64,000 nt of DNA from the NCBI RefSeq assembly GCF_014171595.1, contig NZ_CP050451.1, forward strand, positions 3,596,001-3,660,000, written 5' to 3'. The DNA is from Massilia sp. Se16.2.3 (lineage in GTDB: Bacteria > Pseudomonadota > Gammaproteobacteria > Burkholderiales > Burkholderiaceae_D). Each line of letters opens with the position of its first letter. Position 1 is the stretch's first letter. Below, one piece after another: positions 1 through 64,000 of this stretch. Under the pieces are notes generated by a model. It ran no database searches and had not been told where the DNA came from. It worked only from the letters and a program-made list of their open reading frames with translations. A program made the position numbers and the translations under genes.

Positions 1-1
1 G

Positions 2-1233
2 CGCGACTCGAAGGAACTGGACGTCCCGCGCGAATGGGGTCTCGCGCCCGGCACCATCAAGCGTCCCCGCGGGTCCTGCCCCCAATGCCAGGAAGTGGAC
101 CCGGGGCCGGCGGGCGTGGTGCTGACCCAGGTGCACAAGCTGCCCCTGCCTTCCAGTACGGCGGAAATCGCCGCGCTGGGGCTGGCGAAGCAGGACAGCG
201 CCGCGTGCAGCAGCGCAGTGAAAGAGATGCGCCTGCAGGACGCCTCGGGTTACAGCCTGGTCGACGACGAACGCTTCCAGGTGCAATGCCTGGCTGCGGG
301 CGGCGATGGGCGCCCTGGCGCCCCGGGTGCGGACAGGAAGCCGGAGGTGGCGGCCTGCTTCGCCCTGTATGCGCAGTTCGACGAGAAGTGCCTGGAGACG
401 GCGGCCAGCAAGCGCGACGAGGCCCTGCTCCAGCAGGCCGGCATCCTGGTGCGGGTGGTGCCTGGCCTGCCGATGAAGATCCTGTGTTCGGCCTGGAGGG
501 CGAGCCCGGCAAGCGTGCTCACCGCCCGTCACTGCCTGGCGCGCGAACAGCTGCTCGCCCCCGGCCAGGACGCGGTCGCTCCCGGGGCGCTGACCTTCGT
601 CCCCTACGCCCAGGCCACGTCGGTGCGCTTCGATCCGAAACAGCGCCGCTTCGGCTACGTCGTCAGCGGCGAGATCGCCAGGGACGGCGCCGTACTGCCC
701 CTGTCCTACCCCACCTCGCGGCCCAGGATCGACGAGGACCTGGTGCTGCTGTCGGTCGAGGCGGCGGACGCCACGCGTGCCGTTCCGGACGATACGGCCA
801 GGCCGGCGGTGGCGGTGCCGCCGCAGAGCCGCCAGGGCAGCTACATGACCGTCATCGGATTTCAGGAATTCGTCTACCGCGCCTATCTGCTGAGCGCGCG
901 CCTGAAGGAGGAAACGCTGCCCACCGACGAAGCCCGGTGGCCAGCGGCGAGTGGCGCAAGTTCGTGCGGGTGCATCGCAGCCCCATCTGCCGCAGCCTCG
1001 TCAGCGACCGCGGCAGCCTGCGTCACTTCTGCCAGACCTTCGGGCGCACCAGCGGCGCCCCGCTTTTCACCTTCGACAGTACGCCGGGAACGCGTCCGGC
1101 CACCTATCTCGTCGGGGTGCAGTCGCGCGGCCTGTCGGGCGTCGAGGGAACGCGGGCCAACAACGAGGCGGTCGCGGTGCGCCAGGGAGTCCACCCCTAC
1201 CTCGACAAGCTGCTGGGCGGCGCCACCCCATGA
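2..1233 (+). CDS. trypsin-like serine protease, 5'-truncated, one frame break
   Basis: The reading frame is open from the first bases, so the N-terminus lies outside the window. The protein carries a chymotrypsin-fold signature: TARHCLA around position 525 supplies the catalytic His, DEDLVLLSV around 735 a candidate Asp, and GRTSGAPLF around 1050 the Ser (the usual GDSGGP is degenerate). Two Cys (SPICRS and HFCQTF) flank the C-terminal part and could form a disulphide. Near 930 the frame changes by one base at GAAGCCCGGTGG; one extra C gives a continuous D-E-A-P-V-A-S-G-E-W reading. Probably an exported or periplasmic endopeptidase, but the signal peptide cannot be seen. Substrate is unknown. 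Confidence 0.7.
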   Translation, partial: RLEGTGRPARMGSRARHHQASPRVLPPMPGSGPGAGGRGADPGAQAAPAFQYGGNRRAGAGEAGQRRVQQRSERDAPAGRLGLQPGRRRTLPGAMPGCGRRWAPWRPGCGQEAGGGGLLRPVCAVRREVPGDGGQQARRGPAPAGRHPGAGGAWPADEDPVFGLEGEPGKRAHRPSLPGARTAARPRPGRGRSRGADLRPLRPGHVGALRSETAPLRLRRQRRDRQGRRRTAPVLPHLAAQDRRGPGAAVGRGGGRHACRSGRYGQAGGGGAAAEPPGQLHDRHRISGIRLPRLSAERAPEGGNAAHRRSPVASGEWRKFVRVHRSPICRSLVSDRGSLRHFCQTFGRTSGAPLFTFDSTPGTRPATYLVGVQSRGLSGVEGTRANNEAVAVRQGVHPYLDKLLGGATP

Positions 1234-1246
1234 GCGGGAAGCCGGC

Positions 1247-1284
1247 GCCCCCCTGCATGCGGGATTTGCCGCATGCAGGGGGGC
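1247..1284. terminator. perfect 16-bp hairpin after the protease gene
   Basis: GCCCCCCTGCATGCGG and its exact reverse complement are separated by a 6-base loop (GATTTG). It begins 13 bases after the protease stop codon and about 75 bases before the permease start. No T-run follows on the + strand, so it is a strong structure but not a textbook intrinsic terminator. Confidence 0.6.
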
Positions 1285-1359
1285 GGTGGAATATTGCATG
1301 TTTGCATGTCGGAACTGCATTAGAATCCTATTCCTTTGCACTTACCGGCGCAGGCAGCA

Positions 1360-2757
1360 ATGGCAGAACCCACCCAGCATGACCTTTCCCAGCGGCAGCT
1401 TCCCAAACAAAAGGAAGCGGCCCAGCAGTTGCGGCGCGGCCTGAAGAGCCGCCATATCCAGCTGATCGCCCTCGGCGGCGCCATCGGCACCGGCCTCTTC
1501 CTCGGCATCGGCCAGACCATCCCGATGGCCGGGCCGGCCGCCCTGCTCGGCTACGGCATCGCCGGCATCATCGCCTTCCTCATCATGCGCCAGCTGGCCG
1601 AACTGGTGGTCGATGAGCCGGTCGCGGGGTCGGTCAGCCATTTTGCCGACAAGTACGGCGGCCACATGGCCGGTTTCGTGGCCGGCTGGAACTACTGGGT
1701 CATGTACGTGCTCGTCAGCATGGCCGAACTGTCGGCCGTCGGTATCTACGTCCAGTACTGGTTCCCGCAGGTCCCCGCCTGGGAATCCGCGCTGATCTTC
1801 TTCGTGCTCGTCAATTCGCTGAGCCTCCTCAACGTGCGCGCGTTCGGCGAACTGGAGTTCTGGTTCGCCGTCATCAAGGTGGTGGCGGTGGTCGGCATGA
1901 TCCTGTTCGGCATCTACCTGCTGGCCTCCGGCACGGGCGGACCGCAGGCCGGCGTAGCCAACCTGTGGCGCAACGGCGGCTTCTTCCCGAATGGCGCGGC
2001 CGGGCTGGCGATGTCGATGGCGGTCATCATGTTCTCCTTCGGCGGACTGGAACTGATCGGCATCACCGCGGCCGAGGCGGACGATCCGGCGCGCTCGATC
2101 CCGCGCGCTACCAACCAGGCCCTCTACCGCGTGCTGATCTTCTATATCGGCGCCCTGTTCGTGCTGCTCTCCCTCTATCCCTGGCAGCGGGTCGGCGCCG
2201 AAGGCAGTCCTTTCGTCCTGATCTTCGATGCCCTCGACAGCAAGTTCGTCGCCCATGCGCTGAACTTCGTCGTGCTCACCGCCGCACTGTCGGTCTACAA
2301 CAGCGCGGTCTACGCCAACACGCGCATGCTCTACGGCCTGGCGGTCCAGGGCAATGCGCCGCGCGCGCTTTTGAAACTGAGCCGTAACGGCGCGCCGGTC
2401 GTCGCGCTGGCTGTCTCCGCCTTTGCCACGCTGGTCTGCATCAGCGTGAACTACTTCATGCCGCGCGAGGCCTTCGGCCTGATGATGGGCCTGGCGGTGG
2501 CGGGACTGATCATCAACTGGGCCACGATTTCCATCGTACACATGCGTTTTCGCACGCTGCGCGCCGGCAAGCCGACGGGCTTTCCGAGTCCCCTGCATCC
2601 GTTCTCGAACTGGCTGTGCCTGGCTTTCCTGGCCGGCATCCTGGCGGTCATGTACCTGACGCCCGGCCTGCGCGTATCGGTGTACCTGATTCCGGCCTGG
2701 CTGCTGCTACTCTGCGCCGGCTACGCCCTGCGCCGGCGCGGCGCCCGCACGGCCTAG
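1360..2757 (+). CDS. amino acid permease, APC superfamily (AroP/PheP/ProY type)
   Basis: A 465-residue inner-membrane transporter with about 12 hydrophobic segments. The N-terminal motif LKSRHIQLIALGGAIGTGLF (first helix, residues about 25-45) is diagnostic of the AAT family of proton-driven amino acid permeases, and the downstream GLELIGITAAEADDPARSIP segment is also typical. The start is ATG 1360, which places the conserved motif at the usual distance; an in-frame upstream ATG at 1336 is possible but less likely. The gene is unbroken and stands alone between the protease and the efflux operon. Substrate (aromatic amino acids, proline or others) cannot be told from sequence alone. Confidence 0.88.
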   Translation: MAEPTQHDLSQRQLPKQKEAAQQLRRGLKSRHIQLIALGGAIGTGLFLGIGQTIPMAGPAALLGYGIAGIIAFLIMRQLAELVVDEPVAGSVSHFADKYGGHMAGFVAGWNYWVMYVLVSMAELSAVGIYVQYWFPQVPAWESALIFFVLVNSLSLLNVRAFGELEFWFAVIKVVAVVGMILFGIYLLASGTGGPQAGVANLWRNGGFFPNGAAGLAMSMAVIMFSFGGLELIGITAAEADDPARSIPRATNQALYRVLIFYIGALFVLLSLYPWQRVGAEGSPFVLIFDALDSKFVAHALNFVVLTAALSVYNSAVYANTRMLYGLAVQGNAPRALLKLSRNGAPVVALAVSAFATLVCISVNYFMPREAFGLMMGLAVAGLIINWATISIVHMRFRTLRAGKPTGFPSPLHPFSNWLCLAFLAGILAVMYLTPGLRVSVYLIPAWLLLLCAGYALRRRGARTA

Positions 2758-3238
2758 CCGCTCGCTCGTGCCGGGGCGGCGCCGGTTTCGTTAGACTGGG
2801 CGCTGGATTTATCTTCACGGCGCGCATGAAATCGTTCGAACAACCCCCGGCGCCGGGTGACGCGGCGCCGCAAGGTGGCGCGCAGCTGACTGGTACCGAT
2901 GGCCAACCCGGCGCCGACACCCTCCTGGCCGGGGCCCGTGCGCCGGCACGCGGGGCCGGTGCCGATGAGCGAGTTCGAGGCGCGCTGGCGAGCGGTGGCG
3001 CCGCCGCCCGCCTCCTGATTGGTCCCCGGCGCAGGGGTTCACTGCGCCCCCTGCAGCCTGAGGCAGGAGCTAGCCGCAAACGGTAGGGTGGGCGCCCCGT
3101 GCCCACGCCGTCCGCACCTTGCCCCGTCCCGTGCGCTCGCCGCCGCCGCAACCCAGTATTCTGGTAGCAAACCGACAACGCCGGCCTGGGCTGGCCTGTC
3201 GTCCACTGACCCAAGCGGACAAGCCTGTCCAGAACCGA
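2758..3238. other. intergenic region with one dispersed repeat
   Basis: No convincing gene was found. An open frame from ATG 2826 to 3086 encodes a low-complexity Gly/Ala/Pro/Arg-rich product with no recognisable domain and looks like GC-rich noise. A GTAGGGTGGGC repeat lies at 3083-3108. The last 100 bases before 3239 presumably hold the tetR promoter. Confidence 0.5.
3083..3108. repeat. dispersed GTAGGGTGGGC palindromic repeat
   Basis: GTAGGGTGGGC, a 7-base spacer, then GCCCACGC; the GGGC/GCCC parts can pair. Related copies lie at 8239-8311, 60197-60422 and, more divergent, near 52494. Confidence 0.65.
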
Positions 3239-3782
3239 ATGACCACGCTCCGATCCGATGCCGCGCTGCGGCGCGAGCAGATCCTCGATGCGGCCGACGC
3301 GGTGTTCGCCGCCCACGGCATCACGGCGCCGCTCGACCTGGTGGTGGCGCAAGCCGGCGTCGGCCGCGCCACGCTGTACCGTAACTTCCCCGAGCGCGCC
3401 GCCCTGGTCGAGGCCCTGTTCGACCGCGCGCTCGCGCAACTCGAGCTTGAACATGGCGGCGCCGACTTCTTTGTCCTCCCTCGAAGCGGTGGCGCTGCGC
3501 ATCGTCGCCGCGCCCGCGCTGGCGGACTACTGGCGTGCCCTCGATGCGGTGTCGACCGCGCGCGGGCCCGGCGAGCGTATAGCGCGGCTGTTCCGCGCGC
3601 CGCTGGCCAAAGCCGTGCGCAGCGGGTCCTGCCGCGCCGACCTCAAGCCCGCCGATATGCCCCTGGTCTGCGGCATGCTGGGCGCGACCCTGCGCGGCAG
3701 CTCGCCGGCGCGGCGGCGCGCGCTCGTCAAGCGCACGCTCGACCTGCTGGCGGCCGGCGTCGCAGCGTGGCCGGAGCGCTAG
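3239..3782 (+). CDS. TetR-family repressor of the adjacent efflux operon, one frame break
   Basis: The N-terminal 60 residues are a TetR helix-turn-helix: REQILDAADAVFAAHG, then VVAQAGVGRATLYRNFPER with the conserved LYRNF core. The start is ATG 3239. The frame changes between about 3440 and 3480; after it the second frame continues with LEAVALRIVAAPALADYWRAL and ends at 3782 with the helical ligand-binding domain. Full length is about 180 residues, normal for the family. The stop codon abuts the ATG of the MFS gene at 3783, so the regulator is co-transcribed with the pump it probably controls by drug-induced derepression. The operator is not identified. Confidence 0.82.
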
Positions 3783-5459
3783 ATGGTCGTGCTGCTAAAG
3801 CCCACGCCGAACTGGGAAGAGCACGAAAAGCCGGGGCTGCCCGGCTCCCCCGCGATGCCCCGGCACCCGCCGCTGGTGCGCCTGGCGTATGCGCTCGTCG
3901 CCCTCCTGGTGGGCCTCACCGGTGGCCTGGGCAATGCGCTCGTCTCGGCCAACCTGGCCACCATCCAGGGCCAGCTCGGCCTGACCCCGTCGGAAGGCAC
4001 CTGGCTGCCGGCCGCCTACGTGATGGTCAACATCACGGTGAACCTGCTGGTCTTCAAGTTCCGCCAGCAGTACGGCATGCGCATCTTCACCGAGATCGGC
4101 CTTGGACTGTACGCGGCCGTCACGCTGCTGCACCTGCTGGTGGGCGGCTTCGCGATGGCCGTTGCCGTGCGCGCCGTCAGCGGCTTCGCCGGCGCGGCCG
4201 CCACCACGCTGTCGATGCTCTACATGCTGCAGGCCATGCCGCGCGCCTACACCGGCAAGATGGTCGTACTCGGGGTCGGCATCCCCAGCCTGGCCACGCC
4301 GCTGGCCTGGCTGCTCTCGCCCACGCTGCTGGTGTATGGCCAGTGGCACAACCTGTATCTGTTCGAAGCCGGCCTCGCACTGTGCTCGCTGGCGGCCGTG
4401 GTGATCCTCAAACTCCCGCCGGGCATGCACATCAAGGTCTTCGAAAAACTCGACTTCCTCACCTTTGCCCTCATGGCGCCGGGCGCGGCGATGCTGGTCG
4501 CCGCGCTGGCCCAGGGCTACAGCCAATGGTGGTTCGACGAGCCCTGGCTGGCCTACCTGCTCATTGGCGCGGTGGTCCTGATCAGCACTGCCTTCTACAT
4601 CGAGCACCACCGCGCCAACCCGCTGATCCAGACCCGCTGGCTGATGACGCCCACCATGTTGCGCTTCATCGTCGGCGCCTTCCTGATCCGCTTCCTGACC
4701 TCGGAGCAGACTTTCGGCGCGGTCGGCCTGCTGCGCACCCTCGGCATGGGCCCGGATCAGATGCAGCCCCTGTTTGCCGTGATCCTGGCCGGCACCGTGC
4801 TCGGCATCGCCGCCAGCTCGCTCAGCTTCAGCCCGAAGACGCTGATCCCGCAGATCATCGTCGCCATCGTGCTGCTGGGGTCCGCGGCGGTGCTGGACTA
4901 CGGCCGCACCAGCCTGGACCGCCCGCAGGACTTCTTCTTCAGCCAGTTCCTGATGGCGGTCGGCAGCGGCATGTTCCTCGGCCCCCTGGTCCTGCTGGGC
5001 ATCACCCAGGCATTGAAGTTCGGCCCCAACTATGTCATCACCTTCACGGTGGTGCTGTCGATGACGCAGACCCTGGGTGCGATGACCGGCTCGGCTCTGC
5101 TCAGCACTTACCAGCTGCATCGCGAGCAGGTGTATTCGAGCGAACTGGTCGCGCAGATCAACCCGGCCGACCCGCAGGTGGCGCAGCGCCTGCAGCAGCA
5201 AACGGGCGTGTATCGCGCCACGGTCCTCGATCCGGTCCAGCGCGCGGCGCAGGGCACGGCGCTGCTGGCCCAGATCGCCCGGCGCGAAGCGAACGTGCGG
5301 GCCTTTAACGACGTGTTTGCCTTGAGCGGCGTACTGGCCCTGCTGTTCCTGTTCTGGTCCCTGTTCGTGGCGATCCGCGCCGCGATCCGCAACCGCAGGC
5401 TCGATGCGGCCGCCGCCGCTCCAGCCAACCCGGCGCCCGCGCGCGCCGTCAACACCTGA
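3783..5459 (+). CDS. MFS drug efflux permease, DHA2/EmrB type
   Basis: A 558-residue protein with about 14 hydrophobic segments, as in DHA2 drug:H+ antiporters. The start region of the transporter domain contains ATIQGQLGLTPSEGTWLPAAY, typical of EmrB-like first/second helices. The C-terminus has a short Ala/Pro-rich cytoplasmic tail. The gene is intact. It follows the TetR gene without a gap and precedes an HlyD-type adaptor by 6 bases, so it is the inner-membrane pump of a tripartite system with 5466-6748 and 6745-8127. Substrates are probably hydrophobic drugs or aromatic compounds, inferred from the family only. Confidence 0.88.
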   Translation: MVVLLKPTPNWEEHEKPGLPGSPAMPRHPPLVRLAYALVALLVGLTGGLGNALVSANLATIQGQLGLTPSEGTWLPAAYVMVNITVNLLVFKFRQQYGMRIFTEIGLGLYAAVTLLHLLVGGFAMAVAVRAVSGFAGAAATTLSMLYMLQAMPRAYTGKMVVLGVGIPSLATPLAWLLSPTLLVYGQWHNLYLFEAGLALCSLAAVVILKLPPGMHIKVFEKLDFLTFALMAPGAAMLVAALAQGYSQWWFDEPWLAYLLIGAVVLISTAFYIEHHRANPLIQTRWLMTPTMLRFIVGAFLIRFLTSEQTFGAVGLLRTLGMGPDQMQPLFAVILAGTVLGIAASSLSFSPKTLIPQIIVAIVLLGSAAVLDYGRTSLDRPQDFFFSQFLMAVGSGMFLGPLVLLGITQALKFGPNYVITFTVVLSMTQTLGAMTGSALLSTYQLHREQVYSSELVAQINPADPQVAQRLQQQTGVYRATVLDPVQRAAQGTALLAQIARREANVRAFNDVFALSGVLALLFLFWSLFVAIRAAIRNRRLDAAAAAPANPAPARAVNT

Positions 5460-5465
5460 GATTCC

Positions 5466-6748
5466 ATGAACCAGCCTTCCCGTCCCACCCGCGAAGAACT
5501 CGACGAAGCGGCCGCCAACCCGCCCGCCCCGACCGACTCCGACGACAGCGCCACCAACGGCGCTGCCGGCACCCCGGCAGCCATGCCAGCCGGCCGCAGG
5601 GCGACCGATCCGCCGGTGGTGCCGGTCACGCCCGCCGCGACATCGGCAGCGGCGCCCGCCGCGCCGCCAAAGATCATCAAGGCCAGTGCGCGCTCGATCG
5701 CGCTGATGGCGGTGGTGGCGGCAATCGGCATCGCCCTGATCATGTGGGCCTGGCACCTGGGTCCCTTCAACACGGCGCGGGTGAGCACCGACAACGCCTA
5801 CGTGCGCGGCGCCATCACCGTGCTCTCGCCGCAGGTCAACGGCTATGTCACCGAGGTGCTGGTGAAGGACTACCAGTACGTCAAGGCCGGCCAGGAATTG
5901 CTGCGCATCGACGACCGCGTGTATGCCGAGCGGGTGCGCCAGGCCGAAGGCCAGCTGGCCAATGCCGTCGCCCAGTTGAACAACGCCGAGCAGACCCAGG
6001 CCCAGAACACGGCGTCGCGCGGCTCGGCGCGTGCCAACCTGGCCGCGGCCGAAGCGGAACTGGCGCGTGCGCGCGCAGAACAGGCCCGGGTCGACGAGCT
6101 GGCCGAGCGCGGATCCGTGTCGCTGAGCGAACGCGACCGCGTGCGCACCTCGGCGCGGGTGGCCGCGGCAAACGTCCTGAAAGCGCGGGCCGACATCGAC
6201 ATCGCCGGCCAGCGCATCAAGTCCACGACCGTTTCGCGTGGCGGCTTGCAGGCCCAGGTCAGCATGGCCGAGGCAGCCCTCGCGCTGGCGAAGATCGACC
6301 TGTCCAACACGGTGATCAAGGCGCCGCGCGACGGCCAGGTCAGCGAGGCGACCGTGCGCCGCGGCCAGTACGTGACGGCCGGCTCGCAGCTGCTGTTCCC
6401 GGTGCCCGACCAGCTGTGGGTGGTAGCCAACTTCAAGGAGGGCCAGACCTGGCGCATGCGCGTCGGCCAGCCGGCGCGCTTCACGGTCGACGCCTTCGAA
6501 GGCGCCTCCCTCACCGGCCACGTCGAGCAGATCGCGCCAGCGACGGGTTCGAGTTCTCGGTGCTGCGCCCCGACAACGCTTCGGGCAACTTCACCAAGGT
6601 CGTGCAGCGCCTGCCGGTGCGCATCGCCATCGACCCGAGCCAGGAGCTGGCGCGGCGGCTGCGGCCGGGCATGTCGGTGACGGCCGAAGTCGATACAGGC
6701 GCGGTGCCGCGCCAGGACGCTCGGGCCGGTGCGGCGGGTGGCCGATGA
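5466..6748 (+). CDS. HlyD/EmrA-type membrane-fusion protein, one frame break
   Basis: Periplasmic adaptor linking the MFS pump to the outer-membrane channel. The N-terminus has a Pro/Ala-rich cytoplasmic stretch, then one transmembrane helix (ALMAVVAAIGIALIMWAWHL, about residues 78-97). Next come a barrel-sandwich half (STDNAYVRGAITVLSPQVNG), a long alpha-hairpin rich in Ala/Glu/Arg, and the second half-motif DLSNTVIKAPRDGQVSE. Near 6545 the frame shifts by one base at GGGTTCGAGTTC; restoring a G gives the family motif APATGSEFSVL, and the second frame continues RPDNASGNFTKVVQRLPVRI to the stop at 6748. ATGA overlap with the next gene. Length about 427 residues is normal. Confidence 0.85.
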
Positions 6749-8127
6749 GGAGCCGGCGCGCGTTCACGGGTTTGCTGGCGGCGCTGGGCGCGGCCAGCCT
6801 GTCGGGCTGCCTGCCGGCCTGGCGTGCGGCGCCGGCGGGCTCGCAGGTAACGCCACCGGCCGCCTGGCGCGAGCCTGCCGAAGGCAACGCAAGCGTCGAG
6901 CCGCGCTGGTGGCGTGCCTTTGGCGACCCGAGGCTCGATGAGCTGGTAGCGGCGGCACTTGCCCGCAACAGCGATGTCCTGATCGCCGTGGCGCGGGTCG
7001 ACGAAGCGCGCGCCCAGGCCGAGCTGGCGGAAGCGGCGCGCCTGCCAGCCGTGAACGGCGCACTGGGCGTACAGGCCGGCCGGGCGCTGCAGGCCACCGG
7101 CATCAGCGACAGCAAGACGATCCAGCCGGCGCTCCAGGCCAGCTGGGAGCCGGACCTGTTCGGGCGCATCCGCAACCAGGTGCGCGCGGCCACGCTGCAG
7201 TACCGCGCCAGCCAGGCCGAGCGCGATGCCGTGCTGCTGGCCGTGGCCTCGACCACCGCCCAGAATTACATCGCCCTGCTGGCGCTCGATGCCCAGCTCT
7301 TCATCACCCATGAAACCGTGGCCTCGCGCGCGGAAGCTTTGCGCCTGGCGACCGACCAGGCGCGGGTCGGCTATATCTCGCAGCTGCAGCTGACCCAGGC
7401 CCAGTCGGAATACCAGTCGGTGTTGCAGGCCATTCCGGAACTGGAACTGGCCGTGCGGCGCCAGGAAAACGCCGTGCGCCTGCTCGCGGGCGAGCTCCCC
7501 GGGCCGCTCGAGCGCGGCAAGGCCTTCGATGCCCTGCTGCTGCCGCCCGTGCCCCAGGCCCTGCCCTCGCAGCTGCTCGCGCGCCGGCCCGACATTGCCC
7601 AGCGCGCGCTGCTGCTGGCGGCCAGCGACACGGCGCTCGCGCTGCGCCGCCAGGCCTTCCTGCCCCAGGTGTCGCTCAGCGCCCAGCTGGGCAGCCTGTT
7701 CGTCAATGCGCTGGATTACGATCCGGTCACGGTCTGGAGCATTGGTGGCAGCGTGCTGGCGCCGCTGTTCTCCGGCGGGCGCCTGCGCGCCGGATACGCG
7801 GCGGCTGCTTCCCAGCGCGACCAGGCAGCATTCGCCTACCGGCGCGCCGTGCTCACCGCCTTTTCGGAGGTGGAAAATGCGCTTGCGGGTGTGCCGCGGC
7901 TTTCGGCACAGGTAGGCCACGCGCAGCAAAGGCGCGAGATCCTGGCGCGCTCGCTCGGCTATGCGCGCGACCGCTACCAGGCCGGCTACGCCTCTTATCT
8001 CGAGCAACTCGACGCCCAGCGCAATTTATTCCAGGTAGAGCTGAACCTGGTGACGTTGCGGCGCACACAAATCGATAACCTGGTCGCGCTGTACCGGGCG
8101 CTGGGGGGTGGCTGGGCGGCGCTGTAG
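6745..8127 (+). CDS. outer-membrane efflux lipoprotein, NodT/OprM family
   Basis: A 460-residue TolC-like channel subunit. A lipoprotein signal peptide with lipobox LSGC at residues 19-22 precedes a Pro-rich stretch, then WWRAFGDPRLDELVAAALARN, the signature opening of the first OEP repeat. A second repeat begins near RRPDIAQRALLLAASDTALA, and the C-terminus has YQAGYASYLEQLDAQRNLFQ, typical of the NodT group. The start ATG 6745 overlaps the adaptor stop by four bases. The gene is intact and completes the tetR-MFS-HlyD-NodT operon. Confidence 0.9.
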   Translation: MRSRRAFTGLLAALGAASLSGCLPAWRAAPAGSQVTPPAAWREPAEGNASVEPRWWRAFGDPRLDELVAAALARNSDVLIAVARVDEARAQAELAEAARLPAVNGALGVQAGRALQATGISDSKTIQPALQASWEPDLFGRIRNQVRAATLQYRASQAERDAVLLAVASTTAQNYIALLALDAQLFITHETVASRAEALRLATDQARVGYISQLQLTQAQSEYQSVLQAIPELELAVRRQENAVRLLAGELPGPLERGKAFDALLLPPVPQALPSQLLARRPDIAQRALLLAASDTALALRRQAFLPQVSLSAQLGSLFVNALDYDPVTVWSIGGSVLAPLFSGGRLRAGYAAAASQRDQAAFAYRRAVLTAFSEVENALAGVPRLSAQVGHAQQRREILARSLGYARDRYQAGYASYLEQLDAQRNLFQVELNLVTLRRTQIDNLVALYRALGGGWAAL

Positions 8128-10787
<2,660 letters not shown>

Positions 10788-12192
10788 ATGGGTATTCACG
10801 TCATCAAGATGCCGGACCTGGGTGAAGGCATCGCCGAGGTCGAAGTCGTGGCATGGCATGTCAAGCCGGGCGACACGGTCAAGGAAGACCAGGTGCTGGC
10901 CGACGTCATGACCGATAAAGCCACCGTCGAGATTCCCTCGCCGGTGCACGGCGTCGTCACCTCGCTGGGCGGCAAGCTCGGCGAAGCCATGGCCGTCGGC
11001 GCCGAGCTGATCCGCCTCGAGGTCGAAGGCGCAGGCAACTTCAAGGGCGATGCGAAAACGCCGGCCGAAGCAGTCAAGCAGGCCTTTGTCGCCGCGGCGG
11101 AAAGCGCCGGCACCACCGCGGCGCGCGCCGGCGGTGGCGCCACCGTCGACGAATTCATCCCGATCACCGTGGCACAGCCGGAAACGGTCGTCACCAGCGT
11201 GACCAGCGCCGAGACCGCGGCGCCGGCGGGGGCCGCGCCACCGGCGAAACCGGCCCCGGCCTACACGCAAGCCGGCGGCGGCGCAGCGAGCCCGGCCCAC
11301 CACGGCCGCGCTGCCGGCGAAAAAGCCGCTGGCCGCTCCCGCCGTGCGCCAGCGCGCACGGGACATGGGCATCGAGCTGCAGTTCGTCACCGGCAGCGGT
11401 CCCGCGGGCCGCATCCAGCATGCCGACCTCGACGCATTTGTCGCACGCGGCCAGAAGAAGGCCGCGGAAGGCGACCGCCGCTATGCCGTGCTCGAGGGCG
11501 AACAGGCCATGCCGGTCATCGGCATGCGCCGCAAGATCGCCGAGAAGATGCAGGAAGCGAAACGCCGCATCCCGCACTTCACCTATGTGGAAGAAATCGA
11601 CGTCACCGAACTGGAAGCGCTGCGCGTGCAACTGAACGCACGCTATGCCGGCCAGCGTCCGAAGCTCACACTGCTGCCGCTGATCATGCGCGCCACCGTG
11701 CTCGCGATCCGCAAGTACCCGTCCGTCAACGCCCGCTTCGACGACGACGCCAATATCGTCACCACCTACAATCCGGTCCACCTGGGCATCGCTGCCCAGA
11801 CCGACGCCGGCCTGATGGTACCGGTAGTGCGCAACGCCGAGGCACGCGACCCCTGGTCGGCCGCCGCCGAAGTGGCACGCCTGGCCGAGGCCGCGCGCAG
11901 CGGCAAGGCCCTGCGCGAAGAGCTCAGCGGTTCCACCATCACCATCACCAGCCTGGGCGCCCTGGGCGGCATCGTCACCACGCCGGTCATCAACCGGCCG
12001 GAAGTGGCGATCATCGGCGTGAACCGTATCATCGACAAGCCGGTGATCCTGAATGGCGCCATGGTCGCGCGCAAGACAATGAACCTGTCGTCCTCCTTCG
12101 ACCATCGCGTGATCGACGGCATGGTGGCGGCCGAGTTCATCCAGACCATCCGCGGCTACCTCGAGTGCCCGGCAACCCTGTTCGTGGAGTGA
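10788..12192 (+). CDS. bkdB: branched-chain 2-oxoacid dehydrogenase E2 (dihydrolipoyl acyltransferase), one frame break
   Basis: Core of the complex. The N-terminal lipoyl domain (residues 1-80) carries the lipoylated Lys in [16 protein letters not shown]. An Ala/Pro linker follows, then the peripheral subunit-binding domain ([27 protein letters not shown]) and the catalytic domain ending in [17 protein letters not shown] with the HxxxDG active site. The frame changes in the linker near 11285-11298 at GCGAGCCCGGCCCACC (plus one or minus two). The linker tolerates variation, but the break separates the lipoyl and catalytic domains and would inactivate the enzyme if real. Four-base gap to lpdV. 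Confidence 0.92.
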
Positions 12193-12196
12193 AGCG

Positions 12197-13593
12197 ATGA
12201 ACCAGATTACGACGAAACTCCTCGTCATCGGCGGCGGCCCCGGCGGCTATGTCGCCGCCATCCGCGCCGGCCAGCTCGGCATCCCGACGATCCTGGTCGA
12301 CGCCGGCCAGCTCGGCGGCACCTGCCTGAACATCGGCTGCATTCCCTCGAAGGCCCTGATCCACGCGGCAGAGGAATTCGAAAAGGCCGGCCACTATGCC
12401 AGCGGCTCGGCCATCGGCATCTCCGCCGCCGCGCCATCGATCGACATCGCCCGCACCGTGGCATGGAAGGACGGCATCGTCAAGCGCCTGACCGGCGGTG
12501 TCGGCACGCTGCTGAAGAAAAACGACGTCCAGGTGATCCAGGGCTTCGCCCGCATCCTCGACGGCAAGACGGTCGAGGTCAAGGGCGCCGACGGCGAAAT
12601 CCAGCGCATCGGCTGCGAGCACCTGCTGCTGGCCGCCGGCTCGGAAGCGGTGGAACTGCCCTTCATGCCCTTCGGCGGCATGGTCGTCTCGTCCACCGAA
12701 GCGCTCTCGCCGTCCGGCATTCCGAAGCAGCTGGTGGTGGTCGGCGCCGGCTATATCGGCCTCGAACTCGGCACCGCCTACCGCAAGCTGGGTGCCGAAG
12801 TCACGGTTGTCGAAGCCGCGCCGCGCATCCTGCCCGCCTATGACGCAGAACTCACCAAGCCGGTCGGCGCTGCCTTGAAGCGCCTCGGCATCGACCTGCG
12901 CCCGGAAACGAAGGTGCTCGGCCTGAACGCGGCCGGCGACGGCGTGCGCGTGCAAACGGCCAACGGCGAGGAACTGACGCTGTCGGCCGATAACGTGCTG
13001 GTGGCCGTCGGCCGCCGTCCGCGCACGGGCGGCTGGGGCCTCGAGTCGCTTCAGCTCGACATGAACGGCCGGGCGGTGAAGATCGACGACCAGTGCCGCA
13101 CCTCGATGCGCAACGTCTGGGCCATCGGCGACATCGCCGGCGAGCCGATGCTGGCGCACCGCGCAATGGCCCGGGCGAAATGGCGGCCGAGATCATCTCG
13201 GGCAAGCGCCGCCACTTCACCCCGGCAGCGATGCCGGCCGTGTGCTTCACCGATCCGGAAGTGGTCGTGGTCGGCATGACGCCGCAGGAGGCCGACGCCG
13301 CCGGCGTCGAGGTCATCAGCGCGAACTTCCCGTTCGCCGCCAATGGCCGCGCGATGACGATCGAATCGACCGACGGGTTTGTGCGCGTGGTGGCCCGGCG
13401 CGACAACCACCTGATCCTCGGCTGGCAGGCGGTCGGGCGCGGCGTGTCCGAGCTGTCCACGGCCTTCAGCCATTCGATCGAGCTCGGCGCCCGCCTGGAA
13501 GACGTGGGTGGCACCATCCATGCCCATCCGACCCTGGGCGAAGCGGTGCAGGAAGCAGCCCTGCGGGCATTGGGGCATGCCTTGCATATCTGA
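12197..13593 (+). CDS. lpdV: dihydrolipoyl dehydrogenase of the Bkd complex (E3), one frame break
   Basis: FAD-dependent reoxidation of E2 dihydrolipoate. FAD site [20 protein letters not shown] near the N-terminus, redox-active disulphide in [20 protein letters not shown] Rossmann motif [20 protein letters not shown], and the C-terminal HAHPTLGEA His-Glu dyad. Near 13172 the sequence GCCCGGGCGAA lacks one G relative to the expected R-G-E-M reading; after the shift the product continues [14 protein letters not shown] to the stop at 13593. Full length is about 465 residues, normal. Last gene of the operon, followed by a strong terminator. Confidence 0.93.
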
Positions 13594-13654
13594 TTCCTGG
13601 CGCCTGCTCCTGCGGGCGGAAACATAATTACCAACGGGAATCAAGTGTTGGTGT

Positions 13655-13688
13655 AAAAGCGCGGAAACTCATTTCCGCGCTTTTTTTT
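13655..13688 (+). terminator. intrinsic terminator of the bkd operon
   Basis: AAAGCGCGGAAA and TTTCCGCGCTTT form a 12-bp stem around the loop CTCA, and the T-run extends to eight Ts. It lies 62 bases after the lpdV stop. Confidence 0.93.
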
Positions 13689-13933
13689 AACCCGACCAGA
13701 TTTCCGTTTCCCGCACTTCACAAGCTTATGTGTGAGCGCCAGATAATCAGCCTGAGATGAATACGAGCCAGTGAGAATGCGTGAGAATCCCAATCGGCAA
13801 GTTTCTGGGAATATCTATCAAGCCTGGCATATGCATTGATAAAATCTGCGAATGCGGATAAAACCTGCGATAATTGCGGCCGTGCGGCGATAGGGCCGCA
13901 TGCACATAATAGTCAGAATAAGGTTCCTGGAAA

Positions 13934-14479
13934 ATGTTCAAGAAAATCGCAGTTGCAGCAGCACTCGTTATCGCTTCCTCGTCGGCGCTGGCCCAGCAAT
14001 CCCCGGAGTGGTATGTCGGCGCCGATGTCGGCTCGACCAAGATCGACGGCGCGGACCGTGAAACCGGCCTCGGCGGCTTCTTCGGCTACAAGATCAACAA
14101 GAACTTCGCAGTCGAAGCCGGCTACCACCGCCTGGCGAAGGCCGATGTGGCCTACTACGATCCGGAATTCGATGCCGACGTGCGCGCCAGCGCCAAATTC
14201 GACCAGATCGACTTCTCCGTCATCGGCACGCTGCCACTGAGCGAAGGCTTCAACCTGTACGGCCGCCTGGGCTACAACCGCCTGGAAATCAAGAGCACTG
14301 CGACGGCGACCATCGGTAGCGAGACCGGTAGCGCGCGGGAATCGCAACACGAGAACAAGGTCCTGTACGGCCTGGGCCTGTCGTATGACTTCGCTCCGAA
14401 CGTCACCGGCCGCCTCGAAGTGCAAAAGCCGCACAGCGACATCACCAAGATCGCCGTCGGCGTCGCGCTGGGCTTCTGA
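13934..14479 (+). CDS. small outer-membrane beta-barrel protein, paralog 1 of 3
   Basis: A 181-residue exported protein. The signal peptide (residues 1-21, AAALVIASSSALA-QQ) is followed by alternating hydrophobic/polar strands of the OMP_b-brl/OmpA-N type: WYVGADVGSTKI, GLGGFFGYKINKNFAVEAGYHRLA, LYGRLGYNRLE, LYGLGLSYDF, GRLEVQKPHSDI. It ends in Phe, the usual barrel C-terminal residue recognised by the BAM complex. It is strongly similar to 14905-15456 and 15759-16307 over the whole length. Own terminator downstream and about 240 bases of leader upstream, so it is probably a single-gene unit. Function is unknown. Confidence 0.85.
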   Translation: MFKKIAVAAALVIASSSALAQQSPEWYVGADVGSTKIDGADRETGLGGFFGYKINKNFAVEAGYHRLAKADVAYYDPEFDADVRASAKFDQIDFSVIGTLPLSEGFNLYGRLGYNRLEIKSTATATIGSETGSARESQHENKVLYGLGLSYDFAPNVTGRLEVQKPHSDITKIAVGVALGF

Positions 14480-14904
14480 TCGTCATTCTCCACCGTGACC
14501 GGCTGCGCCGGCACCGTGCAGAATCCCGGAATGCGCAGGCATTCCGGGATTTTGTTTTTCATGCGGTTTAGCGGGCGATCGCCGCTCCGCACTGCCCGCT
14601 CCGTCAAACGATCGCGTAAATGGGAACAGGATGCCGCATAAGCGGCTCGGCAGCGAGTGACTCGCGACGGCTTCCATCGACATTTTATTCCAGCAGCATA
14701 GCCGAGTGGTGTTCTCGTCTGCCCTGGTGGTCATGCAAGGCCTGTCGAATATCTGCTTGATACCACGAAAATGTAAGGGCGGTATCCATGCCGATTGGGC
14801 TGACGTGTTTCCCCGATCGGTCGCGGGATGGAAAAGCGGTCGAAATTAGTTCAATGCAGAAATATTCTCGTAAGACAATAATAGGTTTTAATAAGGTCCT
14901 GAAA
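14480..14904. other. intergenic region between barrel paralogs 1 and 2
   Basis: Contains the paralog-1 terminator (14522-14559) and then about 340 bases with no supported gene. The last 60 bases are AT-rich (ATTCTCGTAAGACAATAATA), suggesting the promoter of paralog 2. Confidence 0.5.
14522..14559 (+). terminator. intrinsic terminator of barrel paralog 1
   Basis: AATCCCGGAATGC pairs perfectly with GCATTCCGGGATT across a four-base loop, followed by TTGTTTTT. Confidence 0.92.
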
Positions 14905-15456
14905 ATGTACAAGCAACTTGCAGTTGCGGCGGCGTTCGCCATCGCTTCCTCATCGGTTCTTGCTCAGCAAGCACCGCAGTTCTACGCCGGAGCCGACTTC
15001 AGCTCCATCAAGTCCGACGACGTGCCGCATGAAAACGGTTACGGCGCGTTCGGCGGCTACAGGATCAACGAGCACTTCGCGGTGGAAGCGGGCTACCACC
15101 GCCTTGCCAAGACGACGACGTCGTACGACTATGAGTCTGACTCATTCAGTTTCCACAGCTCGGGCCACTCCAAGCTGTACCAGGCAGACGTCTCGCTCAT
15201 CGGCACCCTCCCCTTGGGCAAGGGCATCAGCGCCTACGCTCGCCTTGGCGTCGATCATCTCAAATCCAAGGGCAGCGGCACCGTCACGATCAATGGAGTG
15301 ACGACGGACATTACAGGCTCCGTCTCGGCCACGCGTGGCCTGTACGGTATCGGTCTGTCCTATGCCTTCAGCCCGACGATCGCAGCCCGCATCGAAGTGC
15401 AGAAACCGCACAGCGAGATCGTCAGGACTGCCGCCGGCGTCGCTTACAGCTTCTGA
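14905..15456 (+). CDS. small outer-membrane beta-barrel protein, paralog 2 of 3
   Basis: A 183-residue paralog of 13934-14479. The start is ATG 14905 because it aligns the signal peptide (AVAAAFAIASSSVLA-QQ) with the other copies; upstream in-frame codons have no similarity. Shared blocks are FYAGADFSSIKSDD, GYGAFGGYRINEHFAVEAGY, ADVSLIGTLPLGKGI, YARLGVDHL, YGIGLSYAFSP and RIEVQKPHSEI, with a terminal Phe. A loop of about 20 residues (DYESDSFSFHSSGHSKLYQ) differs most from the other copies, as expected for a surface-exposed loop. Ligand or role is unknown. Confidence 0.85.
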   Translation: MYKQLAVAAAFAIASSSVLAQQAPQFYAGADFSSIKSDDVPHENGYGAFGGYRINEHFAVEAGYHRLAKTTTSYDYESDSFSFHSSGHSKLYQADVSLIGTLPLGKGISAYARLGVDHLKSKGSGTVTINGVTTDITGSVSATRGLYGIGLSYAFSPTIAARIEVQKPHSEIVRTAAGVAYSF

Positions 15457-15758
15457 TCCTGTCGTGCCATGGCCGTGGCCGACGATCGACCCGGAACTGC
15501 GGGCATGCAGCTCCGGTCTATTTTTTCCCGTATCGCTGCCGCCAGCGGACTGATTTAACAATTCAGCGGATTAATTGACCGATCGGTTAGAAAGCGTGAG
15601 ATTCCAAGCGCCTGAATCGATGAGGATATTCTCCATTGAAGCGCTCACAGCGGGCGAATATGTGCGGCCGAATTGTAAAATTGGCCAAATTGAGCGATAA
15701 TAATGAGCGACGGCAATAACTCCGTTCGCTAAAAATAATCGCATTAGGAAATTCAGAA
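15457..15758. other. intergenic region between barrel paralogs 2 and 3
   Basis: Holds the paralog-2 terminator and about 230 bases of relatively AT-rich sequence, probably promoter and 5' leader of paralog 3. No gene was seen. Confidence 0.5.
15488..15527 (+). terminator. probable intrinsic terminator of barrel paralog 2
   Basis: An imperfect stem (GACCCGGAACTGC / GCAGCTCCGGTC, one bulge and one mismatch) is followed by TATTTTTT. Confidence 0.8.
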
Positions 15759-16307
15759 ATGTTCAAGCAAATCGCAGCTGCTGCGGCACTCGTCATCGCC
15801 TCCTCCTCGGCTTTCGCCCAACAGGCACCGAAATTCTACGTCGGCGCCGACGTCACCTCGACCAAAGCCAAAGATACCGACGGTAACGAGACCGGCTACG
15901 GCGCGTTCGCCGGCTACAAGTTCAACGAGAACTTCGCCATCGAAGGCGGCCTGCGCCGCCTGGCCGATATCAGCGACACGTACTACGACGACTACTATGA
16001 CGTCGACATGAACGAGAAGGTCAAGCTCAACCAGACCAGCATTGCCGTCATCGGCACCCTGCCACTGAGCAGCGGCTTCGGCATCTACGGTCGCCTCGGC
16101 TACAACCATGTGAAAGCCAAGTACCGCGTCACCGCAAGTTCGGGCGGTTTCAGCGCATCGGAAGCGGATTCGTACTCGGAAAACAAGGTCGTCTACGGCG
16201 CCGGCCTGACCTATTCCTTCACCCCTGCCATCGTCGGCCGCCTGGAAGTGCAAAAGCCGGTCAGCGACCTGACCACCGTCGTTGCCGGCGTGTCGTTCGG
16301 CTTCTAA
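15759..16307 (+). CDS. small outer-membrane beta-barrel protein, paralog 3 of 3
   Basis: A 182-residue paralog with signal peptide AAAAALVIASSSAFA-QQ and barrel strands FYVGADVTSTKAKD, GYGAFAGYKFNENFAIEGGL, IAVIGTLPLSSGFGIYGRLGYNHV, YGAGLTYSFTP and GRLEVQKPVSDL, terminal Phe. Variable segments are the Tyr/Asp-rich loop DTYYDDYYDVDMNE and the Ser-rich loop near ASSGGFSASEADSYS. It is closest to paralog 1. It is expressed as its own unit with a terminator at 16344-16376. Related in style to 60683-61276. Confidence 0.85.
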   Translation: MFKQIAAAAALVIASSSAFAQQAPKFYVGADVTSTKAKDTDGNETGYGAFAGYKFNENFAIEGGLRRLADISDTYYDDYYDVDMNEKVKLNQTSIAVIGTLPLSSGFGIYGRLGYNHVKAKYRVTASSGGFSASEADSYSENKVVYGAGLTYSFTPAIVGRLEVQKPVSDLTTVVAGVSFGF

Positions 16308-16343
16308 GCGCACGACCTTCCGGCAGCGCCGGATTGCCTGTCG

Positions 16344-16376
16344 AAACCCGGACCGCGCAGGCGGCCCGGGTTTTTC
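16344..16376 (+). terminator. intrinsic terminator of barrel paralog 3
   Basis: AAACCCGGACCGC and GCGGCCCGGGTTT form a stem with one mismatch around a short loop, followed by a T-rich tail (TTTTTCTTTTT). Confidence 0.87.
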
Positions 16377-16451
16377 TTTTTCCGGAATATGGTGCGGGCC
16401 GTGCCGCGCGCCCCGCCTGTACAATTACACAACACTTTCGCACAGGCTCCC

Positions 16452-17021
16452 ATGGCGACCGCCCCCCGCATCCTCGTGATCTACGCCCACCCGGCGCCAC
16501 ACCGCTCGCGCATCAACCGCCGGCTGGCCACGGCTGCCGCAGCGCTCGACGGTGTGCTGGTGCACGACCTGTACGAGACCTACCCCGATTTCTTCATCGA
16601 CGTGGCGCGCGAACAGGCGCTCCTGGAAGCAGCCGAACTGGTCGTGTTCCTGCATCCGATCCGCTGGTACAGCATGCCCTCGCTGCTCAAGGAATGGGTC
16701 GACAGCGTGCTGCTGCCCGGCTGGGCCTACGGCCCCGGCGCCGCCGCACTGCGCGGCAAGGTCTACTGGCTGGCCGTCACCACCGGCAGCCCGGAAGCGA
16801 GCTACGGTCCAGGCGAACGCCACGGCCGGCCCTTCGCCGACTTCCTGCCGCCTTTCGAACAGACCGCCCTGCTGTGCGGGATGACATGGTGGCCGCCGCA
16901 CATCCTGCACGGCACCAACAGCACGGACGACCAGGCGATCGATGCCCACGTTGCCGCCTTCCGCGACCGCCTCCAGGCGTTCCTGCGGACCCCACGGACG
17001 GGAGCCGCCCATGGAACATAG
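16452..17021 (+). CDS. kefF: NAD(P)H quinone oxidoreductase-like ancillary protein of K+ efflux (KefF type)
   Basis: A 189-residue flavodoxin-like protein. N-terminal phosphate-binding segment [19 protein letters not shown], then [41 protein letters not shown], the hallmark of the KefF/MdaB/NQO family, and the later [11 protein letters not shown] segment. The start is ATG 16452. It overlaps the KefC-type gene by 11 bases, so the two are translationally coupled, matching the KefF-KefC arrangement in enterobacteria, where KefF activates the channel during electrophile stress. Confidence 0.88.
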
Positions 17022-18806
17022 CCTGCTGACCAACGCCCTCGTCTACCTGGCCGCGGCCGTCCTCGCCGTGCCGCTCGCCAAGCGGCTGGGACTGGGGGCC
17101 GTGCTCGGCTACCTGCTGGCCGGGATGGCCATCGGTCCCTGGGGCCTGGGACTGATCCGCGAAGTGGAAGACATCCTGCACTTTTCCGAATTCGGCGTCG
17201 TGCTGCTGCTCTTCCTGATCGGCCTCGAGCTCGAGCCCGAGCGCCTGTGGACCATGCGCGGACCCATCTTCGGCTGGGGCAGCGCGCAGGTAGCGCTGGT
17301 GGCCGGGGCCCTGTTCGGCGCGGCCGTGCTGGCAGGCGTCGACTGGCGCGTGGCGCTCGTGGCCGCGCTCGGGCTGTCGCTGTCATCAACCGCCATTGCC
17401 CTGGCGACCCGGGCGAACGCAACCTGATGGCCACGCCCGCCGGCCAGGCCGGGTTCGCCCTGCTGCTGTTCCGGGACATCGCGGCCATTCCGATGATTGC
17501 GCTCGTGCCGGTCCTTGGCGTGGCCGCGCGCGACGCCGCCGGCGGCATCGATGCCCTGCGCCTCCTTGGCGTGGTCGTCGGGGTCGTGCTGGCGGGCCGC
17601 TACCTGGTGCGCCCGGCGCTACGCATCATCGCCAAGTCGGGCATGCGCGAGATCTTCACGGCCTTTGCGCTGTTACTGGTGATTGCCATTTCGCTGCTGA
17701 TGCAGTGGGCCGGCATGTCGATGGCGCTGGGCGCCTTCATGGCAGGGGTGCTACTGGCCGACTCGGAATACCGCCATGCGCTGGAAACCGACCTGGAGCC
17801 CTTCAAGGGTCTGCTGCTGGGGCTGTTTTTCATTGCGGTCGGGATGTCGGTCGACTTCGGGGTGTTCCTGTCGCGCCCCTGGCTGGTCCTGGGCCTGGTC
17901 GTCGCTTTCCTGGCGATCAAGCTGGCGGTGCTGTTCGGGCTGTCCTTCGTTTGCCGGATCGCGCGCGGCCAGCGCTGGCTGTTCGCCTTCCTCCTCTCGC
18001 AAGGCGGCGAATTCGCCTTCGTCGTGTTCGGCGCGGCGGGCACGGCGGGCGTCTTCACGCCGGAGACGGGATCGGTCCTGGTCGCGGTGGTGGCACTGTC
18101 GATGGTGGCCACGCCGCTGCTGCTCCTGCTGCACGACAAGCTGCTGGAACCGCGCTACCGCGGCCAGAACCGGCGCGAGGCCGATGCCATCGAGGACAAC
18201 GAGGGCCATGTGATCGTCGCCGGCTTTGGGCGTTTCGGCCAGATCGTCGGCCGCCTGCTGCGCGCGAACGGGATCAGGCTGACCGTGCTCGATCACGATC
18301 CCGACCAGATCGAACTGCTGCGCCGCTTCGGCTTCAAGGTCTTCTATGGCGACGCCACCCGGAGCGACCTGCTGCATGCCGCCGGCGCCGCCAAGGCGCG
18401 CGCACTGGTGCTGGCGATCGACGACATCGACGACAGCCTCGCCCTGGCCGACGCCGTGCGCGAACAGTTCCCCGATTTGCCCATCCTCGCGCGCGCCCGC
18501 AACGTCACCCATTACTACCAGCTGATGGACCGCGGCGTGACCATCATCGAACGGGAAACCTTCGAATCGGCCCTGCAGCTGGGCCGCCGTACGCTGCGCC
18601 AGCTCGGCTACGGCGCCTACCGCGCGCGCCAGGCGACCCTCAAATTCCGCGAGCACAACCGCGCCAGCGTCGACGCCGTCTATCCGTATTACAAAGACCG
18701 CGAGCAGTACGTGTCGATGGCCAAACGCGCCAGGGATGAGCTCAACGAGATGTTCGCGCGCGATCTGAAGAATTACGAGAACGAGACCGATCGCGGCTGG
18801 GACTAG
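17011..18806 (+). CDS. kefC: glutathione-gated K+/H+ antiporter, KefB/KefC type, one frame break
   Basis: CPA2 monovalent cation/proton antiporter with about 12 transmembrane segments, then an RCK/KTN nucleotide-binding domain ([19 protein letters not shown], about residues 395-415). [10 protein letters not shown] and [10 protein letters not shown] mark the antiporter core. At about 17407 the run GCGACCCGGGCGAAC is one C short: the frame-1 product would end at 17427, while the frame-0 product continues [21 protein letters not shown] to 18806. Restored length is about 598 residues, normal for the family. The C-terminus is Lys/Glu/Arg-rich and probably cytoplasmic. Confidence 0.9.
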
Positions 18807-18975
18807 GCGAACCTGGAAAGCACCTTGCCCGGGGCTCCGGCCGCTCCACCGCACGGGCCAACCCCGCCTCGCGCTTTCGGCCGGAAGCGCATCGGCAGCG
18901 GGACCGCGGCACGCCTGGCGCGGTCCCGCGGGCGCTTCCACGCCCGGTTGCACCGCCCAGACCCGCCCGATCGTC

Positions 18976-19464
18976 TTAAGGCTGGGTTACCAGGGGATCG
19001 TCTCCCTTCCCGATTTCGCTTGGTGTAAACGCAAATTCAGGCGCTTTGACCATGCCATACGAGGTAAAGGACACCTCGTGCCCCAGTTTGCCACTGAAGG
19101 TGACTTCGTCGCCGCGCTTGAGCGAACTTGCAAGCTTCTTGCCTTCGTCCGTCACCATGACCATCTTGAATTTCACGTCGCCATGCTGGGCAACGACCAG
19201 GGTGCCGAAGGTATCGCCGATCTCTTTCACGGACGCCTTCCATTTGACGACATCCTGTCCGGCCGCATACATGGCGTTCTTGTATTTGTCGGCGACTTCC
19301 TTTTCAAGAATGGCGTTGTCCTTGGAATCGGCTTCGCTGTAATCGTCTTGCATCTGGTCAACCAGCTTCATGAACTCCTGCTGCGCAGGGGGCAGTTTCG
19401 ACGAACACCCGGCAAGCTGCACTACGGCCGCCGCCGCAGCGACGAGAAAAATTGCTGACCTCAT
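18976..19464 (-). CDS. lipoprotein with a possible OB-fold (tRNA_anti-like) domain
   Basis: A 162-residue lipoprotein. Signal peptide MRSAIFLVAAAAAVVQLAGC with lipobox LAGC and acylated Cys20; position +2 is Ser, favouring outer-membrane sorting. A charged helical segment (QEFMKLVDQMQDDYSEADSK) follows, then a beta-rich C-terminal part (VKWKASVKEIGDTFGTLVV, LKRGDEVTFSGKLGHEVSF) that resembles the single-domain OB-fold lipoproteins. The fold is inferred from pattern only. Transcribed alone, convergent to the kefFC pair and divergent from the kinase at 19839. Confidence 0.7.
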   Translation of the reverse strand: MRSAIFLVAAAAAVVQLAGCSSKLPPAQQEFMKLVDQMQDDYSEADSKDNAILEKEVADKYKNAMYAAGQDVVKWKASVKEIGDTFGTLVVAQHGDVKFKMVMVTDEGKKLASSLKRGDEVTFSGKLGHEVSFTSYGMVKAPEFAFTPSEIGKGDDPLVTQP

Positions 19465-19838
19465 TACTTCTCCTGTTAAGAACCCACTCCACCCGATAAC
19501 GCTACAGAATTTGTAGCGATAATCAGGATAACACTCATTGTTTCTTTTAATCAACTCGAATGATGTTGAGCCGGAAAAGGGAGGCGATTCAGTGCATTCC
19601 GTGTAGAAACACGGGCGTCAGTTCGCAATGTATCCTGACAGCAACAAAAACGGCGATAATGGCAGCGCAAGTCGGCAGTTGCCGCAGGCGCCATCTCATT
19701 AATCCGGAAAAAGTGATAGCCTGTGCGAGTGGCAAACTGCGCTTCGCCGGTGCATTGCCACTGGCGCCGCGGCGAGTCCGCCGCCGTGGCGATTTCGCTA
19801 ATATGTGTAGAATACCAAGTTTTCCCACCGGATACTAA
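19465..19838. other. divergent intergenic region
   Basis: Promoter region between the lipoprotein (-) and the hybrid kinase (+). Lower GC than the surroundings. No gene, clear promoter box or repeat could be supported. Confidence 0.45.
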
Positions 19839-22752
19839 GTGAACAAACGAGATCCCAGCAGCGCATTCCTTGCCACCGGCGGGGCGGTCGGCGCGCGCAT
19901 CGCGGCCATGGACTGGTCCGCGCACGCGCTCGGCCCGGTGTCGGGCTGGGATCCGGCCTTGCGCACGGGCCTGGGCATCGTGCTCAGTTCCTCGTTTCCG
20001 GCCTTCCTGGCCTGGGGCGAGGAAATGTCGCTGTTCCATAACGACCCCTACCGCCCCATGCTCGGCAAGAAAGACAATGTGCTCGGGCGTCCGTATTCCG
20101 AGGTCTGGCACGAAGTCTGGGATACGCTGGGCTCGTACGCACGGCGCGTGCTCGCGGGCGAGTCCTTCTTCTTCGAGGACTATGCCACCACGCTCGAGCG
20201 CAACGGCTTCCCGGAACCGGCCTGGTTCACGTTTTCCTACAGCCCCCTGCGCGATGAAGCGGGCGAGGTCCGCGGCCTGATCTGCACCGTGGTCGAGACG
20301 ACCGGCAAGGTCACCGCACTCGCGCGCCACAGGGAAGCCGAGGAGCGGCTCGCGCTCTCGCTCGAGGCCTCGGGCAATATCGGCACCTGGTCGTATGGGC
20401 TGGACGACGGCCTGACGACGGTCGACGAACGCTTCGCACGTCTGTTCCAGGTCGATGCCGCGCTGGCGCGCAGTGGCACCGAGCTGACGCGCTTTACCGA
20501 CGTGGTGCATCCTGACGACCGCGCGCGCGTCGTGGCGGCGATCGCGGCGGCCGTGCGCGACGGCACCCTCTACGATATCGAATACCGCATTCCGCAGAAG
20601 CGCGGAGTCGACACCTGGGTCAACGCCCGCGGCAAGGTGTTCACCGACCCCGGCGGCGGCCAGCGCCGCTTCGCCGGCATCGCCGTCGACATCACCGCGC
20701 GCAAGGCCGCCGAACAGGCCCTGCGCGACACCGAGCGCGCCGCCTTGCGCGCTACGGCCCGCGCCGACGAGAGCCGGCGCCGCCTCGACGCCCTGCTCGA
20801 CGCCGCCCCTGTGGGCATTGTCTATGTCGACGCGGCCGGCGGCCTGCTGGCGGCAAACGCCACCAACCGCGTGATCTGGGGCGAACACCCGGCGCCGGCG
20901 GCGACCGACGAGTATGCCGCCTGGCGCGGCTGGTGGCCTACCGGCAGCGAGCGTGCCGGCCAGGTCGTCGGCGCCCACGAATGGCCGCTCGCCCTTGCCC
21001 TGGCCGGTGCCGACACCGCCGAGGCGACGGTCGAGATCGAACCCTTCGGCCGGCCGGGCGTGCGCAAGACCATCCTGGTGCGGGCGCAAGCCCTGCGCGA
21101 CGAGCATGGCCTGGTGGCCGGCGCCGTCGCCGCCAACATGGACGTCACCGCCCAGGTCGCGGCCGAACGCGCGCTCCAGGCCAGCGAACAGAAATTCCGC
21201 AACATCACCAACCTGATGCCGCAAATGGTCTGGTCGTCGGGCGTCGACGGCCGCGACCAGTACGTGAACCGGCGCTGGCATGAATTTACCGGCCTCGAGC
21301 GACTGGGCGACGCGCGCAACGGCTGGCGCGCGCTGGTCCATCCCGACGACCTGCCTGAATTGCTCGGGCGCTGGCGCGAGAGCTTCACGCGACACCAGCC
21401 CCTTTGAACTCGAGCACCGGCTGGCGCACCGCGATGGCGGCTACCGCTGGGTCATCAGCCACGCCCTGCCCTTTGCGCTCGATGGCGGCCCCGTCACCCA
21501 CTGGATGGGCACGCTGACGGACATCCACGACCAGAGGGCGAGCGAAGAGGAACTGCGCGCCGCCGCGCGCCGCAAGGACGAGTTCGGCGATGCTGGCGCA
21601 CGAGCTGCGCAATCCGCTCGCGCCGATCAGCAATGCCGCCCAGCTCCCGGCCATGGCCGGCCTGGATGCGGCGCGGGTACGCCAGTCGAGCGAGGTGATC
21701 ACCCGCCAGGTACGCCACATGACGGCCCTGGTCGACGACCTGCTCGACGTTTCCCGGGTCACGCGCGGCCTGGTTGCGCTCGAACGCGTGCCCCTCGACC
21801 TGGGTACGGTGGTGCGCGGCGCAATCGAGCAGGCGCGCCCGCTGATCGACGCTCGCGGCCACCAGCTGTCCGTCGCCTTCGACGGCAGCGGCCTGATCGT
21901 GGACGGCGACCGCACGCGCCTGGTGCAGGTGCTGTCGAACCTGCTCAACAACGCCGCCAAGTACACGCCCCCCGGCGGGCGCATCGCGCTGGTCGTCACC
22001 GCCAACGGCGACGCCAGCGTCACCGTCGCCGTGCGCGACAGCGGCATCGGCATCGCGCCCGACATGCTGCCGCACGTGTTCGACCTGTTCACCCAGGCCG
22101 AGCGCACGCCCGACCGCTCGCAGGGCGGATTGGGACTGGGCCTGGCGCTGGTGCGCAGCCTGGTGCAACTGCACGGCGGCGCCGTCGAGGCCAGCAGCCC
22201 CGGCCTTGGCCAGGGCAGCACCTTCAGCCTGACCCTGGCCGGCACGTCGGCCTCCCCCGCGTCCGGCGCGCTGCCCGCTGGCGCGCCTGCCGCACGGGCA
22301 GCAGCCGTGGCACGCCGGGTACTGATCGTCGACGACAATGTCGACGCCGCCGCATCGCTGGCCGCGGTGCTCGGCGAACTTGGCCATGCCGTCGCCTGCG
22401 CCGGCAGTTCGCGCGAAGCGCTGCTGCTGGCCGACGGCGACTGGCCCGAGATATTCATCCTCGACATCGGCCTGCCCGACATCGACGGTTACGAACTGGT
22501 GCGCCGCCTGCGCACCGCCCAGGCCAGCGCCCGGCGTGCTTCGTCGCGCTGACCGGCTATGGCCAGGCACGGGACAAGGTGCTGGCCCACGGCGCGGGTT
22601 TCGACCACCATTTCGTGAAACCGGTCGAACTGGCGGCGCTGCGGGCCGCCATCGATGCCGAGATCACGCTTTCCCCCCTCGCGGGCACAGCCGGCCATCA
22701 CCGAAGCGTCCAGGCCGACGAACCAGAAGTTGAAGATTATGCGAAAAACTGA
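19839..22752 (+). CDS. multi-PAS hybrid sensor histidine kinase, three or more frame breaks
   Basis: Soluble sensor kinase of about 970 residues with no membrane segment. Order: N-terminal PAS-like domain (residues about 20-160), two to three further PAS domains (GNIGTWSYGLDDGLTTVDERF; LDALLDAAPVGIVYVDAAGG; ITNLMPQMVWSSGVDGRDQYVN), HisKA with phospho-accepting His in MLAHELRNPLAPI, HATPase (NLLNNAAKYTPPGG, GLGLGLALVRSL), and a C-terminal receiver (ILDIGLPDIDGYEL, Asp acceptor; HHFVKPVEL, Lys). Breaks are near 21390 (minus two, ACGCGACACC), 21587 (CT missing in GAGTTC-GGCGATG) and 22533 (one C missing in GCCCGGCG). The start is GTG 19839, directly after a stop. Overlaps the next gene by 14 bases. 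Confidence 0.85.
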
Positions 22753-23367
22753 CGACGACAAACAGGACCTGGCCTACAACGCCGCCGAGTTCTGCTCCAC
22801 CAAAGACGCCGCGCGCCTGCTGGGCGTGTCGCACCGCACCGTCCAGCTGTGGGTCGAAAACGGCGCGCTGCAGGCATGGAAGACCGCGGGCGGGCACCGC
22901 CGCATCACGATCGCGTCGGTCAACCGCCTGGTCGAGGCGCGTCGCCAGGCCACGGTGGCCCCGCCGACCGGCCCCGCCAGGGGGCCGCGCAAGCTGCTGC
23001 TGGTCGACGACGACCGCACCATGCTGCGCCTCTACGAGCTCGAGATCGCCGGCTGGGGCCTGCCGGTGACGGTGCTGAAGGCGCACGACGGCTTCGAGGC
23101 GCTGCTGCGCATCGGCGAACAGCGCCCGGACATCCTGGTGAGCGACCTTTCCATGCCCGGCATGGACGGCTTTCGCATGATCCGCACGCTGCGCGCCGAT
23201 CCCGCCTGCGCCGAGATGGCCATCATCGTCGTCAGCGGCCTGGACCGTCCGACGATCGAATCGATGGGCCTGCCCCGCGAAATCCCGGTCTCCCCAAGCC
23301 CGTGCCCTTCACCCAGCTGCGCGCGGCGGTCGAGCATGCCCTCGCCGGCGCGCCCGTTGCGGCCTGA
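22739..23367 (+). CDS. response regulator with N-terminal MerR/excisionase-type HTH and C-terminal receiver, one frame break
   Basis: About 208 residues. The N-terminal third has a helix-turn-helix of the BldC/excisionase type: STKDAARLLGVSHRTVQLWV followed by the wing WKTAGGHRRI. After a Pro-rich linker comes a CheY-like receiver, RKLLLVDDDRTMLRLYELE, with acceptor Asp in ILVSDLSMPGMDGF. Domain order is reversed compared with common regulators. Near 23287 (CGGTCTCCCC) one base is missing; the shifted frame supplies LPKPVPFTQLRAAVEHALAG, including the conserved Lys. Start ATG 22739 lies inside the hybrid kinase gene, so the two are coupled and probably partners. Confidence 0.85.
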
Positions 23368-23387
23368 CGCCGGGCCACGCTAGCGCC

Positions 23388-24463
23388 ATGCCTGACCCGC
23401 TGCTGCCCACCGACGTAGCGCTGCTACCGCCGGCCCTGTTCGACGCGCTCTCCGACAGTCTGCTCGTCCTTGGGGCCGACGGACGGGTGCTGCTCGCGAA
23501 CCGCGCCGCGGGCGCCCTGTTCGGCTCGACCCGGCCGAGCTGGCCGGACGGCAGGCGCAGGAACTGGCCGTCGAGGCCCTGCCCGGCTCGGCCGAGGTGG
23601 CGGCCGCCGGCCCCCTGCTGCGGCGCCAGCTGAACGGGCGCCGCCCCGACGGCACCAGCTTTCCGCTGGAACTGGCGGCCAGCATGATGACGGTCGGGGG
23701 CGAACGGCGCCTGGCCCTGCTGCTGCTGCGCGATGCCGCGCCGGCGATCGAAGCGGCCTGGCGCGACCGCGCCGCCGGCGAGCGCCGCCACAAGACCTTC
23801 CAGCTGGCCTCGCACGAGCTGCGCACGCCGCTGGCGAGCATCGTCGGCTTTTCCGAACTGCTCATCAAACGCGACTTCGACCAGGCCAGCGCGCGCGAAC
23901 TGCTCGAGATCGTGCATGCCCAGGCAGGCCTGCTCTCGACCGTCGTCACCCGGGTGCTCGACCTGGCGCGCATCGAGGCCGGCGGGCGCCATCTGCTCCG
24001 CTGCGCGGCCGAACCGATCGAGGGCGTCCTGACCCGGGCACTGGGCAGCGTCGCGCCGCTCGGCCAGAACGGGCGCATCCGCCTCGAACTCGCACCGGGC
24101 CTGCCGCCCGTCGCCGCCGACGCGCACCGCCTGCAACAGGCGTTCGCCAACGTCCTCGCCAACAGCATCGCCTACTCGGACCCGCCCACGCCGATCACTG
24201 TCAGTGCCTGGCTCGACACCGGCGCGGTTGCCGTGCGGGTGGCGGACGCGGGACGCGGCATGAGCCTTGACGAGCGCGAGCGGCTGTTCGAAGCGTTCTA
24301 CCGGGGCCCGCATGCGCACGGCCCCGGCACCGGCCTGGGCATGGCGATCTTCAAGGAGATCATCGACCTGCATGGCGGAAGCATCGAGGTCGAGTCGAAC
24401 CCGGGCCGCGGCACCGCCGTCACGGTGCGCCTGCCCCTTGCCGGAGCCTTGCACCATGGGTGA
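23388..24463 (+). CDS. soluble PAS-HisKA-HATPase sensor kinase, one frame break
   Basis: About 358 residues, no transmembrane helix. An N-terminal PAS domain (LFDALSDSLLVLGADGRVLLANRAAGALFG) is followed by HisKA ([22 protein letters not shown], His acceptor) and HATPase with N box (FANVLANSIAYSD), DAGRGMS and GTGLGMAIFKEIIDLHGG. The break near 23524-23530 (GGCTCGACCCGG) is best explained by one missing C, giving GLDPAELAGRQAQ. ATG 23388 follows the HTH-receiver gene by 20 bases; the stop overlaps the next receiver by 8 bases. The signal sensed is unknown. Confidence 0.85.
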
Positions 24464-24816
24464 TGCCATCCTGGTCGTGGACGACCAGCGCGAACTGCGC
24501 CTCCTGATCCGCCTGAGCCTCCGGCACTGGGACGGGTCGAGACCGCCGGATCGGTGGGGAAACGATGGACAAGGTGCGCAGCGACCGGCCGCGCCTGATC
24601 GTGCTCGACGTCTCGCTCGGCACCGAGAGCGGCCTGGAGCTATGCCGGGCGCTCAAGTCGGATCCGGCAACGCGGGAGATCCGCATCATGCTGCTGTCGG
24701 CCCACGGCCAGCAGGCCGATATCGCGGCCGGCATGGCCGCCGGCGCCGACCGCTACATGCTCAAGCCGTTCAGCCCGCGCGACCTGCTGGCGGCCGCCGC
24801 CGAACTGATGACCTAA
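24456..24816 (+). CDS. single-domain receiver (CheY-like), frame breaks
   Basis: About 120 residues with only a receiver domain: AILVVDDQRELRLLIRLSLR at the start, acceptor Asp in LIVLDVSLGTESGLELC, then IMLLSAHGQQADIAAGMAAGADRYMLKPFSP with the conserved Thr/Ser and Lys. The frame is disturbed between about 24525 and 24562; a two-step correction gives RVETAGSVG then MDKVRSDRP. No output domain, so it probably relays phosphate or acts by protein contact. The stop codon TAA (24814-24816) lies inside the terminal repeat of the element at 24813-24977. Confidence 0.78.
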
Positions 24817-24977
24817 GTACTCGACCGGAAATAAATGTGAATTTTGGCAAACAGAACCGGATGCGGTGCAAGGCGGCGGCGAGCGCGCCGCAGTGCGAGC
24901 ACTGCAAGCACGAGCCAACGCAGCAACGCGCCGGTTATGGAAGCCAAAAACACATTTATTTTTGGTCGAGTACTTAG
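24813..24977. repeat. 165-bp inverted-repeat element between convergent genes
   Basis: The ends are exact inverted copies of CTAAGTACTCGACC. The arms continue for about 45 bases with few differences (AAATAAATGTG, TTTTGGC, ACCGG match on both sides), enclosing a GC-rich centre with further internal pairing (GCGGCGGCGAGCGCGCCGC). Both flanking genes take their TAA stop from the terminal CTAAGT. It may be a MITE or a bidirectional transcription barrier. Confidence 0.85.
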
Positions 24978-27360
24978 ACCCGCCAGGGGCGGCTACGCCC
25001 CCGGGCAATGCGTGGCGCCAGCGCGGGCGCGGCCACCGCCTCGTTGTAGCGCCCCGGTGCCCGCGGCAGCGTGACGTGGAAGACGGCGCCGCCACCGGGC
25101 GCGTCGCCGATCGCGATGCCGCCGCCGTGCTCCTCGACGATGCGCTTGCAGATCGCCAGGCCCAGGCCGGTGCCGCCGCTGCGCCCGTCCTGCGGGACCG
25201 ATCTGGACAAAGGGTTTGAATACGCGCTCGCGCTGGTCCGGCGCGATGCCGGGGCCGCGGTCGGACACCGACAGGCGCGCACCACCCCTCGAGCGGTGCC
25301 GGGGAACAGCATCACCGCGCTGCCCGGCGGCGCCACCTTGATCGCGTTCGACAGCAGATTCGTCAGCACTGGGTCATGCGGTCGGCGTCGAAGGTGGCCG
25401 CCAGCCCGGGGTCGGCGCCGGCATCGAGCACCAGTTCGACCTGGCGCGCCGTGGCCATCGCGCGCATGGTGCGCATTGCTTCGCGTGCCAGCGGCAGCAG
25501 GAGCTGGGTGCGCGGCGCGAAAGACATCATGCCGGCCTCGATCTTCTGGATGTCGAGCATGTCGTCAACGAGGCGGTTCAGGCGCAGGCAGTTGGCGTTG
25601 CAGATCTCGATCACCTCCTGCACATCGAGCGGCAACTGGCCCAGCGCGCCCTCGGCGAGCAGCGCCAGCGAGGCGCGGATCGAGGTCAGCGGCGTGCGCA
25701 ATTCGTGCGAGACGGTGCCGACGAACTCGTTCTTCATCTGGTCGATCCGTTTGCGTTCGGTGATATCGCGCAGGAAGATGCTGAAGACCGCCGCCGCGCC
25801 CGCCCCGGTCAGGCTGGTGCTCATTTCCACCGGAATTTCCAGGCCGTGGCGGTCGGTGACGACGCGCTCGATACGCTCGCCCAGCATGCCCTGCTGCCCG
25901 TTTTCCACGAACGCCAGCATGGGCGCCGATTCAGGCGGGCGGAAGCGTTCCGGCAGCATCAATTCCACCAGGTCATGCCCGATCGCCTCGTGGCGGCGCC
26001 AGCCCAGCAGGGCTTCGGCCTGGCTGTTCCATTCCTTGATGCGGCCCTCGAGGTCGGCGGCGATGAAGGCATCCTGCGAGGCGTCGACGATGGCGCGGAT
26101 GCGCGCTTCGCTGGCCTGCACTTTCTCCGGGGCGCCGCGCAGTTCGTGGGTGCGCGCCTCGACCAGCACCTCGAGCGTGCCGTTCAGTTGCTGCAACTGG
26201 CTGCGGCGCGCCTCGAGGTCCGTCACCGTGGTGTTGAGCGACTCGCGCAGCGCGCGCACCTCGGCATAGCCGCCGGCCTGCGGCACCAGCGGCGCCGCCC
26301 CGTCCTTGAGCGCGCTGGCCGCGCTGGCCAGGCGCTCGAGCGGGCGCGTGATGCGGCGCGCCAGCGCCACGCCGGCCAGCGAAAACACCAGCGCCAGGGC
26401 GACCCCGCACCAGAGCATGTAGCGGCGCATGGCGCGCACCGGCGCATAGGCGCTGTCGACGTCCTGGCGCACCAGCACGGTCCAGCCCAGTCCGCGGTAA
26501 TTGGCATAGCCATTGCCCCGGTGGTAGCCGACCACGTAGTCGCGCCCGTCGCGCCAGCGCTCGAGCACGAACCCGCCCTGGCGCTCGGTGGCGGCGCGGT
26601 ACAGGCTGCCCCGGGTGAGGCGGCGATCGAGCAGGTTCGACGGTCCCAGCAGCACGCGCCCGGTGCGGTCGAGGATCAGGGTATCGACCGGGCTGCGGCG
26701 CGCGACCGAACCCACCACCGAACGCTCGACTTCGCGCGCCCAGTTCCACGACAGGTGGGTGCCGAGCACGCCGCGGATCTTGCCGCTCGCATCAGCGAAG
26801 GGAAAGGACAGGTCGACGAAGCGGCGCGGCTCGGCCTGGGTCGGCAGCAGCCTGGCCAGCAGCACCGCCTCGTGGACGTCGCCGACATAGCCGTCGAGCA
26901 AGCCTTCGCGGAACCACGGGCGTGCCGACACATCCGCGCCGACCAGCAGGCCGTTGCCGGTAGCGCGCACCTTGCCGTCGACGCCGACCACGCCGATCCA
27001 TTCGTAGTAGCTGTAGCTCTGCTGCACGCGCGCCAGCGCGCGTGATGTGGCGGCGCCGTCGGTGTTCGGGTCGGTGAGCGCGGGCTGCGCGGCCATCAGC
27101 GCCACTTCGCGGTAGCGCTCGAACATGCCGCGCTCGAGCTTGTCGGAGGTCTGGGCGGCCAGGTCGGCGAGACCCTGGCCGATCGCGTTCTCGGCGTCCA
27201 GGATCGCGCGCCGCTCGACGAGCGTGACCAGCGCCACCGTCAGGACGATCGACAGCAGCGAGAACGCCAGGGCGAGCTGGGTGGCGAGGCCGCCTGGCAG
27301 GAATTTGTTCAGTTTGCTGTACAAGTCACCCTCATATTGCTTTTTGACCAACAATTGCAC
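24974..27360 (-). CDS. membrane sensor histidine kinase: periplasmic sensor, HAMP, PAS, HisKA, HATPase; three frame breaks
   Basis: About 795 residues. First transmembrane helix [20 protein letters not shown] (residues about 22-41), a large periplasmic Cache-like domain ([40 protein letters not shown]), second helix [23 protein letters not shown], a coiled coil ([20 protein letters not shown]), PAS ([20 protein letters not shown]) and HisKA ([20 protein letters not shown]). The catalytic domain is split: near 25371 one G is missing (ACCCAGTGCTG for ACCCAGGTGCTG), then [17 protein letters not shown] and [20 protein letters not shown] lie in alternating frames. GTG 27360 is the likely start. 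Convergent with the receiver at 24456. Confidence 0.82.
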
Positions 27361-27427
27361 CCCTAGCACGGGGGAGCGCGCCACCGGCGCACCCGGGCGC
27401 ATGTGGAATGAAGGCGTGCCCGGCCGC

Positions 27428-28096
27428 TCATGCCGGCGCCCTCCCCGCCGCCGGCGATGGCCGGGCAAGCACCATGCCCGGGCGCAGCGCGGTTTCGGTG
27501 ACCTCGGCCAGCGGCGGCTGGTAGCCGTCGTCGATCCAGTGCAGGGCAATGTGCATGACACCGCCGACCACGCCGGCCTGCAGCAGGGAGTCGGCGGGGC
27601 TCGCCGGCGGGCCAGGCGCGTCCGTCCCCCCTTGCCGGTGCGGCAAGCTCGCGCGCGACGGCGGCGCCGATCGCCCGCAAGGCCGCGTCGAAGGCCCTGT
27701 CCACTTCCCGGCTCACGCCGCGGATCTCGACCAGGAAGACGCGCGCCGAAGCCGGATCGCGCTGCAGCGCCGCGAAGTAGGCCGCGAGCATGGCGCGGGC
27801 GCGGGCCACGCGGCCGCGGCCCGCGGCCCGCGCTGCCGCGGTGATCTCGCCGAAGACGCCATAGGTGACGGTATTGAAGCAGGTGACCAGCAGCGCTTCG
27901 CTGTTGTCGAAAGACTCATAGAAATAGCGTTCGGTCAGCCCTGCCGCTTCGCACACGGCCTTGACGGTGGCCTGGCGATAGCCGCGTGCGCCATACACGG
28001 CCAGCGCGGCGGCGATCAGCCGGGCGCGGCGCTGGGCACGGCGCTCCTCGGGGAGACGCCGCGGTAGGCGCGCGCAACAGGTGTGTCAGGAGTCAT
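27428..28096 (-). CDS. TetR-family regulator divergent from the monooxygenase operon, two frame breaks
   Basis: About 220 residues. HTH region [20 protein letters not shown] then [18 protein letters not shown] with the YFYESF recognition-helix core. The ligand domain contains [27 protein letters not shown] and, in a second frame, [20 protein letters not shown] to the stop at 27428. Breaks lie near 28058 (CTCCCCGAGG, between the extreme N-terminus and the HTH) and near 27625 in a G-run. Start ATG 28096 is 83 bases from the divergent monooxygenase start. It probably represses that operon through the palindrome at 28131-28154. Confidence 0.8.
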
Positions 28097-28130
28097 GGCC
28101 CCATTTTGACACATTTGCTTGTCAGTCAGA

Positions 28131-28154
28131 AAGTGACAATGTACAGTGTCACTT
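28131..28154. promoter_or_regulatory. 24-bp palindrome, candidate TetR operator
   Basis: AAGTGACA and TGTCACTT are perfect inverted half-sites separated by 8 bases (ATGTACAG). The site lies between the divergent TetR start (28096) and monooxygenase start (28180). Related TGACA/TGTCA words also occur at 28084-28088 and 28107-28111, so a second weaker site is possible. Confidence 0.7.
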
Positions 28155-28179
28155 CATTAAAAATACAATTCGAGACACC

Positions 28180-29690
28180 ATGTTGACCCCGCAATCCTCC
28201 GGCACTGCGACCCAGGCCGGATTGCATCACGACGCGCCCCTCGACGTGCTGATCGTCGGCGCCGGGCTGTCGGGCATCGGCGCCGCGGCCATGCTGCAGG
28301 AACGCTGCCCCGGCAAGCGCTACGCCATCCTCGAGGCGCGCGGCGCCATCGGCGGCACCGGGACCTGTTCCGCTACCCCGGCATCCGCTCCGACTCCGAC
28401 ATGTACACGCTCGGCTACGGCTTCAAGCCCCGGCTGGACGCGAAAGCCATCGCCGACGGCCCGGCGATCCGCGCCTACATCCGCGAGACCGCCGCCAGCC
28501 ACGGCATCGAGCCGCACATCCGCTTCCACCACAAGGTGGTGCGCGTGGCCTGGTCGAGCGCAGATGCCTGCTGGACGGTCGACGCCGAGCATGGTCCGAG
28601 CGGCGAAACGCGCCGGCTGCGTACCCGTTTTCTCCACATGTGCAGCGGCTACTACGACTACGACCAGGCCTACCGGCCGCGTTTCGAGGGTGAAGAGGCT
28701 TACCGCGGACGCATCGTGCAGCCGCAGTTCTGGCCCGGGGACCTGGACTACGCCGGCAAGCGCGTGGTCGTGATCGGCAGCGGCGCCACCGCCGTCACGC
28801 TGGTGCCGGCGATGGCCGCACAGGGCGCACACGTGACGATGCTCCAGCGTACGCCCACCTATGTGGTGGCGCGCCCGTCGGAATACCGTTTTGCGCAGCG
28901 CCTGCAGCGGCACCTGCCGCCGAAACTGGCCTACTGGGCCACGCGCTGGCGCGTGATCCTGGAAAGCATGCTGCTGTACCGCCTCGCCCGCAGCAAACCG
29001 GAGCTGGCGAAGAAGAAGATCGTCGAGATGGCGCGCCACCAGCTGGGGCCCGACTTCGATGTCGCCACCCATTTCACCCCAAGCTACAAGCCCTGGGACC
29101 AGCGCGTCTGCGTGGTACCGGACGGCGACCTGTTCCGGGCGATTCGCCGCGGCCAGGCTGAAGTCGTGACCGACCACATCGCCCGCTTCAATGAAAGCGG
29201 CATCGTGCTCGCTTCGGGGCGCGTGCTCGAAGCCGACGTGGTGGTGCTGGCAACCGGCCTGTCGCTGAGAGTGCTGGGCGGCGCGACGATCACGGTCGAC
29301 GGCCTGCCCTTCGACCCAAGTGCCGCCATGTCGTACAAGGGCATGATGCTGAGCGACATGCCCAACAGCGTCATGACCTTTGGCTACACGAACGCTTCCT
29401 GGACCCTGAAGGCCGACCTGACGGCCGGCTACGTCTGCCGCCTGCTGAAGTACATGGACAAGCATCGCGTGGACATCGCCGTGGTGCGGCGCGAAGCGGG
29501 CGTGCAGCCGGAACCCTTCCTCAGCTTCACCTCGGGCTACGTGCAGCGGGCGGCAAGCCTGCTGCCGAAGCAGGGTTCGCGCCGGCCCTGGCAGGTCTAC
29601 CAGAACTACCTGCAAGACATGTTCACCATCCGCTTCGGGCGGATTGCCGACGGCGTCATGCGCTTCGGTGCGAAAGGAGGCATGCCGTGA
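28180..29690 (+). CDS. FAD-dependent monooxygenase, Baeyer-Villiger/EthA type, one frame break
   Basis: About 503 residues. FAD motif [19 protein letters not shown] at residues about 18-36; [21 protein letters not shown] is characteristic of flavin-dependent N-oxide/Baeyer-Villiger enzymes; NADPH motif [15 protein letters not shown]. The BVMO fingerprint region reads [20 protein letters not shown], where Gln stands at the usual His position. Near 28360 ACCGGGACC lacks a T; the corrected reading GGTWDLFRYPG is continuous. The family inserts oxygen next to ketones to give esters. With the SDR and hydrolase that follow, a pathway alcohol to ketone to ester to acid plus alcohol is plausible. Substrate unknown. 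Confidence 0.87.
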
Positions 29691-30495
29691 ACCTCACGAA
29701 CCGTGTCGCCCCGGTCACCGGTGCCGGCAGCGGCATCGGCCGCGCCACCGCCGTCGCCCTCGCCCGCCGCGGCTGCCACCTGGCGCTATGCGACATCGAC
29801 GCCGCCGGCCTGGAGGAGAGTGCCTGGATGCTCGGCACCCGGGGCGTGCGCGTGACCACCCATGTGCTGGACGTGGCCGACCGCGAGGCCGTGCGCGCCC
29901 TGCCGCCCGCCATCCACGCCGCCCACAAGCGCCTCGACGTCCTGGTCAACAATGCCGGCGTCGCCCGGGCGGCAGCTTCGAACAGGTGAGCGAGGCCGAT
30001 TTCGACTGGCTCATGGAGATCAATTTCGGCGGCGTGGTGCGCATGACGCGCGCCTTCCCGCCGCTGCTGCGCGCCAGCGACGAGGCCCGCATCGTCAACG
30101 TGTCGAGCATCTATGGCATCGTCTCGCCGCCGGGCCAGGTGGCCTATTCGAGCAGCAAGTTCGCGGTGCGCGCTTTTTTCCAACGCGCTGCGCCACGAGC
30201 TTGAAGGCAGCACCGTCGGCGTCAGCGTCGTCCATCCGGGCGGCGTGACCACGGCGATCGCGCGCAGCGCCCGGTGCCCGCTGGCACCCCGCTTGAAGAT
30301 GTCGAACGCGGACGCCGCCTGGCCGAGCGACTGCTGCGGTTGCCACCCGAGGCCGCCGGAGAAATCATCGCCCGCGGCATCGAGGCGCGCGCCGCGCGCA
30401 TCCTCGTCGGCACCGACGCCAAAATCGTCTCCCTCCTCGAACGCCTGGCGCCCGTGCACTACTGGCGCCTACTCAAGAAAGCCGCTTCCCGATGA
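29687..30495 (+). CDS. short-chain dehydrogenase/reductase, three frame breaks
   Basis: About 270 residues. Cofactor site VTGAGSGIGRATAVALARRG (N-terminal TGxxxGxG), NNAGVA, catalytic Ser in RIVNVSSIYG and the YSSSK catalytic Tyr/Lys pair in VAYSSSKFAVRAF. Breaks: near 29968 (GCCCGGGCGGC lacks a G; corrected NNAGVARGGSFEQ), near 30170 (one extra T in a six-T run; corrected AFSNALRHELEG), near 30275 (GCGCCCGGTGCC lacks a C; corrected RSAPVPAGTPLEDV). ATGA overlap with the monooxygenase and with the hydrolase. Probably interconverts the alcohol and ketone forms of the operon's substrate (inference). Confidence 0.87.
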
Positions 30496-31459
30496 ACGTA
30501 CTCCTGTTTGCCCTCGGCCTGACCCTGTTGATCTTGCTGGGCCTGGCCTTCTTCAGCGCCCGCACCGCACGCCGCATCGAAGGCTTCCTGCCGCCGCGCG
30601 GGCGCTTCGTCGAGGTGCCGGGCGCGCGCCTGCACGTTCGCGAACTGGGCGAGACTGACGCCGACCGCCCGGCGATCCTGCTGGTGCACGGGCTGGGCGG
30701 CCAGGGTGCCCACTTCGACTACGGCGTGGCGCAGCAACTGGCCGCGCATTTCCGCGTGATCGTGGTCGACCGCCCGGGCTCGGGCCACTCGCTGCGGGGC
30801 CCCGGTGCCGGCGCCGACGTCTCGGCCCAGGCCGCGGCGCTGGCCGCCCTCATTGCCCAGCTGAAGCTGGTGCGTCCGGTCGTTGCCGGCCACTCGCTGG
30901 GCGGCGCGATCGCGCTGGCGCTGGCGCTCGAGCATCCGGCGTCGGTCGGCGCGCTGGCGCTGGTGGCGCCGCTGTCGCACGCGCCCGAAACGGCGCCGGC
31001 AGCGTTCCGCGCCCTGACGATCGAGACCGGATGGCTGCGCAGCCTGTTCGCCTGGACCCTGGCCACCCCAGCCTCGATTGCCGGCAGCAAGAAGGTGTTG
31101 GCCGCCGTGTTTTCCCCGGAAGCGGCGCCGCGCGACTTCGCCGTCAAGGGCGGCGGCCTGCTGGGCCTGCGTCCGCGCGCCTTTCTGGCAGCGTCGAGCG
31201 ACATGCAAGCGATACGCTGCGCCTGCCGCAGCTTGAGGCGCGCTATGGCGAACTGGCGCTGCCGGTGGCGGTGCTCTACGGCCGCCAGGACGCCATCCTC
31301 GACTGGCGCAAGAATGGCCAGGCGCTCGCCGAGAAGATTCCCGGTGCGCGGCTGGAACTGGTCGAAGGCGGCCATATGCTGCCGGTGACCCAGCCGGAGC
31401 ACACGGCCGACTTCGTTGCCCGCGTCGCCGGTTCCGTCCCGGTCGCGGCTGGCCACTGA
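30492..31459 (+). CDS. alpha/beta hydrolase, membrane-anchored, one frame break
   Basis: About 322 residues. An N-terminal hydrophobic helix (LLFALGLTLLILLGLAFFSA) suggests membrane anchoring. Catalytic features: HGLGGQG oxyanion loop, nucleophile Ser in VAGHSLGGAIAL, acid in VLYGRQDAILDW and His in VEGGHMLPVTQPEH. The frame shifts by one base near 31208 (GACATGCAAGCGATACG). Last gene of the three-gene operon. It may hydrolyse the ester made by the Baeyer-Villiger enzyme, but C-C bond hydrolases and epoxide hydrolases share this fold. Confidence 0.83.
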
Positions 31460-31571
31460 GCCACTTTCCCCGCCAGCCGGACTGGCGCGCGTCGCAAGCG
31501 CGCCGCGGATGCTATCGTAGGCGATGGGCACGGCACGGTGCCGCACCCGGCAATCTGATATTGGAGCACGT

Positions 31572-32549
31572 ATGCTGGTAGTAACTCATGGAGGCAAGTT
31601 CCATGCGGATGATGCCTGGGCGGTCGCGGTACTGGCCATCCTGTTTCCCGACTGCGAGATCGTGCGCACACGCGACCCCGCCATCATCGGGTCGGCCGAC
31701 TTCGCCATCGACGTCGGCGGCATCTGGGACCCGGCCACGGGCCGCTTCGACCATCACCAGAAGGGCTTTGCAGGCGCGCGCCCGAGCGGCGTGCCCTACG
31801 CCAGCGCCGGCCTGGTCTGGCGCGAGTACGGGGCGCGCTGCGTCGCTGCGCTCGCAAGCAGCCACGCGGGCACCACGCTGAGCCCGGAGACAGCCCAGCA
31901 GATTGCCTATGCCATCGACGCCGACATCGTCCAGTACCTCGATTTGTCCGACGTCGGCGCGGCCAAGAACGCTCCCGGCGGCTATGGACTCTCGGCCGTC
32001 GTTTCGGGCTTCAACCCGAACTGGCTCGACGAAGAACGCCTGGGCCATGGCGAGCCGACGGAAGCCTACCGCCTCGGCCAGTTCAGGAAGGCGATGACCC
32101 TGCTCACCGACATCATCGTCAATTCGGTGAAATACCGCGTCGGCGCCATCCTCGCGCTCGACCAGGTGCGCGGCGCCGAGCCCCTCGAAGGCGGCCGCGT
32201 CCTGTTCCTCAAGAACGCCGCCCTGCCCTGGACCGCCGTCGTGCGCAAGGAAATGCCGAAGGTGCTGTTCGTGATCAGCCACAGCATCGCCGAAAGCCGC
32301 TACCTGATCCACACGGTGCCGGTCAGCGCTGAAAGTTTCGAGGCGCGTGCCGACCTGCCCGAGCCACGGGCCGGTTTGCGCGACGCCGACCTGGCCGCGG
32401 TCACCGGCGTGCCGGACGCGACCTTCTGCCACAACGGCCGCTTCATCGCGGCCGCCAAATCCTACGAAGGCATCCGCACCCTGGCGCGCCAGGCGCTCGA
32501 TGCGGTCGACTCGGGCGCGACCACGCTGGCCGAGGCGCTGGCGCGCTGA
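31572..32549 (+). CDS. MYG1/UPF0160-family DHH phosphoesterase-like protein
   Basis: A 325-residue intact protein. The N-terminus THGGKFHADDAWAVAVL (His-x-Asp-Asp) and the motif GRFDHHQKGF (DHH) are the metal-binding signatures of the MYG1 family, whose eukaryotic members are 3'-5' RNA exonucleases. The C-terminal part has LPWTAVVRKEMPKVLFVIS and TFCHNGRFIAAAKS. ATG 31572 follows GGAGCACGT. Stands alone. The bacterial function is not established; a nuclease or oligonucleotide phosphoesterase role is inferred from the family. Confidence 0.85.
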   Translation: MLVVTHGGKFHADDAWAVAVLAILFPDCEIVRTRDPAIIGSADFAIDVGGIWDPATGRFDHHQKGFAGARPSGVPYASAGLVWREYGARCVAALASSHAGTTLSPETAQQIAYAIDADIVQYLDLSDVGAAKNAPGGYGLSAVVSGFNPNWLDEERLGHGEPTEAYRLGQFRKAMTLLTDIIVNSVKYRVGAILALDQVRGAEPLEGGRVLFLKNAALPWTAVVRKEMPKVLFVISHSIAESRYLIHTVPVSAESFEARADLPEPRAGLRDADLAAVTGVPDATFCHNGRFIAAAKSYEGIRTLARQALDAVDSGATTLAEALAR

Positions 32550-32594
32550 GCGGGCGCGCCCGGGCGGCGTGGCCTGGCGCGCCAGCAGGATCCC

Positions 32595-32637
32595 GCATGG
32601 ACGGGCCGCCCGGCAATGCCGCGCCGCCCGTCCATGC
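32595..32637. terminator. perfect 12-bp hairpin after the MYG1-like gene
   Basis: GCATGGACGGGC and GCCCGTCCATGC are exact inverted copies around a 19-base GC-rich loop that can itself pair. No T-run, so it is a probable Rho-assisted or mRNA-stabilising structure. Confidence 0.55.
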
Positions 32638-32744
32638 CGACACGGGAATCCCGGATGAGTTAAGATCGGTGCCGCAGCGGCCGCCGCACGCGTGCGCCGG
32701 CCACTTTCCGTCGACCTCCCCCTTGCGCTGACCGCCCTGTTCCC

Positions 32745-33876
32745 ATGTTCTCCATCGTCCTCAACATCGTCGGTACCCTGATGCATTTCTATGTGGCGCA
32801 CCGGCTGCAGCGCATTGCGTTTGTGCGCGCCAACGTCGCGCCGGGGAGTTGGTGGCTGGCCGCCCTCGCCGTCTGGCTGGTCTACCTGGCGGGCATCCAC
32901 CGGGCGCGGGCGCCATCGACTGGCGTTGGCTGCCGGGGCAGTTCGCGCTGACCTGGCTGGGCATCCTGTTCCTGATGACCCTGTGCCTGCTGGTGGTCGA
33001 CCTGGCGACCGGCTTCGGCCTCTGGTGGCGCACGCGCGTTTCGCACCTGCTGGGCGGTGCGGCGCTGGCGGGCGTGGTGCTGAGCGGATTCGCCATCTAC
33101 CAGGCCGTGCGCGCGCCTGCCGTGGTCGAATACGAGGTGGTGATGAAGGATTTGCCGCTCGGGCTCGACGGCACGGTGCTGGTGGCGCTGTCGGATCTGC
33201 ACGGGCGCGCAGCGCCGCTCAGGCTGGATGCAGGCGCGCGTGGCGCAGGTCAACGCGCTGCAGCCTTCGGCGGTGCTGCTGCTGGGCGACCAGGTCGACG
33301 ATGCACCGCTGGGCGAAGCGCGCCTGGCCGAGGTGCTGCACGGGATCACCGCGCCACGGGGCGTCTGGGCCGTGACGGGCAACCACGAATACTACGGCGA
33401 TGCCGCCACCACGATGGCCGAGTTCAAGGCCGGCGGCGTGCACTGGCTGCGCGACGAGGCGGTGACGCTGGTACCGGGGCTGCGCCTGGCCGGCATCGAC
33501 GATATCGGCCGCACGATGCATGCCGGGGGCGACGTCACCGCCGGCCTCGTGCGCACGCTGGCGCAGCCGCTGCCCGACGTGGCCAGCGGCGCTGCCAGCG
33601 GCGCCACCATCCTGCTGTCGCATATTCCGGCCGACGCGGTGATACGGGAAGCTGCCGCGCACGGCGTCGGCCTGATGCTGTCCGGGCACACCCACGGCGG
33701 CCAGGTCTGGCCCTTCAACTATCTCGTGGCGCAGCGCTTCCCGCAAGTCGTGGGGCGGCACCTCGTGGGCGACATGACGCTCGTGATCAGCCGCGGCGCC
33801 GGCAGTTGGGGGGCCGCGCATGCGCCTGTGGCGGCCGGGCGAGATCGTCAAGCTGACCTTGCGCGCGCCGCACTGA
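32745..33876 (+). CDS. membrane-bound metallophosphoesterase, three frame breaks
   Basis: About 375 residues. Four N-terminal hydrophobic helices (WWLAALAVWLVYLAGI; LTWLGILFLMTLCLLVVDL; HLLGGAALAGVVLSGFAIY among them) are followed by a calcineurin-like domain with the five metal motifs: LSDLHG, LLGDQVDD, VTGNHEYYGD, LLSHIPADAV and LSGHTHGGQVWP. This resembles the YaeI/YkuE group. Breaks: near 32903 (CACCGGGCG lacks a C; corrected GIHPGAGAIDW), near 33205-33225 before MQARVAQVNALQ, and near 33810 (one extra G in a G-run; corrected GSWGPRMRLWRPGEIV to the stop at 33876). The substrate may be a lipid phosphate or nucleotide, unknown. Confidence 0.83.
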
Positions 33877-33956
33877 GGGATAGTCCCGGACTTCGTCGCC
33901 GCACCATGCCCTGAAGCCCGGGCCGGCGCTGCCTGGGCGCGCCAGCCCGGGTGTCG

Positions 33957-34343
33957 TCAGCGGTTGCCGTCCTCACGTGCCGAGTTGCCCTCGTCGCGAT
34001 CGGTCTCGGTGCTGCGCATGCCGCCAGCGCCCTGCTGGTTCAGGCCGCCGGATTGCCCCGCGGACTGGCGGTTGCCGGCGCCCTTGCCGATGCCTTCCAT
34101 GCCAGTCTGCACCTGGCCGCCCATCGTGCCGGCGTAACCCTGCTGGTCCCCTTCCTGCGCCGAGCCGTCGTCGAGCAGGTCGTCGGTACGGGTGGCGGAC
34201 TGCTGGCTGGCGTCGCCCCGGTCCAGCTTGCCGCTGTCGCCGGTTCCGCCTACCCCCATGCTGCCGGCACTGCTGGTGCCGTTCTTCGTGATCTGGTCCC
34301 AGGATCGGCCGCTGACATCCTTCTTGTCGGTACTCGTGGACAT
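33957..34343 (-). CDS. small hydrophilic Gly-rich protein, family member A
   Basis: A 128-residue, highly polar, Gly/Ser/Asp/Gln-rich protein without signal peptide or membrane segment, predicted mostly disordered. The N-terminal motif GRSWDQITKNGTSSAG aligns with GRNYDEISGVGTSVAG in the protein at 48447, defining a small family. The start is ATG 34343, six bases after a GAGGAG ribosome-binding site; ATG 34349 directly abuts that site and is less likely. Composition is like that of stress-induced hydrophilins, but no function is known. Confidence 0.68.
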   Translation of the reverse strand: MSTSTDKKDVSGRSWDQITKNGTSSAGSMGVGGTGDSGKLDRGDASQQSATRTDDLLDDGSAQEGDQQGYAGTMGGQVQTGMEGIGKGAGNRQSAGQSGGLNQQGAGGMRSTETDRDEGNSAREDGNR

Positions 34344-34442
34344 GTTCATCTCCTCGTTCAATGGTGTGGGCGATGATAGCTTTCTGGCACGACGCCGCAA
34401 TAGGCACACCGGCGACGCCGCTGTAGGACTCGGCGCACGGGC

Positions 34443-34470
34443 AAAAAAAGCGGCGCCTGATGGCACCGCT
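34443..34470 (-). terminator. intrinsic terminator of the exported protein gene
   Basis: On the minus strand, AGCGGTGCC and GGCGCCGCT pair (one mismatch) across a short loop and are followed by seven Ts. It lies about 30 bases after the stop of 34502-35014. Confidence 0.88.
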
Positions 34471-34501
34471 ATCGCTCGGCCGGGCACACAGCCCGCGCCG
34501 A

Positions 34502-35014
34502 TTACTTCTTGAAGTACAGGGCGCGGCCCGACAGCTTGATGGTGCCGGTGCCGGTGGCCATGTCTTCGCCGCCGGTCAGCAGGCCGCCGCCGGTCGATTT
34601 CGCGAACTTGCCGGTGCCGCCGGTGATCTGGAAGGTGGCGCCCGAGAACACATACTTGGTGCCTTCGCCGGTCGGCACCATCTGGCCGCTGTAGTTGGCG
34701 AAGATCTGGTCGCCGCTGGTGGTCATGACGATGAACTTGCCATTGCTGAAGTTAAACAGTGGCGGGATCGGCGTGATGCAGTCGGTCGCGATGAAGACAA
34801 CCTTGCCGCCCATCAGCTTGCTCTCGCCATGGCCGCTGATGGTGCCGCCGAACTGCGACAGGCAGCGGCTGGCGGGTCCTACGGCTTCGACGAGCACGCC
34901 CTCGACATCGAGCGGCTCCAGTACCCATTCGCCTGCCGATGCGGTAGCCGAGGCGGCCAGCAACAGGGAAGCGATGGCTGGGGCGACGTACGCGCGCAGG
35001 GAAGATTTGAACAT
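34502..35014 (-). CDS. exported beta-rich protein of unknown function
   Basis: A 170-residue protein with a signal peptide (VAPAIASLLLAASATASA, cleavage before GEW). The mature part is Gly/Thr/Val-rich with alternating strands: SQFGGTISGHGESKLMGGKV, TYP-like loop TDCITPIPPLFNFSNGK, then YVFSGATFQITGGTGKFAKS and GEDMATGTGTIKLSGRALYF. The GGTGKF turn resembles lipocalin/allene-oxide-cyclase-like barrels, which is only a pattern-level suggestion. Two Cys in the mature part (RCLSQF and TDCIT) may form a disulphide. Single-gene unit with its own terminator. Not recognised as a named family. Confidence 0.65.
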   Translation of the reverse strand: MFKSSLRAYVAPAIASLLLAASATASAGEWVLEPLDVEGVLVEAVGPASRCLSQFGGTISGHGESKLMGGKVVFIATDCITPIPPLFNFSNGKFIVMTTSGDQIFANYSGQMVPTGEGTKYVFSGATFQITGGTGKFAKSTGGGLLTGGEDMATGTGTIKLSGRALYFKK

Positions 35015-35224
35015 GTGTTTCTCCGGTATTGATGGTGGGTTTGATGAAGATCAAATAGTATCTATTTTGCAAAAATCCTCGCGCACAATCACTCAGCCGT
35101 GTCGCAACCAAGATACATTTATTCGCGGTAACAAAAGATGCTGCGCACGTGCATTTTCCTAGCCGTGCGCCGCCATCGGACAGGCTGCGTTACAAAACCT
35201 GCAAGCTCATCGATTGGAGAAACC

Positions 35225-36001
35225 ATGCGTGTCGCCACTTTCAACGTGAATGGCATCGGCAGCCGGCTCGGCGCCCTGTTGCAATGGCTGGAAGAGACCC
35301 GGCCGGACGTGGCCTGCCTGCAGGAATTGAAGGCGCCGCAGGAGCGCTTCCCGCTGGCCGAGATCAATGCCGCCGGCTACGGGGCGATCTGGCAGGGGCA
35401 AAAAAGCTGGAACGGGGTGGCGATCCTGGCGCGCGGCACCGAACCGGTCGAGGTCACGCGTGGCCTGCCGGGCGACGACAGCGACGAGCAGAGCCGCTAC
35501 CTGGAGGCCGTGGTCGGGGAAGTGGTCATTGCCTGCCTGTATCTACCGAACGGGAATCCGGCGCCGGGCCCGAAGTTCGACTACAAGCTGGCCTGGTTCG
35601 AGCGCTTCATTGCGCGCGCCGCCCAGCTGGTCGAGACCGGTGCGCCGGTCGTGCTGGCCGGCGACTACAACGTCATCCCGACCGAGCGCGATGCGTACAA
35701 ACCCGAGCGCTGGGTGACGGATGCCCTGTTTCGGCCCGAGTCGCGCGCCGCCTTCGAGCGCCTGCTGGCCGTGGCTGGCTGGACGGACGCGCTGCGCGCC
35801 ACCCATCCGGACGAAGTGATCTACACCTTCTGGGATTACTTCCGCGATGCCTACGGCCGCAATGCCGGCCTGCGCATCGACCACCTGCTGCTCAGCCCTG
35901 CGCTGGCGCCGGCCCTGCGCAGCGCCGGCGTCGACCGCGACGTGCGCGGCCGCGAAAAGCCGAGCGACCACGCGCCGACCTGGGTGGAACTGGACCTGTA
36001 G
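35225..36001 (+). CDS. xthA: exodeoxyribonuclease III (AP endonuclease family)
   Basis: A 258-residue intact member of the EEP nuclease superfamily. N-terminus RVATFNVNGIGSRLGALLQW, metal-binding Glu in CLQELKAPQERFP, catalytic AGDYNVIPTERD, RIDHLLLSP, and the final GREKPSDHAPTWVEL with the catalytic Asp-His. This is the ExoIII layout for repair of abasic sites in the cytoplasm. Start ATG 35225 follows TTGGAGAAACC with a good GGAG. Single gene, convergent with the ABC importer operon. Confidence 0.9.
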   Translation: MRVATFNVNGIGSRLGALLQWLEETRPDVACLQELKAPQERFPLAEINAAGYGAIWQGQKSWNGVAILARGTEPVEVTRGLPGDDSDEQSRYLEAVVGEVVIACLYLPNGNPAPGPKFDYKLAWFERFIARAAQLVETGAPVVLAGDYNVIPTERDAYKPERWVTDALFRPESRAAFERLLAVAGWTDALRATHPDEVIYTFWDYFRDAYGRNAGLRIDHLLLSPALAPALRSAGVDRDVRGREKPSDHAPTWVELDL

Positions 36002-36012
36002 GCAGACCCGGC

Positions 36013-36762
36013 TCAGCGCCCGCTGCGATCGGCCAGGAACTGCTGCGCGCGCGGGTGCGTCGGATTGCCGAAGAAAGCGTCGGGCGTGCCCGTCTCCGGG
36101 ATGCGCCCCTCGCTCATGAACCAGACGCGGTCGGCCACGTCGCGCGCAAAGCCCATCTCGTGGGTCACGCACACCATCGTCATGCCCCCGTGCGCCAGGC
36201 GGCGCATCACCTGCAGCACCTCGCCCACCATTTCCGGGTCGAGCGCGCTGGTGGGCTCGTCGAACAGCATGACCGGCGGGCGCATCGCCAGCGCGCGCGC
36301 GATGGCCACGCGCTGTTGCTGCCCGCCCGACAGCTCGTGCGGATAGGCGCCCGCCTTGTGGACCAGGCCCACCTGCTCCAGCAATTCCATGGCGTCGGCA
36401 CGGGCTTGCCCCTTGCCGGCGCGCTTCAGGCTCACGGGAGCAAGGGTGCAGTTCTCCAGCGCCGTCAGGTGCGGAAACAGGTTGAAGTGCTGGAACACGA
36501 AGCCGATGCCGGCGCGCAGCGCGTTGACGTCGACCCCGCGGCCGTGGATGCCGCGCCCGTCGACCTCGATGCGCCCGTCGTCGATTTCCTCGAGGCGGTT
36601 CAGGGTACGGATCAGGGTCGACTTGCCCGAACCGGAGGGGCCGCACACGACCACCACCTCGTTCTTCGCAACGCGCCCGGTGACGTCCCTCAGCGCGTGG
36701 TAATCGCCGTACCACTTGTTCACGCCCGTGAGGGCAATCATCGTGTCAGTCTCTGGTGTCAT
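36013..36762 (-). CDS. gltL: polar amino acid ABC importer, ATP-binding subunit (GltL/GlnQ type)
   Basis: A 249-residue ATPase. Walker [11 protein letters not shown]-loop [13 protein letters not shown], signature LSGGQQQR, Walker [14 protein letters not shown] and the switch [18 protein letters not shown]. The [14 protein letters not shown] segment is typical of glutamate/glutamine/aspartate importers. ATG 36762 is near the permease stop at 36765; ATG 36741 is an alternative. Last gene of a four-gene minus-strand operon (binding protein, two permeases, ATPase). Confidence 0.9.
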
Positions 36763-36764
36763 AG

Positions 36765-37460
36765 TCAATGTAAAGCGGGTGCGGCGCGGCTGCCCAGGCG
36801 CCGCTCGAGCAGGAAGGCCAGGCGCGACAGGCCAAAGCACAGCACGAAGTAGGTCAGGGCCAGCACCAGGTAGACCTCCACCGCCTTGGTGAATACCAGC
36901 GTGTTGACCTGGGTGGCAATGAAGGAGACTTCCGACAAGCCGATGATATAGCCCAGCGAGGTGGCCTTGATCGTGGCCACCAGCTGGCTGACGAGCGACG
37001 GCAGCACGTGGCGCAGCGCCTGCGGCAGCACCACCAGGCGCAGTGCGGCGCCATAGCCCAGGCCCAGCGAACGCGCGCTTTCCATCTGTCCTTTCGGCAG
37101 CGAACGGATGCCGGCCGCGACGATTTCGGCGAGGTAGACGGCGTCGAACAGCACCAGCGTCATGAGCATGGTCGTGACCTGCCCGGTTTTCACACCCGTG
37201 ACGGCCGGCAGGAAGAAGTAGGCCCAGAACACCACCAGCAGCAGCGGCAGCGCACGTACGACCTGCACCAGCGCCGCAACCGGCCAGCGCACGGCGCGCC
37301 ATGGACTGACGCGCGCCACGCCCAGCAGGAGGCCGAGCGGCATGGCGAGGAGCAGCGCCGCGCCTGAGAGCAGCACGGTCAGCGTCAAGCCGCCGAGCGG
37401 CCCGTTCGGATACTGCCCGATGAGGAAATACAGCCAGTAATCCTGGATCAGTTCAATCAT
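36765..37460 (-). CDS. gltK: polar amino acid ABC importer, permease subunit (GltK type)
   Basis: A 231-residue inner-membrane protein with about five transmembrane helices. It carries the His/Glu/Gln permease pattern: [20 protein letters not shown] near the N-terminus, [19 protein letters not shown], and the EAA loop region [23 protein letters not shown] that contacts the ATPase. Intact, 2 bases after the upstream permease. Forms a heterodimer with the product of 37463-38159. Confidence 0.9.
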
Positions 37461-37462
37461 CT

Positions 37463-38159
37463 TCACACCGTCCTGACCGGGAAGCGGCGCGCATACAGCT
37501 GCGCGGCCAGCGAAATCAGCAGCGACACCGTCAGGTAAGCGAGCGTGGCAAACGTGAAAGCCTCGGCGCTGCGGAAGGTCGCCGTCTCCACGCGCGCGGC
37601 CTGGTACATCATCTCGGCCGCGCCAATGACGGTGGCGACGCTGGTGTCCTTCCACAAATTCACCGTTTGCGACAGCAGCGGCGGCACGGCGATGCGGATC
37701 GCCTGCGGCATCAGCACCAGGCGCACGCTGGCGAAGCGGCCCAGGCCCAGCGAGCGGGCCGCTTCCAGCTGCGCGGCGGGGACGGCGCGGATGCCACTGC
37801 GAATATCCTCGGCCATGTGCACCCCGCTGTAGAGCGCCAGGGCGATGGTGGCGCAGATGGCTTCGGGATTGCTGTCGTAGAGCGCCATCTTCACCGGCTC
37901 GGGCAGCAGCTCGGGAAAGGCGAAATACCAGAACAGCAGGTGTGCCAGCAGCGGCACGTTGCGGACGCCCTCCACCACCGACGCGCCGATGGCGCGCAGC
38001 GCGCGGCTCTGCGACGTGCGCATCAGCGCGAGCGCGGCGCGCCAGCGGCAGCGCCAGCACGAAGCTGGCGGCAAGCAGTTGGAGGGATAGGAAGAAGCCT
38101 TGCAGCAGCCAGTCATGGTACTGGCCGGACTGCAGGATGGCGGGGTCGAAAAACGTCAA
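37463..38159 (-). CDS. gltJ: polar amino acid ABC importer, permease subunit (GltJ type), one frame break
   Basis: About 232 residues. The N-terminus (WLLQGFFLSLQLLAASFVLA) is in one frame and the rest (MRTSQSRALRAIGASVVEGVRNVPLL through EAARSLGLGRFASVRLVLMPQAI) in another, with the junction near 38035-38050 at a GCGCGCC-rich tract. The EAA loop is intact. The start seems to be TTG 38159; no better ATG precedes the first helix. Partner of the 36765-37460 permease. Confidence 0.85.
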
Positions 38160-38189
38160 CGGCTGTTACTCGGCAGGCTTGGCTGGGCG

Positions 38190-39023
38190 TCAGATCTTGT
38201 CGGTGCTGATCGCGAAGGCGCGCCTGGCGATGTTCGGGCGGGTACCCGGGCCATACCATTTGTTGAACAGGGTAGTGGCCGCACCCGAGCTTTCCAGTTC
38301 GCGCAGGGTGGCGTCAACCACCGCCTTCAGGCTTTTTTCGCCCTTGCGCAGGCCGAGCGCGATCGACTCGACACCGATGCTGTTCGGCAGGATGACGAAA
38401 TTCTTCGCATTCGGGCCGAGCTTGCCGTAGTCGGCCAGCAGCGAGGACTCGTCGTTCACATAGGCGATGCCCTTGCCCTGCTGCAGGGCCTGGAAGGCCT
38501 GCTGGGTATTCTCGAAGGTGACGATGGTGGCCGTCGGCACGGCCGCGCGGATGTTCGATTCCTGGGTGCCGCCGCGCACGGTGACAACCTTCTTGCCGGC
38601 CAGCTGAGGCAGCGCGTTCACGCCGCTGGCGGCGCGCACCATGACTTTCGAGCCGGTGACGAAATGGGTCAGCGCGAAATCGACCTGGGACTCGCGCTCC
38701 TTGTTATGGGTCAGCGTGGCCGCCAGCACATCGACATGGCCCTGCTGCAGCTCGGGAATGCGCGCGGCTACCGACATCTGCTTGAAGACCGGCTTGACGC
38801 CGATCTTTTTCGCCACTGCTTTGGCGATATCGATCTCGTAGCCGACCAGTTCGCGCGTCTTCGGATCGATGAAGCTGTTCGGCTCATCGGTGCCGAGCAC
38901 GCCGAAGACGATCTCGCCCTTCTTCCTGATATCGGCCAGCTGGTCGGCCCGGGCGGCGCCGGCAAAGGCAAACTGGACGGACAGCGCGAGGGCGCAGGCG
39001 AGAACGGTGCGGCGGGATGACAT
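38190..39023 (-). CDS. gltI: amino acid ABC importer, periplasmic binding protein (GltI/HisJ type)
   Basis: A 277-residue protein with signal peptide (TVLACALALSVQFAFAGAARA, cleavage before DQL). The mature protein shows family-3 solute-binding landmarks: DIRKKGEIVFGVLGTDEPNS, LVGYEIDIAKAVAKKIGVKP, DVLAATLTHNKERESQVDFA and LFNKWYGPGT. Intact. First gene of the operon, 210 bases from the divergent zwf start, so promoters for both lie in 39024-39233. Specificity for glutamate/aspartate is a family-level guess. Confidence 0.88.
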   Translation of the reverse strand: MSSRRTVLACALALSVQFAFAGAARADQLADIRKKGEIVFGVLGTDEPNSFIDPKTRELVGYEIDIAKAVAKKIGVKPVFKQMSVAARIPELQQGHVDVLAATLTHNKERESQVDFALTHFVTGSKVMVRAASGVNALPQLAGKKVVTVRGGTQESNIRAAVPTATIVTFENTQQAFQALQQGKGIAYVNDESSLLADYGKLGPNAKNFVILPNSIGVESIALGLRKGEKSLKAVVDATLRELESSGAATTLFNKWYGPGTRPNIARRAFAISTDKI

Positions 39024-39233
39024 GTGCTTCTCCAACAGGGACGTATGCGAGCCGTGGAGTATATGGCATGTGCTTTCATGCAAGAACGACTGAATTCCCA
39101 TATGAACATTCGCTGCGGGCATAAGCAATCCAGCCAGTCTGCCCTTTTCACCAAGCTTGCGATCTAGGCTATAGTAATTGACATGTCCAACATGTCCGCC
39201 CTCACCAGGCGGACGATTATGTGAGCCCAGACC

Positions 39234-40724
<1,491 letters not shown>

Positions 40725-40796
40725 AGACCAGGGAAACACCAGATTCGATGCCTGGCTGCCGTCCTGCTGGCCAGCCTCTCGACAGCATGAAAAACA

Positions 40797-40818
40797 CGCC
40801 CGGCCAACAAGCCGGGCG
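40797..40818 (-). terminator. intrinsic terminator of the low-complexity exported protein gene
   Basis: CGCCCGGC and GCCGGGCG flank CAACAA; on the minus strand the hairpin is followed by GTGTTTTT. It lies about 28 bases after the stop at 40846. Confidence 0.85.
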
Positions 40819-40845
40819 CGAGTTCAATGCCGGTTTGACGATACC

Positions 40846-41994
40846 TTAGTTCGAGCCGGAGCCGCTTGCATTGCCGCCTGCGGCCACGGAACCGCCCGCA
40901 TCGACGCCCACCGGCAGCCTGGTCGACGCCGCACGGTTCGCCACACCCTTGGCTGCGCCGACAGCCGAGCCGGCAGCGGTACTGCCGGTGGCACGGGCGT
41001 TGGCAGCGGTGGCCGCGGCGTAGTGGCGGGTTGCGCCGGCCTGGCTACGGACGCCGTCCACGACCGGTGCCGCCGAGGCGCGTGCGCTGCCCACTGCCGA
41101 ACCTGCCGCACTGCGCACCTGGCCTGCCGACACGCCCGGCTCGAGCGCGACCGAGGCGCTGCCGCTGCCGCTGCCGCCGCCCGTCACGCTACCGCTCGCA
41201 CCGTTGCGGCTGCCCGTCACGGCGACGTCGCGGCTGCCGCTGGCCTGGCCGGCGGCGGCGCCCGAGCCGCTGGCTGCGCCATTGCCCGTTGCCGTGGCGC
41301 CGCCGAGGACAGAGCCGCCGCGGCCAAGACCACCGGCCAGGCTGGGCGTGCCCCCCTTCGCGCCCTCGGCTGAGGCACCGTTACCCGCTGCGGCACCATT
41401 GCCTGCTCCTCCGGCATTGCCCGCCAGGTCGGCACCTGCACGGCCGAGCTTGCCTGTCAGGCCGGCGTTGCCCGCGGCGTCGCCGCCTCCCGTGACGCTG
41501 CCGTTCACAAGCGATCCCGCACGGTCCAGGCTACCGGCCAGGCCCGTTGGCGCGCCGGCCGCGCCGGACGAGGAAGCGTTGGCCGAGCCATTGCCGCTAC
41601 CCGTCGCCGAGCCGGCAAGTCCGCCGGCGGAGCGGTTGATGCCGCCGCCCACCACCGTCACGCCGTTCACCGAAGTGACTGCGTCGCCGGCGGCGTTGCC
41701 ACCGACCAGGCCGCCTGCCTTGGCACCGCCATTCGCGCTGCCGTTGCCGCGTGCATCGGCGCCAGCCTGGCGCTGCGCTGCGCGCCCTTCCAGCAGCGAA
41801 CCGGTGCCGCGGGTGACGGTCTCGACGCCGCCCATGCGGCCACCCATATTGCCCGCGCCGCCGAGCATGCCGCCGACCGAGCCGCCCAGGCCGCCGCCGA
41901 GGTCACCGCCACCCAGCAACTGGGCGTGGGCGGAAGCGGCGAAGCTCAAGGACAGGGCGAGGGCAAGGTGACGGACGATGTTCTTGGTTTGCAT
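40846..41994 (-). CDS. exported low-complexity Gly/Ala/Ser-rich protein
   Basis: A 382-residue protein with a clear signal peptide (HLALALSLSFAASAHA, cleavage before QLL). The mature chain is about two thirds Gly, Ala and Ser, with Asn and Val. It begins with GGGDLGGGLGGSVGGMLGG repeats, then recurring blocks such as GNGxASG, GLAGSLDRAGSLVNG and GKLGRAGADLAGNAG. No Cys and no membrane segment after the signal. The start is ATG 41994. The composition resembles secreted matrix or structural proteins, but there is no homology I recognise. It follows the subtilase gene at 42101 in the same direction after 107 bases. Confidence 0.72.
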   Translation of the reverse strand: MQTKNIVRHLALALSLSFAASAHAQLLGGGDLGGGLGGSVGGMLGGAGNMGGRMGGVETVTRGTGSLLEGRAAQRQAGADARGNGSANGGAKAGGLVGGNAAGDAVTSVNGVTVVGGGINRSAGGLAGSATGSGNGSANASSSGAAGAPTGLAGSLDRAGSLVNGSVTGGGDAAGNAGLTGKLGRAGADLAGNAGGAGNGAAAGNGASAEGAKGGTPSLAGGLGRGGSVLGGATATGNGAASGSGAAAGQASGSRDVAVTGSRNGASGSVTGGGSGSGSASVALEPGVSAGQVRSAAGSAVGSARASAAPVVDGVRSQAGATRHYAAATAANARATGSTAAGSAVGAAKGVANRAASTRLPVGVDAGGSVAAGGNASGSGSN

Positions 41995-42100
41995 GATGGT
42001 TTCTCCTGAAAGTGGCGCGGACAATCCGGCGCCGATATCAGGAAAACGAACGGGCTCGGCGGTTTATTCCGTCACCGCGAAAATATTTGCACATATTTTT

Positions 42101-43441
42101 TCAGCGCAGGCGCGCCGGGTCGATGCGCAGCCCGGCACCGACGACGCCATGGCCGACAATATTGCTGACCGCAGCGTTGTCGGGGCGCGTTGCCGCCTTC
42201 GCCAGCGCCTCGACCGCGCGCGCCGCCTCCGGCCTGCCGGGCGTGGGCAGCGACGGCGCCAGCAGCGCCGCCACCAGCGGTGCGGCGAACGAGGTGCCGC
42301 GCACCTGCCGGTACGGCGGAGAGCCGATGGCGGCGCTCACCATCTGGCTGCCCGGGGCGGCAAACATCACTTGCGGGCCGCGTCCTGCTTCGGGCAAGGG
42401 CCGCCCGCGCGCATCGACGCCGGTGACGCCGACGACACCCGGGTAGCTTGCCGGGTACAGCGGCGGCGCGGCCGGGCCGTCGTTGCCAACGGCCGCCACC
42501 AGCAGGTGCCCGCGCCCGACCATGGCCGCGACGACACGCTCGAGGGTCGCGTTGGCAGGCCCGACCAGACTGATGTTGATGACCCCTATCTTTTGTTTGG
42601 CCATCCACCCGAGCGCATCGGCGATGGTCGCCGCCGAGCCGCCGGTCGGGCTGTCGCAATAGATATCGGCTGCGTACAGGCGCGCTCCCGGCGCGGCCCC
42701 GCGAAAGCGCCCAGATTCGCCCACCATCAGCGCCGCCACGGCGGTGCCGTGCGGTGCCGGATGACTGGCGCCGCCGCAGCCATGGCGCTCGATGGCGCTG
42801 CCGGCGAATACTTCGTGCGCCACGTCGACGCCGCTGTCGACCAGGCCGAGCGCCAGGCCGCGTTGGGCGCCCGGACGCGAAGCCGCTGCATCGACGCCGG
42901 CGCTGGCGCTGGCGCTGCCAGCGGGCGCCATGCCGGACGCGCTGCCCGTATAAATATGGTTGAAGTCATAGGAGCCGGCGGGGTCGAGTGCGCGCAGGCG
43001 CTCGAGTGCCGACGCCGTCGACACGCCGGCCGGCACCCGCAGCGTCACCAGCGTCTCGCCGAGCTCCTCGAAGCGCTCCTGGCGCGCCACGACCAGACCC
43101 ATTCCCGCCGCGGCACGCAGGGCGGCATCGGAGGGGGAATTGGCGAGGATTTCGCCGCGCACGGCCGGCTCGCCGCGCGGGTCGGCTTCCAGCAAGTCGG
43201 GGTGGCGCTGCAGCAGGGTCTCTAGCTGACCCGGGCGCAGCGCGCGCAGGTCGCCCGGCACGACGCGGTCGAGCAGGCGCTCGGCCGGACGCGCCAGGCC
43301 GTTCAGGCCGCCCTGGCCCAGCGGCTGCGGCAGGTTCAGCGACGGCAGGCGCAACTGGGCATGGGCCGCCGGCCAGCCGAGCAGGCAGGCGGCGAAGAGC
43401 GCGGGAGGGAGGAAATGGTTCGGTTTCATGGTAACGATCAT
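42101..43441 (-). CDS. exported S8 (subtilisin-like) serine protease
   Basis: A 446-residue protein (434 from ATG 43405-43429 region, MKPNHF, the more likely start after the first MIVT codons). Signal peptide LPPALFAACLLGWPAAHA. An N-terminal propeptide-like region (residues about 30-175) precedes the peptidase: Asp in LGLVDSGVDVAHE, His in HPAPHGTAVAALMVG, Asn in VAAVGNDGPAAPP and Ser in VRGTSFAAPLVAALL. The S8 triad is complete. The frame is unbroken. It is divergent from the ECF sigma gene (43516 or 43534) and upstream of the low-complexity protein, suggesting control by that sigma factor (inference). Confidence 0.88.
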   Translation of the reverse strand: MIVTMKPNHFLPPALFAACLLGWPAAHAQLRLPSLNLPQPLGQGGLNGLARPAERLLDRVVPGDLRALRPGQLETLLQRHPDLLEADPRGEPAVRGEILANSPSDAALRAAAGMGLVVARQERFEELGETLVTLRVPAGVSTASALERLRALDPAGSYDFNHIYTGSASGMAPAGSASASAGVDAAASRPGAQRGLALGLVDSGVDVAHEVFAGSAIERHGCGGASHPAPHGTAVAALMVGESGRFRGAAPGARLYAADIYCDSPTGGSAATIADALGWMAKQKIGVINISLVGPANATLERVVAAMVGRGHLLVAAVGNDGPAAPPLYPASYPGVVGVTGVDARGRPLPEAGRGPQVMFAAPGSQMVSAAIGSPPYRQVRGTSFAAPLVAALLAPSLPTPGRPEAARAVEALAKAATRPDNAAVSNIVGHGVVGAGLRIDPARLR

Positions 43442-43515
43442 AAAGTAGACAGCATGTCTTGAAGAAAAACGTTTGAGAGATGGAATAAAATCCCCCGCTT
43501 CCTCGTTTAATTCAT

Positions 43516-44022
43516 GTGAGCCACACCAAACCCATGTTTGCCACCGAAATAGCCGCCCTCCTGCCTCGGCTGCGCCGTTTCGCGCGCTCGATCACCTTCC
43601 ACCGGGAAGATGCCGACGACCTGGTCCAGATCGCCGTCGAACGCGCCCTCGGCCGCAGCGAGCAGTATGCCGAAGGCACGCGCCTGGACAGCTGGATGTT
43701 CAGGATCGTCAGGAATGCCTGGATCGACGAGGTGCGCAGCCGCACGCGGCGCGACCAGGTGTTCGCACCCGAGGAAGAAGGCGAGCATGTCGGCGACGAT
43801 TTCGCCGAGGCCCACCAGCAGCGCCTGGCGATCCAGAAGGCGATGAGCCTGCTGCCCGAGGAGCACCGCGTCGTCATCGCGCTGGTGCTGGTCGACGGCC
43901 TGCCCTACAAGGAGGCGGCCGAGGTGCTGGACATCCCGATGGGCACGCTCACGAGCCGGCTGGCACGGGCGCGCGAGGCCTTGCAAAAACTGTTGTCCGA
44001 TCAAACGAGGACCGTGAAATGA
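43516..44022 (+). CDS. ECF-type RNA polymerase sigma factor
   Basis: A 168-residue sigma-70 family protein. Region 2: FHREDADDLVQIAVERALGR and LDSWMFRIVRNAWIDEVRSR; region 4: SLLPEEHRVVIALVLVDGLPYKEAAEVLDIPMGTLTSRLARAREAL. GTG 43516 or ATG 43534 (MFATE) may start it; the latter fits typical ECF N-termini. The stop overlaps the anti-sigma start (ATGA), so expression is coupled. It is divergent from the subtilase at 43441. Confidence 0.9.
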   Translation: MSHTKPMFATEIAALLPRLRRFARSITFHREDADDLVQIAVERALGRSEQYAEGTRLDSWMFRIVRNAWIDEVRSRTRRDQVFAPEEEGEHVGDDFAEAHQQRLAIQKAMSLLPEEHRVVIALVLVDGLPYKEAAEVLDIPMGTLTSRLARAREALQKLLSDQTRTVK

Positions 44023-44776
44023 ATTTTTCCGACGAAATCCTGATGGCCTATGCCGATGGCGAACTGGCCGAACCCGAGCGCAGCGCCGTCGAACGCGCCC
44101 TACGCGAAGACCCGGCCGTCGCCGCCGCCGTCGAACGCCACCGCGCCCTGCGCGCCGACGTGTTCGCCGCCTTTGCCGGGGTGCTCGATGAGCCGGTGCC
44201 CGAGCGCCTGGTGCCGCCGCGGCCGGCCCCCGTGCATTCGCTCGAGGGAAGCCCGCGCCGCGCGGGCCAGCCAGGCGGCCCAGCCTGCGGCCAGGCAGGC
44301 AACCGTGTCCGCGCCACGCTCGAGCTGGGCGCAATGGGGCGGCATGGCCGCCGCACTGGTGATCGGCGTCCTCGCCGGCAGCATCATGCTGGGCGGCCGC
44401 TCCGACGGCCAGTTTGTTGCCGATGCCGGTGGCCGCCTCGTCGCCCGGGGCCCGCTGGCGACGGCCTTGACGCAGCAACTGGCGAGCGAACAGGGCAGCG
44501 CGCAGGTGCGCATCGGCACCAGCTTCGCCAGCAAGGACGGCAGCTATTGCCGCAGCTTCCAGCTGCCCGGCAGCGCGGACCTGGCCTGCCGCGAGGGCGA
44601 CGCCTGGCGCATCCCGGTGCTGAAGGAAACCGGCGGCACCGGCAGCGGGGGAGTACCGCCAGGCCGCCAGCCAGACCCCGGCCGCCGTGCTGGAAGCGAT
44701 CGACGAACGCATCGCGGGCGAGGCGCTGGACGCGCAGGCCGAACGCGCCGCGCGCGGGCGCGGCTGGCAGCGTTAA
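44019..44776 (+). CDS. anti-sigma factor with one transmembrane helix, two frame breaks
   Basis: About 252 residues. The N-terminal cytoplasmic part (FSDEILMAYADGELAEPERS, then EDPAVAAAVERHRALRADVF) matches the anti-sigma N-terminal helical domain but lacks the His-x3-Cys-x2-Cys zinc motif. One membrane helix (MAAALVIGVLAGSIMLGG) and a periplasmic part (FVADAGGRLVARGPLATALT, RIGTSFASKDGSYCRSFQLP, DLACREGDAWRI) follow. Breaks: near 44255 (GAAGCCCGCGCC tract), and at 44646-44650 (one extra G in a five-G run; corrected SGGEYRQAASQ, stop at 44776). Two periplasmic Cys could form a redox-sensitive pair. Confidence 0.82.
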
Positions 44777-44944
44777 TGCACGAGGCATGCAGGACGGGAA
44801 CGGCCAACGCTTCCGTCTTGCGTGACATGGCAGCCATCCGGCAGCACCTGGGTCGCCCGCTTGTCGTTCGAACCTGCTCCCTGGCATGCAACGTCCGGCG
44901 CGCTGCAATCGAGCGGCTTGCCCGGACTGGCTGTGCGCCCGCGC

Positions 44945-45334
44945 CTAGTCGATCAGGCGGATCGCCGGCCTTCCATCATCACTCTTGCCGATCACCTCGT
45001 GGACCGAGGTTCCTCGCTCCACGTACCCGTCTTCACTTGTTGCGATCTGCCCATCAGGGAAACGCGCTTCGATCTCGTACCCGACTTCGCCTGCGACAAC
45101 AAAGTAGAGCCTGGTGGACTGCCCCGCTTTCAGGGCCGGCAGGGTAACCGTGCTACTGTTGCTGCTCGACGCGTGCTTCAGTATCAGTCCGCTCAGATCG
45201 TTGCCGCTGTCATTCTCGATGGCCACGTGCACGAGCGGCTGATCCCAATGCTTGACCACCGCCGTGATCGCGCCCACAGCGAAACAGATTGCTGCCAGCA
45301 GGAGTATCCCAATACCTTTCGCGAAGCGCGCCAT
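44945..45334 (-). CDS. small membrane-anchored protein of unknown function
   Basis: A 129-residue protein. One N-terminal helix (GILLLAAICFAVGAITAVV) anchors it or serves as a signal; the rest is a soluble beta-rich domain (VHVAIENDSGNDLSGLILKH, TVTLPALKAGQSTRLYFVVA, VGYEIEARFPDGQIATSEDG). Start ATG 45334, because upstream codons in the same frame run into the repeat at 45360. Slightly lower GC than its neighbours. I recognise no family. Convergent with the anti-sigma gene. Confidence 0.65.
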   Translation of the reverse strand: MARFAKGIGILLLAAICFAVGAITAVVKHWDQPLVHVAIENDSGNDLSGLILKHASSSNSSTVTLPALKAGQSTRLYFVVAGEVGYEIEARFPDGQIATSEDGYVERGTSVHEVIGKSDDGRPAIRLID

Positions 45335-45359
45335 CCTTTGGCTTCCGATCAGTTTGTTC

Positions 45360-45561
45360 GTGAAAATGCTGGGGTCAGGTCTGACAAATGGACACGAACT
45401 CTGCTCTTGCATCGCCCACAAAAGCCCACAGCTGGGCCCGTGTCTGAATGTCACGTGAAAATGCTGGGGTCAGGTCTGACAAATGGACACGAACTCTGCT
45501 CTTGCATCGCTCACAAAAGCCCACAGCTGGGCCCGTGTCCAAATGTCAGACCTGACCCCAG
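45360..45561. repeat. 95-bp tandem duplication ending in an 18-bp inverted repeat
   Basis: Two near-identical units (45360-45454 and 45455-45549) start with GTGAAAATGCTGGGG. The left inverted repeat CTGGGGTCAGGTCTGACA occurs at 45369-45386 and 45464-45481; its exact reverse complement TGTCAGACCTGACCCCAG is at 45544-45561. The second unit with the right end is a 98-bp element with perfect ends; the first unit lacks most of the right end. Confidence 0.88.
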
Positions 45562-45585
45562 CCTGGTAGGCACGGCAGCCGGGCT

Positions 45586-46886
45586 TCAGCGATCCGGCTC
45601 CCGGCCATCGGCACTTGCGCCGATCACGCGTGCGCGTTCTTCCAGCAGGGCCCGCTCGCGCGCATTCGCCGCCAACCCCGCGGCACGGGAAAACTCGGCG
45701 GCCGCTTCCCGCCGCCGTCCCAGCTTTTCCGGGAAATCCCCGCGCACGCTCGGCAGCCATTGATAATCGCGCAGTGCCCCGTCCCGCGCCAGCGCATCGA
45801 CCAGCGCCAGCCCGGCCGCCGGCCCCTGGCCATCCCGACGGCCACCGCCCGGTTCAGTTCCACCACCGGCGACGGCGCGGCCTCGGCCAGTTCGCCGTAC
45901 AGCCGGGCAATCTCGTTCCAGTCGGTCTGGGCAGCGCTGCGTGCGCGCGCGCGTGGCAGGCGGCGATCGCCGCTTGCAGCGTGTACGGTCCGCGCCGTGT
46001 TACCGGCTGTTGCGCGCGCGCCAGCGCCGCCAGCCCGCGCCGGATCAGGATGCCGTCCCAGCGCGAGCGGTCCTGGTCGAGCAGCAGCACCGGCCGCCCG
46101 GCGCCGTCGACGCGCGCGTGCATGCGCGAGGCCTGCAATTCCATCAGCGCCACCAGTCCCCGGGCTTCGGATTCGTAGGGCGCCAGTTCCGCCAGCATGC
46201 GTCCCGGGCGCAGCGCTTCCTCGACCAGCGCCGGGCGCATCCATTCGGCGCCGCTGGTGGCGGTATAGCCTTCATTGAAGACGAGATACACCACTTCGAG
46301 CACCGCCTCGAGCCGCTCGTGCAGTTCGCCGGGCGGCGGCAACTCGAAGGGCACGCGCGCCTGGCCGAGCGTGCGCTTGGCCCGCACCAGGCGCTGGGCG
46401 ACCGTCGCTTCCGGCACCGGGGAAGGCGCGCGCGATCTCGGCCGTGGAGAGGCCGCCGAGCAGCCTGAGCGTGAGCGCCACCCGCGCGTCCGGGGACAGC
46501 ACCGGGTGGCAGGCAGTGAACATCAGGCGCAGCAAGTCGTCGCCGATGATGTCGTTGCGGGCGGCATCGAGGCCGTCGACGAAATCGGGCACGATCAGGG
46601 CCTCCTGTGCTTCCAGGTCGAGGCCGATCTGCTGCAGCTTTTTCCCGGAGAGATTTATCGCGGCGCAGGCGGTCGAGCGCGGCGTTCTTCGCGGTACGCA
46701 TCAGCCACGCTCCCGGATTGTCCGGCACGCCCTGCCCCGGCCAGGTCTCCAGCGCGGCAACCGGGCGTCGCCGGCCAGTTCCTCGGCCAGGCCGATGTCG
46801 CGCACAAGGCTCGCGACGCCGGCGACGATTTTCGCCGACTCGATCCGCCAGACGGCGGCGATGGCCGTATCGACCTGCGCGGCCAT
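45586..46886 (-). CDS. ECF42-type sigma factor with C-terminal TPR-like extension, about four frame breaks
   Basis: About 415 residues when frames are joined. Start MAAQVDTAIAAVWRIESAKI, region 2 DIGLAEELAGDA then GAWLMRTAKNAALDRLRR, central VPDFVDGLDAARNDIIGDDL and LLRLMFTACHPVLSPDARVA, region 4 LRLLGGLSTAEIARAF and PEATVAQRLVRAKRTLGQAR. Extension: EAVLEVVYLVFNEGYTATSG, LLDQDRSRWDGILIRRGLAA and WLPSVRGDFPEKLGRRREAA to the stop at 45586. Breaks near 46770, 46655, 46415 and 45945, plus one near 45825. The long extension and DGPF neighbours define group ECF42. ATG 46886 overlaps the VOC stop by one base. No anti-sigma gene is adjacent. Confidence 0.85.
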
Positions 46887-47308
46887 CAGCCTTGTGACGC
46901 GATGTCGGCCGGCACCTGGCTCATGTCCATCCGGGACAGCTCCCAGACATGGCCATCGAGGTCCTCGAAGCCGTGGCCGTACATGAAGCCGTGATCCTGT
47001 TTCGGGTTCGGCGCCCGGCCGCCGGCGGCGAGCGCCTTGGCCACGAGGGCATCGACTTCCTCCCGGCTCTCGCACGACAGGCAGGTGAGCACCTCGGTCG
47101 TCTCGCGCGCGTTCGCCACCGGCTTGTCCGTAAAGGTCTGGAAGAAGCGCTCGACCAGCAGCATCGCGTAGATGTTCTCGCCGATGATCATGCAGGCCGC
47201 GTCGTCGTTGCTGAACTGGGGGTTGAATTCGAAACCCAGGCTGGCGAAAAAGGCGCGGCTGCGCGCCAGGTCGCGCACGGGGAGGTTGACGAATATTTGC
47301 TTGTGCAT
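46886..47308 (-). CDS. VOC-superfamily (glyoxalase/bleomycin-resistance-like) protein
   Basis: A 140-residue protein of the PhnB/YaeR-like VOC fold. KQIFVNLPVRDLARSRAFFA at the start and DHGFMYGHGFEDLDGHVWEL at the end are the paired beta-alpha-beta-beta-beta modules; ACMIIGENIYAMLLVERFFQ is in the centre. ATG 47308 fits the conserved start; a longer frame reaches upstream without similarity. Located 4 bases after the DGPF gene and overlapping the sigma gene by one base, so it is part of the ECF42 operon. The role is unknown. Confidence 0.85.
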   Translation of the reverse strand: MHKQIFVNLPVRDLARSRAFFASLGFEFNPQFSNDDAACMIIGENIYAMLLVERFFQTFTDKPVANARETTEVLTCLSCESREEVDALVAKALAAGGRAPNPKQDHGFMYGHGFEDLDGHVWELSRMDMSQVPADIASQG

Positions 47309-47312
47309 GGTC

Positions 47313-47735
47313 TTATCCTTTCGTGGTGGTGGTGTCTTCAAGTTCGCGGAAACGCTCGAGCGCTTCGGTCTGGGCGAAATCGTCGAGTTCGAATACCTGG
47401 CGCACCTCGATTTCTGCGTCGAGGCCCTGGCCGCGCGGGTTCGGGAAGCGCCGTGCCCATTCGAGCGCTTCCTCGCGGCTGCGCACGCCGATCATGGTGT
47501 AGCCGGCGATCATTTCCTTCGATTCCGTGAACGGGCCGTCGATGACCCTGCGTTCCTTGCCCTGGTAGCGGATACGCCAGCCGCGGCTGCTCGGGTGCAG
47601 GCCGTTGGCGTCGAGCAGGACACCGGCACGCGCCAGCTCCTGGTGGTATTCGCCCATCGCATGAAGCAGGCTTTCCGCCGGCATGGCGCCGGCTTCGGAT
47701 TCGGGGGTGGCCTTGACGATGATCATGAAGCGCAT
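47313..47735 (-). CDS. DGPF/YCII-domain protein 1
   Basis: A 140-residue protein. RFMIIVKATPESEAG opens the ferredoxin-like YCII fold; RVIDGPFTESKEMIAGYTMI contains the DGPF motif that names the family; ALEWARRFPNPRGQG and IEVRQVFELDDF finish it. Family members are associated with ECF42 sigma factors in many bacteria and their biochemical role is unsettled. Second gene of the operon, 136 bases after the first DGPF gene. Confidence 0.9.
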   Translation of the reverse strand: MRFMIIVKATPESEAGAMPAESLLHAMGEYHQELARAGVLLDANGLHPSSRGWRIRYQGKERRVIDGPFTESKEMIAGYTMIGVRSREEALEWARRFPNPRGQGLDAEIEVRQVFELDDFAQTEALERFRELEDTTTTKG

Positions 47736-47871
47736 GTCGATTCTCCTGTGGTGTACGGTTCAGCCCGGTGTCAGCGGCAGCCGCGGTTTGCCGGGTTTCG
47801 ATGACACGACGAAGGGCAGCACAGGAAATCGACATGCGCCACGAAAAACATGAAAAATATCTCTGCCCGCG

Positions 47872-48228
47872 TCAGGCCTCGTAGCACGGCGCCAGCGCGC
47901 GCACCTCGACGGTGGCCCACTCGGCAGCCGGGCAGCGCGCGGCCAGTGCCACCGCTTCCTCATGCGTGACCACGTCGACATGGTAGAAGCCGCCGATCAT
48001 TTCCTTGGCTTCCGCAAACGGTCCATCGAGCATGCGCGCCTTGCCGGCTTCTTTTGTTACCCGGGTAGCGCGCGTCAAGGGCGCGAGCGACTGCGCCGCC
48101 ACCAGCACGCCCTCGCGCTGCAGCGCGGCGCCGAAGTCGAGCATGCGCTGGTACAGGGCGCGCCCCTCGTCTTCCGTGCGCGTGGCACGCTGGCCCACCG
48201 GTTCGTGAATCAGCAACATGTAGGACAT
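47872..48228 (-). CDS. DGPF/YCII-domain protein 2
   Basis: A 118-residue protein. SYMLLIHEPVGQRATRTEDE, ARMLDGPFAEAKEMIGGFYH with the DGPF motif, and ALAARCPAAEWATVEVRALA give the same fold as 47313-47735 at low identity. First gene of the DGPF-DGPF-VOC-sigma cluster; the promoter presumably lies in 48229-48446. Intact. Confidence 0.9.
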   Translation of the reverse strand: MSYMLLIHEPVGQRATRTEDEGRALYQRMLDFGAALQREGVLVAAQSLAPLTRATRVTKEAGKARMLDGPFAEAKEMIGGFYHVDVVTHEEAVALAARCPAAEWATVEVRALAPCYEA

Positions 48229-48446
48229 GGGTCTTTCTCCGCGAAGAGTGTCACAAAGGCAAGCAGTATGCGCTGGAGCGGGTCTTCAGTAAAGCATTCG
48301 TCCTGGTCCAGGCATGGACTCGTCTCAATCGTGCCAGACCTCGTACCGTCCGACGCCTCCTACACGGCCGCCACACCTGCTCCTATTGTCCCCGCGCAGG
48401 CTGGCGCTACTATGAAGGAACCAATTCATACAAGCAGGAGGCAAGC

Positions 48447-48815
48447 ATGGGTGAAAACAAGGGCAAAGGCATGAAAGGCCGTAACTACGATGAAATCAGC
48501 GGCGTAGGTACCAGTGTCGCCGGCGTGACCGGGACCACCGGCAAGCTCAACGATGGCGTGCGCGATGGCGGCGTCGGCAAGCCTGCCGCGGCCGATAGCG
48601 GCAACCTGAACCGGCAATCGGCCGAACCGAATGACGGCGACACCACGCCGGCGCTGGGCACCGGCAATCGCTCTGGCGCCGGCGAGAGCCGCCAGGGCGC
48701 GCCGGGTGACCCGAATTCCCAGTCGGGCCAGGGCGGCAACCTGCAGGGGAGGCAAGAGCCTCGACCAGGACGTGCTCGGCAAGGGAAAACTGAGCATGCG
48801 CAGTTGATAATCTAG
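48447..48815 (+). CDS. small hydrophilic Gly-rich protein, family member B, probable C-terminal frame break
   Basis: About 120 residues, strongly polar and Gly/Asn/Asp-rich, no signal or membrane segment. MKGRNYDEISGVGTSVAGVT near the N-terminus aligns with the protein at 33957, followed by a linker ending GNLNRQSAEPNDGD. Near 48750 (GGGGAGGCAAGAGCC) an alternative frame gives GKSLDQDVLGKGKLSMRS and a stop at 48805-48807, which looks more protein-like than the Arg/Pro-rich tail, so the native C-terminus is probably this one. Start ATG 48447 follows AGGAGGCAAGC, a strong ribosome-binding site. Function is unknown. Confidence 0.65.
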   Translation: MGENKGKGMKGRNYDEISGVGTSVAGVTGTTGKLNDGVRDGGVGKPAAADSGNLNRQSAEPNDGDTTPALGTGNRSGAGESRQGAPGDPNSQSGQGGNLQGRQEPRPGRARQGKTEHAQLII

Positions 48816-48959
48816 TTATACTCTCGCCTGAAGCGCAGCTGCAAGAAGGCTGCGTTAGCGTGGCCGGCCGGCGTCAACCCGCCGGCCGCCGCGCGTCCTG
48901 ATATCCCTGCCGCCCGTGGCGGCAGTCCACCCACGAACCACCCTCGACCGCCCTCCTCA

Positions 48960-49664
48960 ATGAGCGCTTTTCGACCTTTCTTGCGCGCCCTCGTGCTGGT
49001 GCTGATCGCCACCGCCGCCTGGATCCTGCTCGGCCCCTGGCTGAAAAACGCGCTGTACGCGGTACGCCTGGCTTCGATGCCCGCCCTCACGGCGCTGCCG
49101 GTTCCCGTGCGCGGCGTGGCGGCGCGCGACCTGCGCGACACCTGGGGCGGCGCCCGCGGCGGCGGCCGCAGGCACGAAGGCATCGACATTTTTTTCGCGC
49201 GTCGCGGCACGGCCATTACGTCCAGTACCGAAGGGCTGGTCCTGCGTGTAGGCACCAACTCGCTCGGCGGAACGGTCGTGTGGGTGCTGGGACCTGGCGG
49301 CCAGCGCCACTACTACGCCCACCTGGACAGCTACGCCGACATCGAAACCGGCCAGCGCGTGCGGCCAGGCACCATCCTCGGCTATGTCGGCACTACCGGC
49401 AATGCGGCCGGCACGCCGCCGCACCTGCACTACGGCATCTATGAAACAGGCGGCGCGATCAACCCGTATCCGCTGCTGCGCCATGCGCCCGCCAAGGCGG
49501 AAGCCAAGGCCGAAGCCAAGGCGGAAGCCAAGGCGGAAGCCAAGGCGGAAGCCAAGGCGGAAGCCAAGGCGGAAGCGAGGGCGCAAGCCAAGGCCGAAGC
49601 CGGGGCGAAGGACAAGCTGGCCGCATCCGGGGCGCAGGGGCGCACCGCGCACCAATTGCATTGA
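48960..49664 (+). CDS. M23/LytM-family metallopeptidase with KAEA repeat tail
   Basis: A 234-residue envelope protein. An N-terminal helix (LRALVLVLIATAAWILLGPW) acts as an anchor or signal. Peptidase domain residues about 55-175: DTWGGARGGGRRHEGIDIFF (His and Asp zinc ligands), YYAHLDSYADIETGQRVRPG and PPHLHYGIYE (HxH). These match active LytM enzymes that cut peptidoglycan peptide cross-links. The C-terminus from residue about 178 is a run of KAEA tetrapeptides encoded by 12-base repeats (49491-49600), a charged helical spacer. Intact. Confidence 0.87.
   Translation: MSAFRPFLRALVLVLIATAAWILLGPWLKNALYAVRLASMPALTALPVPVRGVAARDLRDTWGGARGGGRRHEGIDIFFARRGTAITSSTEGLVLRVGTNSLGGTVVWVLGPGGQRHYYAHLDSYADIETGQRVRPGTILGYVGTTGNAAGTPPHLHYGIYETGGAINPYPLLRHAPAKAEAKAEAKAEAKAEAKAEAKAEAKAEARAQAKAEAGAKDKLAASGAQGRTAHQLH
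49491..49600. repeat. 12-bp tandem repeat encoding KAEA
   Basis: About nine tandem copies of GCCAAGGCGGAA, with two or three single-base variants (GGCCGAA, GCGAGGGCGCAA). In frame within the M23 gene, so copy-number change alters tail length without shifting the frame. Confidence 0.92.
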
Positions 49665-49725
49665 GCCATCCGCGCGAACGGCGCCTCTTCGCGCGCTGTG
49701 CTTCAATGACGCTTCCATCGAGACC

Positions 49726-50283
49726 ATGATGAGCAAAGGAAGCATGCAGTCCAGCCCGCCCAAGGCCGCCAGCCCCGCCGAACTCGACGACGACACCCTC
49801 GCCTTCGTGCGCCGGGTGTTCGGCCATGCGCGCGCCGGCGACAGCGACGAGCTGGCCGCACTGCTGGCCCGGGGCCTGCCGCCCAAGCTGCGCAACGAGC
49901 GCGGCGACAGCCTGCTGATGCTGGCCTGTTACCACGGTCACCTCGATACCGCCCGCGTCCTGCTGGAACACGGTGCCGACCCCGAACTGCTCAACGATGC
50001 CGGCCAGACGCCGCTGGCGGCTGCCGCCTTCAAGGGCGATGTGGCGGTAGCGACCCTGCTGCTGGATCACGGCGCCGGTGTCGACAATGCCGGTCCGAAC
50101 GGCAAGACCGCGCTCATGCTGGCCGCCATGTTCAACCGTGTCGACATCATGCGCCTCCTGCTGGCGCGCGGCGCCGATCCGCGCCTCGCGGACGCCGCCG
50201 GCGTATCGATCCGCGAGGCGGCCGCGAAGATGGGGGCGCAGGACAGCCTTGCCTTGTTGACCGAACTGCTCGAGGGCCGCTGA
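49726..50283 (+). CDS. ankyrin-repeat protein
   Basis: About 185 residues. At least three ankyrin repeats are visible: NERGDSLLMLACYHGHLDTARVLLEHGADP, NDAGQTPLAAAAFKGDVAVATLLLDHGAG and NGKTALMLAAMFNRVDIMRLLLARGADP, preceded by a helical N-terminal segment with VRRVFGHARAGDSDELAALL. ATG 49726 or 49729 starts it. No signal peptide, so cytoplasmic. A protein-interaction module; the partner is unknown. Follows the M23 gene by 62 bases. Confidence 0.88.
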   Translation: MMSKGSMQSSPPKAASPAELDDDTLAFVRRVFGHARAGDSDELAALLARGLPPKLRNERGDSLLMLACYHGHLDTARVLLEHGADPELLNDAGQTPLAAAAFKGDVAVATLLLDHGAGVDNAGPNGKTALMLAAMFNRVDIMRLLLARGADPRLADAAGVSIREAAAKMGAQDSLALLTELLEGR

Positions 50284-50303
50284 AGCGTCGCCGTTCGCCC
50301 CGC

Positions 50304-52289
50304 TCAGGCGTGGCGCGCACGCGCCGCCCGCAGGAACTCGGTGGCGCCGGCAACCGGCAGCGGATGGCTGAACAGGAAGCCCTGGAACAGGTCGCAGTCG
50401 CAGGCGGCCAGCGCCTGGTGCTGTTCGCGTGTCTCCACGCCTTCGGCCACCACGTGCATGTCGAGCTTGTGGGCCAGGGCCATGATGCCGGCACACAGGT
50501 CGGCATCCTTGGGATCGTCGGCCACGTTCTTCACGAACGAGCGGTCGAGCTTCAGGTAGTGCACCGGCAGCTGGCGCAGGTAGGACATCGACGAAAACCC
50601 CGTACCGAAGTCGTCGATCGACAATGCCACCCCGCCGCCGCGCAGGCGGTGCAGGATGGCGATCGCAAGATCCGGGTCGGACATCATCATCGATTCGGTC
50701 AGCTCCATTTCCAGGCAGCCGGGCCCGATGCCGTATTCGCGCATGACGTCGAACACGTAGTCCGGCAAGGCGGCGCTGGTGAGCTGGCTGGTGGATAAAT
50801 TGACGGCTACCGGCACGGTACCGATCCCGGCCTCTCGCCAGCTCGCCGCCTGGCGGCAGGCTTCCTCGATCACCCAGCGTCCCAGGTGCAGCAGCAAGCC
50901 CAGCTGTTCGGCCAGCGGGATGAATTTATCGGGCGCAACCAGACCGACCCCTGGACGATTCCAGCGGATCAGCGCCTCGACGCCGGCGACGCTGCCGTCG
51001 CGCCGCACTTTCGGCTGGTAGACCCGGGCGAACTCGCTCGAGCCGACGGCGGCGCGCAGGTCGCGCTCGAGCTCGACACGTTGGGCCACGGTGGAGCCCA
51101 GCTGGGGCGAATAGAAGCGGTACTGGTCGCGCCCGCTGTCCTTGGCCGCGTACATGGCGGCCTCGGCGCGTCCCAGCAGCGCGACGGCGCTGTGGCGGCC
51201 GCCGCGCGACAGGCTGATCCCCGCGCTGAAGGTCAGGTGCAGCGGCTGGCGCAGCACGGCATAGGGTTGGGCCAGGAAGGCGCGGATCTGCTCGACCTGG
51301 TGCGCCACGTCCTCGATCGACTCGGCATGCGGCAGGATAAAGGCGAACTCGTCGCCGGACAGGCGCGCCAGGCTGGCCAGCGGCACGTTGCACTGCTGCA
51401 GGCGCTGGGCGCCCAGCTTGGACATCAACAATTGCTCCTCGAGCGCCGCCTCGAACATCGTGCGGTTGGCCAGCCCGGTGAGCGAATCGGTGATGCGTTC
51501 CTGCTCGATCCGGGTATGCAGGCCGCGCAGCTCGGTGATTTCCGTCGAGAAGCCGATCAGGCACATCGGCTGGCCGGGCAACTGCAGCGGGATCTTGCGC
51601 GAACGGAAAACGTGGCGGGCGCCATCGGCACCGACGATGACTTCCTCCCGCACCACGCGCTCGCCGCCGGCCAGTACCTCGCGGTCGATCTCGGCAATGC
51701 GCTGGGCCAGCTCGGGCGGCATCAGCTCGGCGTCCGTGCGTCCGACCAGGTCCTGCAGCGGCCGGTCGTACAGGGCCAGGACCGGCGCATTGGCGTAGAG
51801 GTAGCGGCCCTCCACGTCCTTCAGGTAGATCGCGGCGTCGACATTCGACAGGATGGCGTTGAGTAGGTCGTTTCGCTCGATCAATTCCCTGACGGCGCGG
51901 CGCTGTTCCGTGATATCGGTGGAGATGCCGCAAAGGCCGATCACGCGGCGTTCCTTGTCGAACAGCGGCAGCTTGACGGTACGGAAGGTGCGCCGCTCGC
52001 CGCTGCGCAGCTGGACGACTTCGTCGGCATCGACCTTGGCAGCGTCGGTCATGGTCGCGTGGTCGGTGCTGCCGATGTCGGAGGCCGCCATGTCGACGAA
52101 GCCGGTGTCGGGGTGGCCGATGATTTGCGCGGGGTCGGCGCCGAACACGGCGGCCAGTGCCTTGTTGGCGAACAGGTAGCGCCCGCTCGTGTCCTTCACG
52201 TAGAAGCAGGCGTCGAGATTATCGACGAGCGTCCACAAGCTCTCCAGCTGGGTACGGTCAACTCCGGGCTCACCGCGTGCTTCGTCCAT
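50304..52289 (-). CDS. PAS-PAS-GGDEF-EAL cyclic-di-GMP protein, degenerate GGDEF
   Basis: A 661-residue protein. Two PAS domains (LVDNLDACFYVKDTSGRYLF; AILSNVDAAIYLKDVEGRYL) precede the GGDEF domain, whose active motif reads SGDEF in LARLSGDEFAFILPH, so cyclase activity is doubtful. The EAL domain has AGVEALIRWNRPGVG, VAVNLSTSQL, LEMELTESMMM, SIDDFGTGFSSMSYL, LKLDRSF and VVAEGVET, that is, a full set of phosphodiesterase residues. Probably a c-di-GMP phosphodiesterase tuned by PAS. Start ATG 52289 with GAGGGGGG upstream; a long upstream frame has no similarity. Intact. No membrane helix. Confidence 0.9.
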   Translation of the reverse strand: MDEARGEPGVDRTQLESLWTLVDNLDACFYVKDTSGRYLFANKALAAVFGADPAQIIGHPDTGFVDMAASDIGSTDHATMTDAAKVDADEVVQLRSGERRTFRTVKLPLFDKERRVIGLCGISTDITEQRRAVRELIERNDLLNAILSNVDAAIYLKDVEGRYLYANAPVLALYDRPLQDLVGRTDAELMPPELAQRIAEIDREVLAGGERVVREEVIVGADGARHVFRSRKIPLQLPGQPMCLIGFSTEITELRGLHTRIEQERITDSLTGLANRTMFEAALEEQLLMSKLGAQRLQQCNVPLASLARLSGDEFAFILPHAESIEDVAHQVEQIRAFLAQPYAVLRQPLHLTFSAGISLSRGGRHSAVALLGRAEAAMYAAKDSGRDQYRFYSPQLGSTVAQRVELERDLRAAVGSSEFARVYQPKVRRDGSVAGVEALIRWNRPGVGLVAPDKFIPLAEQLGLLLHLGRWVIEEACRQAASWREAGIGTVPVAVNLSTSQLTSAALPDYVFDVMREYGIGPGCLEMELTESMMMSDPDLAIAILHRLRGGGVALSIDDFGTGFSSMSYLRQLPVHYLKLDRSFVKNVADDPKDADLCAGIMALAHKLDMHVVAEGVETREQHQALAACDCDLFQGFLFSHPLPVAGATEFLRAARARHA

Positions 52290-52444
52290 GCTGCCCCCCC
52301 TCGCGACGCCTCGTCGGCGCATTTCCAGGCCATGGCATCCATCGCGCATCATGCGCTTCGCATGACGCATGGGTGCAGTGTAGCGCCCTTGGGGCTTGTT
52401 GCGGCAAATCAGTAAGCACCGCTGCGCAAAGCAGCCACAACAGC

Positions 52445-52466
52445 AAAAAAGAGACTGTTGCGTCTC
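52445..52466 (-). terminator. possible second terminator downstream of the LivK-type gene
   Basis: On the minus strand GAGAC-GCAACA-GTCTC is followed by TTTTTTGCTG. It would stop transcripts coming from 52587 before the EAL gene. Confidence 0.65.
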
Positions 52467-52542
52467 TCCCGGCTCCGCGGGCGGCGGGCGAACGGTAGGG
52501 TGCACCCTCGTCCGCGAGGGCTCACGACCGTGCAAACAAGAA

Positions 52543-52563
52543 GGGCCGGCATGATGCCGGCCC
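52543..52563 (-). terminator. hairpin after the LivK-type gene
   Basis: GGGCCGGCAT and ATGCCGGCCC form a tight stem with almost no loop, 24 bases after the stop; on the minus strand TTCTTGTTTG follows. Confidence 0.75.
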
Positions 52564-52586
52564 TCGAGGAATGCGGTCGTGGCGGA

Positions 52587-53735
52587 TTACTTCGTCACCG
52601 CCAGCATGCTGCGGCGCCCGCCCTTGAAGGTGTACAGGGTGATGGTGCCGTCGCGGATGTCCCCCCGCTCGTCGAAGGCGATCGGGCCGGTCACGCCCGC
52701 GTAGCGGGTCCTTGCCAGGGTCGGCAGGTAGGCCGCCGGTGCGGTCGAGCCGGCTTTGACCATGGCGTCGGCCATCGTCATCACCGCATCATAGGCGTAG
52801 GGCGCGTTGATCTGCACGTCGATGCCGAAGCGCTTGCGGTAGGCGGCGCGGAAATTGTCCATCGCCGCCTTGCCGGCCGCATCGACGCCGCCCGCCTCGG
52901 CGCAGAACACCTGGCCGTCGGTCATCGCGCCACCCGAGAGCTTGTGGATCTCGTCCGAGCAGATGCCGTCGCCGCCCATCATCCTGGCCGTGAAGCCGAG
53001 CTGTTTCATCTGGCGCAGCATCGGGCCGGCCACCGCACTCATGCCGCCGAAGAACACCAGGTCGGGCCTGGCGGCGCGGATCTTGGTGAGGATGGCGCTG
53101 AAATCGGCGGCCTTGTCGTGGGTGAACTCGCGCGCGACCACGGTTCCGCCCTGTTGCTGCAGGGCTTTCGCGAACTCCACCGCCAGGCCCTGGCCGTAGG
53201 CCGTGCGGTCGTCGATCACGGCAATGCGTTTCGCGCCCATTTCCCTGACGGCATAGTGGCCGAGTGCCCGGCCCAGCTGGACGTCGTTGGCGACGACGCG
53301 GAAGGCGGTATTGAAACCCTGCTGCGTGTATTTCGGGCTCGTGCTCGAGGGCGAAATCTGCGGGATACCGGCCTGGTGATAGATTTTCGAGGCCGGGATC
53401 GTGGTGCCCGAGGTTTCATGGCCCACCACGCCATTGACGCGGGCGTCGACCAGTTTCTGGGCGACATTGGTCGCCTGTTTCGGATCGCCGCCGTCGTCCT
53501 CGGCCACCAGTTCGAAACGGACCTTCTTGCCCTTGATCTGGACGCCACGGGCGTTGAGCGCCTCGATCGCCATGCGCGCGCCGTTCTCGGTATCCTTGCC
53601 GAAATAGGCGACCGGGCCGGTGACGGCGGCCGAATGGCCGATACGGACGACTTCCTGGGCGGCAGCCCCGCCAGGCGCCAGGATGGCGGCAGCCACGACG
53701 GCGGCGCCGACGGTGGCGAACAGATGCTTCTTCAT
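52587..53735 (-). CDS. branched-chain amino acid ABC transporter substrate-binding protein (LivK type)
   Basis: A 382-residue periplasmic protein. Signal peptide FATVGAAVVAAAILAPGGAAA, mature start QEVVRIGHSAAVTGPVAYFG. Type-1 periplasmic fold landmarks: NGARMAIEALNARGVQIKGK, LVAEDDGGDPKQATNVAQKL, GHETSGTTIPASKIYHQAGI, SPSSTSP and VIDDRTAYGQGLA. ATG 53735. The liv permease and ATPase genes are not in the window, so this is an orphan copy here. Ligand likely Leu/Ile/Val or a related amide. Confidence 0.9.
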   Translation of the reverse strand: MKKHLFATVGAAVVAAAILAPGGAAAQEVVRIGHSAAVTGPVAYFGKDTENGARMAIEALNARGVQIKGKKVRFELVAEDDGGDPKQATNVAQKLVDARVNGVVGHETSGTTIPASKIYHQAGIPQISPSSTSPKYTQQGFNTAFRVVANDVQLGRALGHYAVREMGAKRIAVIDDRTAYGQGLAVEFAKALQQQGGTVVAREFTHDKAADFSAILTKIRAARPDLVFFGGMSAVAGPMLRQMKQLGFTARMMGGDGICSDEIHKLSGGAMTDGQVFCAEAGGVDAAGKAAMDNFRAAYRKRFGIDVQINAPYAYDAVMTMADAMVKAGSTAPAAYLPTLARTRYAGVTGPIAFDERGDIRDGTITLYTFKGGRRSMLAVTK

Positions 53736-54039
53736 TGATTCCTCGATTGATTCCGTGACAACGCGTGTAGACGCGAAAACGGAAACTATAGCAGGATGGG
53801 CTGCGCGCGTGCGGCAGCAGCCCCCGCCGGCCTGGTGCGTCGACGGGGCCCAGCATGTACACCGCGCCTGGCGGACAGGTCGCCAGCGCCGGCGCCACGC
53901 ACGCCACACCTCGAAGCCGAAGCGCGCCCTTGCCGACGCCGCGCACGATAGCGGGCACGAAGCAGACAGGGGTGCCGCTTGCGGCATACTGGACCTTCGT
54001 TCACACCGATCGGCCCAGGCGCGCCGCTAGGAGTTTCCC
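53736..54039. other. divergent intergenic region
   Basis: Region between the LivK-type gene (-) and the membrane protein (+). GC-rich with short inverted words but no supported gene. Both promoters are expected here. Confidence 0.4.
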
Positions 54040-54414
54040 ATGACGAAGCCGCGAGCAGAGGAAGACAGGAGCATGGAACCCGCCGCCAACGCTGCACCGC
54101 TCTCCCTGCGCACCCTGGTGTATCGCTTTCTCTTCTTCGACTGGCTGTTCGCCGACGTCGGCCGTGCCCGCACGCCCCTGGAACGCCATGCGGCGCTGCA
54201 GCACAACCGGCGCATGGGCCTCTACCTGCCGATCTATTTGCGCCGCTGGTCCTTCCTGACGGTCTTCGATTTTGCCCTCGGCTGCCTGGCCGAACGGGCG
54301 CTCCAGGCCACCCTGTTGTCGGCCTGGTTTTTCACCTGGACCTGCATCACCGCCACCGGCGCCGTCGTGATTACGGTCGCGTGGGTCTTTCTTACCCAGG
54401 TCCGCCAAAGCTAG
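54040..54414 (+). CDS. small membrane protein of unknown function
   Basis: A 124-residue protein. A charged N-terminal 20 residues, an amphipathic region (TLVYRFLFFDWLFADVGRAR, LERHAALQHNRRMGLYLPIY), then two hydrophobic helices (FLTVFDFALGCLAERALQAT and LLSAWFFTWTCITATGAVVI plus following). No recognised family. Start ATG 54040; an internal Met at codon 12 (54073) is an alternative. Lies just upstream of the leuA promoter and ends 52 bases before it. Confidence 0.6.
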   Translation: MTKPRAEEDRSMEPAANAAPLSLRTLVYRFLFFDWLFADVGRARTPLERHAALQHNRRMGLYLPIYLRRWSFLTVFDFALGCLAERALQATLLSAWFFTWTCITATGAVVITVAWVFLTQVRQS

Positions 54415-54465
54415 CGGACTGGACAGCTGCCTCTCCTCCGCGCAACACTTTTCTTAAAAACATTC

Positions 54466-54494
54466 TTGACACCGAACTATATTCGGCCTACAGT
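54466..54494 (+). promoter_or_regulatory. strong sigma-70-like promoter of leuA
   Basis: Perfect -35 TTGACA (54466-54471), 17-base spacer, -10 TACAGT (54489-54494; four of six to TATAAT). Predicted start site is about 54500-54502, essentially at the ATG of the leader peptide. Confidence 0.82.
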
Positions 54495-54501
54495 CAAACG
54501 C

Positions 54502-54582
54502 ATGTCCTTTCATCTGTCCATGCCAATTTCCCTATCGCTCGCCGCGCGACACGCGCCGGCGCTGCTACGACTACGCGCCTGA
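54502..54582 (+). CDS. Leu-rich leader peptide upstream of leuA, probably leaderless
   Basis: A 26-codon ORF, MSFHLSMPIS through ALLRLRA then TGA. Six of 26 codons are Leu, three of them CTA, a codon avoided in GC-rich genes, with a dense cluster CTG-CTA-CGA-CTA-CGC near the end. No ribosome-binding site precedes it, and the predicted transcription start coincides with its ATG. This is the classic design of an attenuator leader peptide in which slow translation at rare Leu codons reports leucine shortage. The peptide is a regulatory read-out and not a structural protein. Confidence 0.75.
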   Translation: MSFHLSMPISLSLAARHAPALLRLRA

Positions 54583-54861
54583 GCCCGTCGCGCCACGCCG
54601 CGCCGCTTCGCTTCCGGTCTCGCCGAGACCCCCGTAGTCAGAGGAATTTGCACGATGAACAGCACCTGTCAAACCATTCGCGGCACCATGTTGCACCACA
54701 CCATGCACGCTGGCGCACGCATGTCGGTGGCCTCCGCTTTCGCCGCCGGTCCTGGCCTGCTGGCACTACCGATCGGTTGCCGGGCCTAGCGTCACCTGGC
54801 CCGCCCGGCAGCCAGCGCCACTCCCGCAGCAATCCCATTTCATTTACGCAGGAGTTTCATC

Positions 54862-56560
54862 ATGCTGAGCAACCCGTCATCGAAATACCGCCCCTTCCCC
54901 GCCGTTCCGCTGGCCGACCGCCAGTGGCCAGGCAAGACCATCACGCGCCCGCCGATCTGGATGAGCACCGACCTGCGCGACGGCAACCAGGCACTCATCG
55001 AGCCGATGAGCGTCGAGAAGAAGCTGCGCTTTTTCGACAAGCTGGTGCAGATCGGCGTGAAGGAAATCGAAGTCGGTTTCCCCTCGGCCTCGCAGACGGA
55101 CTTCGACTTCGTGCGCATGCTCGTCGACGGCAAGCGCATTCCCGACGACGTCACCATCATCGTCCTGACCCAGGCGCGCGAGGAACTGATCCGCCGCACG
55201 GTGGACTCGGCGGTCGGCGCGAAGCGGGCGATCGTCCACGTGTACAACTCGGTGGCGCCGGTATTTCGCCGCGTCGTGTTCGGCATGGAGCGCGACGAGA
55301 TCGTGCAGATTGCGGTCAATGGCACGCGCCTCATCAAGGAGCTGGTGGCCCAGCACCCGCAAACCCAATGGGGCCTGGAATATTCGCCCGAGTCCTTCTC
55401 GACCACCGAACTCGATTTCTCCAAGCAGATCGTCGACGCCGTCAGCGCCGTCTGGGAGCCGACGCCAGCGCAGCCGATGATCGTCAACCTGCCCTCCACG
55501 GTGGAAGCGAGCACGCCCAACGTGTATGCCGACCAGATCGAGTGGATGAGCCGCCACCTCGAGCGGCGCGACAGCCTGGTCATCAGCGTCCACCCGCACA
55601 ACGACCGCGGCACCGCCGTGGCGGCGGCCGAACTGGCGGTGCTGACCGGCGCCGACCGCGTCGAGGGCTGCCTGTTCGGCAATGGCGAGCGCACCGGCAA
55701 CGTCGACCTGGTCACGCTGGCACTGAACCTCTACACCCAGGGCGTCGACCCGGGACTGGACTTTTCCGACATCGATAGCGTGCGCCAGCTGGTCGAGGAG
55801 TGCAACCAGCTGCCGGTGCACCCGCGCCACCCGTATGCGGGCGACCTGGTGTTCACGGCCTTCTCCGGTTCGCACCAGGATGCGATCAAGAAGGGCTTCG
55901 CCGTGCAGAAGGCGGACGCGCTGTGGGAAGTGCCCTACCTGCCGATCGACCCGGCCGACCTCGGGCGCAGCTACGACGCCGTCATCCGCGTCAACAGCCA
56001 GTCGGGCAAGGGCGGCATGGCCTACCTGCTGGAACAGGAATATGGGCTGGAACTGCCGCGCCGCCTGCAGATCGAATTCTCGCGCGTGGTGCAGAAAGTG
56101 GCCGATACCAGCGGCCGCGAAATCGCCGCCAGCGACATCCACGCCCTGTTCGCACGCGAATACCTCGAGCGCGAGGCGCCTTACCGCTATGGCGCACACC
56201 GCATGACCGAAGACACCCGTGCGGGCGATGCCGGCAACAAGCAGGTCGAGATCGAGGTCACGGCCGAGCACGAGGGCCAGCCCTGCGTGCGCCGCGGCGC
56301 CGGCAACGGCCCGATCGACGCCTTCGTCAATGCCCTCGGCCTGGACATCCGCCTGATGGACTACCACGAGCATGCGATCGGTTCCGGCGCGAATGCGCGC
56401 GCGGCCTGCTACGTCGAACTGCGCGTGGGCGACGGTCCCTACCCTGTTCGGTGCCGGCATCGACAGCAACATCGTCACCGCGTCCTTCAAGGCCGTGCTG
56501 TCGGCGGTGAACCGCCACACGCAGGCGCAACCCGCGCGCACGGTGGCGATGGCCGCTTGA
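54862..56560 (+). CDS. leuA: 2-isopropylmalate synthase, one frame break near the C-terminus
   Basis: First committed step of leucine synthesis: 2-oxoisovalerate plus acetyl-CoA to 2-isopropylmalate. About 566 residues, the longer LeuA type (N-terminus [40 protein letters not shown] with the metal-binding Asp, [16 protein letters not shown] with HxH). The C-terminal leucine-binding regulatory domain runs from about residue 420 ([20 protein letters not shown]). Near 56443 (GGTCCCTACCCTGTTCGG) the frame moves by one; the second frame gives [19 protein letters not shown] to the stop at 56560. ATG 54862 follows AGGAG with 7-base spacing. Confidence 0.93.
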
Positions 56561-56643
56561 GCGGGACGGGCGGCGGCAGGGCCGCTGCCTTGCCGTGCCC
56601 GGGCCCCTTGCCGCCGGCAGCCCGTTCCGACCGCCGCTCCGAC

Positions 56644-57056
56644 ATGAAACGACGACTGTTCCTGCTCCTCTGCGTGCCGCTCGCCGCGCGCGCGCCGCAC
56701 CGCCAGCCGATCCTGCCGCCGGTGCGCGCCTGTTCGCCAGCCGCTGCGCCTCCTGCCATGGCGTCGGCCCTTCGGCAAGGGGCGGGTTCGGCCCGCAGCT
56801 CAACGCTTTGTTCGGCCGCACGGCCGGGGCCACACCGGGGTATGCCTATTCGGCGGCGATGAAAAAGTCGCGGATCGTCTGGGACGAGCGCACGCTGCGT
56901 GCGTTTCTCGCCGATCCGGATGAGGTAGTGCCCGATACGAGGATGCGCTTCTGGGGCATGGGCAACGAACGCCAGGTGGGCGATTTACTGGCCTACCTGC
57001 GCAGCTTCCAGCCGGCTGGCGGTATCGCGCCGGTGGCGCCGGCCACGAGACGCTAG
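56644..57056 (+). CDS. periplasmic class I cytochrome c, one frame break
   Basis: About 137 residues. The N-terminus from ATG 56644 is a signal peptide ([15 protein letters not shown]); the mature part is in the next frame, [20 protein letters not shown] then CHG, giving the haem motif [25 protein letters not shown] and [20 protein letters not shown] follow, and TRMRFWGM provides a Met ligand; [11 protein letters not shown] is the usual C-terminal helix. The break lies at about 56690-56710 in a GCGCGCGCC tract. A small soluble electron carrier; its partner oxidase or dehydrogenase is unknown. Confidence 0.83.
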
Positions 57057-57101
57057 CGGCGGCGGCGAACCGCCGCCTGTCCGGCATCGCGCAGCCCGGT
57101 G

Positions 57102-57293
57102 CTAGTCATGCACCACGCGCCCGAACAGCAGGATCACGCCCGCCATCACCAGCGCCAGCGGCCACCACTGCTGGACAGTGGCGGCATCGAACAGGCCGGT
57201 ATCGCGTGCCAGCGCGACGCTGCCGACGACGATGGCCGCCAGCGCCACCAGCAGGCCCGGCGCGCCGCGCTCCCAGCGTGCAATTCGCTCCAT
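57102..57293 (-). CDS. small two-helix membrane protein (LiaI/LiaF-TM-like)
   Basis: A 63-residue protein. Charged start ERIARWERG, helix PGLLVALAAIVVGSVALARD, loop with QQWW, helix PLALVMAGVILLFGRVV. ATG 57293 is chosen because AAGGAAGAC lies just upstream; ATG 57311 is possible. Resembles the short LiaI/LiaF-type transmembrane module seen in envelope-stress proteins. Function not known. Confidence 0.6.
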   Translation of the reverse strand: MERIARWERGAPGLLVALAAIVVGSVALARDTGLFDAATVQQWWPLALVMAGVILLFGRVVHD

Positions 57294-57473
57294 GTCTTCC
57301 TTTCCCAGCATTGCCAGCGCAGCGCTCGCCGCCGGTCGTGACGCCCATGCGTATGGGCACACCAGATTCGTTTCAAAAGCATATGTTGGCGAACGTCAAT
57401 TTGTTACTAGCAGATGTGCTAGTAGCTGGGCAATGCGGATCCGGCCCCGCCGGGCTGCCCGGCGCGCGAAAAA

Positions 57474-57950
57474 CTAGCGCGTCCTGCCGTGCAGCGCCTG
57501 GCGCGAGCGTTTGCGCTCCTCGGCTTTCTCGAAACGGCGCTTCTGCTCGTCGGTCTCCGGCAGCAGCGGCGGGACGGCCTGCGGCTTGCGGTCGGCGTCG
57601 ACCGCCACCATCGTGAAATAGCAGCTGTTGGCGTGCCGTACCGTGCGCTGCTGGATGTTTTCCGTCACCACGCGGATGCCGACCTCCATCGAGCTGGTCC
57701 CAGTGTAGTTTACCGAGGCCAGGAAGGTGACCAGCTCGCCGACGTGGATCGGCTGCAGGAACATCACCTGGTCGACCGACAGCGTCACCACGTAGGCGCC
57801 CGAATAGCGGCTGGCACAGGCATAGGCGACGCTGTCGAGGAGTTTCAATATGGTGCCGCCGTGGACATTGCCGGAAAAGTTCGCCATGTCCGGCGTCATC
57901 AGGACCGTCATCGTCAATTCGTGGACGGGTCTGCCGTGGTGGTCGTTCAT
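57474..57950 (-). CDS. acyl-CoA thioesterase, hot-dog fold (YciA-like)
   Basis: A 158-residue protein. ELTMTVLMTPDMANFSGNVH then GGTILKLLDSVAYACASRYS is the acyl-CoA thioesterase signature (active-site Asn/Asp), followed by FLQPIHVGELVTFLASVNYT and RTVRHANSCYFTMVAVDADR. Start ATG 57950, giving MNDHHGRPVHELTM. The C-terminal 30 residues are basic and Glu-rich (EQKRRFEKAEERKRSRQALH). Hydrolyses acyl-CoA to free acid and CoA; chain-length preference unknown. Divergent from nothing; 64 bases from the MaoC gene, same strand. Confidence 0.88.
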   Translation of the reverse strand: MNDHHGRPVHELTMTVLMTPDMANFSGNVHGGTILKLLDSVAYACASRYSGAYVVTLSVDQVMFLQPIHVGELVTFLASVNYTGTSSMEVGIRVVTENIQQRTVRHANSCYFTMVAVDADRKPQAVPPLLPETDEQKRRFEKAEERKRSRQALHGRTR

Positions 57951-58014
57951 GTGGGTCCTGGTTGGGAGGGAAGAGGCGTTCGTTCTCGACGATTGTACGG
58001 CGCTTTGCCGGCGC

Positions 58015-58931
58015 TTACCGGCAAGCCCCAGGGTTGCCGGCGAAGGCGGCATGTCCCTCGGCCGCCAGTGCCCCGTCCGCCAGCACCATGAATTCGCCCG
58101 GCGCCGCACCTTCGGCCAACACGACGGCCGAGCCCAGCGCCACCGGCGCCCGGAAGCGCACCGACAGGGCCGTGACGGGGCGGCCCGCCCGTGCTTGCAG
58201 CAGCGCGCAGGCACGGCCGAGCGTGTGCATGCCGTGGATGATGGGTGCGCGCAGGCCCATCAGGCGCGCGCTCCAGCCGGCCAGGTGGATGGGATTCCAG
58301 TCGCCTGAGACGCGGGCGTAGTCGCGTCCTGCGGAAGCGGCGAGCTGCCAGCGTCCGATCTCCGCCCGGGCTGGGGTAGCGCGGCCGCGCTGCGGCGCCC
58401 GCCCGTGCCGCGCTGCGCCAGATAGGTGCTGCTGCAGGTCAGCAACGGGGTGCCGTCTGCGCTGACGCTGGTTTCGAGCCGGCACAGCACCGCGCCGGAT
58501 GCGCTCGGCGGCAGGATGTCGATGCGGGTCGACAGGCGCAATGGCCCGGCGGGCAGCGGCGCGTGCGCGACAAGCAGGTTCTCGACGTGGACCATGCCGG
58601 CGATCCGGTACGGAAAAGCGGGCGACAGCATCGTCGCCAGGTGGGCGCGCTGCACCGGCAGGTACCACCAGGTCAGCGCCACCGTGCCCGGCGCGAAGTC
58701 GAGTGCGGCGTTGTAGGCCTCGCACTCGACGCGCGTGGGCGCTTCCATCAGGAAAGTGGAAGTCAGCGGCGCAGCCGGCACGGCCCCATGCCGCCCGGGC
58801 GCTTGAAGAGCGCGCGCAGCAGCAGTCTCGCGCCCATCGGCGGCAAATGCGCCGCCCCATTCGAACCGAACAAAATTTCCCTTTCTTCCGCCCGCTGGGG
58901 CAGCTGCTGCGCGAATTGTCAAAACTTCCAT
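58015..58931 (-). CDS. MaoC-family double hot-dog hydratase/dehydratase, frame break
   Basis: About 305 residues. N-terminal hot-dog: RVECEAYNAALDFAPGTVAL, WYLPVQRAHLATMLSPAFPY and VLCRLETSVSADGTPLLTC. C-terminal hot-dog: ARVSGDWNPIHLAGWSARLM then GLRAPIIHGMHTLGRACALL, with the Asp/His hydratase dyad and the overhang helix motif. The frame shifts near 58380 (GGGGTAGCGCGGCCGC); the second frame continues TPARAEIGRWQLAASAGRDY to the stop. The first 40 residues may hide another break. Probably hydrates 2-enoyl-CoA or a polyketide-like intermediate. Divergent from ilvE. Confidence 0.78.
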
Positions 58932-59005
58932 CGGTAAAAAACCGCTGATTGATCGATAATACCGCCTGACGACGCACTACCGCACTGTCGCTTTACGGAG
59001 ACCGT

Positions 59006-60105
59006 ATGAACAAAGTTGGCCCATCGACCCTGTCGATCCAGAAAAGTTTGATGCCCCTGCCCCCCGCCGACCGCTCGGCGCTGCTGCAAAACCCCGGTTT
59101 CGGACGCGCGTTCAGCGACCACATGGTCACGATCCGCTACACCGAAGGCCGCGGCTGGCACGACGGCAAGGTCGAGGCGCGCGGCGCCCTGCCGCTCGAC
59201 CCGACGACCATGGTCCTGCACTATGCGCAGGAAATCTTCGAGGGCATGAAGGCCTATCCGCAACCGGACGGCGGCGCCGCCCTGTTCCGCCCGGAGGCGA
59301 ATGCACGCCGCTTCCGCAAGTCGGCAGAACGCCTGGCGATGGCGCCGCTGCCGGAAGAGCTGTTCCTGGAATCGGTGCACGCCCTGGTTTCTGAAGATCG
59401 GGACTGGATCCCCCAATCGGAGGGGTCCGCTCTCTATCTGCGCCCCTTCATGATCGCCACCGAGGCGGCCCTGGGCGTGCGTCCGGCCAACGAATACCTG
59501 TACTGCGTATTCGCTTCCCCGGCCGGCAACTACTTCAAGGGCGGCGCCGCCGGCGTGACGCTGTGGGTCTCCGAGAACTATATCCGCGCCGCGCCCGGCG
59601 GCACCGGTGACGCCAAGTGCGGCGGCAACTACGCTGCCAGCCTGGCAGCGCAGGCCGAAGCCACGCGCGAAGGCTGCGACCAGGTCGTGTTCCTCGATGC
59701 CGTCGAGCGCAAATGGGTCGAGGAACTGGGCGGCGCATGAACATCTTCTTCGTCTTCGCCGACGGTTCGGTCCAGACGCCGCCGCTGACCGGCACCATCC
59801 TGCCAGGCATCACGCGCGATTCGCTGATCACGCTGGGCCGCGACCTGGGCCTCACCGTGCGCGAAGAGCCGTATTCGATCGACCAGTGGAAAGCCGATGC
59901 CGCCAGCGGCCGCCTGGTCGAAGCCTTCGCCTGCGGCACCGCGGCCGTCGTCACCCCGATCGGCAAGGTCAAGGGCCGCGGCTTCGAAGCGGCCATCGGC
60001 GACGGCGGCGCGGGCCCTGTCACCACGCGCCTGAAGTCGGCGCTGCTCGACATCCAGAACGGCCGCGCCGAAGACAAGCACGGCTGGATCCAGCGCGTGT
60101 TCTAA
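59006..60105 (+). CDS. ilvE: branched-chain amino acid aminotransferase, one frame break
   Basis: PLP enzyme for the last step of Leu/Ile/Val synthesis and the first step of their breakdown. About 365 residues, the longer BCAT type. Motifs: YTEGRGWHDGKVEARGALPL, LHYAQEIFEGMKAYPQPDGG, ALYLRPFMIATEAALGVRPA, and the PLP Lys in GTGDAKCGGNYAASLAAQAE. At about 59735 GGCGGCGCATGAAC breaks the frame: the first frame stops at 59740, the next gives MNIFFVFADGSVQTPPLTGT through IQNGRAEDKHGWIQRVF to 60105. A GC dinucleotide appears gained, or one base lost. Leaves leuA, ilvE and bkd genes in the same 52-kb stretch. Confidence 0.92.
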
Positions 60106-60682
60106 GCGCTTCCGCGACAGCGCCGCAGCGAGGGCAGCCCCGGGTTGGCGCTCAGTCAGTCAAGCTGAGGTCTTCCAGGAAGAACCGCGCAGACCTGTAG
60201 GGTGGGCGGCTGTACCCGGCCGCCTGCCCGCCCGCTGCTTGGATGCCGCCCACGCGTTCAAGCAGACGCTGAAAGCTTGCGACGGATCGCCTGCCGGTTG
60301 GACGCCGCCCGCGCGTCCGACCACACGCTGGAACCTTGCGACGAATCGCCTGCTGGTTGAACGCGTGGGCGGCACGGACGCTGCCGGTTCGCTAGCTGAG
60401 AGGGTGGAGCCGCCCACCCTACCGTCTGTGCATCGTTCCTGGAAGAATAGGCGCTGCCACCTTGGCGTCGGACCGGGATTGGAGCATGCCCGGGTTGTTG
60501 CTTTTCGCCTGCGGCGAGCAGGCCCGGCCCGCCTGCATGGCGCAGCCCCTTTCCTTTGCTGCACATATGTTTCATATGCGCAACAGTTGTCAATAAGGGT
60601 TTGCACGTAGGCAATTATCTCTTCTATCATGTCGCTTGGACTACGCAATTCGCGTCGTGCCACTACTACACATCGAAAAGAC
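60106..60682. other. repeat-rich intergenic region
   Basis: 577 bases without a supported gene. Contains the 226-bp bounded repeat (60197-60422). The last 130 bases are less GC-rich and should hold the promoter of the barrel protein at 60683; no clear boxes. Confidence 0.5.
60197..60422. repeat. 226-bp repeat cluster bounded by GTAGGGTGGGCGGC inverted ends
   Basis: GTAGGGTGGGCGGC at 60197-60210 and its exact reverse complement at 60409-60422. Inside are two direct copies of a 59-base unit (60240-60298 and 60299-60357) that begin TGGAYGCCGCCC and contain CTTGCGAC and ATCGCCTGC, plus a partial third. Identity between units is high but imperfect. Confidence 0.85.
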
Positions 60683-61276
60683 ATGAAAAAACTCGCTATC
60701 GCATTGGCTCTCGGTCTCGCTTCGCTGGGCGCCCAGGCACAAACCACCACCGTCGAAACCGCACCGGCCAAGTCCCTGTACTTCGTCGTTGGCGCCGGCC
60801 TGACCTTCGGCGGCGACAAGCTTGCTACCGCCGAGTTCGAGAACGGCGGCGAAATCAATATCCACGCTGGCAGCATGATCGCCCTGCTGGCTGGCCTGGA
60901 ATACCGCGTCAGCCCGGAATTCTCGGTGCAGGGCACCGTCGGCTACCACGTCGATAACGCCAGCGCCAGCAACGGCGACATCCGTTTCGAGCGCGTGCCT
61001 GTCGAACTGCTGGCCTACTACCACGTGAACGAGCAAGTGCGCGTCGGCGGCGGCCTGCGCTACGTCACCAACACCGCCCTGCGCAGCAGCGGCGCCGGCG
61101 ACATCGGCGACTACGACTTCAAGAACACCACCAGCCCGGTCGCTGAAATCGAATACCTGGTTTCGCCGCAAGTGGGCATCAAGCTGCGCTACGTGAACGA
61201 CAAGTTCGAAGAGAAGCAGTTCGGCGGCAAGGTCAAAGGCGACCACGTCGGCATCCTGGCCAACTTCTACTTCTGA
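60683..61276 (+). CDS. small outer-membrane beta-barrel protein
   Basis: A 197-residue exported protein. ATG 60683 starts the signal peptide (KKLAIALALGLASLGAQAQ); the mature part has barrel strands SLYFVVGAGLTFGGDKL, IALLAGLEYRVSPEFSVQGT, VPVELLAYYHVNEQVRVGGG and PQVGIKLRYVNDKFEEKQFG, ending ILANFYF with terminal Phe. More distant from the trio at 13934-16307, but the same general class. Single-gene unit with its own terminator. Function is unknown. Confidence 0.82.
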   Translation: MKKLAIALALGLASLGAQAQTTTVETAPAKSLYFVVGAGLTFGGDKLATAEFENGGEINIHAGSMIALLAGLEYRVSPEFSVQGTVGYHVDNASASNGDIRFERVPVELLAYYHVNEQVRVGGGLRYVTNTALRSSGAGDIGDYDFKNTTSPVAEIEYLVSPQVGIKLRYVNDKFEEKQFGGKVKGDHVGILANFYF

Positions 61277-61316
61277 TGCCCGGGGGCGCATCCCTGCCCC
61301 CCCCGAGCAGCAAGGC

Positions 61317-61345
61317 AAAGACCACGAGGACTCGTGGTCTTTTTT
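61317..61345 (+). terminator. intrinsic terminator of the barrel gene at 60683
   Basis: AAAGACCACGAG pairs with CTCGTGGTCTTT around a two-base loop, followed by TTTT. Starts 41 bases after the stop. Confidence 0.93.
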
Positions 61346-61413
61346 CATCCCTCGTTTCTGCACAGCCGGCGCCGGGTTATGATGCGGCCTTTCCGGCCGC
61401 CCGATCGAAGCGC

Positions 61414-62339
61414 ATGCTCAAACTCAGCCTGGACGCCCTGCTCACCGTCGACACCATCGCCCGCCGCGGCTCCTTTGCGGCCGCCGCCAGGGAACTGTTC
61501 CGGGTGCCCTCGACGATTTCCTATACGGTGGCCAAGCTGGAAGAAGACCTGGGCGTACAGCTGTTCGAACGCTTCGGACCGCGGGTGGAACTCACGGCCG
61601 CCGGCGCCGAACTGCTCAAGGAAGGCCGCTACCTGTTGAAAGCCGCGGGTGACCTCGAGCGCCGGGTGCGCCGCGTCGCCTCCGGCTGGGAGACCGAATT
61701 CACGCTTGCCATCGATTCGATGCTGTGCCCCGATCCCTTGATGACGGAAATCGACGTCTTCTGCGGCGTCGCCGACCAGACCCGCCTGCGCCTGCTGAAG
61801 GAAGCCCTGTCGGGGACCTGGGAAGCCCTGCTCGAGCGGCGCGCCGACCTGCTGGTGGGCGCCGCCGGCGCGGACCCCGCGGGCGGCGGCTACACGGCGC
61901 TGCCGCTGGCGACCGTCGGCTTCGTGTTCGTGGTGGCGCCCGGGCATCCGCTGGCCGGCGCACGCGAACCCCGGCGAAAGCCGACCTCGCGGCCTGGCGC
62001 GCCGTGTCGGTATCGGATTCCGCACGCCAGCTGCAGGCGCGCACGGTCGGCCTGCTGTTCGGGCAGAACACCCTGGCCGTGCCCGACATGCAGACCAAGC
62101 ACGCCTTCCAGCGTGCCGGCCTCGGTTTCGGCTTCCTGCCCCAACCCCGGGTGCACGAGGACCTTGCCGCGGGGCGCCTGGTCGCCAAGGCGGTGGAGGA
62201 ACCCAAGCCCGACGAAACCCTGTACCTTGCCTGGCGCACCGGCGAGGAAGGCGCGGCACTGGACTGGTGGAAGAAGCGTTTGCAGGACGGCGCCGTCGTG
62301 CGCCGGATGCTGCTGCCCGCAGGGTGCGGGCAGGTGTAA
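61414..62339 (+). CDS. LysR-family transcriptional regulator, one frame break
   Basis: About 308 residues. The winged HTH is at residues 1-60: LSLDALLTVDTIARRGSFAA, ARELFRVPSTISYTVAKLEE and DLGVQLFERFG. The effector domain has EFTLAIDSMLCPDPLMTEID, GTWEALLERRADLLVGAAGA and, after a break near 61975 (GCGAACCCCGGCGAAAG, one C short), AKADLAAWRAVSVSDSARQL to the stop at 62339. Convergent with the pirin gene, so it may act on more distant targets or on pirin through its own promoter. Inducer unknown. Confidence 0.88.
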
Positions 62340-62398
62340 GGATGCTGCGGAGCTAGCTGGCCTTGGCGGCGGGGCCGCCGCCAAGGCCATGAGCGCAT

Positions 62399-63100
62399 TT
62401 AGTGCGGCAGGTCGAACACCAGCACTTCAGCGTCCGCCGCGCCCGACAGCGTGATCGCCGCTTCCCCGTCGACCCGCACCGCGTCGCCGGCCGCGAGCAG
62501 CACGCCGTTCACGCTCAGGCTGCCCCGCGCCACGTGGACGTAGCCGATGCGGCCCGCGGGCAGCGGATGGGACAGGCTGTCGTCGCCATTCAGGATGGCG
62601 GCGTAGATCGACGCATCCTGGCGCAGGGTGACGGAACCGTCGCGGCCGCCCGGCGACGCCACCAGGCGCAGCTGGCCCTGTTTCGACGACGGGTCGAAGT
62701 GCTTCTCCTCATAGCCCGGCGCGCCGCCGATCTCGTTCGGCTGGATCCAGATCTGCAGGAAATGCACCGGCTCGGTGCGCGACCCGTTGAATTCGCTGTG
62801 GACCACGCCCTTGCCGGCACTCATGCGCTGCACGTCGCCGTAGCGCAGCACCGAGCCGTTGCCCATGCTGTCCTTGTGTTCCAGGGCGCCGTCGAGCACA
62901 TACGAGATGATTTCCATGTCGCGGTGGCCGTGGGCATCGAAGCCGCGGCCGGCGGCCACCCGGTCTTCGTTGATGACGCGCAGTGGGCCGACGCCCATGT
63001 GGGCCGGATCCTGGTAGTGGCCGAACGAAAAGGTGTGCTTCGAATCGAGCCAACCGAAATTGGCGACGCCACGTTCTTCGCTTTTACGTACTGTCAGCAT
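62399..63100 (-). CDS. pirin-family bicupin (YhaK/quercetinase-like)
   Basis: A 233-residue protein. Metal ligands: HGHRDMEIISYVLDG (two His) and GKGVVHSEFNGSRTEPVHFL (His, Glu). The N-terminus VRKSEERGVANFGWLDSKHT and the segment PAHMGVGPLRVINEDRVAAG are pirin landmarks; FLQIWIQPNEIGGAPGYEEK follows. Pirins are redox-sensitive proteins; some have quercetin dioxygenase activity. Intact. Start ATG 63100. Next gene upstream on the same strand is the flavin reductase-like gene after about 190 bases. Confidence 0.9.
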   Translation of the reverse strand: MLTVRKSEERGVANFGWLDSKHTFSFGHYQDPAHMGVGPLRVINEDRVAAGRGFDAHGHRDMEIISYVLDGALEHKDSMGNGSVLRYGDVQRMSAGKGVVHSEFNGSRTEPVHFLQIWIQPNEIGGAPGYEEKHFDPSSKQGQLRLVASPGGRDGSVTLRQDASIYAAILNGDDSLSHPLPAGRIGYVHVARGSLSVNGVLLAAGDAVRVDGEAAITLSGAADAEVLVFDLPH

Positions 63101-63293
63101 GATGCGCTCCTGTTGTTATGGGCCCATTCGAACCATTCGAATGTCGCTGCGGCGGCGATCCTGCTGTCTTTCTCGCCCGCCGCCGAGGCCGCGTTGTGCA
63201 TGAAGGACATTATGCGCGCCCCAAGCCGGGGCAAAAAGCGAGTAGTTTGCCGGCCTATCGTCGAAATTTTCGAACGCGCGTTCCGCCATGCGT

Positions 63294-63875
63294 TCAGCCA
63301 CTGTCGCGGGCACGCATCGCCTCGCCGATCGCATAAAACTGGCCGCCGGCCACGTGATGGATGCTGCGCCAGCCCGGTGCCGCGTGCTCGAACTGCCAGT
63401 GGCCGTCGCGAAAGGCGCGTTCGTCGGCCCAGGCGGCAACGACTTCGCCGATGAAGAGGTCGTAGACCGCCTGGTTGTGCGGCTCGGGAACCAGGCGGCA
63501 TTCCAGCCAGGCCGCGCAGCCGGCGACAAAAGGCAGCGCGTCGCCGGCCAGATGCATCAGCGCGACGCCGCTGGCGCCCAGCTTGCCGGGGTCCCGGGCC
63601 AGCGAGCGGTTGCCGACGTCGTGGGTCAGCTGCAGCTGGTCGACCGTGGGCACCTGGATCACGAAGCGCCCGCTCGCCTCGATAAGCAGGCGGGTGCGGG
63701 TCGCCTTGTCCAGCACCACGGTGAGCTTGGGCGGGGCGAAGTCGAGGGCGCAGGCCCAGGCCGCGGCCATGACATTGTCGACGCCCTCGTGGTGGGCCGA
63801 GACGAGCACGGTCGGGCCATGGGTCAGCAGGCGATAGGCTTTTTCGAGGGGAACACTGAGGATATGTGGAGGCAT
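63294..63875 (-). CDS. flavin reductase-like FMN-binding protein
   Basis: A 193-residue flavoprotein with the split-barrel FMN fold: LTHGPTVLVSAHHEGVDNVM then AAAWACALDFAPPKLTVVLD is the family's active region; FVIQVPTVDQLQL and ECRLVPEPHNQAVYDLFIGE complete it. Intact, ATG 63875. Supplies or binds reduced FMN; it may serve an oxygenase elsewhere. The last 125 bases of the window (63876-64000) hold its upstream region and no gene. Confidence 0.86.
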   Translation of the reverse strand: MPPHILSVPLEKAYRLLTHGPTVLVSAHHEGVDNVMAAAWACALDFAPPKLTVVLDKATRTRLLIEASGRFVIQVPTVDQLQLTHDVGNRSLARDPGKLGASGVALMHLAGDALPFVAGCAAWLECRLVPEPHNQAVYDLFIGEVVAAWADERAFRDGHWQFEHAAPGWRSIHHVAGGQFYAIGEAMRARDSG

Positions 63876-64000
63876 GGGTTTTTCGAGAAATGCACGTGTG
63901 ACCCACGCATGGTACCGATTATCCCGGCGCGGGCGGGCACGGATGCGGATTGGCCGGGCGAATGGAGCGCTGCGCAGCGCTTCACGCCAGGCGTGCCAGT

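Follow-up and report, generated by a model that had tools for sequence, protein, structure and literature searches.

A leuA leader of Massilia sp. Se16.2.3 with two serial leucine-rich ORFs and a covarying stem: a probable leucine-responsive attenuator

The leuA leader and its two leucine-rich ORFs

The stretch of DNA analysed here, called the window in the following, comprises 64,000 nucleotides of Massilia sp. Se16.2.3 and holds, on its forward (+) strand like all features described below, the leuA gene (54862..56560) encoding 2-isopropylmalate synthase, which was recognised by Pfam matches to HMGL-like, IPMS_D2 and LeuA_dimer. The gene is presumed to be the one under regulation and is preceded by a Shine-Dalgarno sequence, AGGAG, at 54850..54854. 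It matches LeuA of the relative L001, where leuA is a single open frame of 565 amino acids, in two pieces that lie in different frames with a junction near 56438, and the LeuA_dimer match in the first frame ends at position 100 of 131 (the query ended at 56430). This change of frame within 56430-56560 is either a frameshift of the strain or a sequence error. Upstream of leuA, a sigma-70-type promoter was found at 54466..54494, composed of a -35 box TTGACA (54466-54471), a 17-nt spacer and a -10 box TACAGT (54489-54494), and agreeing with the consensus at 10 of 12 positions. Between 54200 and 55000 two promoter-like sites are present, compared with 0.2 (sd 0.4) in shuffled sequences. Ahead of the promoter, and read in the same direction, is an ORF of 124 amino acids (54040-54414); a Pfam search with it gave no match, and by eye a similar sequence stands upstream of leuA in L001.

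The -10 box is followed after 7 bases by the ATG of a short ORF of 26 codons (ORF1, 54502..54582), and the predicted transcription start is the A of this ATG at 54502, which leaves a leader of 360 bases in front of the leuA ATG. The encoded peptide reads M S F H L S M P I S L S L A A R H A P A L L R L R A stop, and its six leucine codons are, in order, CTG CTA CTC CTG CTA CTA. Since CTA accounts for only 11 of 1208 leucine codons (0.9%) in 30 ORFs of the window picked by length and codon-position GC, the presence of three or more CTA among six leucine codons is improbable by chance (P = 1.5e-5). An earlier note on this DNA had already read a consensus promoter with its predicted start at the ATG of a 26-codon ORF carrying six leucine codons, three of them CTA, and this reading was confirmed in the sequence, the promoter being near-consensus.

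The same note had made its interpretation dependent on conservation of ORF1 in relatives, and ORF1 is indeed conserved throughout the two sets compared. The distance between the -10 box and the ORF1 ATG is 6-7 nt in 50 of 50 parsed Oxalobacteraceae-type loci (46 distinct; family names follow record titles and general taxonomy), although the search pattern permitted 3 to 11 nt. These are 50 of the 52 loci formed by the window, L001-L027, L047 and L082-L104, with L020 and L024 excluded as lacking the conserved block described below. Likewise, 30 of 30 family loci obtained by a model search, some of which duplicate earlier sequences (e.g. L110, L143, L158, L165 and L170), carry separate ORF1 and ORF2 with the same spacing. 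A gap of 6-7 nt leaves no room for a Shine-Dalgarno sequence between promoter and ATG. From this promoter geometry, the leuA message would apparently be leaderless, with its first nucleotide at the ORF1 start codon.

A promoter followed after 5-9 nt by an ATG and a short ORF with at least three leucine codons was detected in 96 of 149 leuA upstream regions, which are mutually related. Scanning the reverse strand of the 149 regions gave no hit, and dinucleotide shuffles yielded 0.6 of 149 on average. The 96 include eight Pseudomonas loci. Seventeen of the 53 misses (L029, L031-L046) have a weaker -10 box, and others include leuA genes without such a leader. The view put forward in the earlier note, that an apparently leaderless peptide heads a leader of the leucine type, is supported; the statement that leaderlessness is unusual here was not supported, the same geometry being found in these 96 regions.

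The earlier note described one leader ORF, ORF1; a second one, together with the conserved hairpin that is likely the switch, was overlooked. ORF2 (54655..54789, 44 codons, ending in ...LLALPIGCRA) is preceded by a Shine-Dalgarno-like AGAGGAA at 54640..54646 and accounts for much of the length of the leader. Such a motif stands ahead of the in-frame ORF2 ATG in 52 of 71 two-ORF loci and was not found in 19. The terminal leucine codons CTG, CTG and CTA lie within 54757-54768, and the 3′ end of the ORF forms the 5′ arm of the covarying stem A. Between the two ORFs, fold and alignment indicate a hairpin GGTCTC-GCC-GAGACC (54616..54630), and at this position most aligned Massilia-type relatives have a CCGGC/GCCGG hairpin. 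To judge from the comparisons, ORF2 appears to be the better conserved half of the leader. When the leader was used as a DNA query, it was matched in 23 of 24 further genomes of its genus and in none of 16 belonging to other genera; each of the 23 matches covers the block made up of the ORF2 end and stems A and B.

Codon usage and substitution pattern point in the same way for both ORFs. CTA makes up 99 of 189 leucine codons in ORF1 (the 24 sequences of equal length) and 98 of 263 in ORF2 (some parsed ORF2 being uncertain, e.g. in L021, L025 and L088), compared with none of the 968 leucine codons among the first 500 leuA codons in 25 relatives, and the ORF1 stop is preceded by CTA codons in one locus after another. 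Since both ORFs are loaded with CTA and leuA is free of it, each appears to sense this one rare codon. Among single-base codon differences the silent fraction is 0.513 for ORF1, where 0.333 is expected (24 relatives of equal length, 242 pairs), and 0.415 for ORF2, where 0.294 is expected (22 relatives, 33 pairs), the pairs being non-independent since the sequences are related. In the wrong frames, observed and expected silent fractions are 19% and 27% or 34% and 30% for ORF1, and 31% and 27% or 24% and 28% for ORF2. By these measures both ORFs seem to be under coding constraint, and their translation is predicted. Leader ORFs enriched in leucine and CTA are hence found upstream of leuA, the matching biosynthetic gene, as looked for in an amino-acid attenuator.

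Stems at the end of ORF2 and the output step

Stem A is formed by a 5′ arm at 54775..54783 (GGTTGCCGG), inside the 3′ end of ORF2, and a 3′ arm at 54805..54813 (CCGGCAGCC). In an alignment of 41 cores, five of its nine pairs show two-sided changes and 97.2% of the cells are paired; none of 500 shuffles reached any of the five measures applied, and versions slid along the alignment scored lower. A conserved helix therefore lies beside the regulatory codons, with a 5′ arm that a terminating ribosome could cover. In the earlier note it had been proposed to align relatives and look for conserved CTA codons and covarying stems; the CTA codons were found in both ORFs as given above, and a covarying stem exists at the end of ORF2.

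Measured from the first base of the stem A 5′ arm, the ORF2 stop codon starts at a distance of 12 or 18 nt in 80 of 97 loci, usually directly behind the arm, and at 3 to 207 nt in the other 17. In L023, L026 and L027 the usual TAG is lost and a stop follows two codons downstream; in L006 and L121 there is no ORF2 stop nearby. In six of the 17 (L080, L126, L129, L132, L133 and L138) ORF2 passes stem A and ends across the leuA start codon, with an identical offset in each, which suggests translational coupling of ORF2 to leuA in these loci; therefore, the switch cannot work there in the identical way. A pairing of ACCGAU in the start region of ORF2 with AUCGGU before stem A, noticed by eye, was discarded, as several relatives lack it and the window has it only in imperfect form.

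For stem B, the 5′ arm has the consensus GTGGC, represented in the window by TGGC (54797..54800) with the outermost pair broken, and the 3′ arm is the GCCA (54817..54820) of GCCAC. It is nearly invariant in the 41 cores. Compensatory changes, counted in 104 covariance-model matches of which the last four are weak and probably due to chance, comprise a U-A to C-G replacement in six leuA leaders (L080, L103, L104, L121, L122 and L140) and a G-C to A-U replacement in two (L132 and L133). The number of two-sided cell changes was reached by 0 of 500 shuffles; the control slid by +3, however, gave 9 cells against 8. As one of six slid controls thus reaches its count, the alignments appear to support stem B only moderately. 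A free search for helices joining the loop of stem A to sequence downstream gave no clear excess over shuffles, and the case for stem B is accordingly built on its constant position and a small number of compensatory changes. Both stems have no base in common and follow the pseudoknot order 5′A-5′B-3′A-3′B. The connector between their 3′ arms measures 3-5 nt in 68 of 96 loci and never more than 10 nt, and we treat A and B as alternatives because, in our judgement, such a short connector makes joint formation unlikely.

Other arrangements were less convincing. The earlier note had described a leader of about 360 bases with hairpins; length and hairpins are as stated, but the fold of the whole leader (54502-54861) is no more stable than shuffled sequences (z = -0.44). 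A classical 1:2/2:3/3:4 arrangement around ORF1, using GCCGGC arms, was rejected because the positions of the leucine codons do not fit. The sequence GACTACG (54569..54575) in the leucine codon cluster of ORF1 can pair over 7 bp with CGTAGTC (54633..54639) beside the ORF2 Shine-Dalgarno motif in the minimum-energy fold of the window, and AGCAG/GTAG motifs occur in relatives. As a general feature this weak pairing was not significant: tested against shuffles, duplex energies fell below 0.05 in no more than 2 of the 27 loci of Massilia type and 2 of the 13 of Duganella/Janthinobacterium type. We keep it as no more than a hint. Neither the window's leader nor the sequence upstream of leuA in nine related loci matched an Rfam 15 model, and the covarying hairpin would be a candidate for a new family.

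How the stems would act on leuA is less uniform. A search for terminator-like sites in 54200-55000 found none, and the reading of a canonical terminator there was rejected. Counted over the 12 bases after stem B, at least six T are present in 14 of 97 loci (including L045, L035, L029, L109 and L119 as well as the two-ORF loci L047 and L144), and at most three in 59, among them the window with two. In the 14 loci an intrinsic terminator is possible; in the 59, Rho or another step would have to act. A helix that is mutually exclusive with the first and carries a U-tract terminator, a further mark of attenuators, was not found in the window, where B shares no bases with A and a terminator site is missing. 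The distance between stem A and leuA varies from 80 to 223 nt across loci, a spread that speaks against the leuA Shine-Dalgarno sequence being masked directly.

Distribution and variants of the leader

A scan of named genomes with LeuA provided 80 loci. The core model, with the window's own genome included in each count and with stricter filters that lose weak matches, matched 82 of 145 genomes in the family (E <= 0.01), 30 of 399 in the order and, among genomes sampled more widely, 6 of 229 in the class and 3 of 299 in the phylum. Among 100 loci with the core, which are those at hand and not independent (L111 duplicates L037), 71 have two ORFs, 22 have a single promoter-proximal ORF containing the core and seven are without a clear promoter-proximal ATG. 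Nineteen of the 22 single-ORF calls depend on a -10 box of the TNGACT type, allowed after inspection of the sequences, and in 18 of these 19 it lies 7-8 bases ahead of the ATG. Two-ORF loci outside the family are L080, L126, L127, L129, L132, L133, L135-L138 and L140-L142.

Reduced or diverged leaders occur within the family too. ORF1 is kept in L020 and L024 with no match to the core model. Of the 63 non-matching family genomes 20 were examined, and nine of them had a leuA match at E <= 1e-30. One of these loci, L172, is a diverged two-ORF leader found by the model at E = 0.0002. L171, from genome G012 of the same genus, retains ORF1 and the beginning of ORF2 but has, in place of the hairpin block, other sequence that carries an inverted repeat (GGGGTCGGAGCCC...GGGCTCTGACCCC) and may be a mobile repeat. 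No core was recognised by reading in the remaining seven of the nine, and the core model found none in L171 and L173-L179. Short ORFs of another kind were seen by eye close to promoter-like sites in L174-L176.

Leader ORFs of different kinds were observed in front of leuA in other groups. In Pseudomonas (L049, L055-L058, L060, L065 and L066) a different promoter-proximal ORF of the MNTAHTLILLRQHACLRLVSPRLRG type follows 6-7 bases after the -10 box; the core model gave no convincing match on these loci. Three Burkholderia/Paraburkholderia loci show by eye one leucine-rich leader ORF, of the MYRAQTTLSLLLARSTGLGLLLRAS type in L072 and L079 and a variant in L062; they neither match the core model nor pass the promoter filter of the scan of 149 regions. 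A search in a plasmid collection returned one match of 57 bases in a Cupriavidus record, where it is unannotated.

A proposed mechanism and its relation to known systems

We consider it probable that the leuA leader is a leucine-responsive, ribosome-mediated attenuator, in which two serial leader peptides would sense charged tRNA-Leu through the rare codon CUA. The arrangement, with leucine codons ahead of stem A and the ORF2 stop past the 5′ arm of that stem, is consistent with ribosome-mediated attenuation, and we count the loci retaining ORF1 without the core (L020 and L024) and the 22 single-ORF loci of the 100 as natural reductions in support of such a model. As the promoter geometry suggests, a ribosome would load on the bare 5′ end at the ORF1 ATG. 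ORF2 with stems A and B would then be the direct switch. When leucine is short, the ribosome would stall at the leucine codons ahead of stem A, stem A would form and disfavour stem B, and RNA polymerase would continue into leuA. Under an ample supply of leucine, the ribosome would move on to the stop behind the 5′ arm of stem A and cover this arm, so that stem B could form and expression would be off. For the off step, intrinsic termination may act in members with a U-rich stretch after B, and termination assisted by Rho perhaps in those like the window. Both the polarity of the switch and the output step are what we infer, the latter because only 14 of 97 loci, the window not being one of them, have six or more T after stem B. 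ORF1 would serve as an upstream gate that checks leucine earlier, and its mode of action is the least certain step.

For the part played by ORF1, several proposals compete. Tentatively, the two ORFs could work as a two-stage relay that reads the rare CUA codon twice in succession, in which ORF1 is translated from the bare 5′ end by a ribosome independent of a Shine-Dalgarno sequence, its stalling state decides on the translation of ORF2, ORF2 then sets the state of stems A and B and the read-through into leuA, and in some lineages the ORF2 stop overlapping the leuA start would feed ribosomes to leuA. It is rather unlikely that only ORF2 with stems A and B responds to leucine and that ORF1 is non-sensing, either a pioneer ORF keeping ribosomes near RNA polymerase or a relic. 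Single-ORF relatives (22 of 100) do manage without a separate ORF1, and the intergenic pairing of its leucine codons tested negative; but ORF1 is loaded with CTA no less than ORF2 (99/189 and 98/263), CTA precedes its stop in many loci, and L020 and L024 retain it even without the core. The opposite arrangement of the earlier note, one leaderless ORF1 with terminator and antiterminator in the following 280 bases, accounts for the conservation of ORF1 and promoter and is nevertheless very improbable, given that the block common to 23 of 23 matches of the same genus is the end of ORF2 with the stems, and that ORF2 has its own CTA load and an in-frame excess of silent changes.

A further group of explanations concerns what follows translation. 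Control by Rho in the manner of tna, which we regard as possible though doubtful, would make the C-rich stretch after ORF1 (and ORF2) a Rho site, open after release at the stop codon and masked by a ribosome stalled at the leucine codons, with stems A and B mainly placing pauses. The window is without a terminator-like site or U-rich stretch, the leucine codons of ORF1 lie near its stop, and Rho was proposed for actinobacterial cys leaders without terminators (PMC1262725). However, the C-richness was judged by eye and the covariation of stem A would go unexplained. Improbable in our view is that A and B form together as an H-type pseudoknot bound by a protein or ribosome, like the actinobacterial LEU element. 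The order 5′A-5′B-3′A-3′B in the alignments would allow it and a pseudoknot upstream of leuA is described for Actinobacteria (PMC1262725), but a connector of 3-5 nt in 68 of 96 loci and of 10 nt at most was judged short for spanning a 9-bp helix.

Regarding the attenuator reading that we prefer, control by leader peptides is textbook knowledge, as a rule with one sensing ORF per amino acid, and ribosome-mediated attenuators are known for the leu, ilv, trp and his operons of gamma-proteobacteria. Like these, the leader described here combines a short ORF rich in codons for the end product, alternative helices and a stop at the 5′ arm of the first helix. Unlike them, it has two leader ORFs for one amino acid, the first apparently leaderless, and most examined loci are without a clear U-tract terminator. 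A survey of 2004 reportedly dealt with proteobacterial attenuators. Background on such attenuators of amino-acid operons is given by PMC1262725 and PMC7298713.

Single features of this leader have counterparts elsewhere. LeuL1 of Streptomyces leuA is described as a leaderless leader peptide without a typical Rho-independent terminator (PMC8079986), and the trpL message of Sinorhizobium starts at the ATG of TrpL (PMC7298713). In both, the message thus starts at the leader ATG as predicted for ORF1, and LeuL1 likewise stands upstream of leuA; but each has one leader ORF as described there and belongs to another phylum or class, whereas there are two ORFs here. The actinobacterial LEU element consists of a leucine leader ORF and a pseudoknot before leuA (PMC1262725). 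It resembles the present leader in that two helices in pseudoknot order come after a leucine leader ORF and a classical terminator is absent, and differs in that its leucine codon run pairs at the base with the leuA Shine-Dalgarno sequence, whereas here the element lies 80-223 nt from leuA and a second leader ORF exists. By eye, a CCTGC/GCAGG pairing of the LEU-element kind is possible in the window. Two short ORFs in one leader, mgtM and mgtP, are reported for Salmonella mgtCBR, where they answer to ATP and proline (PMC3641672). The likeness lies in two leader ORFs within one leader (71 of 100 loci here) and attenuation-like control; yet mgtM and mgtP sense two different signals and are not called leaderless in the abstract, whereas both ORFs here are leucine-rich. 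For ermBL/ermBL2, two leader peptides are reported to be required for induction (PMC8274638); this is an antibiotic-induced translational attenuation, in contrast to the amino-acid supply proposed here. Leaderless transcripts have been mapped in Burkholderia and Cupriavidus (PMC4603805, PMC7563307), and a word search for leuA in these two texts gave no mention.

Leaderless leader peptides and tandem leader ORFs are hence each already known separately. Within the open-licence full-text literature, we recognised no account of this leader or of two leader ORFs for the same amino acid. By its working parts, the leader would be of a known kind with what may be a new architecture.

If the relay applies, a sharpened, threshold-like response to leucine would be conserved in many beta- and some other gammaproteobacteria. 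A leader that checks one amino acid twice, once by leaderless and then by separate initiation, would raise the testable question of what is gained from a second sensor, be it sensitivity, lower noise or protection against false read-through. It would also raise the question why leader peptides favour leaderless initiation.
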